Positions 1 to 64,000 of a stretch of 64,000 nt of DNA are shown one piece after another. The stretch lies in contig CAKZRR010000017.1 in the NCBI GenBank assembly GCA_937146805.1, positions 1-64,000 on the forward strand. The letters are read 5' to 3'. This DNA is from an uncultured Owenweeksia sp. (GTDB taxonomy: Bacteria; Bacteroidota; Bacteroidia; Flavobacteriales; Schleiferiaceae). The position numbers and the translations under genes were made by a program. Positions within the stretch are counted from its first letter, which is position 1; the number at the start of each line of letters is the position of its first letter. The notes under the pieces are model-generated. The model did no database searches and was not told the origin of the DNA. It was given only the letters and a program-made list of their open reading frames with translations.

Positions 1-22
1 GTCGTAAACACAAAATAACCAT

Positions 23-53
23 AAGAAGTTCAAACCACGGTTTGAACTTCTTT
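23..53. terminator. Perfect 14-bp hairpin, probable bidirectional terminator
   Basis: Bases 23-36 (AAGAAGTTCAAACC) are exactly complementary to 39-52, leaving a very tight loop. The arms are A/T-rich at their outer ends, so each strand has a T-rich tail. It most likely ends a transcript coming from outside the left edge. Confidence 0.55.
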
Positions 54-310
54 AAATACTTTTATCGGACACTATTGGATTAGAATAAAAAGAGATAATC
101 TGATAAAAAGAGATAAGGTCATGAAAATAAGGGGTGAACCAATAATTAATGAAGCGCGAAAGTAAAGGTAAAAAGCTTGGCGACTACCTATTGGAAGGAG
201 CGGAAATACTTGTGCGCTCGTGGTTTTTTCTAGGTAACTTTTGATGCCAGGTTTAGAATGATTTTTAGCAAAAAACCAAACACTAAGAGTAGTATAAAAA
301 TGTAGTACTA

Positions 311-342
311 TTTGGCTAATTAATTTATTATCACTACTTTCG
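311..342 (+). promoter_or_regulatory. Bacteroidetes-type promoter for the 379 gene
   Basis: TTTG at 311-314 and TACTTTCG at 335-342 are separated by 20 bases, matching the TTTG / TAnnTTTG pattern of the Bacteroidetes housekeeping sigma factor with one mismatch in the -7 box. The ATG at 379 lies about 37 bases downstream. Confidence 0.45.
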
Positions 343-378
343 GAATTCAATTTTTTACAAACCTTAAAATTTTTAATC

Positions 379-1923
379 ATGTTTAAATTAGAATTACCCC
401 CCCCCTCGTCCTTTTCAGGACTAAAACCAAACTTTTCCACAAGAGTTTTTAATAATTTATGGCTGGCATTTATTACCGTTATTACAAGTATTGGGCTTTA
501 TGGGCAGCCGATTCATCCCGCTGTCACTTCAGATAGGTTAATGCCAGGAGGTACTTATGCCGAGGTAGAGAATACGGGTGCTGATCAAGTCATGTGTTTA
601 ACATGCCCGGAAAAGGTAGCTCATGCCTATTGTTGGGATGGTGATAGACCCGGGATTGCTACATGGGTGCCAGGTAGTGTAATTGGTGAGGAAATTGCGA
701 TGCTGCCTCCAGGAGCGCACGACCCTGATATTGTATATGGCTTTAAGGGCACAGTAGGTATGGTGGTGTACAGGTTAGATGGCGATATTATGTACCAAAC
801 TTTTACCAATGCTGTAGGTGGCGGAGCCCTATCGCTTAATCCCATACCTGTATTGCTACACACAGATGGCGACCACCCTAATATTGATAAAAAACACGAT
901 TGCATAGGCGAAGCATTGGATGTGGTAGTAGTTTTTACCAATTACAACACTTCGGTGGCAGGTGATATACTTTATACCAAAGGTGTATTTTCTGGGAGTT
1001 TTGGAGCTAAGAAAATGATTGATGATAGGGCGGCTGGTTTTCTGTCAAGGAAGTACGTTAATAGAATGAACCCCGATGTATGTTGGATTGTTACACTTAA
1101 TTCGGATTATTTGTTATTTACAGCACCTGGTATCCACGTTCCTACAAACACTTGGCAGGTAGATGTTTTCCAAAGAAGTTCCCCAATGCCATCAGTTTTA
1201 ATGAATGCGCCCATCACCGCAGGGCCGGTTATTATAGGGGCCCAGGGCAGCGATATGGTACGACCTAGGATAGATGGTTTTTCAGATTTAACAGGTTTAG
1301 CGCATGCTTATGCCGTAACCTATGCAGATGATAATAAGGTATATCACGCATTTCAATCATCAAGTTGGAATGTAATTTCTCCCTTTAATACCACTAATGA
1401 ATTACCAGCAATTGCTTATAACGGAGAAAACCACGATGTTATTTGGAGCTCAGATGGTAACGGTGCCATGTTAGATATTTTAGGGCGAGGTCATATCGGA
1501 TCCACAATTGAGCCTAATTTTAAAGAAGGCAACAGTATACTAGGAAGTTTTACCAAGCATTACCCTTCTATAGCAGGATTATGCAATAGCACTTATGCGA
1601 TGTGTTGGTGGGGTTCTGATAATAATATGTATCACAAAAAGGCTATAGGGGGCGCAGCTCCAAATTATAAGAAAGGTAATAATGGTGCCGGTGGCTTAAG
1701 TGCTGTATTGCCAGATGTAATTACTAGTGAAGGTTTAGCAATGCTGGAAAGTGTGAATACACAAGTAGAAATAAGTTTATATAACTTAGCAGGAGTATTG
1801 GTGCTAAACAAACCCTTGAGTCAATTAAATACAATGCCCTCTTTAAGCAAAGGGGTATATTTAGCGCAAATAAAAAATGTAGTTACAGGCGAGTTGGCTA
1901 GCAAAAAAGTATGGTTACAGTAA
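379..1923 (+). CDS. Secreted protein with T9SS type A sorting domain, function unknown
   Basis: A 514-residue protein. An extended N-terminal region (about residues 1-26, with a Pro-Pro-Pro encoded by a run of nine C) precedes a hydrophobic segment ending near GLYGQ at about 43, which reads as a signal peptide. The bulk has no family I recognise; repeated GxxG, W-S-S-D-G and aromatic turns suggest a beta-propeller or lectin-like fold, but this is inference. The last 70 or so residues (VEISLYNLAGVLVLNKP, then LSKGVYLAQIK and a basic KKVWLQ end) are a T9SS type A C-terminal domain, which sends the protein across the outer membrane and is then removed. The gene overlaps the next one by 13 bases, so they are co-transcribed. 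No other ATG lies ahead of the signal peptide, which supports the 379 start. Confidence 0.8.
   Translation: MFKLELPPPSSFSGLKPNFSTRVFNNLWLAFITVITSIGLYGQPIHPAVTSDRLMPGGTYAEVENTGADQVMCLTCPEKVAHAYCWDGDRPGIATWVPGSVIGEEIAMLPPGAHDPDIVYGFKGTVGMVVYRLDGDIMYQTFTNAVGGGALSLNPIPVLLHTDGDHPNIDKKHDCIGEALDVVVVFTNYNTSVAGDILYTKGVFSGSFGAKKMIDDRAAGFLSRKYVNRMNPDVCWIVTLNSDYLLFTAPGIHVPTNTWQVDVFQRSSPMPSVLMNAPITAGPVIIGAQGSDMVRPRIDGFSDLTGLAHAYAVTYADDNKVYHAFQSSSWNVISPFNTTNELPAIAYNGENHDVIWSSDGNGAMLDILGRGHIGSTIEPNFKEGNSILGSFTKHYPSIAGLCNSTYAMCWWGSDNNMYHKKAIGGAAPNYKKGNNGAGGLSAVLPDVITSEGLAMLESVNTQVEISLYNLAGVLVLNKPLSQLNTMPSLSKGVYLAQIKNVVTGELASKKVWLQ
397..405 (+). repeat. Nine-C homopolymer inside the start of a secreted-protein gene
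   Basis: Nine consecutive C residues lie within codons 7-9 of the 379 gene, upstream of its signal peptide. A gain or loss of one base would put the signal peptide out of frame. Such tracts drive phase variation in other bacteria; here that is only a possibility. Confidence 0.6.
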
Positions 1924-4157
1924 AACACATAATACTAGTTGCATTGCTATATATTTCAAACCTTGGATTGGCGCAAAACCAATCCAAGGTTTGGATTTTC
2001 GGGCAAGGCTTGGGCATGGATTTTAACACCCAGCCACCTAGCTTTTTTAAGGTGCCTTGGCAGGGAAGTATATTAGGCCAAGCTAGTGACGATAACCAAA
2101 GCTCTAGCCTTTGCAATGCCAAAGGAGAGCTAATGATTTACTTTTTAAACGGCAATTATTACGATGGCCAGCAAAACTTATTGGCAGGAGGGCGCAGCCA
2201 TAATTATGTTCTTGCCACTGGATCGTTTCATTCCAAAAAAACATCGGCCTTTATACAAAAAGCCAACAGCGATACCCTATTACACTATTATCTAAAAGGG
2301 GAGATAGTTACTGCAGGAGGGTTGTCTGCTACATTTAGACATACCATACGGCTCAATAAATTGTATAAAGTAAACGGTGCTTGGCAAATAGATTCATTAG
2401 ATACCTGGGGCGGATATCCTTTAAACGTACAAGATCATTGGTTGCAAATGAAGATATTTGCTTTTACCGACCGCCATACCCAGCGCGATTATATTTTTTT
2501 TGAAGGATTACAAACCTTGCATTTACAGGAGGTAACCCTGCAAGGTTTTAGGTCGGCTACGTATAGCCCTGCCAATTTGCAAACGGGCTTTGGTTTAGAT
2601 CCCAATTATTTTAACTTTTACCATCCTTTATTAGATCAAATTTTTACCATGTGGGGGGATCCCAATGCCTCAGGCCGTATTTTTTTGAAAAAGATTGCCC
2701 ACCAAGGCAATCTTAATTTTAGTGAGGTGGGCGTGCATTTTCCCTTTGTGTCGCCAAACGATACAGCCAATGGTTTGTATAGGTATTGGATACCGCAGGT
2801 ATCGGCCACCAGTTACGAGGGGCGTTACTTATATGTAATGGCACGTTGTTATTTGAGCCTTGTCACACAAGAAGCAAAATTAATTCGTTATGATTTATTT
2901 GCTTCTGATTCGGTGGCCTTTAAAAAATCGGCCTACGAGGTTCCCCTACCAATCAGTTTAAAGCGTGCAGGGCTTGGTCTTACTATTGGTGATATGCAGG
3001 TGGGGCCGGATAAAAATATTTATTTCACATTACGCCACCCCTCTGGTGTTTCTAAATCTCTGAACATTGCACAAAACAAGGTAATGGGGCGTATAGAAAA
3101 CGCAGGAAACCCAGACCCCAGCCAAATTGTAGTAGATATGAACTACCACACCTTTAACGATTGGGAGTTGTATCATTCTTTTCCTAGCTACAGTGCTGCG
3201 CAAAGTATGCCGCCCCCTTTTCAGTTGCTCAGCAATTGCGAAGACAGCGTATATTTTGACCTCACCTATAAATCGGTAACCGATAGCGTGTGGTGGGATT
3301 TTGGTGTACCGCAATTAGGATCTTTAAACCACAGCAGTTTAGAAACCCCGGTGCTACGTTATCCTGCTTATGGCCAATACTATGTATCGGTAGAGCTGTA
3401 CTGGAACGGCAACCTTTTAAACACCCTTGGCGATACCATACAAATAGAACCCATACCAACGGTAAACCTGCCCAACGACACCTTGCTTTGCACAGGTGAC
3501 AGCCTTTTTATAGATGCGCGCCAAGGTTTTGAAGCTAGTTATTTGTGGAGCACCGGTAGTAATGACTCTACCTTAACGGTAGGCACAACAGGCACTTATT
3601 GGGTAGAAGTAAACACGGCCTGTGGCACGGCTACCGATACGGTGCTAGTACATGTAATTGACCCACCCAGTACTACTTTAAAAGACACGGTCATCTGCGA
3701 AAGCTGGAGCCTAGAGCTAGAAGTATATGCCGATTCAGCCACCTACCTATGGAACGATGGCAGCACAAACAGCAGCTTTGAACCCCAAGAAAGCGGTTTA
3801 TACCAAGTAGCCATTGAAAACCCCTGCGGCATGGTCAGCGATCAATCAACCATAGAAATAACCAAATGTGAGTGCAAGCTATGGGTAGCCAGCGCTTTTA
3901 CGCCTAATGGCGATGGGCTAAACGATGTATTTGAAATTATAACCGATTGCCGAGGTTTGGAGTACCAAATAGATTTTTACAACCGCTGGGGAGCCTTGGT
4001 GTACCGCCATAACCAAGACCAGCCTTACTGGGATGGCACCTATAATGACCACGCGGTACGTGCCGGAGTTTACACCTATAAATTAACTTACAGCGGCCTT
4101 AAAAAAGAGGTGCGCATTGAAGGCACCGAGTTTGGAACGGTAGCGGTGATTAGGTAA
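1911..4157 (+). CDS. Gliding-motility-associated C-terminal domain (T9SS type B) surface protein
   Basis: A 748-residue protein with signal peptide (about residues 1-21, ending GLAQ). Residues about 20-430 form a large beta-rich domain (WxFG, NYxxATG, repeated DxNxYF motifs) of the kind seen in Bacteroidetes proteins annotated only as T9SS type B cargo. Two to three Ig/PKD-like modules follow (about 430-650, with paired cysteines, for example LSNCEDSVYFD, PNDTLLCTGDSLFIDA and DTVICESWSLELEV). The C-terminus (AFTPNGDGLNDVFEI, IDFYNRWGALVYR, YWDGTYN, AGVYTYKLTY) is the full gliding-motility-associated CTD, which directs T9SS export and stays surface-attached in known cases. Its start overlaps the end of the 379 gene, implying a shared transcript. 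The role is probably adhesion or surface display; no enzyme motif is visible. Confidence 0.88.
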   Translation: MVTVKHIILVALLYISNLGLAQNQSKVWIFGQGLGMDFNTQPPSFFKVPWQGSILGQASDDNQSSSLCNAKGELMIYFLNGNYYDGQQNLLAGGRSHNYVLATGSFHSKKTSAFIQKANSDTLLHYYLKGEIVTAGGLSATFRHTIRLNKLYKVNGAWQIDSLDTWGGYPLNVQDHWLQMKIFAFTDRHTQRDYIFFEGLQTLHLQEVTLQGFRSATYSPANLQTGFGLDPNYFNFYHPLLDQIFTMWGDPNASGRIFLKKIAHQGNLNFSEVGVHFPFVSPNDTANGLYRYWIPQVSATSYEGRYLYVMARCYLSLVTQEAKLIRYDLFASDSVAFKKSAYEVPLPISLKRAGLGLTIGDMQVGPDKNIYFTLRHPSGVSKSLNIAQNKVMGRIENAGNPDPSQIVVDMNYHTFNDWELYHSFPSYSAAQSMPPPFQLLSNCEDSVYFDLTYKSVTDSVWWDFGVPQLGSLNHSSLETPVLRYPAYGQYYVSVELYWNGNLLNTLGDTIQIEPIPTVNLPNDTLLCTGDSLFIDARQGFEASYLWSTGSNDSTLTVGTTGTYWVEVNTACGTATDTVLVHVIDPPSTTLKDTVICESWSLELEVYADSATYLWNDGSTNSSFEPQESGLYQVAIENPCGMVSDQSTIEITKCECKLWVASAFTPNGDGLNDVFEIITDCRGLEYQIDFYNRWGALVYRHNQDQPYWDGTYNDHAVRAGVYTYKLTYSGLKKEVRIEGTEFGTVAVIR

Positions 4158-4315
4158 TACTTTGCTTCTTAAACACTCAGCTGTTGTATTGGCTTAAAAA
4201 AGCAAAATTTACTACCTAAAGCGGTGGTAAAAGTAGCGGTAAAAAGCTTCTAGGCTTGTTAAAATAGAAGTGGAAATACTCCTTACTTTTACGGGCTACC
4301 AAACGCCCATTTTTG

Positions 4316-7120
4316 ATGTCAGATAATACCAAGAAACTATTTTTACTAGATGCTTACGCGCTAATATTTAGAGCGTATTTTGCTTTTATCAATAACCCCA
4401 GAGTAACGTCAAAGGGTTTAGAAACTTCCGCTATTTATGGCTTTGTAACCACCTTGTTAGAGGTGCTGGAAAAAAGAAGCCCAAGCCATATTGCCGTAGT
4501 GTATGATGCGCCAGGCAAAACCTTTAGGCACGAAGAATACACAGAGTATAAGGCGCATAGAGATGAAACACCCGAGGGGATAAAAGTGGCCGTGCCCTAC
4601 ATAGAAAAGTTATTGGCACAGTTTAATATACCGTTTATTGGTGTGAGCGGCTTTGAGGCCGATGATGTAATTGGCACCTTGGCAAAACAAGCCGAAAAAG
4701 AAGGTTTTGAGGTGTTTATGATGACTCCGGACAAGGATTTTGGACAGCTGGTAAGTGAAAATGTAAAAATGTTGCGCCCAGGTAGAGGGGGTAATCCTGC
4801 TGAGGTTTGGGGCGTGCCAGAGATTTTAGAAAAATTCTCGATTCAAAATGTAGATCAAGTGGTAGATTATTTGGGTATGATGGGCGACTCGGCTGATAAT
4901 ATTCCGGGTTTTCCGGGCGTAGGCCCAAAAACGGCCAGTAAGCTATTGGCGCAATATGGCAGTATGGAAAGCATGTTGGAAAATGCCCATGAGATAAAAG
5001 GAAAGCTAGGCGAAAAAATTAGAAATAATGCGGAGTTAGGCTTGCTATCTAAAAAGTTGGCCCGCATTATTATTGATGTACCGGTAACTTTTAGTGCGGA
5101 GGAATATAAGCTAGAAGAGTTTAATAAGGAGGGTTTACAAGAGCTATTTACTGAATTGGAATTTAGAACTTTAGGAAGCCGTTTGTTTAAGTCTAAAGAG
5201 GAGGCTAAGCTTGAAGCAAAGTCTGCTCAGGTGCCTTTAACGAATGGGCAAACAGATTTGTTTGCGACTGCTGCTATCAACCTCCCCGAGGAGGAGACAT
5301 TGTATAATGGATTTAAAACTATGGAAACCAGCGGTGCCTTGTATCAGTTGGTGAGCCATCCGCTAGAGCGCAAAATGCTGCTGGCTAATTTAATGCAGCA
5401 AAGTGAAGTGTGTTTTGACACTGAAGCTACTTCGTTAGAAATTGCCGAGGCTGAGTTGGTGGGTATTGCCTTTAGTTATCAACCTGGGGTGGCCTATTAT
5501 ATGCATCTGCCACAAGGCGAGGAACAAACTATAGTAGATGAGTTTAGGTCTTTTTTTGAGAATAAGCAGGTTGTAAAAATTGGGCAAAATTTAAAGTACG
5601 ATATCTCGGTGTTAAAAAATTACAATGTGGTGGTGCAAGGGCCGTATTTTGACACCATGCTAGCGCATTATTTGTTACAGCCCGATATGCGCCATAATAT
5701 GGATGTATTGGCCGAAACGTATTTGCAATACCAGCCGCAAAGTATAGAAACCTTAATAGGCAAAAAGGGCAAAAACCAAGCTAGTATGCGATCGGTAGAA
5801 CCCGAGAGAGTAGCGGCTTATGCGGGCGAAGATGCGGATATTACCTTTCAGTTAAAGCAGGTTTTTGCGCCCAAGCTGAAGGAAGAAAACACGCGAAAAT
5901 TATTTGATGAAATTGAAGTGCCCTTGGTGCCTGTGCTTTCGGATATGGAGCGTGAAGGTATCCGGTTAGATACGGAGGCATTGGGTGCCTTAAGTAAGGA
6001 ATTGGAGCAAGATATTTCGGCTTTAGATGCCGAAATAATTGAATTAGCCGGTGAGTCATTTAATATAGCCTCGCCTAAGCAATTGGGCGAAATTTTATTT
6101 GGTAAAATGCAGTTGCTCGAAAAGCCTAAAAAAACCAAAAGTGGCCAGTATGCCACCTCCGAAGATATTTTATCGGGTTTGGCCAATGAGCACCGTATAG
6201 TAGCGGCTATACTGGAATACCGCCAATTGGTAAAGTTAAAATCAACCTATGTAGATGCCTTGCCTACTTTGGTTAATCCTAAAACGGATCGCATACATAG
6301 TTCGTTTAATCAAGCGGTAGCAGCAACAGGAAGGCTTAGTTCAATAAACCCCAATTTGCAAAATATACCTATCCGTACCGCTCGCGGACGAGAAGTTAGA
6401 AAGGCGTTTATTCCAAGAGATGAAAACCATGTATTGGTAGCGGCCGATTATTCGCAAATAGAATTGCGATTGATAGCAGAACTTAGTGGAGATGAAAATA
6501 TGATTAAAGCTTTTGTGAATGGAGAGGATATTCATGCTTCTACTGCGGCTAAGGTTTTTAATGTGCCATTGGATGAAGTTACACGTGAGCAGCGAAGTAA
6601 CGCTAAGGCGGTGAATTTTGGAATTGCTTATGGGCAAGGTGTATTTGGCTTGGCCCAAAATTTAGGAATAGCAAGAGGCGAAGCCAAAGAAATTATTACG
6701 AGCTATTTTGCCCAGTTTCCTGGGATAAAGGATTACATGGAAAGCAGTGTAGAAAAGGCGAGAGCCACCGGCTATGCCGAAACCATGCTAGGCCGTAAGC
6801 GCTACTTAAAAGACATAAATGCCCGAAACAATGTCGTAAAAAGTGCAGCCGAACGAAACGCCATTAATGCGCCTATACAGGGTAGCGCAGCTGATATTAT
6901 TAAGATAGCCATGATTACGGTTCACAAGGAGCTACAAGCTCAAAATTTAAAAAGCAAAATGCTTTTACAAGTTCACGATGAATTGGTTTTTGACACCCCT
7001 ATTGATGAGGTAGAAAAACTAAAATCATTGGTGCAAAAAGCAATGGAAAATGCCGTTACAACCAAGGTGCCGCTACTGGTAGATTTTGGCCAAGGTAAAA
7101 ACTGGTTAGAGGCGCATTAG
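4316..7120 (+). CDS. polA: DNA polymerase I
   Basis: A 934-residue family A DNA polymerase that fills gaps and removes RNA primers in replication and repair. All three domains look intact. The 5'-3' exonuclease occupies about 1-290 (FLLDAYALIFRAYFAF, FEADDVIGTLAKQ, GDSADNIPGFPGVGPKTA). A 3'-5' proofreading exonuclease at about 335-520 keeps its acidic residues (CFDTEAT near 366, NLKYDIS, YAGEDADITF). The polymerase domain carries motif A (ADYSQIELRLIAELSGD, about 708), motif B (SNAKAVNFGIAYGQG, about 760) and motif C (QVHDELVFD, about 886). A TTG lies directly before the ATG at 4316; the ATG is the better start. The gene stands alone, and its stop overlaps the convergent lipoprotein gene by four bases. 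Confidence 0.97.
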   Translation: MSDNTKKLFLLDAYALIFRAYFAFINNPRVTSKGLETSAIYGFVTTLLEVLEKRSPSHIAVVYDAPGKTFRHEEYTEYKAHRDETPEGIKVAVPYIEKLLAQFNIPFIGVSGFEADDVIGTLAKQAEKEGFEVFMMTPDKDFGQLVSENVKMLRPGRGGNPAEVWGVPEILEKFSIQNVDQVVDYLGMMGDSADNIPGFPGVGPKTASKLLAQYGSMESMLENAHEIKGKLGEKIRNNAELGLLSKKLARIIIDVPVTFSAEEYKLEEFNKEGLQELFTELEFRTLGSRLFKSKEEAKLEAKSAQVPLTNGQTDLFATAAINLPEEETLYNGFKTMETSGALYQLVSHPLERKMLLANLMQQSEVCFDTEATSLEIAEAELVGIAFSYQPGVAYYMHLPQGEEQTIVDEFRSFFENKQVVKIGQNLKYDISVLKNYNVVVQGPYFDTMLAHYLLQPDMRHNMDVLAETYLQYQPQSIETLIGKKGKNQASMRSVEPERVAAYAGEDADITFQLKQVFAPKLKEENTRKLFDEIEVPLVPVLSDMEREGIRLDTEALGALSKELEQDISALDAEIIELAGESFNIASPKQLGEILFGKMQLLEKPKKTKSGQYATSEDILSGLANEHRIVAAILEYRQLVKLKSTYVDALPTLVNPKTDRIHSSFNQAVAATGRLSSINPNLQNIPIRTARGREVRKAFIPRDENHVLVAADYSQIELRLIAELSGDENMIKAFVNGEDIHASTAAKVFNVPLDEVTREQRSNAKAVNFGIAYGQGVFGLAQNLGIARGEAKEIITSYFAQFPGIKDYMESSVEKARATGYAETMLGRKRYLKDINARNNVVKSAAERNAINAPIQGSAADIIKIAMITVHKELQAQNLKSKMLLQVHDELVFDTPIDEVEKLKSLVQKAMENAVTTKVPLLVDFGQGKNWLEAH

Positions 7121-7590
7121 AGGTTTACTTGAAGGTTGTAATCTTTGGTGGCAGTAGCAACAACGTTATCGTTAGGCGCCAAAAGTTTTACTGTAAATGA
7201 TATGGTTAAGCTGGTGCCGCAAAGCACATACCCACGCCTTGCAGAGGTAAAGGCTTGTGAGTAGTCTTCGGTATTAAAGCAGTCCTCCCTTCTTGATCTA
7301 AGATCGTAAACGCATAAGGCAACACGATGACCGTCCCAGTTATTTTGAAGCTGAGCAACAAAAGCAGGACTTAAATTATACCTAATAACCGGTTGGCAAG
7401 TGGGGCCGTCTGGTGAGGTAGATTGATTAATTGATTCAATGGTGTATTCAAATTCAAGGTTATTTTCAAAATCTCCCGAAAGAAAAAAATCACCCTCTCT
7501 AAAGTGCTTTTCATCGTCTTTTAGTACATCTGTTTTTAAACAAGAACTAAGAGATAAAATAAGGCTGGCAAAAATTAGAATTGTACGCAC
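7117..7590 (-). CDS. Small lipoprotein, function unknown
   Basis: A 157-residue predicted lipoprotein. The N-terminus is a short signal peptide with lipobox LSSC at about residues 14-17. The mature part is beta-rich with several cysteines (TCQPV, ALCVYD, DCFN, YVLCG) and no domain I recognise. The start is a GTG at 7590 that directly abuts the TAA of the upstream gene, so translation is probably coupled to it. It is the last gene of a three-gene operon led by the M43 metalloprotease and may be an accessory surface or periplasmic factor; that role is inference. Its stop overlaps the end of polA on the opposite strand. Confidence 0.75.
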   Translation of the reverse strand: MRTILIFASLILSLSSCLKTDVLKDDEKHFREGDFFLSGDFENNLEFEYTIESINQSTSPDGPTCQPVIRYNLSPAFVAQLQNNWDGHRVALCVYDLRSRREDCFNTEDYSQAFTSARRGYVLCGTSLTISFTVKLLAPNDNVVATATKDYNLQVNL

Positions 7591-8301
7591 TTAATTAAGA
7601 TTTAGGGTTATACCAAAAGTATAATTGCCAAAGCGATCTTTGGAAATACCCATGCCAGTTAAGGCTAAGGGGTTTTCATCGGGCTGATAAGTAGGTTTTG
7701 TAAGACTCTTAACCTTTTTAATGCCTCGATATATGAAATAGGAGCCTATTGCTAAGCCTGCTAATTCAGCGTAGTATAATGGTATATAGGGGCGGTACTT
7801 ATCTTGTGCCTTTGCGTGTTTTATTTTGTTATTCTCTAAATTGTAGGGGGTTGAATAGATATAATCATCATGTTTACTCTCAACCTCTTTTCGCAGCGAA
7901 TTTCCTTTGGCATAGGTAGCGATAGCCGCAACCCCCATAAGTGCGGTTACAGTAACAGGTACAGCTAACTGTCGGTTTCTTTCTTTTTCATAAACCATAT
8001 ACTCTGTCTGAAAAGCACGGTAATTGGCTGAGGGTTCAAAGCGGTAAAAAAAATGAGTACTCACCTTGCTTTTAACTTCAATAATAGTATCCAGTAGTTT
8101 TTTGTCCGGAGCCCATGCTTGCAAAAAGTATTTCCCAGGCTTTAAATGCAGGATACGTTGATTTATCACCACATTATCTAGAGTAATGGTTTCGGGAGTT
8201 GGGCTCATAAATAGGCGTAATTCCCCAAGATTATCTTCTGTGTTTTGTGCGGAGCTTACAAATGATGAAAAAATTAAGACTAAAACTAATAGTTGTTTCA
8301 T
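7591..8301 (-). CDS. PEGA-like envelope protein with two membrane segments
   Basis: A 236-residue protein with a signal peptide (residues 1-19, ending SSAQ). Residues about 25-75 read like a PEGA-type beta-sandwich module (LGELRLFMSP, LKPGKYFLQAWAPDKK, LLDTIIEVK), a fold common in surface-layer and cell-envelope proteins. Two hydrophobic stretches follow, VPVTVTALMGVAAIATYA at about 115 and LYYAELAGLAIGSYFIYRG near 180, so it is probably membrane-associated. Its ATG overlaps the protease stop in an ATGA arrangement, and its own stop abuts the next start, indicating tight coupling in one operon. Function unknown. Confidence 0.7.
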   Translation of the reverse strand: MKQLLVLVLIFSSFVSSAQNTEDNLGELRLFMSPTPETITLDNVVINQRILHLKPGKYFLQAWAPDKKLLDTIIEVKSKVSTHFFYRFEPSANYRAFQTEYMVYEKERNRQLAVPVTVTALMGVAAIATYAKGNSLRKEVESKHDDYIYSTPYNLENNKIKHAKAQDKYRPYIPLYYAELAGLAIGSYFIYRGIKKVKSLTKPTYQPDENPLALTGMGISKDRFGNYTFGITLNLN

Positions 8302-10367
8302 TCAATCAAAAGTTTTTGAGTGTGGCTTTGTTGTTTGTTATCCAAATTAATAAGGTAAACCCCTGTGGGTAAATTATCCAAAGTAAGAGGCAATTGCTCT
8401 ACATTTTTAGCAACAAGGGTTTCGTAAATTAATTTCCCATACATATCGGTAAGTGTAAGGGTAGTAGCTTGCTGCAAACCTCCTTTAAAAGTAACCGTTA
8501 CCATTTGGTTAGCTGGGTTTGGATACAATTCTGTTTGCTGTGCTAAGGTATTTTCTTCAACCCCAACGTTATCAGTTGTAACATTTATGTTATCAATAAA
8601 TAGGTTATTTCCTTTATCGGCATAAAACTCAAATTTAACCAGTATGGGGCCATTGTTCTTATAACTGGCCAAGCCAATGGCAGCATTTTTCCAATCGCCA
8701 GATGCAGGTATGTATTCCGTAAGTGAGTTAGAGCTCGTTGCCAAAACGGCATTTTTGTAGGTGCGTTTTAAGCCCCAGCTTTCGCCACAATTGTTAGAGA
8801 TATAGATACGCAGTTCGTCTTGGTTACTATTCACTCTTTTGGTATAGGCATAATCAAACTCCAAGCGTAAGTTTTTACTAAACAGTGTATATATATTAGG
8901 TGTTATAAAAACATCTACATCACCCCCAGCAGTATTATTAAAGTTATCTAACTTTAAAGAGTTAGAGCCACTTTTGGCCGCTTGGTTGCTTACTTCAAAT
9001 TCTATTTGATCAAAAGTAGAATTAATAGTAGCGTTGGAGGCGTGGATGTCAAAGTTCTCAAAGCCTTCAAAATAATTTGCAAGGTGTGGGGTCCAATTAG
9101 ATTTTACACTTACCGCTCTAGTAATTGTTTTAGTATCAGTACCAGCTGCATTAGTTACCGTAAGACTTACGCTGTAGTTGCCGGGGTGCGCGTAATATAT
9201 TTTAGGATTGGCCGCGGTAGCGGTATTAGGCATGCCTCCAGGAAAAGACCAACTCCACGTAGTAGGGTCACCATCTTCTGTTTCATCGTAAAACTGCATA
9301 GTGTCACCCTCGCAAATAGCGTATTGTAAATACCTAAAGTTGGCAGTAGGCTGGCAGGTAGGAGGATTTACCACTCCGGTAGCAATAAGATTGGTTTGTA
9401 AACGAAGCTCCTTGCGTAATGAGCTGGATTGTAGTACCGAATGCATAACGTTTTTTTGGCCATTGGTAAAAGCATTTTGACAACCATCATCCGTATAGTC
9501 CATATAGTTCTCAATCATATCTGGTAAGTCAGGACTATCGTTATGGCAAGAGTTTGTGTTTGGGTTACAAGTTCCTGAGTTCGCAGCTGCTACAGGAGGT
9601 GTATCAGAGATTCCATCACCAGGGCTACACCCTCTATCAAATGTATGGCGAAGCCCTAGGTAGTGGCCTACCTCATGAGTAAGAGTGCGACTATCTGCTA
9701 CACCAGTGCCAATTAAGCCAAGCATATCATGACGTATTAATATACCATCCCTTTTATAGGTTTGGCCCACATAAGGACGGTAAGTGTAGCCTAATATGGT
9801 AGAGTTGGGGTTATTATTTGAGATGGAATTTACCACCCAAATATTGAGGTACATATCATTATCCCATTCAATTTCTTCCTTAATATTATCATGCGCATCA
9901 ACACTCAATTCTGTTTGTACACGATTAATTCCGTCCGAGCAATTACCATCAGGATCTTTTTTGGCCAAAACAAATTCTATTTGGCTATCGGCTGCACGTG
10001 CTAAAAATACACCTCTTGTATTTCCTGCATCCGGGTTGGTTCTGCTAAAATCTTCGTTAAGCACACGAAGTCCGTCTAAAATTTGAGCTTTTGAAATATT
10101 ATCGGCAGGCGAATTATACATAATATGAAAAACAACAGGTACCGTATATATAGGAGCTTCGGTAGGGAAGTAGTTGTTTTTACTTAATTCCTTGGCTTTC
10201 GCCATATATAATTCTTCAGCCTCTAGCATTTTTTGCTCAACCGATGGGTTTTCTTGAATAAGTTGTGCAATTTTTTCATCGGTTCCACAGTGCGCTTGAT
10301 GCTGTGCAAAAGCGTTAATACTGTAAACAAAAATTACAATCGGCATTAAGAAATACTTCTTCATCAT
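8298..10367 (-). CDS. M43-family zinc metalloprotease with PKD and T9SS type A domains
   Basis: A 689-residue secreted protease of the pappalysin/cytophagalysin (M43B) type. A signal peptide (MKKYFLMPIVIFVY..NAFAQ) is followed by a propeptide and a catalytic domain with the zinc-binding HEVGHYLGLRH at about residues 231-241 and a Met-turn region (ENYMDYTDD) further on. A PKD domain (about 340-425: TWSWSFPGG, YYAHPGNYSVSLTV) and a jelly-roll-like region (about 430-600) precede a T9SS type A C-terminal domain (TELYPNPANQMVTV, MYGKLIYE, LPTGVYLINL). I place the start at the ATG pair at 10362-10367: a -7 box on this strand lies at 10386-10393, so the longer reading frame reaching 10412 would begin upstream of its own promoter. 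It probably degrades extracellular protein. Confidence 0.9.
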   Translation of the reverse strand: MMKKYFLMPIVIFVYSINAFAQHQAHCGTDEKIAQLIQENPSVEQKMLEAEELYMAKAKELSKNNYFPTEAPIYTVPVVFHIMYNSPADNISKAQILDGLRVLNEDFSRTNPDAGNTRGVFLARAADSQIEFVLAKKDPDGNCSDGINRVQTELSVDAHDNIKEEIEWDNDMYLNIWVVNSISNNNPNSTILGYTYRPYVGQTYKRDGILIRHDMLGLIGTGVADSRTLTHEVGHYLGLRHTFDRGCSPGDGISDTPPVAAANSGTCNPNTNSCHNDSPDLPDMIENYMDYTDDGCQNAFTNGQKNVMHSVLQSSSLRKELRLQTNLIATGVVNPPTCQPTANFRYLQYAICEGDTMQFYDETEDGDPTTWSWSFPGGMPNTATAANPKIYYAHPGNYSVSLTVTNAAGTDTKTITRAVSVKSNWTPHLANYFEGFENFDIHASNATINSTFDQIEFEVSNQAAKSGSNSLKLDNFNNTAGGDVDVFITPNIYTLFSKNLRLEFDYAYTKRVNSNQDELRIYISNNCGESWGLKRTYKNAVLATSSNSLTEYIPASGDWKNAAIGLASYKNNGPILVKFEFYADKGNNLFIDNINVTTDNVGVEENTLAQQTELYPNPANQMVTVTFKGGLQQATTLTLTDMYGKLIYETLVAKNVEQLPLTLDNLPTGVYLINLDNKQQSHTQKLLIE

Positions 10368-10385
10368 CAGAATTTTAGGAATCGG

Positions 10386-10413
10386 CAAAATTAACAAAAT
10401 ATTGAACTTCAAA
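10386..10413 (-). promoter_or_regulatory. Promoter of the M43 protease operon
   Basis: Read on the minus strand, TAATTTTG (10386-10393) fits the TAnnTTTG -7 box, with TTTG at 10410-10413 upstream; the 16-base spacing is a little short of the usual 19-21. The start codon lies about 19 bases downstream. Confidence 0.4.
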
Positions 10414-10481
10414 TGTCAGCTTGCAGTTTGGTAATACGTAGACGCTTTGTTTTTAAACTCAATATTTTATGGTTTGTTTTG

Positions 10482-10514
10482 TTTGGCTAGTTGGTAAAAT
10501 TAATTGTAAGTTTG
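10482..10514 (+). promoter_or_regulatory. Promoter of the rplM operon
   Basis: TTTG at 10482-10485 and TAAGTTTG at 10507-10514 are spaced by 21 bases, a very good match to the Bacteroidetes consensus. This leaves a 5' leader of about 50 bases before the GTG of rplM. Confidence 0.6.
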
Positions 10515-10572
10515 CAGCCCCAATTTAAAAAGGGAAGTAATACAATCGTAACAGATTAAAAACAAAACAGTT

Positions 10573-11031
10573 GTGAATACAATAAGCTACAAAACTGTAT
10601 CTGCAAACAAGCAAACCGTTGATAAAAAATGGGTTCTTGTTGATGCTGATGGGCAAACCTTAGGAAGAATGGCTTCTAAAGTAGCCTTTATCCTTCGTGG
10701 AAAAAACAAAACAAATTTCACCCCTCATGCAGATTGTGGTGATAATGTAATCTTAATTAACGCAGCCAAAGTGGTGCTTACCGGTAATAAGGTAGAGGAA
10801 AAAGAATACGTTCGTCACACAGGTTTTCCTGGTGGGCAACGTTTCAGCACTCCTAAGCAGTTGTTAGAAAAGCAACCTTCTAAAATTGTAGAAAATGCAA
10901 TTAAAGGAATGCTTCCTAAAAATAAATTAGGTCGCCAGTTGTTTCGCAACTTAAACGTTTATGAAGGTGCTGAGCACAATCAAGAAGCTCAGAAACCTGA
11001 GACTATCGATCTTAACACAATTATTAAGTAA
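10573..11031 (+). CDS. rplM: 50S ribosomal protein L13
   Basis: A 152-residue L13, a structural protein of the large ribosomal subunit. Family features include [16 protein letters not shown] near residue 20, the basic [23 protein letters not shown], and [17 protein letters not shown]. Length is normal. The start is a GTG at 10573; it is the only start that preserves the N-terminal NTISYKT found in flavobacterial L13. It is the first gene of rplM-rpsI-rpsB-tsf, behind a strong promoter, and rpsI follows after five bases. Confidence 0.97.
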
Positions 11032-11036
11032 ATAAA

Positions 11037-11423
11037 ATGGCAGTAACGCACACCATTGGTAGAAGGAAATCATCCGTTGCCCGTGTTTTTTTAAAAGAAG
11101 GCAGTGGAGAGATGACCATTAACAAAAGAGACTACAAAGAATACTTTGCTACCGCTCCTTTGCACTATAAGTTAGAGCAAGCTTTTGGCTTAACAGAAAC
11201 TTCAGGTCAGTATGATGTGATGGTGAATGTTGAGGGCGGAGGTATAACTGGACAAGCCGAGGCTATTCGCCTAGGTATCGCTCGAGCCTTGGTCGAGATC
11301 AATCCAGATTACCGTGCTATGTTAAAGCCTGACGGACTTATGACACGTGATCCACGTATGGTGGAGCGTAAGAAGTTTGGTCAGAAGAAAGCTCGTAAGA
11401 AATTTCAATTTAGCAAGCGTTAA
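11037..11423 (+). CDS. rpsI: 30S ribosomal protein S9
   Basis: A 128-residue S9 of the small subunit. The start [15 protein letters not shown], the internal [19 protein letters not shown] and the basic tail ending FSKR are diagnostic; the C-terminal tail reaches toward the P-site tRNA in known ribosomes. It sits five bases after rplM, the conserved L13-S9 pair of bacteria. The 98 bases after it, before rpsB, contain a short ATTTGG/CCAAAT hairpin but no clear terminator, so transcription probably continues. Confidence 0.97.
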
Positions 11424-11521
11424 TCGTATTTGGTTTAGTATCCAAATCTTGCGGGCAAACTTTTGCTTTGGCAAAATGACCACCACAAGATTGCTTTTAG
11501 AGAACGTAAACAAATTTTAAA

Positions 11522-12421
11522 ATGGCAAATCAAAACATCAAAGAAATGCTAGACGCAGGTGTTCACTTCGGACACCTTACGCGCAAGTGGAATCCTAGCA
11601 TGGCTCCGTATATTTTTATGGAGAGAAACGGGATCCATATTATTGATCTTTACAAAACAGAGGCAAAGCTTGAACAAGCTTGTGAGGCAATGGCAAAAAT
11701 TGCTGCTTCGGGTCGTAAAATAATGTATGTAGCAACCAAAAAGCAGGCTAAAGATATTATAGCCAATCATGCTGGAAACGCGAACATGCCTTACATTACA
11801 GAGCGTTGGCCTGGAGGAATGCTTACAAACTTTGTAACCATTCGTAAAGCGGTAAAAAAGATGCAGTCTATCGACAAGATGAAGGAAGACGGTACTTTTT
11901 TAACCTTATCAAAAAAGGAAAGACTACAAGTAGATCGTCAGCGTGCTAAGCTTGAAAAGCAATTGGGTTCTATCTCTGATATGACGAGATTGCCAGCCGC
12001 ACTTTTTATTGTAGATATTAATAAGGAGCACATTGCAGTAGCAGAGGCAAAAAAGTTAAATATTCCAACTTTCGCCATTGTTGATACTAATTCAGATCCT
12101 AATGAAGTAGACTTCGCCATTCCTGGTAATGATGATGCTACCCGTTCGATTGAAGTAATGGTTCGCAAAGTAACCGAGGCTATTCAAGGTGGTTTATCTG
12201 AGCGTAAAGCTGAAAAAGATAAAGCCTCTAAAGAAAAGATAAAGAAGGCTGCTAATAAAATAGAGGATGCTACTGAAGCACCAGCTGTTAAAGAAGCACC
12301 AGCTGCAAAGGAAGAAGCTCCAGCAAAAGAAGCGGTTGCAAAAGAAACTCCAGCGGTAAAAGAAGCACCTGCCAAAGAGGAAGCCCCAGCGGTGGAATCA
12401 GATGCAGCGTCTAAAGAATAG
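11522..12421 (+). CDS. rpsB: 30S ribosomal protein S2 with acidic/alanine-rich tail
   Basis: A 299-residue S2. The core (about 1-235) carries the family signatures [30 protein letters not shown] and [25 protein letters not shown]. The last 60 or so residues form a low-complexity extension made of repeated A-K-E-A-P-A units ending DAASKE; such tails vary among Bacteroidetes and are probably disordered. S2 is needed for initiation on the small subunit. A hairpin with T-tract follows and separates it partly from tsf. Confidence 0.97.
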
Positions 12422-12458
12422 TTGAAATAACATTTAGTTGTTTCAGTCAGTTAGTATT

Positions 12459-12493
12459 AAAAGGGATAAAAAGTAATTTTTGTCCCTTTTCTT
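12459..12493 (+). terminator. Intrinsic terminator or attenuator between rpsB and tsf
   Basis: AAAAGGGATAAAAA (12459-12472) pairs with TTTTTGTCCCTTTT (12477-12490) with one wobble and a four-base loop, followed by a short T-rich run. The GGGA/TCCC core is short, so it may be a partial stop that lowers tsf transcription relative to rpsB. Confidence 0.55.
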
Positions 12494-12530
12494 AGTTCAA
12501 AAAAATAACAAAAATTAAAAGTTTACTACA

Positions 12531-13355
12531 ATGGCTAATATTACAGCAGCAGACGTAAATAAATTGAGAAAACAAACCGGTGCCGGTATGATGGATTGCA
12601 AAAAAGCTTTGGTTGAAGCTGATGGCGATTTTGATACGGCCGTAGATGTACTTCGTAAGCAAGGTCAAAAAGTGGCCGCTAAACGTGCTGATCGCGAGGC
12701 ATCAGAAGGTTGTGTTTTGGCAGGAGTAGCAGAAGGTAGTTCTTTTGGTGCGGTATTAAGCTTAAACTGCGAAACTGACTTTGTAGCTAAAAACGAAAGT
12801 TTTGTAGCTCTTACACAAAGCATTTTGGATGTAGCTTTAAGTAATAAATCAAATAGCAAGGACGCTTTGTTGTCTAGCGATTTAGGTGGTATTAGTATCG
12901 CTGAAAAATTGACGGAGCAAACGGGTGTAATTGGAGAAAAGTTAGAAATTGGTGGTTTCGAAGTTGTGGAAGCACCATTTGTTGCTACTTATATTCATGC
13001 TGGTAACAAGCTTGCTACTTTGGTAGGAATGAATGAGGAAGCTGCAGAGGCGGGTAAAAACGTAGCAATGCAAGCTGCTGCAATGAACCCGGTATCACTT
13101 AATCGTGACGGTGTTTCTCAAGAAACTATTGACCGTGAGCTTGAAGTTGGTAAAGACTTAGCGCGCCAAGAAGGCAAGCCAGAAGCTATTTTGGATAAAA
13201 TTGCGGAAGGTCGTTTAAACAAGTTTTTTAAAGAAAGCACTTTGCTTGAGCAAGATTATATCCGTGACGGAAAATTAAGCGTAAGCAAATACTTGGAGAG
13301 CGTGAAAAACGGTTTAACTGTTTCAGAATTTAAAAGAGTTGGATTAGGCGTTTAA
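12531..13355 (+). CDS. tsf: Elongation factor Ts
   Basis: A 274-residue EF-Ts, the nucleotide-exchange factor for EF-Tu. The N-terminal UBA-like domain (ITAADVNKLRKQTGAGMMDC, KKALVEADGDFDTAVDVLR) and the core with NCETDFVAKNESF, the exchange motif of the family, are clear, as is the C-terminal LEQDYIRDGKLSV region. Length is usual for the phylum. Its position after rpsB is conserved in nearly all bacteria. A strong terminator follows. Confidence 0.97.
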   Translation: MANITAADVNKLRKQTGAGMMDCKKALVEADGDFDTAVDVLRKQGQKVAAKRADREASEGCVLAGVAEGSSFGAVLSLNCETDFVAKNESFVALTQSILDVALSNKSNSKDALLSSDLGGISIAEKLTEQTGVIGEKLEIGGFEVVEAPFVATYIHAGNKLATLVGMNEEAAEAGKNVAMQAAAMNPVSLNRDGVSQETIDRELEVGKDLARQEGKPEAILDKIAEGRLNKFFKESTLLEQDYIRDGKLSVSKYLESVKNGLTVSEFKRVGLGV

Positions 13356-13380
13356 TACGTTTTAATTCATATTCATATTT

Positions 13381-13414
13381 AAAAGCGGGTTACTTAGGTA
13401 GTCCGCTTTTTTTT
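13381..13414 (+). terminator. Intrinsic terminator after tsf
   Basis: AAAAGCGG (13381-13388) pairs with CCGCTTTT (13403-13410), and the T run extends to 13414. It closes the ribosomal protein operon. Confidence 0.8.
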
Positions 13415-13426
13415 GTGACAAATATC

Positions 13427-13465
13427 ATGTTACGGTATTTGTATTTTTTTCTAATTTCGTAACAT
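13427..13465. promoter_or_regulatory. Inverted repeat upstream of the TetR gene, candidate operator
   Basis: ATGTTACG (13427-13434) and CGTAACAT (13458-13465) are perfect inverted copies 23 bases apart, ending 17 bases before the TetR start. They flank the promoter region of the TetR/ABC operon, as expected of an autoregulatory site. The arms are further apart than in a classical TetR operator. Confidence 0.35.
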
Positions 13466-13482
13466 TATTAAAAGGCATTACT

Positions 13483-14052
13483 TTGTTTAGTAAAAAGGAT
13501 CTTGTTTTAAGTGTAGCTAGGAAACTGTTTTTGGAGCATGGGCTAAAACGCGTAAGTGTAGAGCAAATATGCCAGGAAGCAGGTGCAAGTAAAATGAGTT
13601 TTTACAGGTCGTTTGCTAACAAAAAGGAACTGGCAAAACTCATTTTAACAGATTGGATTACGGAGAGTTATAGGAAGGTGGAAGAGGTATATGAGATGTC
13701 CATTCCTTTTTCGGAAAAGCTGGAAAAGTTGCTAGCCAGTAAAGCTCGAATAGCGGAAGGAATTGGCCAAGCCTTTTTGGTTGACTTAATGAGCGAAGAA
13801 TACATTGAGCTTAGAAATCAACTTTTTATCGTTAAAGAAAAGCATAATCATCAGCTTATAGATTTCTTAAAAAAAGCGCAGCATAATGGCGAGGTACGCA
13901 GCGATTTAGATATACCCTTTTTTATGATGTTGGCAGAAAAAATAGGCGTGTTGGCAGCCGATACGGACGTCCAGAAGATGATGCCAACACCTGCTTTGCT
14001 TTCAGATGCGATTTCAAGATTGTTAATTTACGGAATAGAGGCAAAGAAATGA
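13483..14052 (+). CDS. TetR/AcrR-family transcriptional regulator
   Basis: A 189-residue regulator. Residues about 5-50 form a canonical TetR DNA-binding domain (LVLSVARKLFLEHGLKRVSV, EQICQEAGASKMSFYRSFAN, KKELAKLIL). The rest is the variable helical ligand-binding domain. The start must be the TTG at 13483, because the next in-frame ATG falls inside the recognition helix. It is the first gene of a six-gene operon and overlaps the barrel gene in an ATGA junction, so it very likely controls that operon, probably in response to a lipid or membrane signal (inference). A perfect inverted repeat lies just upstream. Confidence 0.88.
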   Translation: MFSKKDLVLSVARKLFLEHGLKRVSVEQICQEAGASKMSFYRSFANKKELAKLILTDWITESYRKVEEVYEMSIPFSEKLEKLLASKARIAEGIGQAFLVDLMSEEYIELRNQLFIVKEKHNHQLIDFLKKAQHNGEVRSDLDIPFFMMLAEKIGVLAADTDVQKMMPTPALLSDAISRLLIYGIEAKK

Positions 14053-15200
14053 TGCGGCTGCTCCTCTTCTTGTTAATGCTAAGTCAGTTAGCTCAGTCAC
14101 AGCCTGGTATTAAGGATTCTGCTGCCAAGCCCATTTTTGATCTGAAAGGACAGATGGTAGCCTACGGATCCTATCATTTTAATGCCAAACCTTATTGGTT
14201 ATTGGGTGGTTATGCCTTACCGGAGGCCAGCTATGCTATTCCTTTAAAAAAGAAACGCTTGCTGGACTTTGATCTATCGTTAAATCTACAGGGTAATGCC
14301 GCCTTTAATGATTTTGAAGAGATAGCTGATAACGGAAATTTAGATCCTTATAGGGCTTGGGCACGCTACTCGGGTAAACAGTTTGAAATACGTGTGGGTT
14401 TACAAAAGCTAAACTTTGGTTCAGCCTCCAGCTTGCGTCCTTTACGCTGGTTTGACCAAGTGGACCCACGCGATCCGCAGCAGCTTACAACCGGTGTTTG
14501 GGCATTATTGGGACGTTATTATTTTTTGAATAATGCCAATATTTGGCTTTGGGGTTTATATCAAAACGCTTCGGTTAGAGGTTGGGATGTGATGAGCAGT
14601 GATGCAGATATTCCAGAGTTTGGAGGGCGATTTCAATGGCCAATTAAAAAGGGTGAAATGGCATTTACGGCTCATCACCGAATGGTGGATACAAAGGTTT
14701 TGCGGCCCCTTGGTTTTAGGCAGGATAATATATCCGAATGGCGATTTGGCTTAGATGGCAAGTGGGATGTGGAAATTGGCTTATGGTATGAAATTTCATC
14801 GGTACACAAGCAAAGGAATATTGGAGCGATAAGCAATCAAACCTTAATTAACGTTGGTGCCGATTATACTTTTGCACTAGGAAATGGACTTAATGTAATT
14901 GCAGAGCATTTGCTTAGTAGCATAGATGAGGCCGCCTATGCTTTTGAAAACAACAATAACTTAACAGCATTTACCGTGGCATACCCAGTAGGTATGTTTA
15001 GTAATGTTAATGCTCTTCTTTTTTATAATTGGGGAACTAACAGCGCAAACACCTATTTTAGAGTGCAATACGATTGGCCTAAAATTACGGTTCACCTAAT
15101 GGTTTTTACAAATTCTACTCAGCAAAATTTACAGCAAAACGAATTAGTAAACGGGCTTTCGGGTAACGGCCTACAGGTATTGGCGGTATATAATTTTTAA
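14049..15200 (+). CDS. Outer-membrane beta-barrel protein of the LolCDE-like operon
   Basis: A 383-residue protein with a signal peptide (about 1-18, ending LAQSQ). The mature part is a run of amphipathic strands with many aromatic belt residues (FEIRVGLQKLNFG, LWGLYQNASVRGW, WDVEIGLWYEISSVH, TYFRVQYDWPKITVHLMVF) and ends in a C-terminal Phe (VLAVYNF), the usual beta-barrel signature. LRPLRWFDQVDPRDP is a distinctive conserved-looking motif near residue 140. It is sandwiched between the regulator and an ABC transporter, with an 11-base gap to the ATPase gene, so I infer that it is the outer-membrane end of that transporter. The substrate is unknown. Confidence 0.8.
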   Translation: MMRLLLFLLMLSQLAQSQPGIKDSAAKPIFDLKGQMVAYGSYHFNAKPYWLLGGYALPEASYAIPLKKKRLLDFDLSLNLQGNAAFNDFEEIADNGNLDPYRAWARYSGKQFEIRVGLQKLNFGSASSLRPLRWFDQVDPRDPQQLTTGVWALLGRYYFLNNANIWLWGLYQNASVRGWDVMSSDADIPEFGGRFQWPIKKGEMAFTAHHRMVDTKVLRPLGFRQDNISEWRFGLDGKWDVEIGLWYEISSVHKQRNIGAISNQTLINVGADYTFALGNGLNVIAEHLLSSIDEAAYAFENNNNLTAFTVAYPVGMFSNVNALLFYNWGTNSANTYFRVQYDWPKITVHLMVFTNSTQQNLQQNELVNGLSGNGLQVLAVYNF

Positions 15201-15211
15201 AATCAACAAGT

Positions 15212-15913
15212 ATGGAAACAATAATTTCGATTAAAAACTTAACAAAGGAATTCCCGGTAGGAGACGGTGCTTTTGTGGCTTTAAAAAATATTAACCTCGA
15301 TTTTAAAAAGGGTGAGTTTGCTGGACTGGTCGGCCCCAGTGGGTCGGGAAAAACCACGCTATTAAATATTATAGGTTCCTTGGATGTGCCTACCAATGGA
15401 ACAGCCGAAATTATGGGAAAGGACATTGCTGGTCTTTCGCATAAAGAGGCGGCTCAATTACGAAACAAGTATGTGGGTTTTATTTTTCAAGAGTTTCATT
15501 TGCTCCCAGTTTATACGGTATACGAGAATGTAGAGTTTGCGCTGTTACTACAGGATATACCAAAAGACGAGCGACACAAAGCCGTAATGGAAGCACTGGA
15601 ATGGGTGGGTTTAACGCATAAAAAAGACGCCAAGCCGAGTAAGTTATCAGGTGGCGAAAGTCAACGCGTGGCCATTGCCCGTGCCATTGTTAAGCGCCCG
15701 GCTATTTTGTTGGCAGATGAACCATCAGCCAACTTAGATTCGGCCAATGCCCATAATATAATGCAGGTGATGGTAAAGCTAAACGAAGAGTTAGATACCA
15801 CCTTTATATTTTCTACACACGATGAAAAAGTGATGCAGTATTTAAAGCGAATAGTGCATTTAAGAGATGGGGGCTTGGAAAAGGATGAGTGGATTAAAGA
15901 AGCCACCGTTTAA
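15212..15913 (+). CDS. ABC transporter ATP-binding protein, LolD/MacB type
   Basis: A 233-residue ATPase with all ABC motifs: Walker A GPSGSGKTT near residue 42, Q-loop FIFQEFHLLP, signature LSGGESQRVAIARAI, Walker B ILLADEPSANLD and the switch His in FIFSTHDEK. Sequence and length place it with the LolD/MacB/FtsE class, which powers FtsX-type permeases acting on substrates in the outer leaflet or periplasm rather than pumping across the membrane. It is followed after 15 bases by the first of two such permeases, matching the LolC-LolD-LolE architecture. Confidence 0.93.
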   Translation: METIISIKNLTKEFPVGDGAFVALKNINLDFKKGEFAGLVGPSGSGKTTLLNIIGSLDVPTNGTAEIMGKDIAGLSHKEAAQLRNKYVGFIFQEFHLLPVYTVYENVEFALLLQDIPKDERHKAVMEALEWVGLTHKKDAKPSKLSGGESQRVAIARAIVKRPAILLADEPSANLDSANAHNIMQVMVKLNEELDTTFIFSTHDEKVMQYLKRIVHLRDGGLEKDEWIKEATV

Positions 15914-15928
15914 CTAAATTCTATAAAA

Positions 15929-17083
15929 ATGTTAGCATTAAAATTAGCCTTTAAAAATTTGATGGCAGCTGGCCTACGGAGTTGGCTTAATGCCATTGTT
16001 CTGGCCTTTGCTTACCTCCTAATCATATTTTTTAATGGCTTGATGGATGGTTGGAATGCGCAAGGCAAGAAACAGTCTATCGGATGGGAGTTTGGCCAAG
16101 GCCAAGTTTGGCATCCCGAATACGATCCTTACGATCCCTTTTCGTTAGAGGATGCCCATGACCTATTTCCAGAGGTGTCAGCGTCCGTTCCTGTTTTAGT
16201 GCGCCAAGCAAGTATTTACCCCAGCGGAAGAATGCAGTCGGTACTTTTAAAAGGAATACCGGCAAATCAAAACCTTTTAGAGTTGCCAACGCATAATTTA
16301 GTAGCTAGTAATACCGGAGCTATACCCGTTATTATTGGAGAAAGGATGGCCAGTAATTCTAAGTTAAAAGTGGGCGATCAGCTTTTGATGCGTTGGCGCG
16401 ATAAAAACGGAACTTTTGACGCACAGGATATTGAGATTGTTTCCATTTTTAGTACTGATGTACAGAGTATTGATTTGGGTCATGTTTGGATTGACTTGGA
16501 GAGATTGCAAGGTTTAACAGGTTATACAAATCAAGCTACTTATCTGGTAAGTTCTACTGAGTTAGAGGAAGGCGAGACAGGGGGGTGGCCACATCATACT
16601 TTAGGCGCTTTATTAAAACCGTTGGATGATTTAATCGCGACCAAAAAAATAAGCTCTTCCATTATGTATATCATTCTGTTAGGCTTGGCCTTATTAGCCA
16701 TTTTTGATACACAGGTATTATCTATTTTTAAACGGCAAAAAGAAATTGGAACTTATGTGGCCTTAGGAATGACGCGTTGGGAGGTGGTGCGTCTATTTAC
16801 TTTTGAGGGAGGAGCCATTAGTATTTTAGGAGCCATAATGGCCGCAGTAATAGGTACCCCTTTGTTTTATTATTTGGCTAAATCTGGTTTGCAGCTCCCT
16901 GCTGCAAGTACCGAAAATAGCGGTATTACCATTGGAGATGTGATGTATCCAGTTTTTGGGTTGGGCTTGGTGCTAGGCACTGTTGTTATAATAGTTTTGA
17001 CTTCTACATTAGTTAGTTTTTGGCCTGCTAAGCGCATTTCAAAGTTAGATCCTACACAAGCATTAAAAGGAAAAATACAATGA
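15929..17083 (+). CDS. FtsX/LolE-like ABC permease (first of two)
   Basis: A 384-residue permease. One membrane helix (about 10-35, SWLNAIVLAFAYLLIIFFNG) leads into a periplasmic domain of about 200 residues, then three C-terminal helices (IMYIILLGLALLAIFDTQVL; the GGAISILGAIMAAVIG region; LGLVLGTVVIIVLTSTLVSF). The cytoplasmic segment FKRQKEIGTYVALGMTRWEV and the ending PAKRISKLDPTQALKG are typical of FtsX-family coupling regions. The stop overlaps the next permease gene (ATGA), implying equimolar synthesis of a heterodimer like LolC/LolE. Confidence 0.9.
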   Translation: MLALKLAFKNLMAAGLRSWLNAIVLAFAYLLIIFFNGLMDGWNAQGKKQSIGWEFGQGQVWHPEYDPYDPFSLEDAHDLFPEVSASVPVLVRQASIYPSGRMQSVLLKGIPANQNLLELPTHNLVASNTGAIPVIIGERMASNSKLKVGDQLLMRWRDKNGTFDAQDIEIVSIFSTDVQSIDLGHVWIDLERLQGLTGYTNQATYLVSSTELEEGETGGWPHHTLGALLKPLDDLIATKKISSSIMYIILLGLALLAIFDTQVLSIFKRQKEIGTYVALGMTRWEVVRLFTFEGGAISILGAIMAAVIGTPLFYYLAKSGLQLPAASTENSGITIGDVMYPVFGLGLVLGTVVIIVLTSTLVSFWPAKRISKLDPTQALKGKIQ

Positions 17084-18354
17084 TAAAGTTCTTAATAAAA
17101 GGTGTTATAAGAGACAGTACGCGAAGTAAGTTTCCTATTGCAATTGTGGCTATTGGCGTGTTTTTCACCATTTTTTTATCGGCCTTTATAGGCGGAGTTT
17201 TACAAGATGCCGTAGAGGTAAATGCGCGCTTTACAACAGGTCATGTAAAGGTATCTACTTTGGCTTTTGCCGAAAACAGTACGCAAGCACCCCTCGATTT
17301 GGCCTTGTTGGGTATGGATAGTATTAAATCCGGCCTCCAAAATGAATATCCTAAAATGATGTGGGTTCCACGCGTATCGTTTGGTGGCTTATTGGATGTG
17401 CCAGATGAAAACGGGGAAACCAAAGGACAAGGCCCCTGCACAGGTATGGCAGCTGATTTGTTGAATACCGAGAATGGGGAGCTAGAGCGGATGAACATAA
17501 ACAAAACCATTGTAGAAGGAAGAGCGCCCGAAAAAAGGGGCGAGGCTTTGGTAAGTGAAAAGTTTGCTCAAAAAATGAAACTAAAGCCCGGAGACGTAGT
17601 AACCTATTTTGGCTCTACAATGTACGGCAGCATGTGTTTTCAAAATTTCACTATTTGTGGTACCATTAGTTTTGGGCAACAAATGTTGGATAAAGGCGGG
17701 CTTATAATTGATATTAGTGATGCCCAGCAAATGCTGGATATGGAAGATGGTAGCACTGAGTTGCTGGGATATTTTGAGGGAGGCCAGTATCTAGATGATG
17801 AGGCTATGAAAATAGCTCAAGAGTTTAATGCTCGTTCTACAGATAGCACGGATGAATTTTCATCTGTTATGATTCCTTTAAAAAAGCAAAACCAATTGGA
17901 AGGACTGTTAAATACATCCGAAAGCATGAGCGAAATAATGGTAGGTATTTTTGTGCTGGCCATGTCCATTGTTTTATGGAATGTAGGCCTGCTAGGAGGT
18001 TTACGCAGGTATAAGGAGTTTGGCGTGCGTTTGGCATTGGGCGAGGCCAAGGGTAAAATATATCGTAGCCTGTTGGTTGAGGCTACTGTTATTGGTGTAG
18101 TCGGATCCGTATTTGGTGTAATATTAGGACTGGCAGCGGCTATTCCATTGCAGATATATGGAATGGATGTTTCTGAAATGGTGCCCTCTAGTAATATGAT
18201 GATGCCTTCGGTGTACCGAGCAGCTGTAACACCTAGCACCGTTTTTATGGGTTTTATTCCGGGCATTATAGCCATGGTATTGGGGCAAGCCTTGGCGGGA
18301 TACGGAATTTATAAAAGAGATACGGCTCGTTTGTTTAAAGAGTTGGAAGTATAA
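17080..18354 (+). CDS. FtsX/LolC-like ABC permease (second of two)
   Basis: A 424-residue permease with the same plan as its neighbour: an N-terminal helix (about 18-40, FPIAIVAIGVFFTIFLSAFI), a periplasmic region of roughly 230 residues, and three C-terminal helices (MVGIFVLAMSIVLWNVGLL; VEATVIGVVGSVFGVILGL; VFMGFIPGIIAMVLGQALAG). RYKEFGVRLALGEAKGKIYR is the cytoplasmic loop expected to contact the ATPase. The two permeases are clearly paralogous in layout but divergent in sequence. The gene is followed after 12 bases by a LolA-like protein. Confidence 0.9.
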   Translation: MIKFLIKGVIRDSTRSKFPIAIVAIGVFFTIFLSAFIGGVLQDAVEVNARFTTGHVKVSTLAFAENSTQAPLDLALLGMDSIKSGLQNEYPKMMWVPRVSFGGLLDVPDENGETKGQGPCTGMAADLLNTENGELERMNINKTIVEGRAPEKRGEALVSEKFAQKMKLKPGDVVTYFGSTMYGSMCFQNFTICGTISFGQQMLDKGGLIIDISDAQQMLDMEDGSTELLGYFEGGQYLDDEAMKIAQEFNARSTDSTDEFSSVMIPLKKQNQLEGLLNTSESMSEIMVGIFVLAMSIVLWNVGLLGGLRRYKEFGVRLALGEAKGKIYRSLLVEATVIGVVGSVFGVILGLAAAIPLQIYGMDVSEMVPSSNMMMPSVYRAAVTPSTVFMGFIPGIIAMVLGQALAGYGIYKRDTARLFKELEV

Positions 18355-18366
18355 AAAAAAACTGAA

Positions 18367-19110
18367 ATGAAAAAGATAATTGCAGTATTGGTTGGTGCTA
18401 CGGCACTGTGGGCTTTTAGCTTATCAAGCGAGTTAACTCCAGAAGAAATAATAAAAAAGGTTGATGAAAACATGGTTTCCGAGAATAGGGTAACCCAAAG
18501 CTCAATGACCATAAAAGGAAAGCGAAAAAACAGGGTGCTTACCTCTAAATCGTGGACCATAGGCAGTAACCAATCGTTTACCGAGTATTTATCTCCCGCA
18601 AGGGAAAAAGGCACCAAAATGCTAAAGTTAAAAGAGGAATTATGGATTTACTCTCCTGCTTCAGATCGTACTATGCGTATATCTGGCCACATGATGCGAC
18701 AATCGGTTATGGGTTCCGATTTATCGTATGAAGATATGATGGAAGATAGAGAGCTGTTGGAAATGTACACTGCTAAATTATTGGGGCAAGAAGAAATTGA
18801 CGGACGAAAGGTGTTTAGTTTAGAGCTAAATGCTAAAGTGGATGATGTGGCTTACCCTAAGCGAAAAAGTTGGATTGATGCGGAACGTTTTGTGCCTTTA
18901 AAGGAGGAGTTGTTTGCTAAAAGCGGTAAACTTTTAAAGCGAGTTACCATGAGCAACGTTAAAGAAGTACAAGGCCGCTGGTATCCTACCAAAATGATTT
19001 ATAAAGATATGTTGAAGGATGGAGAGGGCACCATGATGGAGATAATCAGTATTCAATTTAATCAAGAAATACCCGATTACATTTTTACAAAAGCAGCCTT
19101 GAAAAAATAA
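18367..19110 (+). CDS. LolA-like outer-membrane lipoprotein-sorting protein
   Basis: A 247-residue periplasmic protein with a signal peptide of about 18 residues. It matches the family annotated as outer membrane lipoprotein-sorting protein (LolA-like fold): LTPEEIIKKVDENM at the start of the mature part, MTIKGKRKNRVL, ARKKGTK-like AREKGTKMLKLKEELWIYSP, and the conserved MGSDLSYEDMMEDRELLEMY segment. The fold is a half-barrel with a hydrophobic groove that shields acyl chains. Last in the operon with the LolD/FtsX genes and an outer-membrane barrel, it is the probable periplasmic shuttle of this system. It is distinct in sequence from true LolA. Confidence 0.85.
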   Translation: MKKIIAVLVGATALWAFSLSSELTPEEIIKKVDENMVSENRVTQSSMTIKGKRKNRVLTSKSWTIGSNQSFTEYLSPAREKGTKMLKLKEELWIYSPASDRTMRISGHMMRQSVMGSDLSYEDMMEDRELLEMYTAKLLGQEEIDGRKVFSLELNAKVDDVAYPKRKSWIDAERFVPLKEELFAKSGKLLKRVTMSNVKEVQGRWYPTKMIYKDMLKDGEGTMMEIISIQFNQEIPDYIFTKAALKK

Positions 19111-19162
19111 TGTTCTCATAAAAAATACTATTTATTTAAAGCCTTCGTTTGTTGGTAGATTT

Positions 19163-19170
19163 TACATTTG
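19163..19170 (+). promoter_or_regulatory. -7 box upstream of the TonB receptor
   Basis: TACATTTG at 19163-19170 is a perfect TAnnTTTG match 52 bases before the ATG at 19222. No good -33 TTTG is present at the right distance. Confidence 0.4.
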
Positions 19171-19221
19171 CAGCCTTAAATGCTGCTTTCTCAATGTTAG
19201 CAAATTAAGTTGTTATAATTC

Positions 19222-21552
19222 ATGAAACATTTTTTTAAAGGGCTGTTTATCAGTCTTTGTTTGCTGTTAGTATCCTCACTTTCGGCACAAAATTTCTCGT
19301 TAAGCGGTACCTTAAAAGATGCTGAGAATGGAGAGGATTTAATTGGCGCTTCGGTGGTAATTAAAGAGGTTCCTTCGGCAGGAGCCGTAACCAACGTATT
19401 TGGTTTTTATTCGGTTACTTTACCCAAAGGCACTTACCAAGTATCCTTTCAGTATATTGGTTATCAACCTATTACCAAAACTTTGGTTTTTGATAAGGAT
19501 ATAAGCTTAAACATAGAGCTTAAGCCGTCTAGTTCGCAGTTAACGGAGGTAACCGTAACGGCTGAGGCCGAGAATGCCAATGTTACTAAAACCGAAATGA
19601 GTGTTGCCAAACTCAATCCCAAGGAGTTGGAGACCGTACCGGTATTGTTCGGAGAAAAAGATATTGTAAAAATGGTGCAATTGCTTCCTGGCGTAAAGTC
19701 GAGTGGAGAAGGTGGCGCTGGTTTTTCGGTTAGAGGCGGTGGCTTAGACCAAAACTTAGTGCTGCTAGATGGCGCGCCCGTTTACAATGCCTCGCACTTG
19801 CTTGGTTTCTTCTCGGTATTTAATAGCGATGCATTAAAAGATGTAACGCTTTACAAGGGTGGCATGCCGGCTAATTATGGTGGGCGCGCATCTTCGGTTA
19901 TGGATATTACCATGAAAGATGGGAATAGCAAAAAGTTTGGTGCCGCAGGTGGTATTGGCCTTATCTCATCTAAGCTTACGCTGGAAGGTCCTATTGTAAA
20001 AGATAAGGGCTCGTTTATTGTTTCGGGAAGAAGAACCTATGCGGATGTATTTTTGGGCTTATCAAAACAGGAGGGCGTTAAAGACTCTAAGCTGTTTTTT
20101 TACGATTTAAATATGAAGGCCAACTATAAGTTTGGTGAAAAAGACCGTGTATATGTTTCAGGCTATTTTGGTAGAGATAAGTTTGGTTATAAAGATGATT
20201 TTGGGTTTAGCTGGGGTAATGCCACGGCTACTATTCGTTGGAACCATGTATACACGCCAAAGCTTTTTGCCAATACCTCAGTTATTTACAGCGATTACGA
20301 TTACGCCTTAAATATTGGAGATGTGGATAAGGATGGTTTTGAGCTGGAATCGGGCATTAAGGATATTAACCTTAAAGAGGAGTTCACCTATTATCTAAAT
20401 TCAAAAAATGAAATCAAGTTTGGTGGTAATCTTATTCATCACAATTTTGTGCCTGGCCAAATAAATGCGGGTAGCGAAAGTGGTATTTCTATAGAAAATA
20501 TTGACGAGCAATTTGCTTTGGAAGGTGCTTTGTATGCTCAAAATGAACAAGAACTAGGCAACCGATTTAGTTTGATTTATGGAGTGCGTTTTAGTGCCTT
20601 TAATTATATGGGTGCGGGCGAAGCTTACCAGCTTAATGAAGCGGGCGAGATTACTGGTAAAAAGGAATACGATGATTGGGAAACTATTCAAAGTCATACA
20701 GGTTGGGAGCCTCGTTTTTCGATAAAGTATCAGCTCAACGAAGTAAGTTCTGTAAAAATGGCCTACAACCGTAATTACCAATACTTGCACTTGTTATCTA
20801 ACTCCACATCAGGTTCACCCACTGATAGATGGGTGCCTAGCAGCAATAATATAGACCCACAAATTGCCAACCAGGTGGCTTTGGGTTATTTCCGCAATTT
20901 TAAAGAAAATACGTATGAGTTTTCGGTGGAAACCTATTATAAGAGTTTAGAGAATTTGATTGATTACAAAACTGGAGCCGACTTGGTGTTTAACAGCGCC
21001 ATTGAAGGTGAGTTGACCTATGGAAAAGGAACGGCTTATGGTTTGGAATTATTACTAAGAAAAAACAAAGGAAAACTAACGGGCTGGTTAAGTTATACAT
21101 TGTCTCGCTCTTTACGTCAGTTTGATGCTATTGATGGCGGTAGGGAGTTTCCATCTAGGCAAGACCGTATTCATGATTTGAGTATTACGGCCATGTATAA
21201 GCTTAAAGAAAACCTAAGCCTATCGGCCAATTTTATATACTATACGGGCGATGCCTTTACGGGTCCATCTGGTAGGTATATTGTAGACGGCAAGGTGATT
21301 CCACATATTACGGATAGAAATGGTTATCGCTTTCCAGATTACCACCGTTTGGATATTGGGTTGAATTGGGTAAACAAGAAAACAGATAAGTTTGAGAGTA
21401 GCTGGAACTTTAGCATATACAATGTATATGGCCGCGAAAATGCCTATGTCATCAACTTTGTGGAGAGCGAGGACTATCCTGGTGTAACTGAAGCGAGACA
21501 AGTATCGCTGTTTAAAATGATTCCATCCATTAGCTACAATTTTAGATTTTAA
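19222..21552 (+). CDS. TonB-dependent receptor with carboxypeptidase-regulatory-like domain
   Basis: A 776-residue outer-membrane receptor. Signal peptide about 1-22 (ending SLSAQ); an N-terminal beta-sandwich of the CarboxypepD_reg-like type (about 25-110, LSGTLKDAENGEDLIGASV, GFYSVTLPKGTYQ); plug domain (about 120-235, VQLLPGVKSSGEGGAGFSVR, GGGLDQNLVLLDGAPVYN, GGMPANYGGRASSVMDI); then a 22-strand barrel ending in Phe (SYNFRF). Such receptors use TonB energy to import scarce ligands too large for porins. The gene is followed after six bases by a DUF4249 lipoprotein, the usual partner of this receptor subclass in Bacteroidetes. Ligand unknown. Confidence 0.92.
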   Translation: MKHFFKGLFISLCLLLVSSLSAQNFSLSGTLKDAENGEDLIGASVVIKEVPSAGAVTNVFGFYSVTLPKGTYQVSFQYIGYQPITKTLVFDKDISLNIELKPSSSQLTEVTVTAEAENANVTKTEMSVAKLNPKELETVPVLFGEKDIVKMVQLLPGVKSSGEGGAGFSVRGGGLDQNLVLLDGAPVYNASHLLGFFSVFNSDALKDVTLYKGGMPANYGGRASSVMDITMKDGNSKKFGAAGGIGLISSKLTLEGPIVKDKGSFIVSGRRTYADVFLGLSKQEGVKDSKLFFYDLNMKANYKFGEKDRVYVSGYFGRDKFGYKDDFGFSWGNATATIRWNHVYTPKLFANTSVIYSDYDYALNIGDVDKDGFELESGIKDINLKEEFTYYLNSKNEIKFGGNLIHHNFVPGQINAGSESGISIENIDEQFALEGALYAQNEQELGNRFSLIYGVRFSAFNYMGAGEAYQLNEAGEITGKKEYDDWETIQSHTGWEPRFSIKYQLNEVSSVKMAYNRNYQYLHLLSNSTSGSPTDRWVPSSNNIDPQIANQVALGYFRNFKENTYEFSVETYYKSLENLIDYKTGADLVFNSAIEGELTYGKGTAYGLELLLRKNKGKLTGWLSYTLSRSLRQFDAIDGGREFPSRQDRIHDLSITAMYKLKENLSLSANFIYYTGDAFTGPSGRYIVDGKVIPHITDRNGYRFPDYHRLDIGLNWVNKKTDKFESSWNFSIYNVYGRENAYVINFVESEDYPGVTEARQVSLFKMIPSISYNFRF

Positions 21553-21558
21553 TTGAAC

Positions 21559-22347
21559 ATGAAAAAGTTACTAAGCGCATTGGTTGCTGTAGTTGTACTG
21601 GGAGCCTGCGAAAAAAAGATTGATATAAGTTTAGATGATGCTACCGAACAAACGGTGGTGGAGTCATTGTTGCGTGCAGGTGATACTGCCGTGAGTATTC
21701 GCATATCTAAAACTGCGAATTACTTTAATGCTGCCGCTCCTAAAACAGTAAGCGGAGCTGGCGTACAATTTACAGATGCTGCAGGTTTGGTGCATGTTGC
21801 CGTAGAAAAGGAACCAGGGTTGTATGTTGCAGAAGGTATTACAAGTACTGTGGATGGAAACTACAGTTTACAGATAGATGAAAATGGTAAGATTACCAAT
21901 GGTAATAGCTATATGCCTAAACCCATTGCTATTGATTCGGTGAGTTATGAGTTTTTAGATGGGGGTGATTTTTTTGACGACACCTATTTAATGTCTTTTC
22001 ACTACCAAGATCCACCAAACGAGAGTAACTTTTACCGTATTTTAATTACTAAAAACGATACACTAGAGGAATCCATTATTTTATCAAGCGATAAGTTTAG
22101 CGATGGACAATACACGGATGAAACCTTGTTTTTAGACAATGTACAGCTAGGCGATTATATTGAATTTGAAATGTGGAGCATTAGCGAAGACTTGCACAAT
22201 TACTATAGTACGTTGGTTGATGCCTTAAATGTAGGTGGCGTGGCTCCAGGAAACCCTCTAACCAACTTAGAAGGAGATGCACAGTTGGGTTATTTTGGTA
22301 CCTATAGTTACACTGGTATTACAGATACTGTTGGTGGAGGAAAGTAA
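21559..22347 (+). CDS. DUF4249-family lipoprotein, TonB-receptor partner
   Basis: A 262-residue lipoprotein starting MKKLLSALVAVVVLGAC, with the lipobox Cys at about residue 17. The mature region resembles DUF4249: an opening IDISLDDATEQTVVESLL, then a beta-sandwich with short hydrophobic strands (GDTAVSIRISKTANYF, GLYVAEGITSTVDGNYSLQI) and a later SFHYQDPPNESNFYRI segment. A TTG lies two codons upstream at 21553, but the ATG at 21559 gives the cleaner signal peptide. Genes of this family nearly always follow a TonB receptor and are thought to be its surface-exposed accessory. Confidence 0.85.
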   Translation: MKKLLSALVAVVVLGACEKKIDISLDDATEQTVVESLLRAGDTAVSIRISKTANYFNAAAPKTVSGAGVQFTDAAGLVHVAVEKEPGLYVAEGITSTVDGNYSLQIDENGKITNGNSYMPKPIAIDSVSYEFLDGGDFFDDTYLMSFHYQDPPNESNFYRILITKNDTLEESIILSSDKFSDGQYTDETLFLDNVQLGDYIEFEMWSISEDLHNYYSTLVDALNVGGVAPGNPLTNLEGDAQLGYFGTYSYTGITDTVGGGK

Positions 22348-22353
22348 CGATTG

Positions 22354-23025
22354 CTAGCTTTTTTTCTTCTTCTTTAGCTTGCCCTTTTGAGTTAAACCCA
22401 AACCTATAATGGTAACTGGTTCAGGAGATTTCACGTTTACCTCCGTTTCGTATCTATAAAAGGTATCTAAGCTTAAACGCTTTGTTAAATCCCAGGCTAA
22501 GCCAAAGGTATATCGGTGCCTTCGTACTTCTTTAAGCAAATTAAGTCGGTAAAAATTCTCGTAGGCGATGTAGGGATCTACTAGTTTGCTCAATTTGTAA
22601 CCTACCGTAAAACTATTACGTAAGTAAGTTACTTTTTGCCCAGTGTATTGCACCAGGGCATCCGTAAAACGAAGACGGTACTTAAATTTAAAATCAGTTT
22701 TTTGAGGCTCCCATTTATACTTCACATTAAGGTTTAGGCGGCCTACATTCCAACCCCCATTCACACCGTAGTACCGGTACGAAACCTCTAAATCTAAATT
22801 ATTTAAGACCTCATATTGCCCACCAATTTGGGTAAACGCCTTATTAAAGTGGCCAATATTTTCATCAAACCGTAGTTGCCCCTGAAACTCGAGCAGCCAT
22901 TTTTTGTTTAGTTTTAACTTATATACATAACCAGACCAAAGCTCAGTTTCTGTTTGGCTAAATGCCGAAAGACATAATAGCATGGTAAGGCCTGTAAGGC
23001 CAGTTTTAAATTTGTAAATATTCAT
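22354..23025 (-). CDS. DUF2490-family outer-membrane protein
   Basis: A 223-residue protein with a signal peptide (MNIYKFKTGLTGLTMLLCL, ending AFSQ). The mature part matches the DUF2490 pattern: TELWSGYVYKLKLNKKWLLE, FQGQLRFDENIGHFNKAF, VSYRYYGVNGG, then strands with RLRFTDALVQ and a final basic KKKKKS. It is a probable small beta-barrel with unknown role. I begin it at the ATG at 23025 rather than further upstream, because that start directly precedes the signal peptide; it then follows the PycTM gene after 14 bases. It converges on the DUF4249 gene with a six-base gap. Confidence 0.8.
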   Translation of the reverse strand: MNIYKFKTGLTGLTMLLCLSAFSQTETELWSGYVYKLKLNKKWLLEFQGQLRFDENIGHFNKAFTQIGGQYEVLNNLDLEVSYRYYGVNGGWNVGRLNLNVKYKWEPQKTDFKFKYRLRFTDALVQYTGQKVTYLRNSFTVGYKLSKLVDPYIAYENFYRLNLLKEVRRHRYTFGLAWDLTKRLSLDTFYRYETEVNVKSPEPVTIIGLGLTQKGKLKKKKKS

Positions 23026-23039
23026 TTTTAGAAAAAAAA

Positions 23040-24293
23040 TTAGCAAAGACGTAAAATAACGGAAGCCAAAAAGGAGAGGATTAGTCCAATTAAGAAAATG
23101 GTGAGTGACCACCTAATAAAATTGTATTTGCGGTGCAGGGTTTTACCCAAATAGTAAATGTCTTTAATCATAGAAGAATAAAGAAAATCACTGTCGCTCA
23201 ATTTTTCGAGCATACCCCATTCGTAATCTCTAAATTCCATTTTATGGAAGTTGCCAAAGTAAAGTAGGTTACCCTCTTTATTTCTAATTTCTTCCTCAGT
23301 AAATTGCCCTTGAGTTTTGTTGGGCGTAATAGAAAGCACCGCAAAAATGATGGACATAAGGGCGGTTAAAGCCATAATGCTAATGGGTACTACAAGTTCA
23401 ATTTTGTCGTGATGTACTTGGCCTAAAATACCTCCAATCACAATAGAAAGTATGATAGAGTTTACCGTAATCATAATATTGGCCTTTTTATCCACCATTT
23501 CATTAAGCGTGTAATGGTTGTTGCTGGTGGTTCTAAAAAGGGTTTGTATACCTCTACTATCTCGGCCTTTTACCGAGCTTAAGTTTTTACGGAGTTCTTT
23601 TAATTCTTGATCGGATATTTTGAGCTGCTTTTGAACTAAACGGCTTTTCTTTTTGTTGAGTTTATGTTTTTCTGTTTCTAACTCTTGTATTAAAAAAGCC
23701 AGTTTGGGCTTGATATGCTCCTTGGCGTAAGAGGTATTGGGTTGGTAATTTTCGAGGTGTTGAATGGCTAATTCATAAAACTTTTTTACGCTTAAATCCA
23801 GGTCACTTAAAATAGTTTCCTGATAAAATTTTTGCAATTTATCAAGAGCATTACTCTCGGTAAAGTCCATCAATAGGGCATCTACAAAAATGCCTTCTAG
23901 GCGATCGGGGCCTGCTTCAAATTTTAAACCCGCCTTAATTACCCTTATTACGGTTTGAATAGTTTTGGGTTCAAACTGTGCTTTTTGGAGTAAGGATGGA
24001 AAGGCCTCGTCAATAAAACTAGCGTATTCTTTGCGTACTACTTCGGGGTCTTTATCTGCCGATTGTACCTGCCCCAGTACCGAAGTGTAAAGCCACGTAG
24101 CTAATTCAAGCTGCTTTTCTTCTTCCTTCTCTAAACTAGTGCCAACTATAGTAATAAGGTTATTTACAATGCGTTTGGCAAATTTCACATTGTGGTAAAC
24201 AATGTGATCTGAGTTTTCGATAATGGTTTCAATCGCGTAAAGCTTAACTTTATTTAAGCCACTTTGATTGATATGTTCGTAGTACTGAGTCAT
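23040..24293 (-). CDS. Pycsar-effector-like (PycTM) membrane protein with degenerate HD domain
   Basis: A 417-residue protein. The C-terminal part (about 255-417) closely fits the PycTM domain: SRGIQTLFRTTSNNHYTLNE, MVDKKANIMITVNSIILSIV, LLYFGNFHKM, YEWGMLEKLSDSDFLYSSMI and YYLGKTLHRKYNFIRW, with three hydrophobic segments. PycTM domains act as membrane-disrupting effectors of cyclic-pyrimidine antiphage signalling and also occur in many Bacteroidetes proteins fused to an N-terminal HD phosphohydrolase domain. The N-terminal half here aligns with that HD domain (IVYHNVKFAKRIV, LATWLYTSVL, DALLMDF), but the HD dyad expected in the WFHD-type motif reads WLYT, and the following NHEE-type histidine is absent. 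No nucleotide cyclase is nearby. A charged, probably coiled-coil linker (about 195-255) joins the halves. Confidence 0.85.
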   Translation of the reverse strand: MTQYYEHINQSGLNKVKLYAIETIIENSDHIVYHNVKFAKRIVNNLITIVGTSLEKEEEKQLELATWLYTSVLGQVQSADKDPEVVRKEYASFIDEAFPSLLQKAQFEPKTIQTVIRVIKAGLKFEAGPDRLEGIFVDALLMDFTESNALDKLQKFYQETILSDLDLSVKKFYELAIQHLENYQPNTSYAKEHIKPKLAFLIQELETEKHKLNKKKSRLVQKQLKISDQELKELRKNLSSVKGRDSRGIQTLFRTTSNNHYTLNEMVDKKANIMITVNSIILSIVIGGILGQVHHDKIELVVPISIMALTALMSIIFAVLSITPNKTQGQFTEEEIRNKEGNLLYFGNFHKMEFRDYEWGMLEKLSDSDFLYSSMIKDIYYLGKTLHRKYNFIRWSLTIFLIGLILSFLASVILRLC

Positions 24294-24321
24294 GGTAATG
24301 GGTTTAGCAAAAATGCCAGGG

Positions 24322-25533
24322 TTAAAGGTCGTACTTTTTTCGTTGATTCAAATCGGTGGTTTTAAACTCGCGTTTTAAAATCTCCACCCGCATTTTCCAA
24401 TCCATTTTGCTCTCTGGTTTTTTGTGCTTGGCCATCAAATAAGGTATTTCATCATCAATTTCGCGCACGGCTTCATCTACCAAATGATGAAATAAAGGGT
24501 AGCTCCAAATACCATAAAGTACCTTTTGACGGGCATCCAGTCTGGTTTTAAAGCCAGGTTTCTCCAGCATCATTCTAAATATTTTAGAAACATCATCTTT
24601 GCGATATTCCAACTCAGGCATTAAAGGGTTTTTGGAGTTAAAGGCGGCATAATCTAAATCGTAAAGTACAAACCTAAATGGGGCATTACCAACGCTGTAC
24701 AAACGGCAATTGTTTTGAGGCCAATCACGGTTTCCAATGTAATCTTGAAACAAAATATAGTCTATAAAGTTGGCCTCGTCCACCAAGTCCCACATGGCTT
24801 CTTCATCCTCCTGCTTTATAGCATCTTCCATTAATTGGGCACGTGCAGTCTGCCCTTCGTCCCACTCAATATTGCCATTGTCTACATCAATTTTCATTAA
24901 GGAAATAGAGCCTGTATCAACACCGGCTAAGCCGGCCATTCCTCTTAAATTATTTTCGTTTCTAAGGTTGTAAAGGCCTTCATATTCATTATTAATAAAT
25001 ACATGGCAAGGACTGCCGTACATCAATTCTACATTTAGTTCACTGGCGATGGCCAAACGGTGGTACACCAAATCTTTAATCATGGTATTTCCAAAATCGT
25101 TGCCTGAGTTTCTAAATCGTAAAGCATACAATTCCTCCAAATTATGATGAGGCATAAGATTGTGATTAGAAACCGAATTGAATAGCTGATTGTTAAAGAG
25201 GGTATCAAAAATAAACCCAATAGACTTTAACGAACTGCGGGCAGAGGAAACACCTTTGATACGGATGTCGGCAGAGACACCTTCAAATTGCAACTGGTTA
25301 TCTGAGTTGTAATGGCTCAAAGTGGCTGCAACAATCCAATTTTTAGAGTACTGATTATACATGCGTGCATATTCGTGCGTATCGCAGCTAATATTATAAA
25401 TAGGTAGTGCCGTGTTAAGATTTTGCGGAGTTACCATCGAAATATCAGGCAGGGGGCCTTCATCAATGTCAATCTCACTACAGGCAGTGACAGCAAAAAA
25501 CGCAAGTAATATAAACCAAGCTAAATGCTTCAT
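24322..25533 (-). CDS. CotH-kinase-family lipoprotein
   Basis: A 403-residue lipoprotein (lipobox AVTAC near residue 18) with a CotH-type kinase domain. Visible family motifs: IRIKGVSSARSSLKSIGF, LRFRNSGNDFGNTMIKDL, YGSPCHVFINNEYEGLYNLR, the catalytic-loop-like QDYIGNRDWPQNNCRLY and the metal-binding-like FVLYDLDYA. CotH proteins are atypical kinases first known from Bacillus spore coats; in Bacteroidetes their substrates are mostly unknown. The predicted active residues are present, so it is probably active outside the cytoplasm. Start: a TTG precedes the ATG at 25533, which overlaps the upstream gene's TGA (ATGA), so I take the ATG. Part of a four-gene minus-strand cluster. Confidence 0.87.
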   Translation of the reverse strand: MKHLAWFILLAFFAVTACSEIDIDEGPLPDISMVTPQNLNTALPIYNISCDTHEYARMYNQYSKNWIVAATLSHYNSDNQLQFEGVSADIRIKGVSSARSSLKSIGFIFDTLFNNQLFNSVSNHNLMPHHNLEELYALRFRNSGNDFGNTMIKDLVYHRLAIASELNVELMYGSPCHVFINNEYEGLYNLRNENNLRGMAGLAGVDTGSISLMKIDVDNGNIEWDEGQTARAQLMEDAIKQEDEEAMWDLVDEANFIDYILFQDYIGNRDWPQNNCRLYSVGNAPFRFVLYDLDYAAFNSKNPLMPELEYRKDDVSKIFRMMLEKPGFKTRLDARQKVLYGIWSYPLFHHLVDEAVREIDDEIPYLMAKHKKPESKMDWKMRVEILKREFKTTDLNQRKKYDL

Positions 25534-26105
25534 AACCAAGGTATTTTATATTGTATGCCTACGTTAAATTGATCCAATGGGTTAAGAACTAAATAAACAT
25601 CTTCGTTGGGGCTAAAGGCCCTATAGTAGCCAGCTTGCACACTAACGTTTGGCCATAGTTCATAGGCTACTTTTAAATCAAGGCCAAACCTAAAGTTGTC
25701 GTTATTTTTAATTCTAAAGTCATCAAAGTCAAGGTTGTTCTCTAATTGAATACCAGCCGCACATTCCATTTTTTCGAAAAAAAGGTGGGCTAAACCCATT
25801 TTTAAGGCCAGCTTAGATGTTTTTCCTTTAAACGAGTCATGATCAAAGTTACCAGAGGCAAAAAGTTGCTTAAATCCAGCACCTAGTTGCACGGCAATAA
25901 CATCATCAAAAAAGGGCTGGCTATAATGTAACATAGCACCAAAGCCCAGCGCTTGATGATTGGTAGTTGGTCGGTATTGTATTTTTATATCATTGGTGTA
26001 AACACCATGGATATAATGGCCACTAACAAACAAGCCTTTTTGAGCCACGATGTTATTGGAGGTAGCCAATAAAATTAGAAAAGCGAAAAGCGATTTAAAG
26101 GACAA
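25530..26105 (-). CDS. Small outer-membrane beta-barrel protein, PorP/SprF-like in style
   Basis: About 191 residues with signal peptide KSLFAFLILLATSNNIVAQ. The mature part consists of amphipathic strands (IKIQYRPTTNHQALGFGAML, DDVIAVQLGAGFKQLF, FRFGLDLKVAYELWPNVSVQ, FNVGIQYKIPWL), as in eight-strand porins. I favour the TTG start at 26105: a perfect -7 box (TAACTTTG, 26150-26157 on this strand) lies between it and a GTG at 26183, which would therefore be untranscribed. The gene overlaps the CotH start by an ATGA junction. The family assignment is only by style; I do not recognise a specific family. Confidence 0.65.
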   Translation of the reverse strand: MSFKSLFAFLILLATSNNIVAQKGLFVSGHYIHGVYTNDIKIQYRPTTNHQALGFGAMLHYSQPFFDDVIAVQLGAGFKQLFASGNFDHDSFKGKTSKLALKMGLAHLFFEKMECAAGIQLENNLDFDDFRIKNNDNFRFGLDLKVAYELWPNVSVQAGYYRAFSPNEDVYLVLNPLDQFNVGIQYKIPWL

Positions 26106-26149
26106 GTCGATGATGATTTTTAAGGCCAGATTATTGAATGCAGTGGCGG

Positions 26150-26157
26150 CAAAGTTA
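26150..26157 (-). promoter_or_regulatory. -7 box of the barrel/CotH/PycTM cluster
   Basis: TAACTTTG on the minus strand, with GCCGCC following, is a perfect TAnnTTTG. It implies a leader of roughly 40 bases before the TTG start at 26105. I do not see a matching -33 TTTG. Confidence 0.4.
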
Positions 26158-26219
26158 AAGCATAGATTTGGCTCTTTTAGCACTTTGTTTTATTTTCCAT
26201 CACAAGCCAAAATAGAAAT

Positions 26220-26233
26220 ATCCTGCTTAGGAT
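26220..26233 (-). terminator. Weak hairpin at the end of the TetR-like gene
   Basis: ATCCT (26220-26224) pairs with AGGAT (26229-26233) around a GCTT loop, followed on the minus strand by a T-rich stretch. It overlaps the stop codon. The stem is only five pairs, so it is a tentative call. Confidence 0.3.
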
Positions 26234-26793
26234 GACCGTAGTTCGAGCCCTTCAAAACGGGTGCTAAAAATTTGGTTAAACAATTGCGAGAAAGCTTGCT
26301 CTTTGCGTTTCCTTCTTTGTTCTAGTAAAAACAATATATGTTGATTAAGAATTTCAAGCTCTAAATCAATATTTAGAGTATTTGCTATGTTGCCGTTTTG
26401 TTGTGCCAACTCAAGCAGCTTTAATACTTTTTGATGATACAATTCCTGTTGTAGTTGGTCAAGGCTTTTGCTTGCAGCTGGATAATGCTTTTTAATATCG
26501 TACACAAAAGCGGCATTTATATTGCCTAAATAATGTGCGAGCTCATAAAATAGATCAGCAAGTTGTTGAAATGGTGGTTTATTAGTTTGGCAAGCGAGGA
26601 GGATGGTTTCAGTTACTTCCTTTCTAAATAGACTAACACAATGCTCTACTATAATCTGTTTGTTGTTGTCCTTCGGAATAGGTTCTATCAGGTTTTCTTT
26701 GGCACGTGCCTGTAGCTCCTTTAAAGAAATACAGCGTATGCCATTTTCTTTAAAAAGCTTTAATGCAAATTGATAAAAGGAGTTGTAATGCAT
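26227..26793 (-). CDS. TetR-like protein with divergent DNA-binding region
   Basis: A 188-residue helical protein. Its first 50 residues line up in spacing with a TetR DNA-binding domain (FYQFALKLFKENGIRCISLK, ELQARA), but the segment where the recognition helix should be (ENLIEPIPKDNNKQIIVEHC) lacks the usual G-x-S/T-x-x-x-x-Y-x-x-F pattern. The remainder resembles a TetR ligand-binding domain (LADLFYELAHYLGNINAAFV, KHYPAAS). It could be a regulator with altered specificity or one that no longer binds DNA. I chose the ATG at 26793 over a TTG at 26808. It lies downstream of the RND efflux operon on the same strand, separated by three hairpin units and a terminator. Confidence 0.65.
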   Translation of the reverse strand: MHYNSFYQFALKLFKENGIRCISLKELQARAKENLIEPIPKDNNKQIIVEHCVSLFRKEVTETILLACQTNKPPFQQLADLFYELAHYLGNINAAFVYDIKKHYPAASKSLDQLQQELYHQKVLKLLELAQQNGNIANTLNIDLELEILNQHILFLLEQRRKRKEQAFSQLFNQIFSTRFEGLELRSS

Positions 26794-26804
26794 ATTGCTG
26801 TTTA

Positions 26805-26848
26805 ACAAAAAACCCGCGGAGAAACTGCAAGAGCAGCTGCCCCGCGGG
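26805..26848 (-). terminator. Intrinsic terminator just before the TetR-like gene
   Basis: CCCGCGG (26813-26819) and CCGCGGG (26842-26848) form a GC-rich stem; an inner CTGC/GCAG helix lies in the loop. On the minus strand the stem is followed by TTTTTTG. It is the third hairpin of the tandem array and sits about 12-20 bases before the TetR-like start, so it could end the RND transcript or act as an attenuator. Confidence 0.65.
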
Positions 26849-27042
26849 AACCTAACTAACTAAACCTAATCGTGAGATGATTTAGGAGTTTAGTTAAACC
26901 CACAGACATCAGCCTAAACTGGTGCCTGCGGGTACCTTAACTAACCTAAACCTACTCTTAAATACTACTTGGTTTGGGTTACCAACGGATTTGCTTCTAA
27001 AAACAAATCCGTTGGAATCTAACTTAACCTAACCTAATTATC
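26805..27042 (-). repeat. Three tandem hairpin units with TTAGGTT-type spacers
   Basis: Read on the minus strand, three units of about 80 bases follow the RND gene. Each has an opening spacer rich in TTAGGTT/TTAGTTA and then a stem-loop: 27015-26982 (12-bp perfect stem, CCAACGGATTTG), 26932-26899 (13-bp stem that pairs well only on the minus-strand RNA thanks to G-U pairs) and 26848-26813 (GC-rich stem with T tail). The spacer can pair with sequence after each stem, for example TTAGTTAA with TTAACTAA around the middle unit. The unit spacing is about 83-86 bases. This looks like a repeated structured RNA element in the 3' region of the efflux transcript. Confidence 0.6.
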
Positions 27043-27044
27043 AT

Positions 27045-30000
27045 TTACGCTAAAGCGGCTTCTTCTTGTTTTGCTTTTTGTTCGCGTAATAATTCCTGTA
27101 CCTCAGAGTTTTCCATGCTCAGAGGACTGTCGTCTAATATTATTTCTTCGTTTTTATCCATTCCAAATTTGGCCAGTACTCTATCCATTAAATAGTAAAT
27201 AACGGGTACAACAATTAGCGTTAAAAACATGGAGCTGGTTAAACCTCCAATAAGTACCCATGCCAAACCATTTTTCCATTCAGCACCTGCTCCTTCGGCC
27301 AAGGCAATGGGTAGCATGCCAATGGCCATGGCCAACGTGGTCATTAAAATTGGGCGAATACGGGTTTGAGTAGCTTTTACCAATGCTTCTTTTACTGGTA
27401 AGCCAGCTTCTTTTAACTGGTTGGTAAAATCTACCACCAAAATGGCATTTTTGGCTACCAAACCTATCAGCATAATCATCCCTAATAAGGAGAAGATACT
27501 TAAGGAGCTGCTGCTTAATGCTAAGGCCAATAAAGCACCAATTACTGCTAATGGTAGCGAAAACATTACCACAAAGGGGTAAGCATAGTTATCGTACAAG
27601 GCTACCATAATAAGATATACTAAGGCTAAAGAGGCAAACAAAGCAATAAATAAACTACCAAAGGCATCACCCTGCTGTTCCAATTGTCCACCCATTTTAA
27701 AGCTTACGCCCGAAGGTAAAACAGCGGCCTCCATTTTTTGCTGCACTTCAGTACCTACAGTGCCCACGGGCCTACCAATAACTTGTGCCTTTACCGTTAC
27801 GGTTGGTATTTTATCTAGTCGCTCTAATTTAGAAGGTCCCGATCCATCTGTAATGGTAGCAAATTGGCCTAGCTGAATAGTCTTACCCGCGCTGTTGATA
27901 AGCGTAAGTTTACTAATGTCATTGGCGTTTTTACGATCAAAAGCATCCAGTTTAATGTTGATATCGTATTCGTTTTCGCCTACTCTAAATTTGGTATCCT
28001 GAGTACCATTAAAGGCGGTTTGCATACTGGCACCTACCACTTCTAGGCTTAAACCTAATTCGGCCATTTTAGCACGGTCAATCTCTACCTTAATTTCGGG
28101 GTTTCCTTCATCAACACTAGTTTGCATTTCAGAAACCCCCGAAATTTCACCCAGCATGTTCATCACAATAGTGGAATAGGAAAGTAGAGAGTCTAATTCG
28201 GTACCTGTTAAAATTACTTGAATAGGAGCGTCATCGGCAGTACCCATAATACTAATGGGAACGGCTTTTATTTTAACCCCTGGTATATTTTCTTCCAACG
28301 CAATTTTCATGCGTCTAGCAAATACATCTGTGCTTACGCTGCGTTCTTCTTTAGGCACTAAGCCAACAGTAACTTGCGCTTTATAGGGCTCAGATGAGCT
28401 GGCCATCATTCCACTACTTTGACCTACGGTTGTATTAATGTTTACTACTTCGGCTTCTTTGGCAATAAACTCTTCAATAGTGCGAGTAACAAAGTTGGTG
28501 TTCTCAAGAGTAGATTTTTTGGGTAACTCCACTTCTACCATAAACTCTCCACGGTCTCCAGAGGCCACAAATTCGCTACCAATAAAACCAAAGCCTACCA
28601 GCATAAAGGAGCCGATAAACAATAGAAAAGTTCCGATTAATACAACGGCTTTATGCCCAAACGACCAGCGAAGTGCATTGGTCATGCCTTTTTCAAAACT
28701 GGTAACAATACCTTCAAACGCGCCTACCATTTTACCCAAAACACCGCTTTTATTGATGTGCTGTACCTTAGCAAAGCGAGAAGATAAAAGAGGAATCATG
28801 GTAAAGGCTACCAATAAACTTAATGCCGTACTTACCGCAACGGTAATAGAAAATTGAAGTAGTAAGCTGCCCACCATACCTCCCGTAAGGGCAATAGGTA
28901 AGAACACCGCAATAATTACTAAGGTGATAGATACTACGGTAGCACCAATTTCGCGAACACCATCGTATGCTGCCTGTAATCTAGATTTTCCCATTTCCAG
29001 ATGTCGGTATATGTTTTCAATAACCACAATGGCATCATCTACCAAAATACCTACCACCAGTGATAGTGCCAACAAGGTCATAAGGTTAAGCGAAAAACCT
29101 AGTAAGTACATGGCTGTAAGTGTAGAGATAATGGATACAGGCACAGCAATCATAACAATAATGGCTGTACGAAGGCTATGCAAAAAGAGCAGCATAATAA
29201 GCGCTACCAAAATAATGGCAATCATTAAATCGTGCATTACGGCATTGGCCGCTTCCAGCGTAAATTCTGAGCTATCGGATGCTACTTCAAATTGAAGACC
29301 CACGGTTTCAAAGTCTGTTTCAAGCTGATCCATAGCTTTATAAGCCTCAGCACTTAGTTCTACCGCATTAGCATCACTTTGTTTTTGAACACTTAATCCA
29401 ATGGCATTTTCACCGTTTATTCTGCTAAATAGTTCGGGGTCTTTTTGAGCATCTTGTACCTCAGCAACATCACTTAAGGTAATGTTAGACCCATCGGTAC
29501 CTTTACTTAATACAAGATTTCTAATTTGCTCTAAGTTTTCAAATTTCCCTGTTAGCCGTATGGAAGTTTGCTTGGTGGCATCTTTAATTTTCCCGGTAGG
29601 AAAATCTAAATTGGCATTGCTAATAGCATTGCTTACCTGTAGTATACTTAGGCCGTAAGAGCTCAATTTACTTTCGTTGATATTGATGCGAATTTCGCGT
29701 TGCTGGCCACCCAAAATGTTTACTTGGGCTACTCCTCTAATTTTAGATAAGGCCGGTATAATTTTGTTGTCAACTAAATCAAAAACCTCGGTAGGTGGTA
29801 AATCGGCAGTTACCCCAAGCCTCATAATGGGCATATCACCAAAATCAAATTTTCCTAACGAGGGAGATTCAGCATCATCGGGCAACCAGCCCAAAATGGC
29901 ATTTATTTTACGCTGACCTTCCTGCAACGAAAGATCCACGTCCATGTCCTCTTCCAGCTCTACTGTTACCGAAGAAACACCCTCCATAGATACTGAAGTA

Positions 30001-30239
30001 AGCTTCTTAATTCCCTCCATAGAGGCCACGGCATTTTCAATAGGCTTGGTTACCGAATTTTCAACCTCGTAGGGAGATGCTCCTGGGTAAACCGTAGTGA
30101 TGGATACAATAGGCGAACTCATATCGGGTATAAGTTCGTAATTGAGTTTGGTATAGCTAAAGGCACCTAAAGCTAGCAGTATCGTAAATATTACGACTAC
30201 CATGGTGGGTCTTTGTATGGATGTTTTTACAATATTCAT
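27045..30239 (-). CDS. RND efflux pump inner-membrane transporter (HAE1/AcrB type)
   Basis: A 1064-residue proton-driven pump of the resistance-nodulation-division class that exports hydrophobic or amphiphilic compounds through a tripartite channel. It has the usual duplicated layout: TM1 (about 12-30), a porter domain (YPGASPYEVENSVTKPIEN, NILGGQQREIRININ), TM2-TM6 with the proton-relay GILVDDAIVVIENIYRH in TM4 near residue 400, a second porter domain and TM8-TM12 (GLVAKNAILVVDF, TRIRPILMTTLAMAIGMLP). Length is normal. It is the third gene after TolC and the adaptor in one operon. Substrate not predictable from sequence. Confidence 0.95.
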   Translation of the reverse strand: MNIVKTSIQRPTMVVVIFTILLALGAFSYTKLNYELIPDMSSPIVSITTVYPGASPYEVENSVTKPIENAVASMEGIKKLTSVSMEGVSSVTVELEEDMDVDLSLQEGQRKINAILGWLPDDAESPSLGKFDFGDMPIMRLGVTADLPPTEVFDLVDNKIIPALSKIRGVAQVNILGGQQREIRININESKLSSYGLSILQVSNAISNANLDFPTGKIKDATKQTSIRLTGKFENLEQIRNLVLSKGTDGSNITLSDVAEVQDAQKDPELFSRINGENAIGLSVQKQSDANAVELSAEAYKAMDQLETDFETVGLQFEVASDSSEFTLEAANAVMHDLMIAIILVALIMLLFLHSLRTAIIVMIAVPVSIISTLTAMYLLGFSLNLMTLLALSLVVGILVDDAIVVIENIYRHLEMGKSRLQAAYDGVREIGATVVSITLVIIAVFLPIALTGGMVGSLLLQFSITVAVSTALSLLVAFTMIPLLSSRFAKVQHINKSGVLGKMVGAFEGIVTSFEKGMTNALRWSFGHKAVVLIGTFLLFIGSFMLVGFGFIGSEFVASGDRGEFMVEVELPKKSTLENTNFVTRTIEEFIAKEAEVVNINTTVGQSSGMMASSSEPYKAQVTVGLVPKEERSVSTDVFARRMKIALEENIPGVKIKAVPISIMGTADDAPIQVILTGTELDSLLSYSTIVMNMLGEISGVSEMQTSVDEGNPEIKVEIDRAKMAELGLSLEVVGASMQTAFNGTQDTKFRVGENEYDINIKLDAFDRKNANDISKLTLINSAGKTIQLGQFATITDGSGPSKLERLDKIPTVTVKAQVIGRPVGTVGTEVQQKMEAAVLPSGVSFKMGGQLEQQGDAFGSLFIALFASLALVYLIMVALYDNYAYPFVVMFSLPLAVIGALLALALSSSSLSIFSLLGMIMLIGLVAKNAILVVDFTNQLKEAGLPVKEALVKATQTRIRPILMTTLAMAIGMLPIALAEGAGAEWKNGLAWVLIGGLTSSMFLTLIVVPVIYYLMDRVLAKFGMDKNEEIILDDSPLSMENSEVQELLREQKAKQEEAALA

Positions 30240-30282
30240 GGATGAATGTGTGTGCGGGTTATCAAAAAAGAGTGCGTAAAAC

Positions 30283-31341
30283 TTATTGGTTTATGGCTCT
30301 TATTTTAGTGCCATTTTCCAAATTAATTTGGCCATTTACCACTACTTGGGTTCCCTCGGTTAGGCCAGCAACTATCTCCATTTCACTTTCGTGGATTTGG
30401 CCCACCTTGATAGAAGTTAATTGAGCAATACCATTTTTAAACACAAAAACTTTGGGGTCTTTTACGCTGCCTGTTAAGGCTTCTCTGCTAATATATAAGC
30501 CTTCTACTTGGCTACTAAAATCGAAATGAGCTTGCGCAAACATTCCTGGTTTTAAAGGTTTTTCGCTGCTGTTATCCAAAACAATTTCAACGTTGTATTT
30601 TAAACCATCATCTGCTTTAGCGCCTATAGAAACAAGGGTGCCTTTAAAGCGTGCATTTGGATAAATTTGAGTGCTTAAGGCTATTTTTTGGCCTGTACTT
30701 AAACTCAAAATATTGGAGGCAGTAACTTTTACATTTAGCAATAGTTTACGTGCATCTACCACCTCGTACAGTTTGTTGTTTTTAGAAACATAAGAGCCTT
30801 CTTGAAAAAAGTCATCGTTAATGGTACCCGCTGCGTTAGCCTTAATATAGGTGTCGTTTAATTGCTTTTGAGCATTTTGATAGGCGGCTTCGGTTGTGTT
30901 TAAATTTATTTTGGCATCTTCCAACTGTCGCTGGGTTACGGCTTCTTTTTTAGCCAATGCGGTAAAGCGTTCTACGTCTATTTTGGCTTTATCAAAATTG
31001 GCTTTAGCGGCTATTAAATTGGCCTTAAGGCTGCTGTTTTCTATTTGAGCCAATAAAGTTCCTTTGTTTACAAAATCACCTTTTTGATGAAACATTTTAG
31101 TGATAAGGCCATCTGCTTGCGCTAAGATGTCCAGATCGCTAATAGCTTCAAAAGTGCTAGTAGCTTGTAAGCTGCTTTCTAATTTTTTGCGGGCAACCGA
31201 GGCAATTTCTACTGGAATTACGTCACTGGTTTCTTCGGCCAGCTTGGCGTTTTCTTCCATCTCGGCTTTATTGCCAGATAAGGTAAAGGCTACCATTGCG
31301 ATGGCGGCAAATACAACAACGGTGATGATTATCTTTTTCAT
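30283..31341 (-). CDS. RND efflux periplasmic adaptor (membrane fusion protein)
   Basis: A 352-residue HlyD/AcrA-type adaptor. An N-terminal signal anchor (about 1-22, KKIIITVVVFAAIAMVAFTL) is followed by a barrel-sandwich region split around a short helical hairpin (ISDLDILAQADGLITKMFHQ, KGDFVNKGTLLAQIENSSL, the coiled-coil with KAKIDVERFTALAKKEAVTQ, then AAGTINDDFFQEGSYVS), a beta-barrel domain (LKPGMFAQAHFDF) and a C-terminal membrane-proximal domain (VKDPKVFVFKNGIAQLTSIK). It bridges the RND pump at 27045-30239 with the TolC protein. It follows the TolC gene after 33 bases. Confidence 0.93.
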   Translation of the reverse strand: MKKIIITVVVFAAIAMVAFTLSGNKAEMEENAKLAEETSDVIPVEIASVARKKLESSLQATSTFEAISDLDILAQADGLITKMFHQKGDFVNKGTLLAQIENSSLKANLIAAKANFDKAKIDVERFTALAKKEAVTQRQLEDAKINLNTTEAAYQNAQKQLNDTYIKANAAGTINDDFFQEGSYVSKNNKLYEVVDARKLLLNVKVTASNILSLSTGQKIALSTQIYPNARFKGTLVSIGAKADDGLKYNVEIVLDNSSEKPLKPGMFAQAHFDFSSQVEGLYISREALTGSVKDPKVFVFKNGIAQLTSIKVGQIHESEMEIVAGLTEGTQVVVNGQINLENGTKIRAINQ

Positions 31342-31374
31342 GGTGATAGACTTCTTTGTGGATAGGTTTTTATT

Positions 31375-32724
31375 TTACTTTTTTATTTCTTGCAATTGTC
31401 CTTGAGCTTTCAATAGGTCTAGTTCGGCTATTTTAAAGCGAAGTACCTCACGTATATAGTTGCTTTTGGCATTTCGGTAAGCCGACTCGGCATCTAATAA
31501 TTCAGTAAGGCTGGCAACATCCTCTTGATATAACTCTCTAGTTTGTTCGTAAACCTCTTTGGCTAATGCCTGATTTTCTTCTTGATTATTAACTAGTGTT
31601 AAGCTAGTGCTGAGTTGTTTTTTGGCATTTTCAAAATTTATTGATTCGGCCAGTTGGTTCATCTCTTCATCCAACTCTAGTTTTTGAATTCTAAGTTTAG
31701 ATTGTTGAACTTGATGGCGCTTTTGAAGTCCATCAAAAATGGGAACTTGCATTTGCAGCCCTAGTACTGAAGTTTTAAACCATTCTTGATCGCTATCAAA
31801 AAAGTCAAACTCATTTCTTTGGGCTTGTAAGCTGTAATTTCCAAAGGCCGAAAGAGTAGGGTAGTAACCTGCCTTAATACTTTTGTTTTCAAGTAGGTTC
31901 AGTTCTTTTTGTTTTTCCAATACCTTGGTTGTGCTCGATTCTATCTTCTCAAATTGTAAGGCACTTAAATCTACCTCTAAATCGGTTGCAGTATTTAAAC
32001 TAATAACCTGACTAGAAGGAACGCCTACTACTAATTTTAGTTGGTTGTGCAACTGAGAACTGCTGCTGTGTAATCCCTTTACTTGGCTTTCTAAATTGGA
32101 TTTATTTACACGTACTCGGTTGTACTCCAGTTTGGTAGCCAATTGGTTTTCGTAGCGAGCCTTGGTAATTTCTTCTAGTTTGGCTAGTTCAGCAATGTTG
32201 CTATCCAATACCTCAATTTGCGAAAGCAACTCTAAATTTTGAAAGTAGAGTGCCGATACATTGTAAATTACATCTTCGGTAGTTTTGATGGACATTAATA
32301 AGTACAATTCTTCGGAAGATTTAGCCGCTTTAAGACCAGTAAAAAAACGTTGGTCAAATAAAAGTTGAGAGGCGTCAATACCACCACTAGCATTGTAGGC
32401 CGTTCCAAATTGTACAGGAACAGAAGTCCCGGGCTGACCAATGATCTCTCCTGGTAAAATTTGAGTGGCAATATTTGGATAGTGCTCAAATCTGCCGCTG
32501 GCATTAACCTGAGGTAAGCCAGTTCCTTTTGTTTCGGCTACCAAGTGGGCGGCTTCTTTTTGGTCTAAGATTGATTTTCTAATTTCAATACTGTTTTCTA
32601 AGGCCAAATCTAAAAGCTGTGGTAAGCTGTGTGTTTGTGCATTGGCTGTAAAAGCCATGCTCCCTGCTATCCCTAAAAAGGTGAAGCGCGTAAGTAGTTT
32701 TTGAATGTTGTGCAATGGTTTCAT
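31375..32724 (-). CDS. TolC-family outer-membrane efflux channel
   Basis: A 449-residue protein with signal peptide (ending AFTANAQ at about 30) and the duplicated outer-membrane efflux protein domain: long amphipathic helices and short strands repeated twice (LDLALENSIEIRKSILDQKE and TELLDAESAYRNAKSNYIRE regions). YRNAKSNYIREVLRFKIAEL near the C-terminus is typical of the second repeat. It provides the outer-membrane exit for the RND pump. First structural gene of the efflux operon, directly after the MarR-like regulator, with an inverted-repeat operator candidate in the 70-base gap. Confidence 0.93.
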   Translation of the reverse strand: MKPLHNIQKLLTRFTFLGIAGSMAFTANAQTHSLPQLLDLALENSIEIRKSILDQKEAAHLVAETKGTGLPQVNASGRFEHYPNIATQILPGEIIGQPGTSVPVQFGTAYNASGGIDASQLLFDQRFFTGLKAAKSSEELYLLMSIKTTEDVIYNVSALYFQNLELLSQIEVLDSNIAELAKLEEITKARYENQLATKLEYNRVRVNKSNLESQVKGLHSSSSQLHNQLKLVVGVPSSQVISLNTATDLEVDLSALQFEKIESSTTKVLEKQKELNLLENKSIKAGYYPTLSAFGNYSLQAQRNEFDFFDSDQEWFKTSVLGLQMQVPIFDGLQKRHQVQQSKLRIQKLELDEEMNQLAESINFENAKKQLSTSLTLVNNQEENQALAKEVYEQTRELYQEDVASLTELLDAESAYRNAKSNYIREVLRFKIAELDLLKAQGQLQEIKK

Positions 32725-32753
32725 TTTGTTTACCTAAAACGGTTTAAATCTAA

Positions 32754-32777
32754 TTAGTTCGTAATTAAAAGAACCAA
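32754..32777. promoter_or_regulatory. Inverted repeat upstream of tolC, candidate GbsR-type operator
   Basis: TTAGTTC (32754-32760), ten bases, then GAACCAA (32771-32777): a GTTC-N10-GAAC palindrome. A second copy with the same outer bases occurs upstream of the regulator gene at 33311-33334. It lies 30-53 bases ahead of the TolC start. Confidence 0.6.
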
Positions 32778-32794
32778 TAAGAGTAAAAAAATAG

Positions 32795-33268
32795 CTAACT
32801 ATTTTCCTTCTCCCATTTGGTGTATACTTTGGGTAGCTCGTCTATTAAAAAATCTAAAAAGTTAGTAACCTCGGTAAGCTTACCGTTAAATTCTGCAGTC
32901 TCGGCAGGGCGTTGTGCCAACACATCTTTAAACAAGTTTGATACAACAGAAAAATTTTTAAAGCTTTCGCGAACTTCTTCTTTCCAAGATCCGAGCTTGC
33001 TTTTAAAGTAGCGCTTGCGATCACCGGGTTTAGTTATGTACTCAATTTTACCTGTACCCAGCAATAAATTTAAGGCATTACTAGTGGCGCTTTTGCTCAT
33101 TTGCAAAGCCTCTCTAATATTGTCAAAGGTTAAATCCGTAACATCCGAAACCAATAGCAAAGCCACAATACGAGCTGCTGCTGGCTGCATTCCATCTCTT
33201 TCGCACAGTACCCCCAGCTTTTCTATCAGCTCTTTCTGTTTTTCGGTTATGTTAATTACGTTATCCAA
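32795..33268 (-). CDS. GbsR/MarR-family transcriptional regulator of the RND operon
   Basis: A 157-residue winged-helix regulator of the GbsR/MarR type: KQKELIEKLGVLCERDGMQP, AAARIVALLLVS, recognition region IREALQMSKSATSNALNLLL and wing KIEYITKPGDRKRYFK. The C-terminal half is a helical dimerisation or ligand region. The start is a TTG at 33268, placed 18 or so bases after a promoter with both consensus boxes. It is the first gene before tolC-adaptor-RND on the same strand, and matching inverted repeats upstream of both this gene and tolC suggest it represses itself and the pump. Confidence 0.87.
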   Translation of the reverse strand: MDNVINITEKQKELIEKLGVLCERDGMQPAAARIVALLLVSDVTDLTFDNIREALQMSKSATSNALNLLLGTGKIEYITKPGDRKRYFKSKLGSWKEEVRESFKNFSVVSNLFKDVLAQRPAETAEFNGKLTEVTNFLDFLIDELPKVYTKWEKENS

Positions 33269-33292
33269 TTTTCACTTGCTTAAATGCGGGTG

Positions 33293-33323
33293 CAAATGTA
33301 TTAAGTTTTTTTAGTTCTGCAAA
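33293..33323 (-). promoter_or_regulatory. Promoter of the GbsR/MarR regulator
   Basis: On the minus strand TTTG (33320-33323) and TACATTTG (33293-33300) are separated by 19 bases, an exact consensus. The -33 box lies inside the inverted repeat at 33311-33334. Confidence 0.6.
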
Positions 33324-33334
33324 TTAAGAACCAA
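33311..33334. promoter_or_regulatory. Inverted repeat over the regulator promoter, candidate operator
   Basis: TTAGTTC (33311-33317), ten bases, GAACCAA (33328-33334). Same half-sites, spacing and flanks as the copy upstream of tolC at 32754-32777. It covers the -33 box of the regulator's own promoter, as expected for autorepression. Confidence 0.6.
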
Positions 33335-33436
33335 AAATATTTTGAAAATATCGAAAGTTCGAGATACTCAATGATTTAGAGTTAATGGGGCGTTGATTTT
33401 TTTGAACTTTGCGTAAATGAATCTACCATAAGGCAC

Positions 33437-33466
33437 TTGCCATTGCGCTTAAGCCACTTATATTTG
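33437..33466 (+). promoter_or_regulatory. Promoter of pyrH-frr
   Basis: TTG at 33437-33439 and TATATTTG at 33459-33466 with 19 bases between them fit the Bacteroidetes promoter pattern. The pyrH ATG is 24 bases downstream. Confidence 0.5.
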
Positions 33467-33489
33467 CGCTCAAAGCAGCAAGTAAAACA

Positions 33490-34197
33490 ATGAAGTATAA
33501 AAGGATATTACTAAAATTAAGCGGAGAAGCTTTAATGGGCGATCAAGAGTTTGGCATTAATGGCTCACGTTTAAACGAGTACGCTCAAGAAATTAAAACG
33601 GTTTCGGAAATGGGTGTTGAGGTAGCCGTAGTAATTGGCGGTGGTAATATTTTTAGAGGTTTATCGGGCGCCAGCGAAGGAATGGACAGGGTACAGGCCG
33701 ATTACATGGGTATGTTGGCTACCATGATAAATGGCTTGGCTTTACAATCGGCATTAGAAGGTGCCGGTGTAAAAACCAGGTTGCAAAGTGCCATTGAAAT
33801 GGATAAAGTGGCCGAGCCTTTTATTAGAAGACGCGCTACACGCCATTTAGAAAAAGGCAGAATTGTAATATTTGGAGGCGGAACCGGAAACCCTTATTTT
33901 ACTACTGATACGGCTGCGACCTTACGAGCCATAGAAATAAAAGCGGATGTAATTTTAAAGGGAACCCGTGTGGATGGTATTTATACGGCTGATCCTGAGA
34001 AAGATGCAAGCGCCACCAAATACGACACACTATCTTTTAAAGAGGTGTATGAAAAAGGTTTGAATGTAATGGATATGACGGCCTTTACATTGAGTAAAGA
34101 AAATGAATTACCTATTTTGGTGTTTGATATGAACATTCCGGGTAACCTGCAAAAGGTGGTAAAAGGAGAATCGGTAGGAACGTTAGTTAAAAATTAA
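33490..34197 (+). CDS. pyrH: UMP kinase
   Basis: A 235-residue uridylate kinase of the amino-acid-kinase fold, converting UMP to UDP in pyrimidine synthesis. Motifs: [19 protein letters not shown] at the N-terminus, [13 protein letters not shown], the [20 protein letters not shown] segment typical of bacterial UMP kinases, [20 protein letters not shown], and [17 protein letters not shown]. Length is standard. It is followed after 22 bases by frr, a widely conserved pair. Confidence 0.97.
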
Positions 34198-34219
34198 GGC
34201 TCTAATAAAAAGCAAAAAG

Positions 34220-34774
34220 ATGGAAGAAGTTGAGATCATTATTGAGAGTGCCGAAGAGCAAATGGCAAACTCCATTCAGCATTTAGAAAAGCAATTGCTA
34301 AAAATTAGAGCCGGCCGCGCCAATCCAAGTATGCTAGAAGGTGTAAAGCTAGATTATTACGGTACGCTTACCCCTTTAACGCAGGTAGGAAATGTTTCTA
34401 CACCCGATGCGCGAACGCTTACCGTACAGCCTTGGGAAAAGGGATTGATTCAAGAAATTGAAAAGGCCATTATGAACGCCAACTTGGGATTAAACCCTCA
34501 AAATAATGGCGATATGGTAATCATTAATATTCCGCCCCTAACCGAAGAAAGAAGAAAGGACTTGGTGCGTAAATCGCGCCAAGAGGCGGAGGACGCCCGT
34601 ATTGGAATTAGAAATGCGCGCAAAGAGGCGAATGATGAAATAAAGAAGTTGGATGGCCTTTCTGAAGATTCTGTAAAAGATGCCGAAAACCGTATTCAAG
34701 ATGTTACCAATAGCCATGTTAAAAAGGTGGATGTGGTAATTGAGAAGAAAGAAGTGGAGGTAATGCAGGTGTAG
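34220..34774 (+). CDS. frr: Ribosome recycling factor
   Basis: A 184-residue RRF that splits the post-termination ribosome together with EF-G. Family signatures: the long helix with LKIRAGRANPSMLEGVKLDY, YYGTLTPLTQVGNVSTPDAR, LTVQPWEKGLIQEIEKAI, NLGLNPQNNGDMVIINIPPL and TEERRKDLVRKSRQEAEDAR. Normal length. It follows pyrH in one transcription unit, and an AT-rich region with unrecognised genes begins just after it. Confidence 0.97.
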   Translation: MEEVEIIIESAEEQMANSIQHLEKQLLKIRAGRANPSMLEGVKLDYYGTLTPLTQVGNVSTPDARTLTVQPWEKGLIQEIEKAIMNANLGLNPQNNGDMVIINIPPLTEERRKDLVRKSRQEAEDARIGIRNARKEANDEIKKLDGLSEDSVKDAENRIQDVTNSHVKKVDVVIEKKEVEVMQV

Positions 34775-34845
34775 TTTTTAAGTCAATAGTCGGCAAACGG
34801 AAGGGTGGTGAGATAAACCATTTAGCCCATAACTAGAGTGTAAAA

Positions 34846-35187
34846 ATGAAAAGTCAAACCGCATTTATAATTCTGTTAATAGGGCTTCAATCATGTAGAG
34901 GAATTTATAAGATAACCCCCTGTGATAGATTGGGGAACATATCTGCGAAACAGTACAGGTCATCAATTTTGAATGAGATTAACGAATATTATTCGAAAGA
35001 CAGTAACAACCAAATAAAAAAGATTAAGAGTGTTAATTGCGATGAATATTGTGCAATGTCAAAAGACAACACCGCATTTGCAGTTCGGGTAGTATCTCTA
35101 AATAATCAGTTCGTTACGGATGCATTCTTATTTGATGAAAATCTCAAATTAATTTATGTGACTCATGAACTTCCGCCTGTTTACTAA
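34846..35187 (+). CDS. Short lipoprotein, function unknown
   Basis: A 113-residue predicted lipoprotein: signal peptide MKSQTAFIILLIGLQSC with the lipobox Cys near residue 17. The mature part has two further cysteines (ITPCDRL, NCDEYCAM) and a likely small alpha/beta fold ending LIYVTHELPPVY. I recognise no family. It lies in a stretch between frr and rsmI that is visibly more AT-rich than its neighbours and lacks conserved genes, so the region may be recently acquired (inference). Confidence 0.55.
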   Translation: MKSQTAFIILLIGLQSCRGIYKITPCDRLGNISAKQYRSSILNEINEYYSKDSNNQIKKIKSVNCDEYCAMSKDNTAFAVRVVSLNNQFVTDAFLFDENLKLIYVTHELPPVY

Positions 35188-35245
35188 AAAAAACTTTTAG
35201 CCGTCCGCTAGCTGTTATCACTTCAGTAGTAATACTGACGAGCTT

Positions 35246-35746
35246 TTGTCTTACTCAACGAGAGGTATTTCTACAAAAGAACCTTCATTTTTAGAAATAC
35301 CGGATAGTACGTATGGGTTGATTGGTAGACCACAAGAAATAATTGATATAGGCGAATGCAAAATTATTGCCGTTGATTCTATCACTCTTTGCTTTTCCCA
35401 TTATTCACTTGTGCTTTTAACATCATGTGACACTCTATATTCGATTATTGAGAAGTCACTTCTTACTCACGGCATTGATTCTTATAGAGGTATTAAAAGT
35501 AAAGTTTTGGCTAGTTCAATGATTGAATTAGTCCTAGAATTTGATAAAGCAACGCTTAAGATACCATTAATACATTCTCAAGTAAGTTATCGTGATTCTA
35601 ATAAGTACGATGAAACTATGTATTTCTGGAAAGTAAAAACAGGGTTCTTAAAAAAACGGATAGTTAGAATAGTTTTATCCGATTTTTATAGAAATGGAGA
35701 GAATAACTTCTTGCAAGTTTTAGAAGTAAAAAAGATTGCTATGTAG
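35246..35746 (+). CDS. Unrecognised protein, possibly a frameshifted lipoprotein
   Basis: A 166-residue frame opening at a TTG at 35246. No family recognised; content is alpha/beta (ECKIIAVDSITLCFSHYSLV, SSMIELVLEFDKATLKIPLI, RIVRIVLSDFYRNGENNF). The start is doubtful. In another frame just upstream (about 35208-35249) the bases encode a signal-peptide-like run LAVITSVVILTSFC with a good lipobox, and before that (35188-35208) another frame reads KKLLAVR. Reading across these needs two frame changes, so the gene may be a decayed lipoprotein or carry sequence errors. Neighbouring lipoprotein 34846-35187 ends just before it. Confidence 0.4.
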   Translation: MSYSTRGISTKEPSFLEIPDSTYGLIGRPQEIIDIGECKIIAVDSITLCFSHYSLVLLTSCDTLYSIIEKSLLTHGIDSYRGIKSKVLASSMIELVLEFDKATLKIPLIHSQVSYRDSNKYDETMYFWKVKTGFLKKRIVRIVLSDFYRNGENNFLQVLEVKKIAM

Positions 35747-35919
35747 TAAGATTTAGAGATAGCGTTTCTCCATCGCTTAGAAAAATCTTTATCTTAAAAC
35801 AACCTAGTTAGCACGTTCGATTTTGGAGTAAACAGTTATGATTCCGTTACTCAGGCTGCTGCAGGGAAATAGTATAAAAACAAAGTTTTAGGGGATACCT
35901 CAATTATTTAGATAACAAA

Positions 35920-36594
35920 TCAACCAACCCCCGCTAAACAAATAACAAACTCGCCTTTTGGCGGAGTGTTTTTAAAGTGTTCCAGTACTTCTGCTACTGT
36001 ACCACGTATGGTTTCTTCGTATAGCTTTGTGATTTCTCTAGAGGCAGAAACAGCGCGATTGGGATCGAGGTATTCCGCAAAGTTTTCCAAGGTTTTTACC
36101 ATACGGTGAGGTGATTCGTAAAAAATTTGAGTACGACTTTCGCTGGCCATGGCTTTGAGCTTAGTTTGGCGCCCTTTTTTTACGGGCAAAAAGCCTTCAA
36201 AAACAAAACTGTGGGCGGGTAAACCTGATAATAGCAAAGCAGGGATAAAGGCGGTTGCTCCTGGCAAACATTCTACCTCAATATCATTGCGCAAAGCTTC
36301 GCGTAGCAAAAGGTAGCCAGGATCGGAAATGGCGGGTGTGCCTGCATCACTTATTAAAGCAAGATGTTGTCCTAACTTTAATTGATCTATAAAACCACTT
36401 AACATTTTATGCTCATTGTGCATGTGGTAAGGCCGCGTGGGTGTGACAATACTGTAATGGCTAAGTAGTTTTCCGCTGGTGCGGGTGTCTTCCGCTAAAA
36501 TTGTATCGGCTTGTTGCAATACTTCAATAGCTCTAAAGGTAATATCCTTTAGATTTCCGATGGGTGTTGGTACTAAACTCAATTTTCCGTTCAT
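35920..36594 (-). CDS. rsmI: 16S rRNA (cytidine-1402-2'-O)-methyltransferase
   Basis: A 224-residue SAM-dependent methyltransferase of the tetrapyrrole-methylase fold, which modifies C1402 in the decoding centre. Visible motifs: SLVPTPIGNLKDITFRAIEV at the N-terminus, ILAEDTRTSGKLLSHY, LISDAGTPAISDPGYLL and CLPGATAFIPALLLSGLPAH. At the C-terminus GEFVICLAGVG closes the domain; the protein lacks the longer tail found in E. coli RsmI, which is common in this phylum. Its start overlaps the stop of the alkyltransferase-like gene (ATGA), so both belong to the trmB operon. Confidence 0.94.
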   Translation of the reverse strand: MNGKLSLVPTPIGNLKDITFRAIEVLQQADTILAEDTRTSGKLLSHYSIVTPTRPYHMHNEHKMLSGFIDQLKLGQHLALISDAGTPAISDPGYLLLREALRNDIEVECLPGATAFIPALLLSGLPAHSFVFEGFLPVKKGRQTKLKAMASESRTQIFYESPHRMVKTLENFAEYLDPNRAVSASREITKLYEETIRGTVAEVLEHFKNTPPKGEFVICLAGVG

Positions 36595-36938
36595 GCTTCA
36601 AAGTTTTGCGGGTCCAGCGTTTCGTTGGGATCCCAAAATACCGCTTTAAGATTTTGCACTTGGTTATTTTCTACTTCAATGCCTTCGTTTTCCAGCAACT
36701 GTTGCATAATATGGCTGCCCCCAAAATGGCTTTTACCACTAAGTAGGCCGTTTCTATTAACTACCCTATGCGCGGCAATGTTGGCTGCCGAGATACTGTT
36801 TTTCATGGCATAGCCTACCATACGAGCACTTTTGGGTGCGCCAATAAATCGCGCAATAGCGCCATAGCTGGTAACCTTACCATAAGGGATGAGGGCGGCT
36901 ACTTGGTGTACACGTTCAAAAAAATTTTTAGGGGGCAT
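36591..36938 (-). CDS. Alkyltransferase-like (MGMT-family) protein lacking the catalytic Cys
   Basis: A 115-residue protein of the O6-alkylguanine-DNA alkyltransferase fold, DNA-binding domain only. It has FFERVHQVAALIPYGKVTSY, GAIARFIGAPKSARMVGYAM and HRVVNRNGLLSG, but where true alkyltransferases carry PCHRV it reads AAHRV, so it cannot accept an alkyl group. Such alkyltransferase-like proteins bind damaged guanine and recruit nucleotide excision repair in other organisms. The ATG at 36938 starts at the domain edge; a longer in-frame extension would sit inside trmB and is unlikely. It overlaps the trmB stop by 11 bases and rsmI by four. Confidence 0.85.
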   Translation of the reverse strand: MPPKNFFERVHQVAALIPYGKVTSYGAIARFIGAPKSARMVGYAMKNSISAANIAAHRVVNRNGLLSGKSHFGGSHIMQQLLENEGIEVENNQVQNLKAVFWDPNETLDPQNFEA

Positions 36939-37602
36939 GCAGGCCAAATTTAAGATAGGTAATGGCCTTGCCTTTGGCTCTAAAAAGTTGCTCGTAATGC
37001 GTGGTAATATTGTGCAAAAAGTTATCCTTGTTAGAAATCTGTTTGTCAATATCATGAAAGGCTTCTAACACCGGTAAGTCCATCATTTGCAGCACGCCTT
37101 GTGTGTAGCCATGCAAAAATTCACTGTCGGTTTTAAGGTGTACTAAACCATCGGTTTTTAGTATTTTTTTATAGCGATTTAAAAAAGCAGGCTCGGTAAG
37201 GCGGTGCTTTAGGCGCTTGTATTTTATTTGTGGGTCAGGAAAGGTGATCCATATTTCGGACACTTCATTTTCGGCAAAACAAAAATCAAGCAGCTCAATT
37301 TGGGTGCGTAAAAAAGCCGCATTGGGCATTTTGTCTTCATCTACTGTTTGTGCTCCGTACCAAATACGAGCGCCTTTTACATCTACACCAATAAAATTTT
37401 TGTTGGGAAATTGTTTAGCCAGCGCCACGGTATATTCACCCTTACCACAGCCAAGCTCTAAAACTAGGGGTTGATCTTTTTTAAATTTACTTTTCCAATT
37501 ACCCTTTAAATCCAAGCCTTTTAATGCTTCTTCGCGGCTGGGTTCTACCACATGTTCAAACTTTGCATTTTCGGCAAAGCGTTCTAATTTTTTTCGTGCC
37601 AT
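36928..37602 (-). CDS. trmB: tRNA (guanine-N7-)-methyltransferase
   Basis: A 224-residue class I methyltransferase that makes m7G46 in tRNA. The SAM-binding motif VLELGCGKGEYTVALAKQFP, the acidic FIGVDVKGARIWYGA and the catalytic-region ITFPDPQIKYKRLKHRL, LTEPAFLNRYKKIL are all present. Length is typical. A -7 box (TACTTTTG, 37608-37615, minus strand) lies just upstream of the ATG, and the gene leads trmB / alkyltransferase-like / rsmI. Confidence 0.95.
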   Translation of the reverse strand: MARKKLERFAENAKFEHVVEPSREEALKGLDLKGNWKSKFKKDQPLVLELGCGKGEYTVALAKQFPNKNFIGVDVKGARIWYGAQTVDEDKMPNAAFLRTQIELLDFCFAENEVSEIWITFPDPQIKYKRLKHRLTEPAFLNRYKKILKTDGLVHLKTDSEFLHGYTQGVLQMMDLPVLEAFHDIDKQISNKDNFLHNITTHYEQLFRAKGKAITYLKFGLHAP

Positions 37603-37607
37603 GGCGG

Positions 37608-37615
37608 CAAAAGTA
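37608..37615 (-). promoter_or_regulatory. -7 box of the trmB operon
   Basis: TACTTTTG on the minus strand fits TAnnTTTG, six bases before the trmB ATG, implying an almost leaderless transcript. No clear -33 TTTG is seen. Confidence 0.35.
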
Positions 37616-37651
37616 ATACTATCGGCATTGTTTTCGGATATTGCGCGCCCA

Positions 37652-38737
37652 ATGAAATTAGAAGAAAAACGAACGATACTTTTTGGAGTTTTAAACTGGG
37701 GTTTGGGGCATGCTACGCGCTCGGTTCCGGTTATTGAGGCTTTGTTAAAACAAGGCTTTAATGTAGTGCTGGCGAGTGATGGAGAAGCACTTCGTTTTTT
37801 ACGAAATCGCTTTACAGATCTGGCCTATGGCGAGTTGCCCGCGTATAATATACGCTACGCCAAGGGGAAAAACAGTTTGTTGAGATTGGTTTGGCAATTG
37901 CCAAAAATAGTTGCGGTAAAGCGCAAAGAGCATCAGCAATTACAAAAGTTGATAAGGCTGCACAATGCAATAGGGGTAATATCGGATAACCGTTTGGGTT
38001 TTTATAGTAAAAAGCTACCGAGCGTATACATTAGTCATCAGTTAAGTATGGTAAGCCCCATCCCTTGGGCAGGAGTAAAAAAGATACATCATCGGGTTAT
38101 TTCAAAATTTGACGCCTGTTGGGTACCCGATTTTGAAGAGCGCAGTGTTTCGTTGGCCGGAGATATTAGCCACAGTAATAAACCCAAGGTGCCTCTTTAT
38201 TTTTTAGGGCCTTTATCCCGCTATAGCGGAAGAATAAATACGAGCCAGAAAAAATACAAGGTGTTAGCCGTATTGAGTGGCCCCGAACCACAAAGGAGTT
38301 TGTTGGCGAAAAAGCTGGAAGAGGAGTTACTGCAATTAAAAGTTGATGCGGTATTGATATTGGGCAAAGCCAGAACTGGAACCAAGCAAAAGGAAGGTTT
38401 GACTATAATAGATTGGGCGGACTCGGAGCAGCTATTAGAACTAATGAGTCAATCGGAAATGGTGATTAGCCGTTCGGGTTATTCCTCAATTATGGATTAT
38501 TATTATTTGGGAAAAAAGGCGCTGTTAATTCCAACTCTGGGGCAACCTGAGCAAGAATATTTGGCTAGATGGCAAATGCACTGTGGCCGTTTTGCCTATG
38601 TGGCACAAGATAAAATGGATTTGCCCAAAAACTTAAAGGAGGCGCAGCGCTACTCTGGTTTTTCAAAAAATGAACTACCTATTGAACCCAATTGGGAGCA
38701 GTTATTTTTGCTTTTTAAGGGTAAACGAGAAAGTTGA
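37652..38737 (+). CDS. MurG-like glycosyltransferase
   Basis: A 361-residue GT-B-fold glycosyltransferase. ILFGVLNWGLGHATRSVPVI at the N-terminus and SGYSSIMDYYYLGKKALLIP with LGQPEQEYLARWQ near the C-terminus match the sugar-nucleotide-binding pattern of GT28/MurG-like enzymes. The acceptor is unknown. The ATG at 37652 is preferred over one at 37601, which lies within the promoter and start of the divergent trmB and would add an unrelated N-terminus. The gene end overlaps the histidine kinase gene on the other strand by 36 bases. Confidence 0.82.
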   Translation: MKLEEKRTILFGVLNWGLGHATRSVPVIEALLKQGFNVVLASDGEALRFLRNRFTDLAYGELPAYNIRYAKGKNSLLRLVWQLPKIVAVKRKEHQQLQKLIRLHNAIGVISDNRLGFYSKKLPSVYISHQLSMVSPIPWAGVKKIHHRVISKFDACWVPDFEERSVSLAGDISHSNKPKVPLYFLGPLSRYSGRINTSQKKYKVLAVLSGPEPQRSLLAKKLEEELLQLKVDAVLILGKARTGTKQKEGLTIIDWADSEQLLELMSQSEMVISRSGYSSIMDYYYLGKKALLIPTLGQPEQEYLARWQMHCGRFAYVAQDKMDLPKNLKEAQRYSGFSKNELPIEPNWEQLFLLFKGKRES

Positions 38738-39748
38738 ACCTACGCCTTCGCCACTGCGGGCATTAATGGTTTGTTTGTGAGCTTCTAAAATGTGTTTCAC
38801 AATGGCTAAACCAAGGCCTGTTCCGCCTGCATCGCGTGAGCGACTTTTATCTACACGGTAAAAACGCTCAAAAATTCGTGGTACATCTTCTTGAGGAATA
38901 CCCAAACCATTATCGGCTATTTCGGTAAGTACCTGGTGGTGCATATCGTAAAACCTAATCTCTACTTTACCATTTTCTTTACCGTATTTAATGGCATTGT
39001 TAATTAAGTTAATAAGCACCTGCTCAATCTTTTGGCGGTCGGCTTCTACGCGTATGGGTTTTTCGTAGTCCCTATTAAAAACGAGTTTAATTTTTCGTTT
39101 TGCAGCATTTTCCTCTAGTAGCTCAAATACGTCCCGTACCAAATCAACTATATTAAAGTTACTTGGGTTTAGCTGCACCCTTAGTGCTTCAAGGTTGCTA
39201 ATGGCTTCTAAGTCGCTTACCAGATTTATCATTCTATCAACCGATTTATTAGCACGAACTAAAAATTTGCGATTAATATCGGGGTCATCCAAAGCGCCAT
39301 CTAAAAGGGTTAGTAAATAGCCTTGAATATTAAAAATGGGAGTTTTAAGTTCGTGCGAGATATTGCCTAAAAACTCTCGTCTAAACTGTTCCTTTTCCTT
39401 AAGTCCTTCAATCTCCGAGTTACGTTGCTCGGCCCATTCCGCCACCTCTTGGGTAACCATATCTAAGTTGGTGGTGCGTATTATTTCTTCTTCGTCCTTT
39501 TCGTTGCCAATTTTAAGGTCGTGTATGTTTTTGTAAATAATTTTAACCTTACGGTAGATGAAATTTTCGATGGCAAAGCGCAATAGTACATAGCTAATAA
39601 GGCTAATGGCAACCCCTAGCACTAAAATGGCACTACTTAAATACCATGTTTTGGTAATCCATAGCACCAAAAAACCGCCAAGCCATACAGCCAAGCCTGT
39701 AATGGCCGCAAAGCCCAGTGCTAATACGGATGGTTTTTCAAATTTCAT
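38702..39748 (-). CDS. PhoR-like sensor histidine kinase
   Basis: A 348-residue membrane kinase. Two N-terminal helices (about 8-32 and 35-58, ALGFAAITGLAVWLGGFLVL and AILVLGVAISLISYVLLRF) have almost no periplasmic loop, as in PhoR-type sensors. A short linker leads to the HisKA domain with FLGNISHELKTPIFNIQGYL (phospho-accepting His near 135) and an HATPase domain with N box QVLINLINNAIKYG, G1 ADNGLGIP, F box IFERFYRVDKSRSRDAG and G2 GGTGLGLAIV. It is directly downstream of its response regulator (36-base gap). The lack of a sensory loop suggests it senses through partner proteins, as PhoR does through PhoU and Pst (inference). Confidence 0.92.
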   Translation of the reverse strand: MKFEKPSVLALGFAAITGLAVWLGGFLVLWITKTWYLSSAILVLGVAISLISYVLLRFAIENFIYRKVKIIYKNIHDLKIGNEKDEEEIIRTTNLDMVTQEVAEWAEQRNSEIEGLKEKEQFRREFLGNISHELKTPIFNIQGYLLTLLDGALDDPDINRKFLVRANKSVDRMINLVSDLEAISNLEALRVQLNPSNFNIVDLVRDVFELLEENAAKRKIKLVFNRDYEKPIRVEADRQKIEQVLINLINNAIKYGKENGKVEIRFYDMHHQVLTEIADNGLGIPQEDVPRIFERFYRVDKSRSRDAGGTGLGLAIVKHILEAHKQTINARSGEGVGSTFSFTLKKQK

Positions 39749-39784
39749 AATATTCTCAAAGGTAATGGAAGCGTAAAAAGGGCG

Positions 39785-40474
39785 CTAGGCCTCAAACTTA
39801 TAGCCAACTCCTTTTACAGTTTTAATTAGTTTTTCACCAATTTTTTCGCGCAGCTTTCTAATATGTACATCAATGGTTCGGCCACCTACTACTACATCGT
39901 TACCCCAAATTTTGTCCAATATTTCATCTCTATGAAACACCTTACCTGGGCGGGAAGTAAGAAGTGTAAGCAGTTCAAATTCTTTACGGGGCAAATCCAG
40001 TTTTTTATCCTTTAAACTAACCTGGTATTTGTCGCTATCAATTTTAAGGTCGCCAAACTCTAAGCTATTATCCTCTTCGGGTACAGTGCTTTGTCCGTAA
40101 CGCCTAAGCAAAGCTTTAATGCGGCTTACCAAAACTTTGGGTTTAATGGGTTTGGTAATGTAATCATCAGCACCAGCATCAAAACCAGCTACTTGGCTGT
40201 AGTCTTCTCCACGGGCTGTTAAAAAAGCAATAAGGGTATTGGCTAAAGCGGGCTTACTTCTAATTTGATCACAGGTTTCAATGCCATCCATACCGGGCAT
40301 CATTACGTCCAACAAAATAAGGTGTGGTTTTTTTTGCTCGGCTACTTTTAGGCCATCAGCACCATTGTTGCTTGTTACTACATTAAAGCCTTCCTTTTTT
40401 AGGTTATAGCTTACAAACTCTAATATGTCATCTTCATCATCAACTAATAGTATGGTGTAGTCTGTGTTATTCAT
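39785..40474 (-). CDS. PhoB-like OmpR-family response regulator
   Basis: A 229-residue regulator: receiver domain (YTILLVDDEDDILEFVSYNL, phospho-acceptor Asp in HLILLDVMMPGMDGIETCDQ near residue 54, ITKPIKPKVLVSRIKALLR) and an OmpR-type winged helix (LPRKEFELLTLLTSRPGKVF, RDEILDKIWGNDVVVGGRTI, DVHIRKLREKIG). The ATG at 40474 gives the normal receiver start; a -7 box (TACTTTTG, 40493-40500, minus strand) sits upstream of it. With the kinase and the Na/Pi cotransporter nearby, a phosphate-response role is likely but unproven. Confidence 0.92.
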   Translation of the reverse strand: MNNTDYTILLVDDEDDILEFVSYNLKKEGFNVVTSNNGADGLKVAEQKKPHLILLDVMMPGMDGIETCDQIRSKPALANTLIAFLTARGEDYSQVAGFDAGADDYITKPIKPKVLVSRIKALLRRYGQSTVPEEDNSLEFGDLKIDSDKYQVSLKDKKLDLPRKEFELLTLLTSRPGKVFHRDEILDKIWGNDVVVGGRTIDVHIRKLREKIGEKLIKTVKGVGYKFEA

Positions 40475-40971
40475 AGCAACATTTGTTTGGTGCAAAAGTA
40501 TGTATAATGGCACAACTGCCGTGTTGCTTAACAATTGTTTAATATAGGTAGAGGGCTTTCTATATAGGCCATACAGCCATTTTTAAAGGCTATAGTAACT
40601 GTGTTATTCATGTTAAATAAGTAAAATTTAAACTACGTTTTTATTCTTACTAAGGTGAAAGTAACATCTATAAGCTCAGTTTGTAACCTATATGTATTGC
40701 AAATAACGGAGGCGCCTAAGTAAAAGGAAGAGGTTCATTTTTATGGAATTGTTTGAACTCTTTCAAGGTATCACTTTTAGTGGGTTTGTTAACAGTTGAT
40801 TAATACTTGGTGGACGAGAACCATATTTAACATGCTGTGGATGAGGTTTTTTTATTGAGATTAATGACAAAAGTTTGCAAGCGAAACCTAAAGCAATGTT
40901 TATTTTGGATTAACACAGAAGTAACATGGCCGCTCTTTATTTGCCAAAAATAAAAACACACAAATTTCCTC
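40475..40971. other. 497-base intergenic region between the regulator and the phosphate-type genes
   Basis: No convincing gene on either strand. The left end carries the -7 box of the response regulator (40493-40500, minus strand). The right end leads to the beta-helix lipoprotein gene and is AT-rich; a TTTATTTG at about 40936-40943 is a near match to a -7 box. This is the longest non-coding stretch in the window and lies between two divergently transcribed units, so it is the natural place for operator sites. I found no clear repeated motif by eye. Confidence 0.5.
40493..40500 (-). promoter_or_regulatory. -7 box of the PhoB/PhoR-like pair
   Basis: TACTTTTG on the minus strand, 19 bases before the ATG of the response regulator. 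No matching -33 TTTG at 19-21 bases. Confidence 0.35.
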
Positions 40972-42216
40972 ATGAAAAAAATTAAATCTCTTATGCTTTA
41001 TGCTGCCGCTGCAGTATTTACATTAACCACATCTTGTGATGATGATGACAAAACAACTCGTCAAGTTACACCTAGTAATGTAGTAATCGTAAAAGGTTCT
41101 GAACCTATTACTTCAAACACTACTTGGGGCTCAGATAAAATATACCAACTTTCGGGCAGAGTAACAGTAGAAGCCGGTGCTACTTTAACCATTGAAGCGG
41201 GTACCATTATAAAGGCCGAAGGCGGTAGAGAAGCTAATGCATCTGCTTTAGTTATTGCTAGAGGGGCAAAAATCATGGCCAACGGAACACCAATAGAGCC
41301 TATTATTTTCACGTCTGTTTTAGATGAGATAGAATTTGGAGAAACGGTTAGCCCAAATATGGATCCTTCATTTGCTGGCCTTTGGGGCGGTGTGGTAATA
41401 TTGGGTAACGCCACTATCTCTGCAGATGCTGCTTCGGTTCAAATTGAAGGTATTCCTCCAAGTGATGCTAACGGATTGTACGGTGGTACTGACGATGCAG
41501 ATAACTCAGGAGAAATGAGTTATGTTTCTATCCGCCATGGTGGTACTCTGATTGGAGAGGGTAACGAACTAAACGGCCTTACTTTAGGTGGAGTTGGTAA
41601 CGGTACTAAAATTGAAAACATCGAAATTGTATCTAATAAAGATGATGGTTTAGAGTGTTTCGGTGGTACCGTAAACGTAAGTAATATTATAGTTTGGGGT
41701 CAAGGTGATGATGCCTTTGATATTGACCAAGCTTACGCTGGAACCATTAATAATTTTGTAGGTGTAGCTAATGCGAATAGCGATCACGCTTTAGAGGTTG
41801 ATGGTCCAGAAGGTACGTATCTGGCTGGCTTTGTAATGACCAACGGCACCCTAATTGGTTACAACGATGGTGGTGTTGACGGTGGCGAGTATGCGGACTT
41901 TAGAGATGGTGCCATGGGTGCTATTTCAGGTTTGTACTTTGCTAATTTTTCGGAAGATTCGGATGCTGAGTTGGATGATGATGCTACTTCTACCAATTAT
42001 ATGAATGCGGATTTAGTGTTTACTAACTGGGAATTCAATGTGGACCACTTAACTGCCGGAAACATGACAGTGGCTGATATTTTAAAAGACAAATCTGCGC
42101 AGGGCGGTGCTCTTTCTGACCTGAGCTTTGCTAGTGTTGTAACATCTCCTACTGTAGGTGCTAATTTGGCTGACTTTAGCTGGACATGGACTGCGCAAAG
42201 CGGAAAATTAAACTAA
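40972..42216 (+). CDS. Right-handed beta-helix lipoprotein
   Basis: A 414-residue protein with lipobox LTTSC near residue 22 followed by an acidic DDDDK stretch, which in Bacteroidetes often marks surface export of lipoproteins. The mature part carries short repeated turns (VTVEAGATLTIEAGTIIKAE, ALVIARGAKIMANGTPIEPI, LTLGGVGNGTKIENIEIVSN, KDDGLECFGGTVNVSNIIVW) typical of a right-handed parallel beta-helix. It precedes a large TonB receptor and lies divergent to the PhoB/PhoR-like pair. I infer a surface binding partner of that receptor. No catalytic residues are recognisable. Confidence 0.78.
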   Translation: MKKIKSLMLYAAAAVFTLTTSCDDDDKTTRQVTPSNVVIVKGSEPITSNTTWGSDKIYQLSGRVTVEAGATLTIEAGTIIKAEGGREANASALVIARGAKIMANGTPIEPIIFTSVLDEIEFGETVSPNMDPSFAGLWGGVVILGNATISADAASVQIEGIPPSDANGLYGGTDDADNSGEMSYVSIRHGGTLIGEGNELNGLTLGGVGNGTKIENIEIVSNKDDGLECFGGTVNVSNIIVWGQGDDAFDIDQAYAGTINNFVGVANANSDHALEVDGPEGTYLAGFVMTNGTLIGYNDGGVDGGEYADFRDGAMGAISGLYFANFSEDSDAELDDDATSTNYMNADLVFTNWEFNVDHLTAGNMTVADILKDKSAQGGALSDLSFASVVTSPTVGANLADFSWTWTAQSGKLN

Positions 42217-42251
42217 GTGATTAGTACCCAAAATAACAATTGTGAGTATTG

Positions 42252-42282
42252 CTCGTCAGCATTTTTTGCTGGCGAGTTTTTC
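42252..42282 (+). terminator. Hairpin with T-tract between the lipoprotein and TonB receptor genes
   Basis: CTCGTCAGCA (42252-42261) pairs with TGCTGGCGAG (42267-42276) with one wobble, followed by TTTTTCT. It should end most transcripts from the beta-helix gene, so the receptor either has its own promoter or is expressed at a lower level by read-through. Confidence 0.75.
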
Positions 42283-42304
42283 TGCTAAAAAAAACAGGTT
42301 TAAA

Positions 42305-45154
42305 ATGAAGTTAAGATTTATAGTACAGTTAGCCATTTGTGTGTGTTTTTCAATGGTGGCTGAGGCCCAAAACGGAATCGTAAGAGGAAATGTGATTGAC
42401 GAAATTGGAGAGCCCTTGTTTAGCGCCAATGCAGTATTAAAAGGTACTGGTATTGGACTTACTTCTGATTTTGATGGAAAATTTGAGCTGTCAGCAGAAC
42501 CAGGTATTTACGAACTCGAAATTTCATTTATTGGTTATGCCACCATCGTTATTACGGATGTGGAGGTAAAACCGGGAGAGGTAACCTTAATTGAAAATAT
42601 TAAGATTGAACCATCTTCGAGTCAATTGGCTGCCGTAACGGTAACCGCCACCCAAATTAAAAATAACGAAACATCTGTATTGTTGGCCAAAAAGAAATCG
42701 GGTAATGTGACGGACGGAATTTCGGCACAAACATTTCGAAAAATGGGAGATGGCGATGCGGCAGCGGCCGTTACACGTGTTCCTGGAGTTTCCCTTCAAG
42801 ATGGTAAGTATGTTTTTGTTAGGGGATTAGGAGATCGTTATACCAAAACCCAATTAAACGGTTTGGATGTACCCGGCTTAGATCCAGATAGAAACTCTTT
42901 ACAGTTAGATATTTTTCCGACCAACGTAATTGATAATATTTTGGTGGTAAAGTCTTTTTCAGCGGAATTACCCGCAGATTTTGTGGGTGGTTTGGTAAAT
43001 ATCGAAACCAAAGAATTTCCTGAAAAGAAGACCTTTAGCGTGTCTGCTAATGTGGGTTATAACCCAAACATGCATTTTAATAGCAATTACCTAACGCAAG
43101 ATAGATCCTCTTTAGACTTTTTGGGATTTGATGCAGGTAGCAACAACCGAAAATTGCCCTATACTTTAGATGAAAACAACCAAAACCCTATTGCTCATCC
43201 AGCATCTTCCAATAGTAACTCAGCAGAAGTGGTGAGTAATTTTAGCGGTAATTTGGCAGCTATTGAAGGTACCAGTCCCATGGACTTTGGCTTGAATTTA
43301 TCAGGTGGAAATCAAATTAAAAAGGAAAAGAGAACGATTGGTTTTTCAGGTTCGCTCTCGTATAAGAACAACACCAAGTTTTACGAAGATAGAGAGCAAA
43401 ACTATTGGCTAAAGGATCGAAAGGATCCTAATGTTTATGATTTAAAGGCGGATAGATTAACGATAGGCGATCGTGGCGTAAACGATATTTTTTTAAGCGC
43501 GATGGGTGGTTTAGCAATCAAAACCAATACGTCAAAAATTAAAATTAATGTATTGCATTTGCAAAATGCGCAAACTACTTCTGCCTATATTTTGGATCAA
43601 CAGTTTATTAATAACTCTGCTACTATTTATCGAGATAACTTAGAGTACAGCGAGCGTTCTATTTCGAATGTACTTATAGCAGGAAAACATAGTTTTGAAG
43701 AAAATCCTTGGGGTTTAGAGTGGAAATTAGCGCCTACTTATTCGCGTATTGCTGATAAGGATATTCGTGTTACACCATATTTGTTTGATCCTTCTACGGG
43801 CGATTATAGTATTGATGCTAGTGAGGCTGCGGTGCCACAACGTTTATGGCGTTCGTTAGGGGAAATTATTATTCCGCTTAAGGTAGATGTAACTCGTGAA
43901 CAAAAGTTATTGGGTAAGGAGGCAAAGTTGAAAGTAGGAGCTGCCTATTCATATAAGTTTAGAAGCTTTAGTACGGCAAACTTTAATATGGAGGATGTTG
44001 ATGGCGGTACGCTCAAGTACACCGGTAATGCGGATGAATTGGTTACATCTGATTTTGTGTATAATCGTACTAGAGGCACAGGCATGTATTATATTGGAAA
44101 TTATTTGGCATCCAATGGTTTTGAAAGCAGTCAGTCTAATATGGCGGTTTACGTTTCGGAAGAACTTCGTTTTGGTAACCGTTGGAGATCGATAGTGGGT
44201 TTAAGAGGAGAAAGCTATATTCAAAAATATACAGGCCAAAATCAAAAAGGTGATTTGATATTTGATGCTGAAGAGGTGATGAACAACTTGGATTTGTTTC
44301 CATCGGTGTCTTTGATTTTTGCAGCTAATGAAAAAACAAATTTGCGTTTTGCCTATTTCAAAACCATTGCACGTCCTTCTTTTAAAGAAAAATCAACGGC
44401 CGAAATTGCCGATCCCTTATCGTCATCCACTTTCATTGGTAACATAGATCTAGAAGCTACAGATATTCAAAACTTTGATGTGCGTTACGAAGTGTTTTTA
44501 GAGCGCAATCAAACATTTTCGGTTTCAGGTTTTTATAAAAGTTTTACAAACCCTATCGAGTTAGTTTCATTTGATGCTGATCCAGGAAGTTTACAGCCTC
44601 GAAACGTAGGAGATGCAACTCTACTGGGTTTAGAAATCGAATCCCGCATAGGATTGAAGAACGTAGCTAAGTTTTTAGAAAATGTTTCATTTAACACCAA
44701 CCTTACGTTTATTGAATCTAAAGTGGCTTTTGATAAATCAACTGGAGGTGAGTTTCAGGGAAAACAAAATGGATTGCGTACGGGCGAAAAGTTGGATAAT
44801 GAGCGCGATATGCAAGGGCAGGCACCCTACATTATAAATACCGGTTTATCATACACTGGTAGAGAAAATGGTTTGCAAGTAGGTGTTTTTTACAATGTGC
44901 AAGGCCCTAAACTTACCATTGTAGGTATCAATTTTAACCCAGATGTATACTCGGTACCCTTTCATGGATTGAACTTTAACATGAGTAAAAAGTTTGGAAA
45001 AGACGATAAGTACAGCTTTGGTTTTGGAGTTGATAATATACTAGGGTCAAAGCGCGAGTTTGAAACAAAGTCGTACAAGGCAGATGCACAGATATATAGC
45101 ATGTACGATCCGGGTCGTTTGTTTTCGTTGAGTTTAAGTTATAAGTTTAACTAA
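42305..45154 (+). CDS. Large TonB-dependent receptor of the phosphate-type locus
   Basis: A 949-residue receptor. Signal peptide MKLRFIVQLAICVCFSMVAE; carboxypeptidase-regulatory-like domain (about 27-110, RGNVIDEIGEPLFSANAVLK); plug (about 150-260) with RVPGVSLQDGKYVFVRGLGD, RYTKTQLNGLDVPGLDPDRN and SAELPADFVGGLVNIETKEF; then a long barrel ending in LSLSYKFN. I use the ATG at 42305; a GTG at 42242 would place the terminator hairpin inside the coding region and spoil the signal peptide. It lies between a beta-helix lipoprotein and a giant T9SS protein, and ligand import (possibly an organophosphate or phosphate complex) is inferred from context only. Confidence 0.92.
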   Translation: MKLRFIVQLAICVCFSMVAEAQNGIVRGNVIDEIGEPLFSANAVLKGTGIGLTSDFDGKFELSAEPGIYELEISFIGYATIVITDVEVKPGEVTLIENIKIEPSSSQLAAVTVTATQIKNNETSVLLAKKKSGNVTDGISAQTFRKMGDGDAAAAVTRVPGVSLQDGKYVFVRGLGDRYTKTQLNGLDVPGLDPDRNSLQLDIFPTNVIDNILVVKSFSAELPADFVGGLVNIETKEFPEKKTFSVSANVGYNPNMHFNSNYLTQDRSSLDFLGFDAGSNNRKLPYTLDENNQNPIAHPASSNSNSAEVVSNFSGNLAAIEGTSPMDFGLNLSGGNQIKKEKRTIGFSGSLSYKNNTKFYEDREQNYWLKDRKDPNVYDLKADRLTIGDRGVNDIFLSAMGGLAIKTNTSKIKINVLHLQNAQTTSAYILDQQFINNSATIYRDNLEYSERSISNVLIAGKHSFEENPWGLEWKLAPTYSRIADKDIRVTPYLFDPSTGDYSIDASEAAVPQRLWRSLGEIIIPLKVDVTREQKLLGKEAKLKVGAAYSYKFRSFSTANFNMEDVDGGTLKYTGNADELVTSDFVYNRTRGTGMYYIGNYLASNGFESSQSNMAVYVSEELRFGNRWRSIVGLRGESYIQKYTGQNQKGDLIFDAEEVMNNLDLFPSVSLIFAANEKTNLRFAYFKTIARPSFKEKSTAEIADPLSSSTFIGNIDLEATDIQNFDVRYEVFLERNQTFSVSGFYKSFTNPIELVSFDADPGSLQPRNVGDATLLGLEIESRIGLKNVAKFLENVSFNTNLTFIESKVAFDKSTGGEFQGKQNGLRTGEKLDNERDMQGQAPYIINTGLSYTGRENGLQVGVFYNVQGPKLTIVGINFNPDVYSVPFHGLNFNMSKKFGKDDKYSFGFGVDNILGSKREFETKSYKADAQIYSMYDPGRLFSLSLSYKFN

Positions 45155-45174
45155 TAGTTAGTTACCATTATTTT

Positions 45175-45220
45175 AGAGAGCCTCCGCTTTGCTAAAAGGT
45201 AGAACGGAGGCTTTCTATTT
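45175..45220 (+). terminator. Intrinsic terminator after the TonB receptor
   Basis: AGCCTCCG (45179-45186) pairs with CGGAGGCT (45205-45212) around an 18-base loop, followed by TTCTATTTT. Confidence 0.7.
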
Positions 45221-45283
45221 TAATGCTTTTTCCGAATTAACTTTCGCTTAACTTTGATGGGTAATTTGGTTAAATTAGTTTGA

Positions 45284-45291
45284 TACTTTTG
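45284..45291 (+). promoter_or_regulatory. -7 box of the giant repeat-protein gene
   Basis: TACTTTTG 23 bases before the ATG at 45314; a TTTG at 45265-45268 is 15 bases upstream, closer than usual. Confidence 0.4.
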
Positions 45292-45313
45292 CCAAAAATT
45301 AATCCTCATTATA

Positions 45314-48300
45314 ATGATGAAATTCAAGAGCCTAATTATTGCCACAGCAGCCCTTTTCTTGGGCAGCTTTTCAGAGGCCAGTGCAGTAGCACCGCCTTCA
45401 GATTTAATTATTACTGGAGTTTACGATGGGCCTCTTTCAGGGGGTACACCAAAAGGAGTGGAGCTGTACGTTGCCGCTAATATTACTGATTTAAGCATTT
45501 ACGGATTAGGCTCTGCTAATAATGGCGGAGGCACCGATGGACAAGAGTTTACCTTTCCAGCTGTATCTGCCACCTTGGGAGATTACATTTATGTAACCAA
45601 TGATTCATTGGGCTTTTACAATTTCTTTGGTTTCTCAGCTGGTTACGTTTCGAGTTCTATGGGTATCAATGGAGACGATGCTATTGAATTGTTTTTAAAT
45701 AGTAAGGTGAGAGACGTTTTTGGCGATATAAATGTGGATGGTACAAACCAACCTTGGGAATATCTAGATAGCTGGGCTTCCCGTGTAAACGGTACAGGAC
45801 CAGATGACTCAACTTTTGTGTTGGCTAATTGGACCTTTGGCGGAATAAATCATTTTGATGGTTTATCGACTAATGCATCCGCTACAAGCCCATTGTCAAT
45901 GGGTACGTACTCACCAGTAGGTGCTACTCCTGGTGGTACGGTGCCAGGTTACCCTGCCTATACTATCTCGCAAATTAGCGGTGTGGACGCAACAGGTGTT
46001 GCAGATTCATTAACCGTACAATGCGAGTTAAACGGTACTGTTTTTAGTATTGATTTTGATGGAAATGCTGGATACGGTATTTATATGTATGATAATACCG
46101 GAGGTATTAATGTGCACAGTTTTACGGATAAAAATGGTTACACCAGCCCAGCGCAAGGTGATTCATTAACCGTATTTGCTACCATTGGTCAATACAATGG
46201 TTTAACGCAAGCTTCAGTAGATTCTATTGTTTTAAGAAGCACAGGGAATACTTTAATGAGTCCAGCTTTAGAGTATAGTTTGGATGAAAGTACCGAAGGA
46301 GAATATATTCAGCTAAACGGATTTGTTTTAGTAGATGCCACGCAATGGCCAACCAGCACAGGCTCAGCTAATGTAGATATCACCAATAATATTGATACCC
46401 TTATTATGCGTATTGATAGCGATACGGATATAGACGGAACCGTAGCACCAACTACGGCTTTTCATGTGCGTGGTGCTGGTAGCCAGTTTGATAATTCCTC
46501 ACCTTATGATGGAGGCTACCAAATATTCCCAAGTAGCTTGTTAGATATTATTCCGGTAGCGGCTTCTAGCCTACCGGTATATAGCATTGCAGCAATTACG
46601 GGAGTTGATGCCAACGGAGTAGCGGATTCGCTAACGGTAGAAGCAGAAATAAACGCTACGGTTATTTCAATTGATTTTGATGGAAACAATGGTTATAGTT
46701 TTTATGTACATGATGGTACGGGAGGTATTAATGCCTTTAACTTTAATGATGCCTACGGTTACACATCTCCAATGATGGGTGATTCATTAAAGATTTTTGG
46801 TGAAGTAGATCAGTATAATGGTCTAACCCAATTTGTAGTCGATTCTATTTTTGTAATGGCTACTAATGCGGCTATTATGGCACCTACAGTTGTAACTACA
46901 TTAAGCGAAGCCACCGAGTCTGAGTTAATACGCCTTAACGGGATGACTATGATAACGCCAAGCCAATGGCCTACTAGCAGCGGTTCTAAAAATGTGAGTA
47001 TTGCCAATGCTACAGATACAGTAACCATGCGTATTGATAGCGATACGGATATTGATGGCACCAACGCCCCAATAGGTATGTTTGATGTAATTGGAGTAGG
47101 TGGGCAATTTGATAATTCTTCTCCTCATGACGAAGGTTACCAAGTTTTTCCACGTAGCCTAAATGATATTTTAGTGGCCGCACCAATAAATCCAACGGTA
47201 AACTTTGCTATTACAAGTCAATCTGAGTTAGAGAGTATAGGATCGGTAACGGTAAACACGTTAATTAATCCTGTTTCTACAACGGCTCAAACTATTTATT
47301 ACACGGCCGCTATTGGCGTAGGTGTTAATATACCTGGAGACGGAAGTATTTCGCCATTGCCTAATTTAACTACGGGTGTTTATTCCATTGCCGTTCCTGC
47401 CAATGAAGATACCGCTACGTTTGTAATTAGCATTGTAGATGATGCTATTATGGAGGGCAACGAAAGTTTGTTTGTAAAAATTGATTCTGTTTCTTCTGGT
47501 TTAACCATTGGTGCCAACACCGATTTTACTTTTATAGTAATTGATAATGATGCCCCGGTAGTTGGAATTCCTACTTATGATATTGCCGATATTAATGCAG
47601 ACGATGCCAATGGGCAGCCAGATTCATTAAACGTAGAATGTAAGTTGCACGGTGTTGTTGTAAATGATGATTTAGACGGTAATGCGGGTATTAGCTTCCA
47701 TATTTACGATGCTACGGGCGGTATGAATATTTTCAATTTTGCTGATGTAAGCAATTACGTGGTAAAACGAGGCGACTCGCTACGTGTAATAGGAACAGTA
47801 GGATTTTACAATGGTCAAACACAGTTTACTGTAGACTCTATTGTTCGTTTAGATTCCAACATTGTATTAAAACAACCATTGCTTACGGCAACATTAGGTG
47901 CAGCTCAAGAAAATGAGTTTATCCGTATGAACGGAATGACGTTAGTTACGCCAAGCCAATGGCCCACTACACAAGGAGGTAGCGCCAACGTAACTATTAC
48001 GGATGGGGTAACTAATTTTACCATGCGTATTGATAGCGATACGGATATTAATGGAACGCCAGCCCCAACAGGTGCTTTTGATGTAATTGGTGTGGGTGGT
48101 CAGTTTGATGGAAGCACACCTTACACTACGGGGTATCAAATTTTCCCAAGAGATACTTTTGATATACTTCCTATTGTAGCCTTAACTCCAGAGGTAAACT
48201 TTGCTTCGTCTAGCCAAAGTAATTTAGAAAATGCAGGTGTAATCACGGTTACTTTAAACATCAATCCTACTTCTAGCTCGGCTGAGCAGGTTAAAGTGTA

Positions 48301-49930
48301 TGTAAACAATGGTAGTGCGGTAGCGGCTGATTACAGTCTTACACCTTCTGCCACAGCAGATACTATTACTTTAAACATCGCGGCCAACGCAACAAGTACC
48401 AGCTATGACGTTGCTATTGTGGATGATGCCATTCAAGAATTAGACGAAACAGTAACCTTTAGCATTGCTAAAACTTCTAGCGGTTTAGCTACAGGTATTG
48501 TAGGTAGCCAAGTTTTCACAATTCAGGATAATGATACACCCATACCAACTTATGATATTGTAGATATTACTACAGTGGATGCAGATGGAATTGCCGATTC
48601 GGTAAATGTGTACTGTCGTGCGCATGGTGTAGTATTTAGCCACGATTTTGATGGTAATGTAGGTTTAAGCTTCTACATTTATGATGGTACTGGTGGTATT
48701 AACGTGTTTAATTTTAACGATGTAGATAACTATGTAGTAGCACAAGGTGATTCTTTAAGAGTGGTAGGATCTATTGAAATGTACAATGGACTTACCGAGT
48801 TGGTGGTTGACTCGATTGTAGTTTTAAGCACGGGTGCAACCATACAAACACCCCCAGTTGTTATCGATTTAGATGAAACTACAGATAGTGAACTGATTCG
48901 TTTAAACCAAGTTACCTTGATAGATCCTACACAATGGCCTACTACATCAGGTGGTTCGGTAAATATTGACATTAGAAACGCCACAGATACTTTTGTTTTA
49001 CGTATTGATAGCGATATGAATTTGAACGGTTCTCCTGCTCCTGTTGGCTTTTTTGACGTTATAGGTGTGGGTGGCCAGTTTGACAACAGTGTGCCACACA
49101 CTTCTGGTTACCAAATTTTACCAAGAGACTTGGATGATATTATTATTGAAATACCCACATTGGCCGTAACCGAAATTATGCCAAGCAGTAATCATTCATC
49201 ACCTATTGGTGGAGACTGGTTTGAAATTACCAACTACGGTACCCAAAGTATCGACTTAAACGGCTTTAGCTGGGATGATGAAAGTGCTGTTTCAGGAACA
49301 CACACTTTTTCAAGTACCTACCCAATTGGGGCGGGTGAATCTATCATTGTATTTGATGGCTTAAATGCAGATGTAAATACGTGGTTAACTACCTGGATGC
49401 AGTTAGCGAATGGATTAAAAGTAATTGCTAAAGACGACTTTAGTCCAATCGGTTTTTCAAGCTTAAGCTCAACAGGCGATGCCGTAAACTTATACGATGA
49501 TAATGGTGCTTTAATAGTAAAAGCAGAGTATCAAAGTACAGATGTTACGGCTGGTTTTTCGATACAGTTTGATACAATTGGAGGGTTGTTAGGTTCATCT
49601 GTAAATGGAGTAGATGGTGCTTATACAGCGGATAATGGCTCGCCAGATGTTGGTAGCCCGGGAAATATGAACCCGATAAGCTTGTTTGAGTTTGACTGGA
49701 ACACAGTTTCTATTTACCCAAACCCGGCAACTACCGAGCTGTTTGTTGCCCAGCAAGGCACCGAGCAAGTACATATTGAATTACACGATGTAAATGGTAA
49801 GGCAATAGCACAATGGTTTAGCACCGATAAGCTTACCAAAATCAGCGTAGACAATATGCCTAAAGGGCTATACCTTATCACTATTGAAATTGACGGAAGT
49901 CGCAAAACAGATAAGTTAATTGTACGCTAG
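45314..49930 (+). CDS. Giant T9SS-secreted repeat protein (OB-like repeats, Calx-beta, lamin-tail)
   Basis: A 1538-residue secreted protein. Signal peptide about 1-25 (ending EASA). A first module (about 27-205, LIITGVYDGPLSGGTPKGVE) resembles an LTD-like domain. Then four copies of a roughly 200-residue module starting with Y-x-I-x-x-I-x-x-x-D-A and D-S-L-x-V (about 214-415, 418-620, 752-955, 1076-1280), each with a GDSL-x-V strand, NGLTQ-like turn, TQWPT/SQWPT and RIDSDTDIDG motif and a final G-G-QFD-x-S-x-P block; the fold looks OB-like. Two Calx-beta-type domains (about 623-748 and 957-1073, ending IVDDA..E and F.I.DND) separate copies 2-3 and 3-4. A lamin-tail domain (about 1282-1440, LAVTEIMPSSNH, GDWFEITNYG) and a T9SS type A CTD (VSIYPNPATTELF, MPKGLYLITIE) follow. 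Possibly a secreted nuclease/phosphatase-associated or adhesin protein; no catalytic site is recognised. Confidence 0.85.
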   Translation: MMKFKSLIIATAALFLGSFSEASAVAPPSDLIITGVYDGPLSGGTPKGVELYVAANITDLSIYGLGSANNGGGTDGQEFTFPAVSATLGDYIYVTNDSLGFYNFFGFSAGYVSSSMGINGDDAIELFLNSKVRDVFGDINVDGTNQPWEYLDSWASRVNGTGPDDSTFVLANWTFGGINHFDGLSTNASATSPLSMGTYSPVGATPGGTVPGYPAYTISQISGVDATGVADSLTVQCELNGTVFSIDFDGNAGYGIYMYDNTGGINVHSFTDKNGYTSPAQGDSLTVFATIGQYNGLTQASVDSIVLRSTGNTLMSPALEYSLDESTEGEYIQLNGFVLVDATQWPTSTGSANVDITNNIDTLIMRIDSDTDIDGTVAPTTAFHVRGAGSQFDNSSPYDGGYQIFPSSLLDIIPVAASSLPVYSIAAITGVDANGVADSLTVEAEINATVISIDFDGNNGYSFYVHDGTGGINAFNFNDAYGYTSPMMGDSLKIFGEVDQYNGLTQFVVDSIFVMATNAAIMAPTVVTTLSEATESELIRLNGMTMITPSQWPTSSGSKNVSIANATDTVTMRIDSDTDIDGTNAPIGMFDVIGVGGQFDNSSPHDEGYQVFPRSLNDILVAAPINPTVNFAITSQSELESIGSVTVNTLINPVSTTAQTIYYTAAIGVGVNIPGDGSISPLPNLTTGVYSIAVPANEDTATFVISIVDDAIMEGNESLFVKIDSVSSGLTIGANTDFTFIVIDNDAPVVGIPTYDIADINADDANGQPDSLNVECKLHGVVVNDDLDGNAGISFHIYDATGGMNIFNFADVSNYVVKRGDSLRVIGTVGFYNGQTQFTVDSIVRLDSNIVLKQPLLTATLGAAQENEFIRMNGMTLVTPSQWPTTQGGSANVTITDGVTNFTMRIDSDTDINGTPAPTGAFDVIGVGGQFDGSTPYTTGYQIFPRDTFDILPIVALTPEVNFASSSQSNLENAGVITVTLNINPTSSSAEQVKVYVNNGSAVAADYSLTPSATADTITLNIAANATSTSYDVAIVDDAIQELDETVTFSIAKTSSGLATGIVGSQVFTIQDNDTPIPTYDIVDITTVDADGIADSVNVYCRAHGVVFSHDFDGNVGLSFYIYDGTGGINVFNFNDVDNYVVAQGDSLRVVGSIEMYNGLTELVVDSIVVLSTGATIQTPPVVIDLDETTDSELIRLNQVTLIDPTQWPTTSGGSVNIDIRNATDTFVLRIDSDMNLNGSPAPVGFFDVIGVGGQFDNSVPHTSGYQILPRDLDDIIIEIPTLAVTEIMPSSNHSSPIGGDWFEITNYGTQSIDLNGFSWDDESAVSGTHTFSSTYPIGAGESIIVFDGLNADVNTWLTTWMQLANGLKVIAKDDFSPIGFSSLSSTGDAVNLYDDNGALIVKAEYQSTDVTAGFSIQFDTIGGLLGSSVNGVDGAYTADNGSPDVGSPGNMNPISLFEFDWNTVSIYPNPATTELFVAQQGTEQVHIELHDVNGKAIAQWFSTDKLTKISVDNMPKGLYLITIEIDGSRKTDKLIVR
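45955..49160 (+). repeat. Four copies of a ~600-base coding repeat
   Basis: Repeat units lie at about 45955-46560, 46570-47180, 47570-48180 and 48545-49160 within the giant gene. Units 1-3 share an identical block CGTATTGATAGCGATACGGA near 46408, 47031 and 48026; unit 4 keeps the first part (CGTATTGATAGCGATA, near 49003). Nucleotide-level identity in these blocks points to duplication followed by divergence or ongoing gene conversion. Confidence 0.75.
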
Positions 49931-49960
49931 TAATATTTTGTTAAAGAAGTAATTTGTAAG

Positions 49961-49997
49961 AAAGGGAACTCTTTGCACTAAGAGGAGTCCCTTTTTT
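49961..49997 (+). terminator. Intrinsic terminator after the giant gene
   Basis: AAAGGGA..CTC at 49961 onward pairs with GAG..TCCCTTT ending at 49995, followed by a T run and TTTT further on. It separates the giant gene from the Na/Pi cotransporter. Confidence 0.6.
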
Positions 49998-50022
49998 GCT
50001 TTTAATTAAAGCCAAAAGAAAA

Positions 50023-51747
50023 ATGGAGTTCAGCTTTTTTGATTTTTTCACCTTAATTGGAGCCTTAGGATTATTCATCTACGGGATGAAGGTAATGAGC
50101 GATTCCATTCAAAAAGTGGCGGGAAGTAAGCTACGTCAAATTTTGGAGGCCATGACCTCTAATAGATTATTTGGGGTTTTTACGGGTATACTTATTACCA
50201 CTATGGTTCAGTCGTCATCGGCCACCACGGTAATGGTAGTAAGTTTTGTAAACGCAGGTTTAATTACCCTCGTTGAGTCTATTGGGGTAATTATGGGAGC
50301 CAATATTGGTACCACGGTTACAGGTTGGCTTATTTCACAATTAGGTTTAGGTAAATTTAGTATTGCAGCCCTTAGTTTACCCATTATAGCAGTTGGTTTT
50401 CCTATGATGTTTAGCTCTCGCGACAAGCTGAAAAATTGGGGAGAAGTATTGATTGGTTTTGCCATTTTGTTTTTAGGACTTAGCTTTATGAAAGATGCCG
50501 TGGCGTCTTTAAACAATGAGGAAATGCTTGGGTTTGTACAAAATTTCGAGTACCTAGGTCAAGGTTACTTTAAGCAAATTTTAATCGTTTCCTTATTTGT
50601 ATTAATTGGTACCATTCTTACCATTGTAGTGCAATCGTCTAGTGCGGCAATGGCACTTACACTTATAATGTGTAACGAGGGTTGGATTCCCTTTCCACTG
50701 GCAGCGGCTATTGTATTAGGAGAGAATATTGGAACTACCATTACGGCCAATTTAGCGGCCTTAATAGGAAATGTACATGCTAAGCGAGCAGCAAGAGCAC
50801 ACTTTGTTTTTAATGTGTTTGGGGTGCTTTGGATGTTGTTTTTGTTTCCATTTTTTATTGATGCCATCGGGAGTTTAAGCCTGTCGTTATTTGGGCAAGA
50901 TCCGTTTACAGTAGCACAAGGTATTCCCAAGGCATTGGCCTTGTTTCACACAGTGTTTAACATTGTAAACGTGCTGTTATTGGTAGGCTTTGTAGGCTTT
51001 ATAGCCAAAGTGGTTATTCGTATGCAGCCTTCTAAGTCAGATGAAGATGAAGTGTTTAGTCTTGAGTACATTGGTGGAGGTATGATGGAAACTTCTGAAT
51101 TGTCAATCCTTGAAGCACGTAAAGAGGTAATTCGTTTTGCCAAAATTGTACAACGTGCTTTTAAGTATGTTCCGAGGTTGGTGAATGAAATGGAGGAGAA
51201 AAAACTTCGTCATTACAACGAGCAAATTGAGAAGCACGAGGATGTTACCGATAGGATGGAAATGGAGATAACCAACTACTTGAGTAGTGCCTCTAAAGGC
51301 GAGTTAAGCCAAGAGGCAACCTACAATGTACGTAGCATGATAAATATTGCTAACTACTTAGAGCGCATTGCGGATATATACTTAGAAATAAGTCGCAGTT
51401 TGGCATCACGTAAAAAACGCAAAGCCTATTTTACGCAAGAATTGAGAGATAGAGTAAATGAAATGGCAGACTTGGTAAACACTAGCTTAATGTTAATGGT
51501 AGAGAATATGGAGGCCAATGAAAAGGACGTGAACTATGAGAGGTGTGAGGAGCTGGAAGATCAAATAAACAAGATGTATATTAAGTTACGGAAGGAATAC
51601 ATCAAGAAAATTGAAAGTGGAAAATTCCAAGCTAGCAGCGGTGTTTACTATAGTGACTTAGTTTCAGAATTGGAGCGTATTGGAGACCATGCAAAAAGTG
51701 TTACCGAGGCGCGTAGGAGAGATAGTATTTTAATTAGAGAGGAATAG
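50023..51747 (+). CDS. Na/Pi cotransporter with C-terminal PhoU-like domain
   Basis: A 574-residue inner-membrane protein of the NptA/Na_Pi_cotrans family. The two inverted membrane repeats carry the hallmark Q-S-S-S motifs: TTMVQSSSATTVMVVSF (near 62) and TIVVQSSSAAMALTLIM (near 205), with GANIGTTVTG and GENIGTTITAN as the paired loops. About eight membrane helices end near residue 335. The C-terminal third (about 360-570) is a PhoU-like helical bundle (RMEMEITNYLSSASKGELSQ, NIANYLERIADIYLEISRS, SDLVSELERIGDHAKSVTEA). The ATG at 50023 is preferred because upstream codons overlap the terminator. Close to the PhoB/PhoR-like pair, it anchors the phosphate interpretation. Confidence 0.94.
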   Translation: MEFSFFDFFTLIGALGLFIYGMKVMSDSIQKVAGSKLRQILEAMTSNRLFGVFTGILITTMVQSSSATTVMVVSFVNAGLITLVESIGVIMGANIGTTVTGWLISQLGLGKFSIAALSLPIIAVGFPMMFSSRDKLKNWGEVLIGFAILFLGLSFMKDAVASLNNEEMLGFVQNFEYLGQGYFKQILIVSLFVLIGTILTIVVQSSSAAMALTLIMCNEGWIPFPLAAAIVLGENIGTTITANLAALIGNVHAKRAARAHFVFNVFGVLWMLFLFPFFIDAIGSLSLSLFGQDPFTVAQGIPKALALFHTVFNIVNVLLLVGFVGFIAKVVIRMQPSKSDEDEVFSLEYIGGGMMETSELSILEARKEVIRFAKIVQRAFKYVPRLVNEMEEKKLRHYNEQIEKHEDVTDRMEMEITNYLSSASKGELSQEATYNVRSMINIANYLERIADIYLEISRSLASRKKRKAYFTQELRDRVNEMADLVNTSLMLMVENMEANEKDVNYERCEELEDQINKMYIKLRKEYIKKIESGKFQASSGVYYSDLVSELERIGDHAKSVTEARRRDSILIREE

Positions 51748-52264
51748 AGGCAGACCGAGCCAAAGGGCTAATGTTGCCTGCTCTATCTCTAAGCTCAAAG
51801 GTAAATTGAATAGAATCTGCGTTATTATTTTCAGGAAAAGCGAAGTATTCAAAAGGAAAGAAAATATCACCTTCTAAGGTTTTGTTTTGCCCTTCGGGCG
51901 TAAGGTTGGGAAGCACCGTGTGAAACAAAATACAATTGTTAGGCGGCTCTATAACCGCAGGTAAAACTTCAACATAGGCATTGTTTACCTTTTCATAATA
52001 ATGAATCAGTAAATCGTACGATTCAATTTCACACAGGCGATCTACATCAGCTACCTCCCTACCAATATCGCCATCACCATCATTAAAGTAGAGTTTCATT
52101 AAAATATTTCTACGATTATCCGTGGTGTCACCAACATATTCAAACTCATAACTGCGCCACTCAATGGTAGGTGTTTTCGAAAAGTTGTCCTTTTTTGCAC
52201 ATCCCTGCAAAATAAAAACGGCCATTGTGCCAAGCAGTGTTAATTTGCGAAAGTTATTGGGCAT
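51734..52264 (-). CDS. Lipoprotein with acidic GDGD motif, function unknown
   Basis: A 176-residue lipoprotein with signal peptide and lipobox FILQGC near residue 21. Mature part: WRSYEFEYVGDTTDNRRNIL, an acidic turn YFNDGDGDIGRE that could bind calcium, LCEIESYDLLIHYYEKVNN and a final QFTFELRDRAGNISPLARSA, suggesting one Ig-like beta-sandwich. Such lipoproteins are common but uncharacterised in Bacteroidetes. I chose the ATG at 52264 over a TTG at 52288. Its end overlaps the Na/Pi cotransporter gene by 14 bases on the opposite strand, and it diverges from the LuxE-family gene. Confidence 0.72.
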   Translation of the reverse strand: MPNNFRKLTLLGTMAVFILQGCAKKDNFSKTPTIEWRSYEFEYVGDTTDNRRNILMKLYFNDGDGDIGREVADVDRLCEIESYDLLIHYYEKVNNAYVEVLPAVIEPPNNCILFHTVLPNLTPEGQNKTLEGDIFFPFEYFAFPENNNADSIQFTFELRDRAGNISPLARSASIPL

Positions 52265-52305
52265 AGTTGTACAAATGTCTTTTTTCAATGAATAATGCGT
52301 AAACG

Positions 52306-53298
52306 TTGACCGAAAAGGAATATTTCAAAAATAATGTATTTGAGCCACATTCAGCGGAGCAATTTAATGAATTGGCTTTACGATTGTTTCTGTATCAAGC
52401 TAAAGGCAATCAGGTATATGCGCGCTACTTGGGTTATCTGGGTGTAAACCCAGATGAAATTAAAACGGTCGAGCAAATCCCCTTTTTACCCATATCGGCT
52501 TTTAAGAAGTATCCCGTGATTACAGGGGAGGCTGTTTCACCTCGCGTTTTTCGTAGTTCTGGTACTTCTAAATCGGGATTGAGCCAACATTTTGTAAGCG
52601 ATTTAGATGTGTATCACCAAGGCTGGCAGCAAGGCTTTAAATATTTTTATGGCTCGGTGGCCGATTACTGCGTGCTGGCATTGTTGCCATCCTATCTAGA
52701 GCGAAAAGATTCATCGCTGGTGTATATGGCCGAGCAAATGATAAATCAATCTAGCGACAGCGACAGCGCTTTTTACTTGGGCAATACAGAGGAATTGTAC
52801 GAGGTGCTTGGAAAAAAAATAAAGACTAATAAAAAAACGATACTACTTGGCGTAAGTTTTGCGTTATTGGATTTTGCGGATCAGTATCAGCTAAATTGCA
52901 ACCAAGTAATTATTATGGAAACCGGTGGAATGAAAGGCCGCAAAAAGGAAATGATACGCGGTGATTTACATTTTATATTGAAAAAGAAGTTGGGTGTAGA
53001 AACTATTCATTCCGAATATGGAATGACCGAGCTGTTATCGCAAGCTTATTCAAAAAGTGAAGGCAAGTTTCGCTGCCCTCCTTGGATGAATGTATATATT
53101 CGCCAAACAACCGATGCTTTTACACAGGCGCCTTTAGGAAAAACTGGAGGGCTCAACGTAATTGACTTGGCCAACTTCAATTCTTGCAGCTTTATCGAGA
53201 CACAGGATTTGGGTCGTAAACATAATGACGGCACTTTTGAAGTTTTGGGTAGATTTGACCACTCCGAAATACGCGGATGTAATTTAATGATTGATTGA
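52306..53298 (+). CDS. LuxE/acyl-protein synthetase family protein
   Basis: A 330-residue member of the adenylate-forming acyl-protein synthetase (LuxE) family. Motifs: QIPFLPISAFKKYPV, the P-loop-like FRSSGTSKSGLSQHF, METGGMKGRKKEM, HSEYGMTELLSQAY and FIETQDLGRK, matching the adenylation core. LuxE activates fatty acids for bioluminescence; in non-luminous Bacteroidetes the substrate is unknown. The start is a TTG at 52306, since a stop codon lies in frame six bases upstream at 52300. A short signal-peptide gene follows four bases downstream. Confidence 0.82.
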   Translation: MTEKEYFKNNVFEPHSAEQFNELALRLFLYQAKGNQVYARYLGYLGVNPDEIKTVEQIPFLPISAFKKYPVITGEAVSPRVFRSSGTSKSGLSQHFVSDLDVYHQGWQQGFKYFYGSVADYCVLALLPSYLERKDSSLVYMAEQMINQSSDSDSAFYLGNTEELYEVLGKKIKTNKKTILLGVSFALLDFADQYQLNCNQVIIMETGGMKGRKKEMIRGDLHFILKKKLGVETIHSEYGMTELLSQAYSKSEGKFRCPPWMNVYIRQTTDAFTQAPLGKTGGLNVIDLANFNSCSFIETQDLGRKHNDGTFEVLGRFDHSEIRGCNLMID

Positions 53299-53302
53299 AA
53301 TT

Positions 53303-54052
53303 ATGAAAACAACTATGCTAACTGCGCTTTTGGCGCTTTGCTTTTGGGCCACTGGCCAAATTTTAGAAGAAAATGCCGCCATACTCTCGGAGATACAAGG
53401 TGATAAGTTATTTGAACTTAATCAAGGGGAGAAATTATATAGCTATACTCAAGATGATGGCTGGTACAAAGTAAGTAAAGAGGTTTTTGTGTATGAAGAT
53501 GAGCAGGTGGATGAAGAGTATATAATGGCGGGCACTGAGCTCAGAAACAAGGAAGGCGATGTAATTGGTAAAGCCGTTACAAATGTAGAAGTAAGCGATG
53601 GAAGGATTGAAGATGTTTTTAGAGGCAAAAACAAGTTTAAGGCTGTAATAGAAGGGTATGTTTTTAAAACAAAAATTGCCGATGGCACCATTGAAGAGGA
53701 CATCGTTGAGCAACTGTTAACTCTTAAAAATCGAACGGAGCAACAAGCCGGTTTCAAAAAGTTGTTTAAGGAATACCAATATGAAGAGCGCAAATTTGAA
53801 GGCTTCACTGTATTTGCTTCACGGGAAGTAAATCGCAGTATTTACGATGACAAAAGTTTTAGGGTAATATTGGTTTTTAGAGGCGAGAGCCCTTATGCGG
53901 TGGTTACCAACAAGCATGTGGTAAAAGCAGAAAAAGTAAAGCTGGAGTGGGAAGATGATGATTACCGCGCCATTTACTTTTCAAAGCCTACGGCTAAGCA
54001 GGCAGAGCTGGTTCAAGATAAAATATTGTACACCTACGTAGGATTGGAATAG
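53303..54052 (+). CDS. Secreted protein, function unknown
   Basis: A 249-residue protein with a signal peptide (MKTTMLTALLALCFWATGQ). Mature part is acidic and rich in beta strands and charged helices: GDKLFELNQGEKLYSYTQDD, EYIMAGTELRNKEGDVIGKA, GKNKFKAVIEGYVFKTKIAD and SFRVILVFRGESPYAVVTNK. One segment (KLYSYTQDDGWYKVSKEVFV) resembles an SH3-like fold, but weakly. I recognise no family. The ATG at 53303 sits just after the LuxE-family stop and gives the best signal peptide; the two genes are probably co-transcribed. It ends four bases before the convergent DUF900 gene. Confidence 0.7.
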   Translation: MKTTMLTALLALCFWATGQILEENAAILSEIQGDKLFELNQGEKLYSYTQDDGWYKVSKEVFVYEDEQVDEEYIMAGTELRNKEGDVIGKAVTNVEVSDGRIEDVFRGKNKFKAVIEGYVFKTKIADGTIEEDIVEQLLTLKNRTEQQAGFKKLFKEYQYEERKFEGFTVFASREVNRSIYDDKSFRVILVFRGESPYAVVTNKHVVKAEKVKLEWEDDDYRAIYFSKPTAKQAELVQDKILYTYVGLE

Positions 54053-54055
54053 CCG

Positions 54056-55192
54056 CTAGGTCATTACCCATTCCCTGTTTTGAGCATTTCGTTTTCTGTT
54101 TCGTTGGGGGTTATCAAAGCTGTGATCGTTTATGGTTTGCCAAATATCACGGTTTACCGTAGCCCATAAATAATAGCTATGCTCTACCAGCCCTTTTACA
54201 ATTGGACTGCAATCAATTTGATGCACTTTGTTATGTACCAAGGCAGGGTGTGCATTACCAACTTGGCCAAGTTTATCGGTAAGACTTTTGGTGTATTTAG
54301 AGATATACATAGCCACGTCTCCTTGGTTGTAGTAAACAGATACATTATTACCCATTTCATGTAGGCGCGCCATTCCATCACCCCCTTCCAAAACATGGTC
54401 GTTTACATCGGCAGCACATAAAAATATACTTTTAAAAATGCGAGGCAATTTTTGTCCAGGCAAGTAGCCAATAACTTTATCCTCGAGAGCCTTTTGCAGT
54501 AGATAGTTTCCCATACTGTGGCATAAAAGATGGAGGTTGTTACCACACAAAAGTCTTTTTTCATTGTCCGCATTTTGATGCAGTGTAGCCAAAAAATCTT
54601 GTAGTTTAAGCAAGGCTCGCCCCACGGCCTTCCCCGAGTCTCGGGCGTCTGTTCTATCGGATTTATAGGCAGCGTAAGGCATCATACTTCCATTAGATGG
54701 CCAACTAAATAAAACTACCTTCACCTTTTTAGTACCTTCTACGTTTTGCGAGTTTAACATAAACTCTAAAGCTAAAGCGCTGCCAACAGCTTCATCCCAG
54801 CTTACGTTGTAGCCATGAATGTAAACCACCACATCGGTGGCATCCATCATATACGTTTTAAGGTCAAAAAAGAATTGAGTAGAAGCATTGTCTTCCGAAC
54901 TGATAGGAGCGTTGGCGCTAGCCGTAAAATCAGGGTAGGCTTTTATTATACCCTTTTTGCTTTGTTTACAAAAGTATGAGCTAAGCGCTTCGCCATCTCC
55001 GGTGCGTCCATTTTTAAAAACGTGGTTTAAGTGCTTTTTTAGTTTTCCTTCATCTAGGGTAACGGTAACCTGACCAAAGCGTAAATTTTGATGGCCATCG
55101 CTGCTAAATCTTTCACCGTATGTTTTAGGTGTCCATTGTTGTTTCCCTTCATGTTTTCGGTTGGTGGCAAAAAATAGGTTGGCGGTTTTCAT
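54056..55192 (-). CDS. DUF900-family alpha/beta hydrolase
   Basis: A 378-residue predicted hydrolase of the alpha/beta fold. VVVYIHGYNVSWDEAVGSAL forms the oxyanion-hole region, VVLFSWPSNGSMMPYAAYKS a conserved DUF900 segment, and LHLLCHSMGNYLLQKAL holds the nucleophile Ser in a C-H-S-M-G elbow near residue 235. A catalytic Asp in FLCAADVNDHVLE and a late His (ALVHNKVHQID) are plausible partners. No signal peptide, so probably cytoplasmic. I start it at the ATG at 55192, because MKTANLFFATNRKHEG begins the conserved domain. Upstream of it on the same strand lies the HTH-Fic gene, 97 bases away. Confidence 0.83.
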   Translation of the reverse strand: MKTANLFFATNRKHEGKQQWTPKTYGERFSSDGHQNLRFGQVTVTLDEGKLKKHLNHVFKNGRTGDGEALSSYFCKQSKKGIIKAYPDFTASANAPISSEDNASTQFFFDLKTYMMDATDVVVYIHGYNVSWDEAVGSALALEFMLNSQNVEGTKKVKVVLFSWPSNGSMMPYAAYKSDRTDARDSGKAVGRALLKLQDFLATLHQNADNEKRLLCGNNLHLLCHSMGNYLLQKALEDKVIGYLPGQKLPRIFKSIFLCAADVNDHVLEGGDGMARLHEMGNNVSVYYNQGDVAMYISKYTKSLTDKLGQVGNAHPALVHNKVHQIDCSPIVKGLVEHSYYLWATVNRDIWQTINDHSFDNPQRNRKRNAQNREWVMT

Positions 55193-55289
55193 GATTGTTT
55201 TTTTGATTAAATGCAATGCAACCAAGGTAGGTATAAATGTTTGCCGTAAAAAATAAGCCATAGGCCGCCTATTAAGGTGGCCTACGGCA

Positions 55290-56357
55290 TTATACGAGCT
55301 TAAGGTGTTCCTCTAAACTTTGTTTTACAGCATTGGTAATAAGTTCGTAAAAGGGAGCGGTATTGGCATCAACTTGTACAGCTTCTAACGCTTTGTAGTA
55401 GGCCATTCTACTTTTTACATTACCTTTTAATATGGCAATTTCATAACCATGGCGCAGTAAAATCAAATTCATAAGTAGGCGCGCAGTACGTCCATTACCA
55501 TCTATAAACGGATGGATAGTTACCAGTCTTTCGTGCATTTCGGCAGCCAGCAGCACGGGATGCATTTGCAGTTTTTCCTTTTCGTAAAACAAGAAAAGAT
55601 CTTCCATTAATTTAGGAACCAAGTAAGGCTCAGGTGGTAGGTGACTGCTACCTCCTATACGAACAGGCACTTGACGGTAAACGCCCGCATTTTTCCTGTC
55701 AATACCTTTTAAAACTAAATGATGTATTTGCTTTAATCGGTACTCGTTCAACTCTAATTTACGGTTTACCAAATCGGTAACAAATTCAATAGCCTCATCA
55801 TGATTTATGGCCTCCAAATGTTCTTGCATAGTTTTTCCACTTATGGTGAGTCCCTCATGAATCACCAAATAGGTTTCTTGCAAACTCAAAGTACACCCTT
55901 CTATTCGGTTGCTTTCATAAGTGTACTCTACTGCAAAGGATTCATTGAGTTTTTGAAGTTGCACTCCTTTTGATGGTTTACTTTCTTGCCATTGCATTTG
56001 CAGCGTATCTATGTGTTGCAGTTGTTTTTTAAGCGCCTTTGAAACAGGTAGTGACTCTACAGATTTAGGACCTTGTAGATATTCAATACGACTCTCCATT
56101 ACGGCTAGTACCTCGGGTGCTAAGCTAGGGTATGGATTAAGTACGCTCGCTACTTTATCCGCTAGCCAAGTTTTTAGTAAATCGGCTGTGGGTGTTTTTA
56201 GCAAGTGAGCCATAGTTTTTACTTGTTGTTCGGTAGCGGTGCGTTCATCACGTTCAATGCGGCTCAGCAAGCTAGGGTCTATTCCTAGTTGCTGTGCAAG
56301 CTCCTTTAGGTTATAGCCAGAGGCTAACCGAAGGGTTTTTAAAGTGTTTCCAAACAT
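55290..56357 (-). CDS. HTH-Fic protein, predicted AMP-transferase
   Basis: A 355-residue protein combining an XRE-type helix-turn-helix (about 1-62, FGNTLKTLRLASGYNLKELA, QQLGIDPSLLSRIERDERTA) with a Fic domain. The Fic motif HPFIDGNGRTARLLMN (near 265) is complete, and an inhibitory-helix motif SNRIEG near residue 152 (the S/T-x-x-x-E-G/N pattern) precedes it, marking a class II, self-inhibited Fic. Fic enzymes usually transfer AMP from ATP onto target proteins. The HTH at the N-terminus suggests self-regulated expression. No antitoxin-like partner is adjacent. ATG at 56357 preferred over a TTG at 56366. Confidence 0.9.
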   Translation of the reverse strand: MFGNTLKTLRLASGYNLKELAQQLGIDPSLLSRIERDERTATEQQVKTMAHLLKTPTADLLKTWLADKVASVLNPYPSLAPEVLAVMESRIEYLQGPKSVESLPVSKALKKQLQHIDTLQMQWQESKPSKGVQLQKLNESFAVEYTYESNRIEGCTLSLQETYLVIHEGLTISGKTMQEHLEAINHDEAIEFVTDLVNRKLELNEYRLKQIHHLVLKGIDRKNAGVYRQVPVRIGGSSHLPPEPYLVPKLMEDLFLFYEKEKLQMHPVLLAAEMHERLVTIHPFIDGNGRTARLLMNLILLRHGYEIAILKGNVKSRMAYYKALEAVQVDANTAPFYELITNAVKQSLEEHLKLV

Positions 56358-56450
56358 GATTGACAAAATTTAGCATGACAAAAATAGTCATTTATTATTG
56401 GAAATAAAAGCCAGCTTCCAAAATAAAATCGGAAGCTGGCTTTAGGCTGT

Positions 56451-57731
56451 TTAAATGGCTCGTATTAGGAAGTAGTTTTTCTTCCCTTTTTGAGCGAGTA
56501 TCAACTCGTTGGCAATTAGGTCTGAAGCATCTATACTTTTTTCCAAGTTTACTTTCGTTTTATTAATGGCAAATCCATTTCCTTGAATCATTTTACGTGC
56601 TTCACCTTTAGAGCTAAAAATGGGACAGTTACTGGCGGCAAACTCAATAACGGGGATGCCTACTTCCAGATCGGCTCTGTTTACCTCAAATTGGGGTACT
56701 CCACTAAATACAGCCAATAGTGTTTTCTGATCCAACTCTCTAAGTGCGTCTTCGGTAGCCTTACCAAAAAGTATATCTGTTGCTTTTTGAGCTTGTTCTA
56801 AATCATGTTGAGAGTGTACTCGTGCGGTAATTTCTTCGGCCAAAGCCTTTTGCAATTGTCTTAGGTGCGGCTCGTTACGGTGTGTTTCTATTAGTTGCTC
56901 AATTTCTTCGCGACTTTTCAAAGAAAATATTTTCATGTAATTTTCCGAATCTTCATCCGCTGCGTTTAACCAAAATTGGTAAAATTCGTAAGGCGTTGTT
57001 TTTTCAGGGTCAAGCCAGATATTTCCACTAGCTGATTTTCCAAACTTACTACCATCTGATTTTTTGATTAAAGGAGTGGTAATGGCAAAAGCTTCGCTGC
57101 CACCCTTTCTCCTAATAAGTTCTGTTCCAGTGGTAATATTTCCCCATTGATCGCTGCCACCCATTTGCAGTTTTACCTGTAAAGATTTGTTGAGATGGTA
57201 AAAATCGTAGCCTTGTACCAGCTGGTAGCTAAACTCAGTAAACGACATGCCGTTTTCCAATCGGTTTTTAACCGAGTCTTTGGCCAGCATATAGTTTACG
57301 GTGATGTGCTTACCTACATCTCGGATAAATCCTAAAAAGTCTAATTCCTTAAACCAATCGTAATTATTAACTATCTCAGCCGAGTTATCGCCACAATCAA
57401 AGTTCAAAAACTTTTCGAGCTGTGCTTTTTGGCAAGATAAGTTGTGATTCAAAATTTCTTCGGATAAAAGGTTACGCTCTTCTGATTTTCCAGATGGATC
57501 ACCTACCATACCTGTAGCGCCTCCTACCAAGGCATAAGGTTTATGACCTGAGCGTTGAAAATGTACCAACGTCATTATTTGTACTAGGTTGCCAACTCCC
57601 AACGAATCGGCTGTTGGGTCAAAACCAATGTAACCCGAAACCATTTCTTTTTTAAGCAACTCCTCCGTTCCCGGCATGATATCATGGAGCATACCACGCC
57701 ATTTCAATTCTTCTACAAAACTTTTATTCAT
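56451..57731 (-). CDS. tyrS: Tyrosyl-tRNA synthetase
   Basis: A 426-residue class I aminoacyl-tRNA synthetase that charges tRNA-Tyr. It has the HIGH-equivalent loop ([20 protein letters not shown] region), [15 protein letters not shown], the tyrosine-binding [14 protein letters not shown] and [20 protein letters not shown], and the KMSKS-type loop KFGKSASGN. The C-terminus has an S4-like RNA-binding domain ([20 protein letters not shown]). Normal length for the bacterial enzyme. A promoter with both boxes precedes it. It diverges from the epimerase gene. Confidence 0.96.
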
Positions 57732-57759
57732 GAGGTTATAACTTAACTAGGATTAGCTG

Positions 57760-57790
57760 CAAAAATATAACTTCGCCAAGGCTAAACAAA
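57760..57790 (-). promoter_or_regulatory. Promoter of tyrS
   Basis: On the minus strand TTTG (57787-57790), 19 bases, then TATTTTTG (57760-57767), a full match. The ATG is about 28 bases downstream. Confidence 0.55.
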
Positions 57791-57803
57791 CAAGGCACGT
57801 GCA

Positions 57804-58826
57804 TTGAGTAAAACTATTTTAGTTACAGGAGGAACAGGGCTTTTAGGAGCTCATTTACTATACCACTTGTGTAGCCAAGGGCACATGGTAAAAGCTACTA
57901 AAAGAGCTAGTTCGAGCTTAGATTTGGTTCAAAAGATATTTGCGTATTATCAATCTGCTGATCAAAGTTTTTTGAAAAATATTGAATGGCAGGAGGTTGA
58001 ATTAGATGATGTATTGGCTTTAAGTGAAGCTTTAGAGGATGTTAATTACCTCTATCATTGCGCGGCCACCGTATCATTTAATCCGCGGAAGCGGAAACAA
58101 CTTACCCAAAATGTAGAAATAACGAGCTGTGTAGTAAATGCAGCTTTAGCGGCAAAAGTGGATAAGTTGGTGCATGTAAGTAGCGTGGCAGCTTTAGGCA
58201 GAGCCAAGCAAGGGAGTTTGATTGATGAATCGAGCCAATGGACCAGTAGTACAGAAAATTCGGTGTATGCTGAAAGTAAGTACTGGGCCGAGTTGGAAGT
58301 TTGGCGCGGTATGGAAGAAGGCTTGAACGCGGTAATTGTAAACCCTTGCATTATTTTAGGCCCAGGACCCTGGAGTAGCGGCAGCACGGCTATTTTTGGA
58401 AAGGTGGCTAAAGGTTTTAAGTTTTACACGCATGGCGAAAATGCCTATGTAGATGCCCGTGATGTGAGTAGAGCCATGCACCTTTTAATGGAGAGTACTA
58501 TTAGCCATAATCGATTTGTATTGGCCGCGGAAAACTGGAGTTACCGAAAAATGTTTGGGCGAATAGCCAAGGCGATTGGAGCTAAAGAACCTACCGTTTT
58601 AGCTAAACCTTGGATGGGGAAAATAGTATGGCGAATTGAAAAGTGGCGCAGCTTTTTGCTAGGTTCTGACCCTATGATTACGAAAGAAACGGCCAAAACC
58701 GCTCATCAAGTAAATAGGTACAATGGCTCAAAAATTTGTGAGGCCGTAAACTTTAGGTATCGAGGTTTAGAAGAAACGGTAGAAGATATTGCTGGTTTTT
58801 ATAAAGAGGAGCATAAACTATCGTAG
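57804..58826 (+). CDS. NAD-dependent epimerase/dehydratase family protein
   Basis: A 340-residue extended short-chain dehydrogenase. Rossmann motif TILVTGGTGLLGAHLL, the catalytic Ser in HVSSVAALG and the Y-x-x-x-K in VYAESKYWAE are present, so it should bind NAD(P). The substrate is uncertain; related flavobacterial proteins are annotated as nucleoside-sugar epimerases or 3-beta-HSD-like. The start is a TTG at 57804; no in-frame ATG precedes the glycine-rich loop. The 3' end overlaps the DUF4296 gene by nine bases on the opposite strand. Confidence 0.87.
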   Translation: MSKTILVTGGTGLLGAHLLYHLCSQGHMVKATKRASSSLDLVQKIFAYYQSADQSFLKNIEWQEVELDDVLALSEALEDVNYLYHCAATVSFNPRKRKQLTQNVEITSCVVNAALAAKVDKLVHVSSVAALGRAKQGSLIDESSQWTSSTENSVYAESKYWAELEVWRGMEEGLNAVIVNPCIILGPGPWSSGSTAIFGKVAKGFKFYTHGENAYVDARDVSRAMHLLMESTISHNRFVLAAENWSYRKMFGRIAKAIGAKEPTVLAKPWMGKIVWRIEKWRSFLLGSDPMITKETAKTAHQVNRYNGSKICEAVNFRYRGLEETVEDIAGFYKEEHKLS

Positions 58827-59246
58827 GCTGTCTTGTAATCTTTTTTTGAGTTGCTGATTAGCAGGATTATTGTTGATTAATTCGGCATCCTCATTGGGGT
58901 CTGCCAATGGAGTGCGGGGCGGGGCTTGTTCAATAATACTTAAAGTATCAAGTACATCACGATACAACTCTTCCATTAAACCAGGGTGAGCGGCATAAAA
59001 GGAATAACTGCTGTCAAAGCGCGCTTTGCTAATGCCATATTTGGTGTAAATCTTATCGTAGTACATCCCCAAGCTGCGTTTGTCGCCAATAATTTTTTGA
59101 CCCATTTTAGCGCCTTCTACTAAGTGTACATCGGTTAAAACCAGCACCATAGAATCGTTAGAAATAACATGAGATGGAACTTCAACACTAGGGCGACCAC
59201 CACAGGCCGTAAGTAGGCCAAGAGCCAAAATTACTTTAACGTGCAA
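58818..59246 (-). CDS. DUF4296-family lipoprotein
   Basis: About 142 residues with signal peptide MHVKVILALGLLTAC and a lipobox Cys near 15. The body matches the DUF4296 pattern: MVLVLTDVHLVEGAK, YYDKIYTKYGISKARFDSSY and YRDVLDTLSIIEQ. It is helical and of unknown role. I propose the TTG at 59246 as start, which leaves an 11-base overlap with the dihydroorotase stop; a longer frame to 59285 would disrupt the signal peptide. This gene commonly follows pyrC in Bacteroidetes, as here. Confidence 0.8.
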   Translation of the reverse strand: MHVKVILALGLLTACGGRPSVEVPSHVISNDSMVLVLTDVHLVEGAKMGQKIIGDKRSLGMYYDKIYTKYGISKARFDSSYSFYAAHPGLMEELYRDVLDTLSIIEQAPPRTPLADPNEDAELINNNPANQQLKKRLQDSLR

Positions 59247-60573
59247 ACTCAAGACGCTCACCAATATTGGGGTTAAACTTGCCATTATCGTACACCAATT
59301 TTCCGTTTACAAAAGTGTGTGTTACTCTCGATTTAAACGTAAAATCCTCGAAAGGAGACCAAGCACATTGGTACAGAATATTTTCTTTACTCACACGCCA
59401 AGGTTGCGAAGGATCAATCAAAACAATATCAGCGAAATAGCCTTCTCGTATGTATCCACGGTTTTTAATGTTAAAAACTTCGGCAGGATTATGACACATT
59501 TTTTGAACCATTTGTTCAATATCAAATTCGTCATTTCTAACAAACTCCATTATGGCTGGTAAGGCGTGTTGTACCAAGGGGCCACCACTGGGTGCTTTGG
59601 TATATACTTGTTGCTTTTCGGCCAATGTATGTGGTGCATGGTCCGTAGCAATTACATCTATCTTACCTTCTTTAACGGCTTTCCAAATGGCAGTTCTATC
59701 GGTGCTTTCTTTTACCGCAGGGTTCCATTTAATAAGGGTTCCCATTTCGTTGTAATCTTCGGCACTAAACCAAAGGTGATGTACGCAGGCTTCGGCTGTA
59801 ATTCTTTTTTTAGAGAGCGGTTCTGTACTAAAAAGTTCCGCTTCCTCAGCTGTGCTAATATGAAATACGTGTAAGCGCGTATTGTGCTTTTTGGCCAAGT
59901 TTACCGCCAAGGTGGTTGATTTTAAGCAGGCTTCTCGGCTACGAATATCGGGGTGAAACTCTATAGGAATATCATCTCCATATCGATCTTTATATTGCTC
60001 AAAGTTAAAGGTGATGGTTTGCTCATCCTCACAGTGAGTAATTACGGGAACGGGACTTTCGCTAAAAATTTTGTTTAAAGCGTTTTCCTCATCTACCAAC
60101 ATATTGCCCGTGCTGCTGCCCATAAAAACCTTAACACCTGGTATTTTGGTGGGATCTACTTTTTTTATTTCGTCAATATTGTCATTGGTGGCTCCCAAAT
60201 TAAAGGCATAATTAGCCCATGATGATTGCGCAGCAATGGCGTATTTGTCTTCTAAAAGTTCAAGAGTAACAGCAGCAGGTTTGGTATTGGGCTGTTCTAT
60301 AAAAGAGGTAATACCTCCCGCAATAGCGGCCTTCGACTCACTAGCGATAGTGCCCTTTTTGGTAAGGCCAGGCTCTCTAAAGTGCACTTGATCGTCAATT
60401 ACACCAGGTATCAAAAACTTACCTTGTGCATCTATTAAAACGGTATCGCTGTTAACTTGGCTTAAGTTGGATTCAATTTTAGAAATCAAGTTGTTTTCGA
60501 TTAGCACATCGCTTTCAAAAACCTTCCCTTCATTCACAATCCTGGCATTTTTTATCAGGACTCTACTCATCAT
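59236..60573 (-). CDS. pyrC: Dihydroorotase
   Basis: A 445-residue amidohydrolase catalysing ring closure of carbamoyl-aspartate in pyrimidine synthesis. Motifs: GVIDDQVHFREPGLTKKGTI at the first metal site (the usual H-x-H reads Q-x-H, which I recall as common in this phylum), VFMGSSTGNMLVDEE, VITHCEDEQT, LHVFHISTAEEAEL and DVIATDHAPHT with the catalytic Asp. KCGGPLVQ-type SGGPLVQHALPAIMEF follows. The ATG pair at 60568-60573 fits the domain start. It sits in an operon between the DPM1-like gene (18-base gap) and the DUF4296 lipoprotein. Confidence 0.94.
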   Translation of the reverse strand: MMSRVLIKNARIVNEGKVFESDVLIENNLISKIESNLSQVNSDTVLIDAQGKFLIPGVIDDQVHFREPGLTKKGTIASESKAAIAGGITSFIEQPNTKPAAVTLELLEDKYAIAAQSSWANYAFNLGATNDNIDEIKKVDPTKIPGVKVFMGSSTGNMLVDEENALNKIFSESPVPVITHCEDEQTITFNFEQYKDRYGDDIPIEFHPDIRSREACLKSTTLAVNLAKKHNTRLHVFHISTAEEAELFSTEPLSKKRITAEACVHHLWFSAEDYNEMGTLIKWNPAVKESTDRTAIWKAVKEGKIDVIATDHAPHTLAEKQQVYTKAPSGGPLVQHALPAIMEFVRNDEFDIEQMVQKMCHNPAEVFNIKNRGYIREGYFADIVLIDPSQPWRVSKENILYQCAWSPFEDFTFKSRVTHTFVNGKLVYDNGKFNPNIGERLEFAR

Positions 60574-60591
60574 TCTCTAAAATTAAAAAAA

Positions 60592-61341
60592 TTACTTGTA
60601 GCGCTTTAATAAGTTGCGCATTTTTAGTTGAAGCACTCCAAAAACGGCTTCACGAATTATATTATTTGACATTTTGGAGTTGCCTCTGGCCCGATCGGTA
60701 AAAATTACCGGTATTTCGGTTACTTTAAAACCTAGCTTGTACGCAATGTATTTCATTTCAATTTGAAAAGCGTAGCCAACAAATTTAATACTCTTAAAGT
60801 TCATGCGTTTTAAAACCTTGCGGTGGTAACACATAAAACCAGCGGTAGTATCCTGAAAAGGGATGCGCAAAATAATACGCACATAACGTGAGGCAAAGTA
60901 ACTAAGTAATACTCGACTCATAGGCCAGTTTACTACATTAACACCTTTTATATATCTAGAACCTATGGCTACATCACCGCCTTCCTTATGGCAGGCTGCA
61001 TGCAGGCGTATTAAGTCTTTAGGATTGTGCGAAAAGTCGGCATCCATCTCAAAAAAGTATTCATATTCCCTTTCCAAGCCCCACTTAAAACCGGCAATGT
61101 AAGCAGTGCCTAAGCCTTGTTTTCCTTGCCTTTGCATAAGGTGTAGGCGAGCAGGAAACTCCTCTTGTAATTTTTTTACAGCCTCCGCAGTGCCATCGGG
61201 TGAACCATCGTCAATAATTAAAATCTCAAAATACTTACCTACCTCGCTGGGCTCATCACTAAAAGAAAAAGTCTTTCTAATAATGGCCTCTACGTTTTCA
61301 ATCTCGTTGTAGGTAGGAATAAGTACTATAGAGTCAGACAA
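60592..61341 (-). CDS. DPM1-like polyprenol monophosphomannose synthase (GT2)
   Basis: A 249-residue family 2 glycosyltransferase. SIVLIPTYNEIENVEAIIRK at the N-terminus, LIIDDGSPDGTAEAV, FFEMDADFSHNPKDL (DxD-type metal site) and AIGSRYIKGVNVVNWPMSR are characteristic of dolichyl/polyprenyl-phosphate mannosyltransferases. The product would be a lipid-linked sugar for envelope glycans. A TTG at 61341 gives MSDSIVLIPTYNE, the normal family start, and a -7 box (TACTTTTG, 61374-61381) lies just upstream, so the longer frame to 61416 is unlikely. First gene of the operon with pyrC and DUF4296. Confidence 0.88.
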   Translation of the reverse strand: MSDSIVLIPTYNEIENVEAIIRKTFSFSDEPSEVGKYFEILIIDDGSPDGTAEAVKKLQEEFPARLHLMQRQGKQGLGTAYIAGFKWGLEREYEYFFEMDADFSHNPKDLIRLHAACHKEGGDVAIGSRYIKGVNVVNWPMSRVLLSYFASRYVRIILRIPFQDTTAGFMCYHRKVLKRMNFKSIKFVGYAFQIEMKYIAYKLGFKVTEIPVIFTDRARGNSKMSNNIIREAVFGVLQLKMRNLLKRYK

Positions 61342-61373
61342 AGGTTTCTTTTTTTGTTTTAAAAGTAAGTTGG

Positions 61374-61381
61374 CAAAAGTA
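61374..61381 (-). promoter_or_regulatory. -7 box of the DPM1-like/pyrC operon
   Basis: TACTTTTG on the minus strand, 33 bases before the proposed TTG start at 61341. Confidence 0.4.
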
Positions 61382-61495
61382 ACCAAACATTCGTCACTTT
61401 TTCGCGTTACCTTCAACGAGCTTTATAATCAAAACGTATACCGAGTTACTGTTAAATAATGGCTAAAATTTTCAAGAAATAGCTACTTTTCGCCC

Positions 61496-62653
61496 ATGGA
61501 TTTTTACAATAAAAAGAACCTCTGGAAATTTATTTTGTTGCTTTTTGCCATTTTAATTGGTGCGGTAACTTTATGGTACACCGAAAGTTTTTTGGAAGAG
61601 CTGCGTATTGAAGAGGAAAAAAAGGTGCAACAGTTTGCTATGGCCATGCGCAATGTGTTGGAGGCAGACCCTGAGGATAATTTTAACTTTGAGCAAGATT
61701 TTATTCGATCTAATACCACCATTCCCATTGTTTTAACGGATGCCTCCGGAGCTTTAATTACGGCTCGAAACATGGATTTAGAGAAGGTGCAGAACCCAGA
61801 ATGGTTGCAAAGAAAAATTGAACAAATGCGCCAAGAGGCCGAGCCCATTGAAGTGGTGGTAAGTGAAAGTCAAGTGCAGTATATCTATTATCAAAATTCC
61901 ATTTTACTTACCAAGTTACGTTATTACCCGCTTATTTTATTGCTGGTTATATCCTTGTTTATCGGTATTGCTTATATCGCGTTTAGCAATGCCCGTAAAT
62001 CAGAACAAAACCGTGTGTGGAATGGCTTGGCGAAAGAAACTGCCCACCAAATTGGCACGCCCTTAAGCTCTTTAATGGGCTGGATTGAATTGTTGAGAGC
62101 CCAACAGGGAACCGAAGAGGCCGTAATGGAAATGGAAAAGGATGTAGAGCGATTGAATATTATTACCGATCGCTTTTCTAAAATTGGATCGGTGCCGGTA
62201 CTACGCCCGCTAAATTTGGTAGCTGTTACCGAGCAGGCGGTAGGTTACTTGTCTTCTCGCTCGCCTCGTAAGGTTATTTTCAAAACCCACTTTAGTCCCG
62301 AGAGCAAGGAAGTGTTGGTAAAGCTTAATAAACCCTTGTATGCGTGGGTTATTGAAAACTTGCTGCGCAATGCGGTAGATGCCATAGGCGCCAAAGGGCA
62401 AATTGATATAAGTATAAAGGTGCAAAACAGAAATATAGTGGTAGAGGTGGCAGATGATGGCAAGGGGATAGCGGTGAACAAACAGAAAACTATTTTTAGA
62501 CCGGGCTTTACCACCAAAAAAAGAGGCTGGGGCTTGGGTTTAAGTTTAGCCCGCAGAATTATAGAAGAATACCACCAAGGAAAAATATTTGTAGCACACT
62601 CGGAGGTGGATAAAGGAACAATTTTTCGTATTTTGTTGCGAAAAGCAAACTAA
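61496..62653 (+). CDS. Orphan sensor histidine kinase
   Basis: A 385-residue membrane kinase. Helices at about 11-29 (WKFILLLFAILIGAVTLWYT) and 140-162 (YYPLILLLVISLFIGIAYIA) bracket a periplasmic sensor of about 110 residues. The phospho-accepting motif reads LAKETAHQIGTPLSSLMGWI, the H-Q-I-G-T-P variant seen in many Bacteroidetes kinases, followed by HATPase motifs (NLLRNAVDAIGAKG, ADDGKGIAVNKQ, GWGLGLSLARRI). No response regulator gene is adjacent. It is followed by hemW with a GTG start two bases after its stop, so the two are co-transcribed. Confidence 0.9.
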   Translation: MDFYNKKNLWKFILLLFAILIGAVTLWYTESFLEELRIEEEKKVQQFAMAMRNVLEADPEDNFNFEQDFIRSNTTIPIVLTDASGALITARNMDLEKVQNPEWLQRKIEQMRQEAEPIEVVVSESQVQYIYYQNSILLTKLRYYPLILLLVISLFIGIAYIAFSNARKSEQNRVWNGLAKETAHQIGTPLSSLMGWIELLRAQQGTEEAVMEMEKDVERLNIITDRFSKIGSVPVLRPLNLVAVTEQAVGYLSSRSPRKVIFKTHFSPESKEVLVKLNKPLYAWVIENLLRNAVDAIGAKGQIDISIKVQNRNIVVEVADDGKGIAVNKQKTIFRPGFTTKKRGWGLGLSLARRIIEEYHQGKIFVAHSEVDKGTIFRILLRKAN

Positions 62654-62654
62654 A

Positions 62655-63782
62655 GTGTCCGGACTATATCTTCACATCCCTTTTTGTCGTCAGGCTTGTA
62701 CCTACTGCGATTTTCATTTTTCTACTTCGCTAAAGCGGAAAGAGGAGATGATTGCGGGTATGGTGGCCGAAATGAAAATGCGGAAATCGTACTTACCCAA
62801 TAAACCTTTGCAAAGTATTTACTTTGGTGGTGGCACGCCTTCGGTATTAGAGAAAGAAGATTTAATAAATATTTTTAAAGGCATTAAGGAGAACTTTAGC
62901 TTGGCGCAGGATGCTGAAATAACTTTAGAAGCCAACCCAGATGATTTAACGGAAGAGAAGTTGAAAATGCTGGCCGAAACGCCTATTAACAGGCTTTCCA
63001 TTGGGGTGCAATCTTTTAATGACGATGATTTAAAAATGATGAATAGGAGTCATAATGCTGCACAAGCCACCCAGAGCATACAGCAGGCGCAGGCCTTGGG
63101 TTTCAGCAATATTACCCTCGATTTAATTTATGGTTTGCCGGATAGAAATGAAGTGCATTGGGAGCAGCAACTGTATAAAGCATTAGATTTAAATGTGCCT
63201 CATATTTCAGCTTATGCCCTTACGGTAGAAAAGGAAACGGTGCTGGAAAACTGGATTAGAAAAGGAAAAATTTCGCCTTTAGATGAACGTATTGCCGAGC
63301 GCAACTTTTACTTTTTGATAAAGATTTTACAAAAACATGGGTACGAGCATTACGAGGTATCAAACTTTGCCAAAAAAGGGTATCGCGCCAAACACAATTC
63401 ATCGTATTGGCAAGGTAAGCCGTACTTAGGTATCGGTCCTTCGGCTCATTCTTTTAATGGAAATAGCCGCCAATGGAATGTTTCTAACAATCATGTGTAC
63501 CTTGATTCTATCAACCAAGGAGAATTGCATTGTGAAAAAGAAACCCTATCCATAGCTGAGCAATACAACGAAAAGGTGATGACGGGCTTGCGCCAAAAGG
63601 AAGGTTTGGACTTGGAGCAGATAGACTTGTTGTTTGGAGTTCATTACACCCAGTTTTTGCTTAAAGAAGCTCAAGCACAATTGGAAAATGGTAGCTTGGA
63701 GCAAGTAGGCACCCATCTAGTGATTCCTACTCCACAGCGCTTTAGAAGTGATGGTATAGCAGCGGCACTTTTTTATATTTGA
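62655..63782 (+). CDS. hemW: Radical SAM heme chaperone HemW
   Basis: A 375-residue HemN-like protein. The radical SAM cluster motif CRQACTYCDF is near residue 11, followed by SIYFGGGTPSVLEKEDLINI, EANPDDLTEEKLKMLAETPI, NRLSIGVQSFNDDDLKMMNR and SNITLDLIYGLPDRNEVHWE. It lacks the extra N-terminal region of true coproporphyrinogen oxidase HemN, matching HemW, which inserts heme into respiratory enzymes. Often mislabelled as coproporphyrinogen III oxidase. Start is a GTG at 62655, one base after the kinase stop at 62653. Confidence 0.92.
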   Translation: MSGLYLHIPFCRQACTYCDFHFSTSLKRKEEMIAGMVAEMKMRKSYLPNKPLQSIYFGGGTPSVLEKEDLINIFKGIKENFSLAQDAEITLEANPDDLTEEKLKMLAETPINRLSIGVQSFNDDDLKMMNRSHNAAQATQSIQQAQALGFSNITLDLIYGLPDRNEVHWEQQLYKALDLNVPHISAYALTVEKETVLENWIRKGKISPLDERIAERNFYFLIKILQKHGYEHYEVSNFAKKGYRAKHNSSYWQGKPYLGIGPSAHSFNGNSRQWNVSNNHVYLDSINQGELHCEKETLSIAEQYNEKVMTGLRQKEGLDLEQIDLLFGVHYTQFLLKEAQAQLENGSLEQVGTHLVIPTPQRFRSDGIAAALFYI

Positions 63783-63806
63783 GCCTTTTAACAAGCACCC
63801 TACTTT

Positions 63807-64000
63807 ATGCAAGCGCGTATTTTATTTAGAGGCCAACCTTTTACGGTAAACTTAGCTCAAGGCATTAATTTATCGGCCAGTATGGGTATGCGTAGTAAGG
63901 AGTTTAAAGCTTGGTTTACGGATGATGTGGAGATTAGTCCTGAGCAAAGAGGTGATTGGACAGCGAGTGTAGAAAAGGGCTCTCCGGTAAACTTTTACAA
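63807..64000 (+). CDS. Cyclase-family protein, N-terminal fragment cut by the window edge
   Basis: The last 194 bases open with ATG at 63807 and read MQARILFRGQPFTVNLAQGI, then SASMGMRSKEFKAWFTDDVE, and continue to the edge at FVKGSPVNFY-like codons without a stop. The pattern of a short N-terminal strand pair (LFRGQPFTVNLAQ), a W-F/Y region and V-E-x-G-x-x-V-N-F resembles the start of bacteroidetes cyclase/kynurenine-formamidase-like proteins, in which a metal-binding HxxxD would come next; that part is outside the window. It lies 24 bases after hemW on the same strand. Confidence 0.6.
   Translation, partial: MQARILFRGQPFTVNLAQGINLSASMGMRSKEFKAWFTDDVEISPEQRGDWTASVEKGSPVNFY

What the first reader, a model, noticed from the sequence alone, without database searches (positions are those of the whole stretch)
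26805..27042. Three tandem structured hairpin units between an RND pump gene and a TetR-like gene
Seen directly: on the minus strand three units of about 83-86 bases, each a TTAGGTT-rich spacer followed by a stem-loop (12-bp perfect stem at 26982-27015; 13-bp stem at 26899-26932; GC-rich stem with T tail at 26813-26848). The middle stem pairs properly only in minus-strand RNA, where A-C mismatches become G-U pairs, which suggests selection on transcribed RNA. Spacers also pair with sequence after each stem (TTAGTTAA with TTAACTAA). The stems themselves differ in sequence while the architecture and spacers are kept. I do not know a named element that fits; a tandem RNA regulator, attenuator array or mobile small repeat is possible.
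Basis: partly seen in the sequence, partly recalled or inferred. Interest (0 to 1): 0.65.

Follow-up and report, generated by a model that had tools for sequence, protein, structure and literature searches.

The report
Three small-RNA-like units behind efflux operon
Directly behind a multidrug-efflux pump gene lie three tandem units, each a C-poor UUAGGUU stretch plus a hairpin, that look like weathered copies of an uncatalogued RNA element found in one family of marine bacteria, both at efflux-gene 3' ends and as apparent stand-alone small-RNA genes.

Summary
Minus-strand 26805-27042 carries three units, each a nearly C-free leader plus a strong hairpin. Folding is far beyond chance (z -7.8), and every hairpin is stronger as minus-strand RNA. 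The array lies between the stop codon of an operon-terminal RND pump gene and a weakly TetR-like gene. Units 2 and 3 are clear duplicates. The same pump in three congeners carries a leader and hairpin at the same place.

Following the leader uncovered a family-restricted element: AUUAGGUUAAGGUUUGGUUAAU plus covarying hairpins and a U tract. It occurs (A) behind a second RND gene, before dxs; (B) as a probable stand-alone small-RNA gene with an ECF-like promoter; (C) as related genes, including a tandem triple in another genus. The 17-mer core is in 16 of 395 genomes of the order, all in this family. Rfam has no match.

The window units are probably diverged relatives: shuffle p 0.001-0.03, and the region's three best model hits are the three units. 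They lack the intact core, and genome-wide significance is marginal.

Best reading: a tandem 3'UTR small-RNA-type array ending in an intrinsic terminator. A trans function is inferred; target prediction was negative. Rival: plain tandem terminator or attenuator.

The parts
27016..27042 (-). Unit 1 leader GATAATTAGGTTAGGTTAAGTTAGATT: no C; best match of the array to the family element core
   Evidence: score 30 against the core, 1/1000 dinucleotide shuffles as good
26982..27015 (-). Unit 1 hairpin (15 pairs, loop TTAG), no U tract after it
26961..26981 (-). Unit 1 trailer (TAACCCAAACC...), can pair with leader 1 (-8.8) or better with leader 2 (-11.5 kcal/mol)
26933..26957 (-). Unit 2 leader GAGTAGGTTTAGGTTAGTTAAGGTA, shares TAGGTTTAGGTT with the G011 tandem RNA units
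26899..26932 (-). Unit 2 hairpin CCCGCAGGCACCAG...CTGATGTCTGTGGG, 3 G-U pairs on the minus strand
26874..26898 (-). Unit 2 trailer, G-free, pairs with leader 2 (-17.1 kcal/mol); could alternatively pair with leader 1 or 3
26849..26873 (-). Unit 3 leader ACGATTAGGTTTAGTTAGTTAGGTT, shares ATTAGGTTTAG with the G011 units
26807..26848 (-). Unit 3 hairpin CCCGCGGGGCAG...CTCCGCGGG plus TTTTTT: canonical intrinsic terminator
27045..30239 (-). RND efflux permease (AcrB family, PF00873 900 bits), last gene of the TolC-MFP-RND operon; the array starts right after its stop codon
26227..26808 (-). Downstream gene, weakly TetR-like (ORF as listed starts at TTG 26808; likely start ATG at 26793, aligned with orthologues)
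   Evidence: (TetR_N E 0.029 in orthologues only)

Best explanation
The three units are a tandem, diverged array of a family-specific RNA element: a C-poor UUAGGUU-rich single-stranded stretch followed by a hairpin. Elsewhere in the family this element occurs as apparent stand-alone small RNAs and as 3'UTR elements of efflux genes. Transcription of the efflux operon runs into the array and stops at unit 3, an intrinsic terminator (anatomy shown; termination inferred from sequence). The mRNA 3' end then carries, or after processing releases, short RNAs whose exposed leaders act as a seed or protein-binding site shared with the stand-alone RNA (inferred), so that pump expression is coupled to post-transcriptional control of other, perhaps envelope, genes (speculative). 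Units 1 and 2, whose trailers close the leader into a longer hairpin, may be stable decoy or stability modules (speculative). Shown: structure, position, RNA-strand bias, duplication of units 2 and 3, a congeneric counterpart, and the existence and covariation of the related element family. Likely but not proven: homology of the window units to that family.
For: Fold z -7.8 and minus-strand bias of all three stems. The orthologous RND gene in G001, G002 and G003 is followed by a C-poor G/U-rich leader and a hairpin. Among 28 readable RND-gene 3' ends in five genomes, core scores are 50 for RND2 (G002) and 30/26/20/20 for this RND gene, against 9-18 for the rest (one 21). The 17-mer AGGTTAAGGTTTGGTTA occurs in 16 of 395 order genomes, all in this family; the reversed control has one match. 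Class A behind RND2 and class B as a stand-alone locus have invariant cores and covarying hairpins; class B has a GTGAAC ... GTT(A/C)TTTA promoter-like pair just upstream. A tandem triple of related units, each with a TATATTTG box, exists in G011. With model R2 and filters off, the three best hits in 26700-27100 are exactly the three units on the minus strand (10.2, 9.9, 8.6 bits; next -0.4). Leader similarity to the core: 1, 11-16 and 8 of 1000 shuffles as good for units 1, 2 and 3.
Against: The window units lack the intact 16-nt core that is invariant in class B. Genome-wide significance is marginal: unit 1 is third of 857 kb and the reversed control reaches a higher score; model hits have E about 3 in 174 kb. 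The G002 and G003 counterparts are weak. No excess of predicted base-pairing targets over shuffled or reversed seeds. No clear promoter in front of the window units. No RRM protein in G000, G015 or G019. No expression data.
Confidence: 0.48

Rival explanations
1. Tandem terminator or attenuator: the array only insulates the TetR-like gene from the efflux operon or sets its read-through dose; the G/U leader keeps the upstream RNA unstructured. Unit 3 is the terminator, units 1 and 2 are decayed duplicates.
For: Unit 3 is a textbook intrinsic terminator. In G001 and G002 a single hairpin sits about 35 nt before the start of the same downstream gene, leaving little room for a separate promoter, and in the Owenweeksia relative (L064/L305) a TetR gene follows the pump directly without a hairpin.
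Against: Units 1 and 2 have no U tract. Ordinary terminators of this genome do not carry a C-poor G/U leader (16% C upstream on average). In G003 the downstream gene is gone but leader and hairpin remain.
Confidence: 0.34
2. mRNA 3'-end protection: the stable hairpins shield the efflux mRNA from 3' exonucleases, with no trans role.
For: Very stable stems and extended basal stems in units 1 and 2.
Against: Does not explain the C-poor leader or its likeness to a stand-alone RNA gene.
Confidence: 0.12
3. Chance likeness: the leaders are low-complexity sequence that only resembles the family element, and the tandem structure is a local duplication without function.
For: Genome-wide scores are marginal and the core is not intact.
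Against: Strand-specific structure, same element place in four species, and all three units as the best model hits of the region.
Confidence: 0.06

Closest known systems
FopS / GibS small-RNA family of Bacteroides thetaiotaomicron (PMC11697453)
   Same: Multicopy family; [quoted passage not shown] some members 3'UTR-derived, others from own promoters; the published R1' query contains ATTAGATTTAAGGTTAAC, reminiscent of ATTAGGTTAAGGTTTGG.
   Different: Seed likeness is not significant (135/2000 shuffles as good); no Rfam match of the window or related elements; RRM protein absent from G000; no target enrichment seen; window units sit in tandem behind an efflux gene.
LhrC1-5 multicopy small RNAs of Listeria (PMC4132741, PMC5880928)
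   Same: Multicopy small-RNA family tied to envelope stress, as a functional analogy for repeated units.
   Different: Different phylum; no sequence comparison made; no shown induction here.
Intrinsic (Rho-independent) terminators
   Same: Unit 3 and the class A/B/C hairpins with U tracts.
   Different: Invariant or conserved G/U leader upstream, and units 1 and 2 without U tract.

Membership tests
Element family described here (classes A/B/C) | Invariant core GGUUAAGGUUUGGUUA | tested here: not met
   Window leaders carry only partial matches
Element family described here (classes A/B/C) | C-poor leader directly followed by a hairpin, in an operon-terminal 3'UTR or stand-alone | tested here: met
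Element family described here (classes A/B/C) | Detectable by the covariance model R2 | tested here: inconclusive
   All three units are the best hits of the region but E about 3 in 174 kb
FopS/GibS small RNAs | R1 seed sequence | tested here: not met
   Score 21, 135/2000 shuffles as good, for the family core
FopS/GibS small RNAs | RRM-type RNA-binding partner in the genome | tested here: not met
   No PF00076 match in G000; present in G001-G003 and G030
FopS/GibS small RNAs | Base-pairing near start codons of outer-membrane transporter mRNAs | tested here: inconclusive
   No enrichment over shuffled seeds in 1043 start windows from part of two genomes
Intrinsic terminator | GC-rich stem followed by U tract | tested here: met
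   Unit 3 only; units 1 and 2 have none
REP/MITE-like mobile repeat | Sequence copies dispersed in the genome | tested here: not met
   Only self matches of significance in G000
Any Rfam 15 family | Gathering score reached | tested here: not met
   gathering; lenient threshold, nothing credible

The most novel reading that the evidence does not exclude
A previously undescribed multicopy small-RNA family, confined to one family of Flavobacteriales, uses one invariant 16-nt C-free core in an ECF-promoted small RNA and in 3'UTRs of RND efflux operons, so that efflux expression and an envelope-stress small RNA share targets; the window holds a tandem triple version.
Probability: 0.3. Interest if true: 0.75.

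Novelty: new variant of a known kind. Interest (0 to 1): 0.52.

Why it matters
To my knowledge, small-RNA regulators in Bacteroidota have been worked out mostly in Bacteroides. An invariant 16-nt core shared between a probable stand-alone small RNA and efflux-gene 3'UTRs gives a concrete, testable link between drug efflux and RNA regulation in environmental Flavobacteriales, in genomes some of which lack the RRM protein that handles such RNAs in Bacteroides. The tandem arrays (window and G011) suggest that the unit is repeatedly multiplied.

Tried and rejected
Rfam at gathering and lenient thresholds: nothing credible. Copies of the array in the own genome or 60 relatives by BLAST: none. C-poor leader as a general terminator feature of the genome: rejected. 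Loose leader pattern in four congeners: not clearly above control, but it led to the real element. Conservation behind RND orthologues outside the genus: none seen. Base-pairing targets genome-wide and near start codons: no excess. RbpB-type RRM protein as the general partner: absent from three carriers. FopS seed homology: not significant. Model R1 outside the family: only weak hits of 39 bits or less against 72-97 for class B. Phage origin: 20-mer core in no viral contig. TetR fold of the downstream protein: single-sequence model too poor (pLDDT 42). Integron attC sites were considered from memory and dropped: no cassette genes lie between the units.

Full report
WHAT IS THERE. On the minus strand, directly after the stop codon of an RND efflux permease (27045-30239), lie three units. 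Each has a leader of about 25 nt rich in UUAGGUU with no or one C, then a hairpin (26982-27015, 26899-26932, 26813-26848). The 281-nt RNA folds at z -7.8 against dinucleotide shuffles, 0 of 200 as good. All three stems are stronger as minus-strand RNA: they hold 6 G-U pairs there, against one in the stems predicted for the plus strand. Units 1 and 2 have trailers that pair back to the leaders. Unit 3 has instead a TTTTTT tract, a canonical intrinsic terminator. Units 2 and 3 are clear duplicates (score 53, shuffle maximum 34), unit 1 only weakly alike. In 464 kb of this genome, a C-poor leader followed by such a stem scores best at these three places, and ordinary terminators of the genome have no such leader.

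NEIGHBOURHOOD. The operon reads TolC (31375-32724), membrane-fusion protein (30283-31341), RND permease, array, then a gene whose congeneric orthologues show only a sub-threshold TetR_N match. The likely start codon (26793) lies 13 nt after the U tract of unit 3.

CONGENERS. In G001 and G002 the same RND gene is followed by one leader plus hairpin and then the same downstream gene; in G003 by one clear unit, perhaps two, without that gene. G001 keeps GAGGTTTGGTTAAT. RND orthologues outside the genus lack it.

THE RELATED ELEMENT. A loose leader pattern was not clearly above control in number, but some hits were intergenic and followed by hairpins, among them one present in all four congeners behind a second RND gene and before dxs. 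A gapped pattern over 88 genomes of the family revealed the exact 17-mer AGGTTAAGGTTTGGTTA in several genera. It is in 16 of 395 genomes of the order, all in this family, with one control match. The family includes the Owenweeksia isolate EAC74: contig G015:C21 has the length and the RND/TetR region of NZNV01000017.1.

CLASSES. Class A lies behind RND2 (one copy, L247, and one uncertain case, L224, excepted). A 22-nt stretch is invariant in the first alignment of 12 rows, and its hairpins covary: 5 of 12 pairs changed on both sides. Class B begins with GGTTAAGGTTTGGTTA invariant in 15 sequences, then two hairpins with 7 of 16 pairs changed on both sides. Its upstream gene varies (M28-like peptidase, spermidine-synthase-like, biotin carboxylase; names from reading the translations), and it is preceded by GTGAAC, about 15-17 nt, then (C/A)GTT(A/C)TTTA in most copies, as in ECF-type promoters (promoter type inferred). 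That is the anatomy of a stand-alone small-RNA gene. A third set carries a leader such as GCAGATTAATTAGGTTTAGGTTT plus hairpin; in G011 it is a tandem triple at 137 and 133 nt spacing, each copy with TATATTTG in front. No Rfam match at gathering score for classes A and B or the window.

DOES THE WINDOW BELONG? For: among RND 3' ends in five genomes, this gene's four orthologues score 30, 26, 20 and 20 and RND2 scores 50, against 9-18 otherwise and one 21. The leaders beat 97-99.9% of their own dinucleotide shuffles. With model R2 and no filters, the three units are the three best hits of the region, all on the minus strand; with default filters two of the three best window hits are units 2 and 3. 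Units 2 and 3 share 12 and 11 nt exactly with the G011 tandem units. Against: the core is not intact, genome-wide E-values are not significant, and the G002/G003 counterparts are weak. I call it a probable diverged relative.

FUNCTION. Termination at unit 3 follows from established knowledge of intrinsic terminators. A trans role of the leader is inferred from the invariant 5' core of class B and its reuse behind efflux genes. It was tested only by duplex prediction in part of two genomes, which gave no excess of targets. The closest functional analogue is the FopS/GibS family of Bacteroides, with a single-stranded 5' seed plus terminator, many paralogues and some 3'UTR-derived (PMC11697453). 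Membership fails: seed likeness is not significant and the RRM partner is absent from G000. The rival, a tandem terminator/attenuator before the TetR-like gene, is nearly as economical for the window taken alone.

LIMITS. No expression data; unnamed draft genomes; gene calls by open reading frames; compensatory change shown for classes A and B but not for the window units; E-values of the short-calibrated models are rough; the choice of consensus and of RND genes as the comparison set was made after seeing the data.

Noticed in passing
L371 (G011:C12) 1479-1830: Three tandem small-RNA-like units, each with a TATATTTG box, UUAGGUUUAGG leader, CCCCGAG hairpin and T tract, next to an Rrf2-type regulator gene.
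   Followed up: partly
L250/L315 (G000:C14:21683-21761), L312 (G002), L220 and relatives: Probable stand-alone small-RNA gene with ECF-like promoter, in front of a gene resembling the YkuK/RNase H-like family (name from memory); upstream gene differs between genomes.
   Followed up: partly
L212 6585-10070 (G000:C7): Second RND permease gene followed directly by the conserved element and then dxs, in all four congeners and other genera.
   Followed up: yes
window 23040-24293 (-): Protein with a Pycsar effector transmembrane domain (PF18967, E 6e-31), a candidate anti-phage defence component.
   Followed up: no
window about 32797-33260 (-): Reading frame just upstream of the TolC gene that looks like a MarR/GbsR-type regulator and may head the efflux operon (name from memory).
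   Followed up: no
L179 4898 (G002): TolC gene closing another RND operon also ends in a C-poor G/U-rich leader plus terminator.
   Followed up: no
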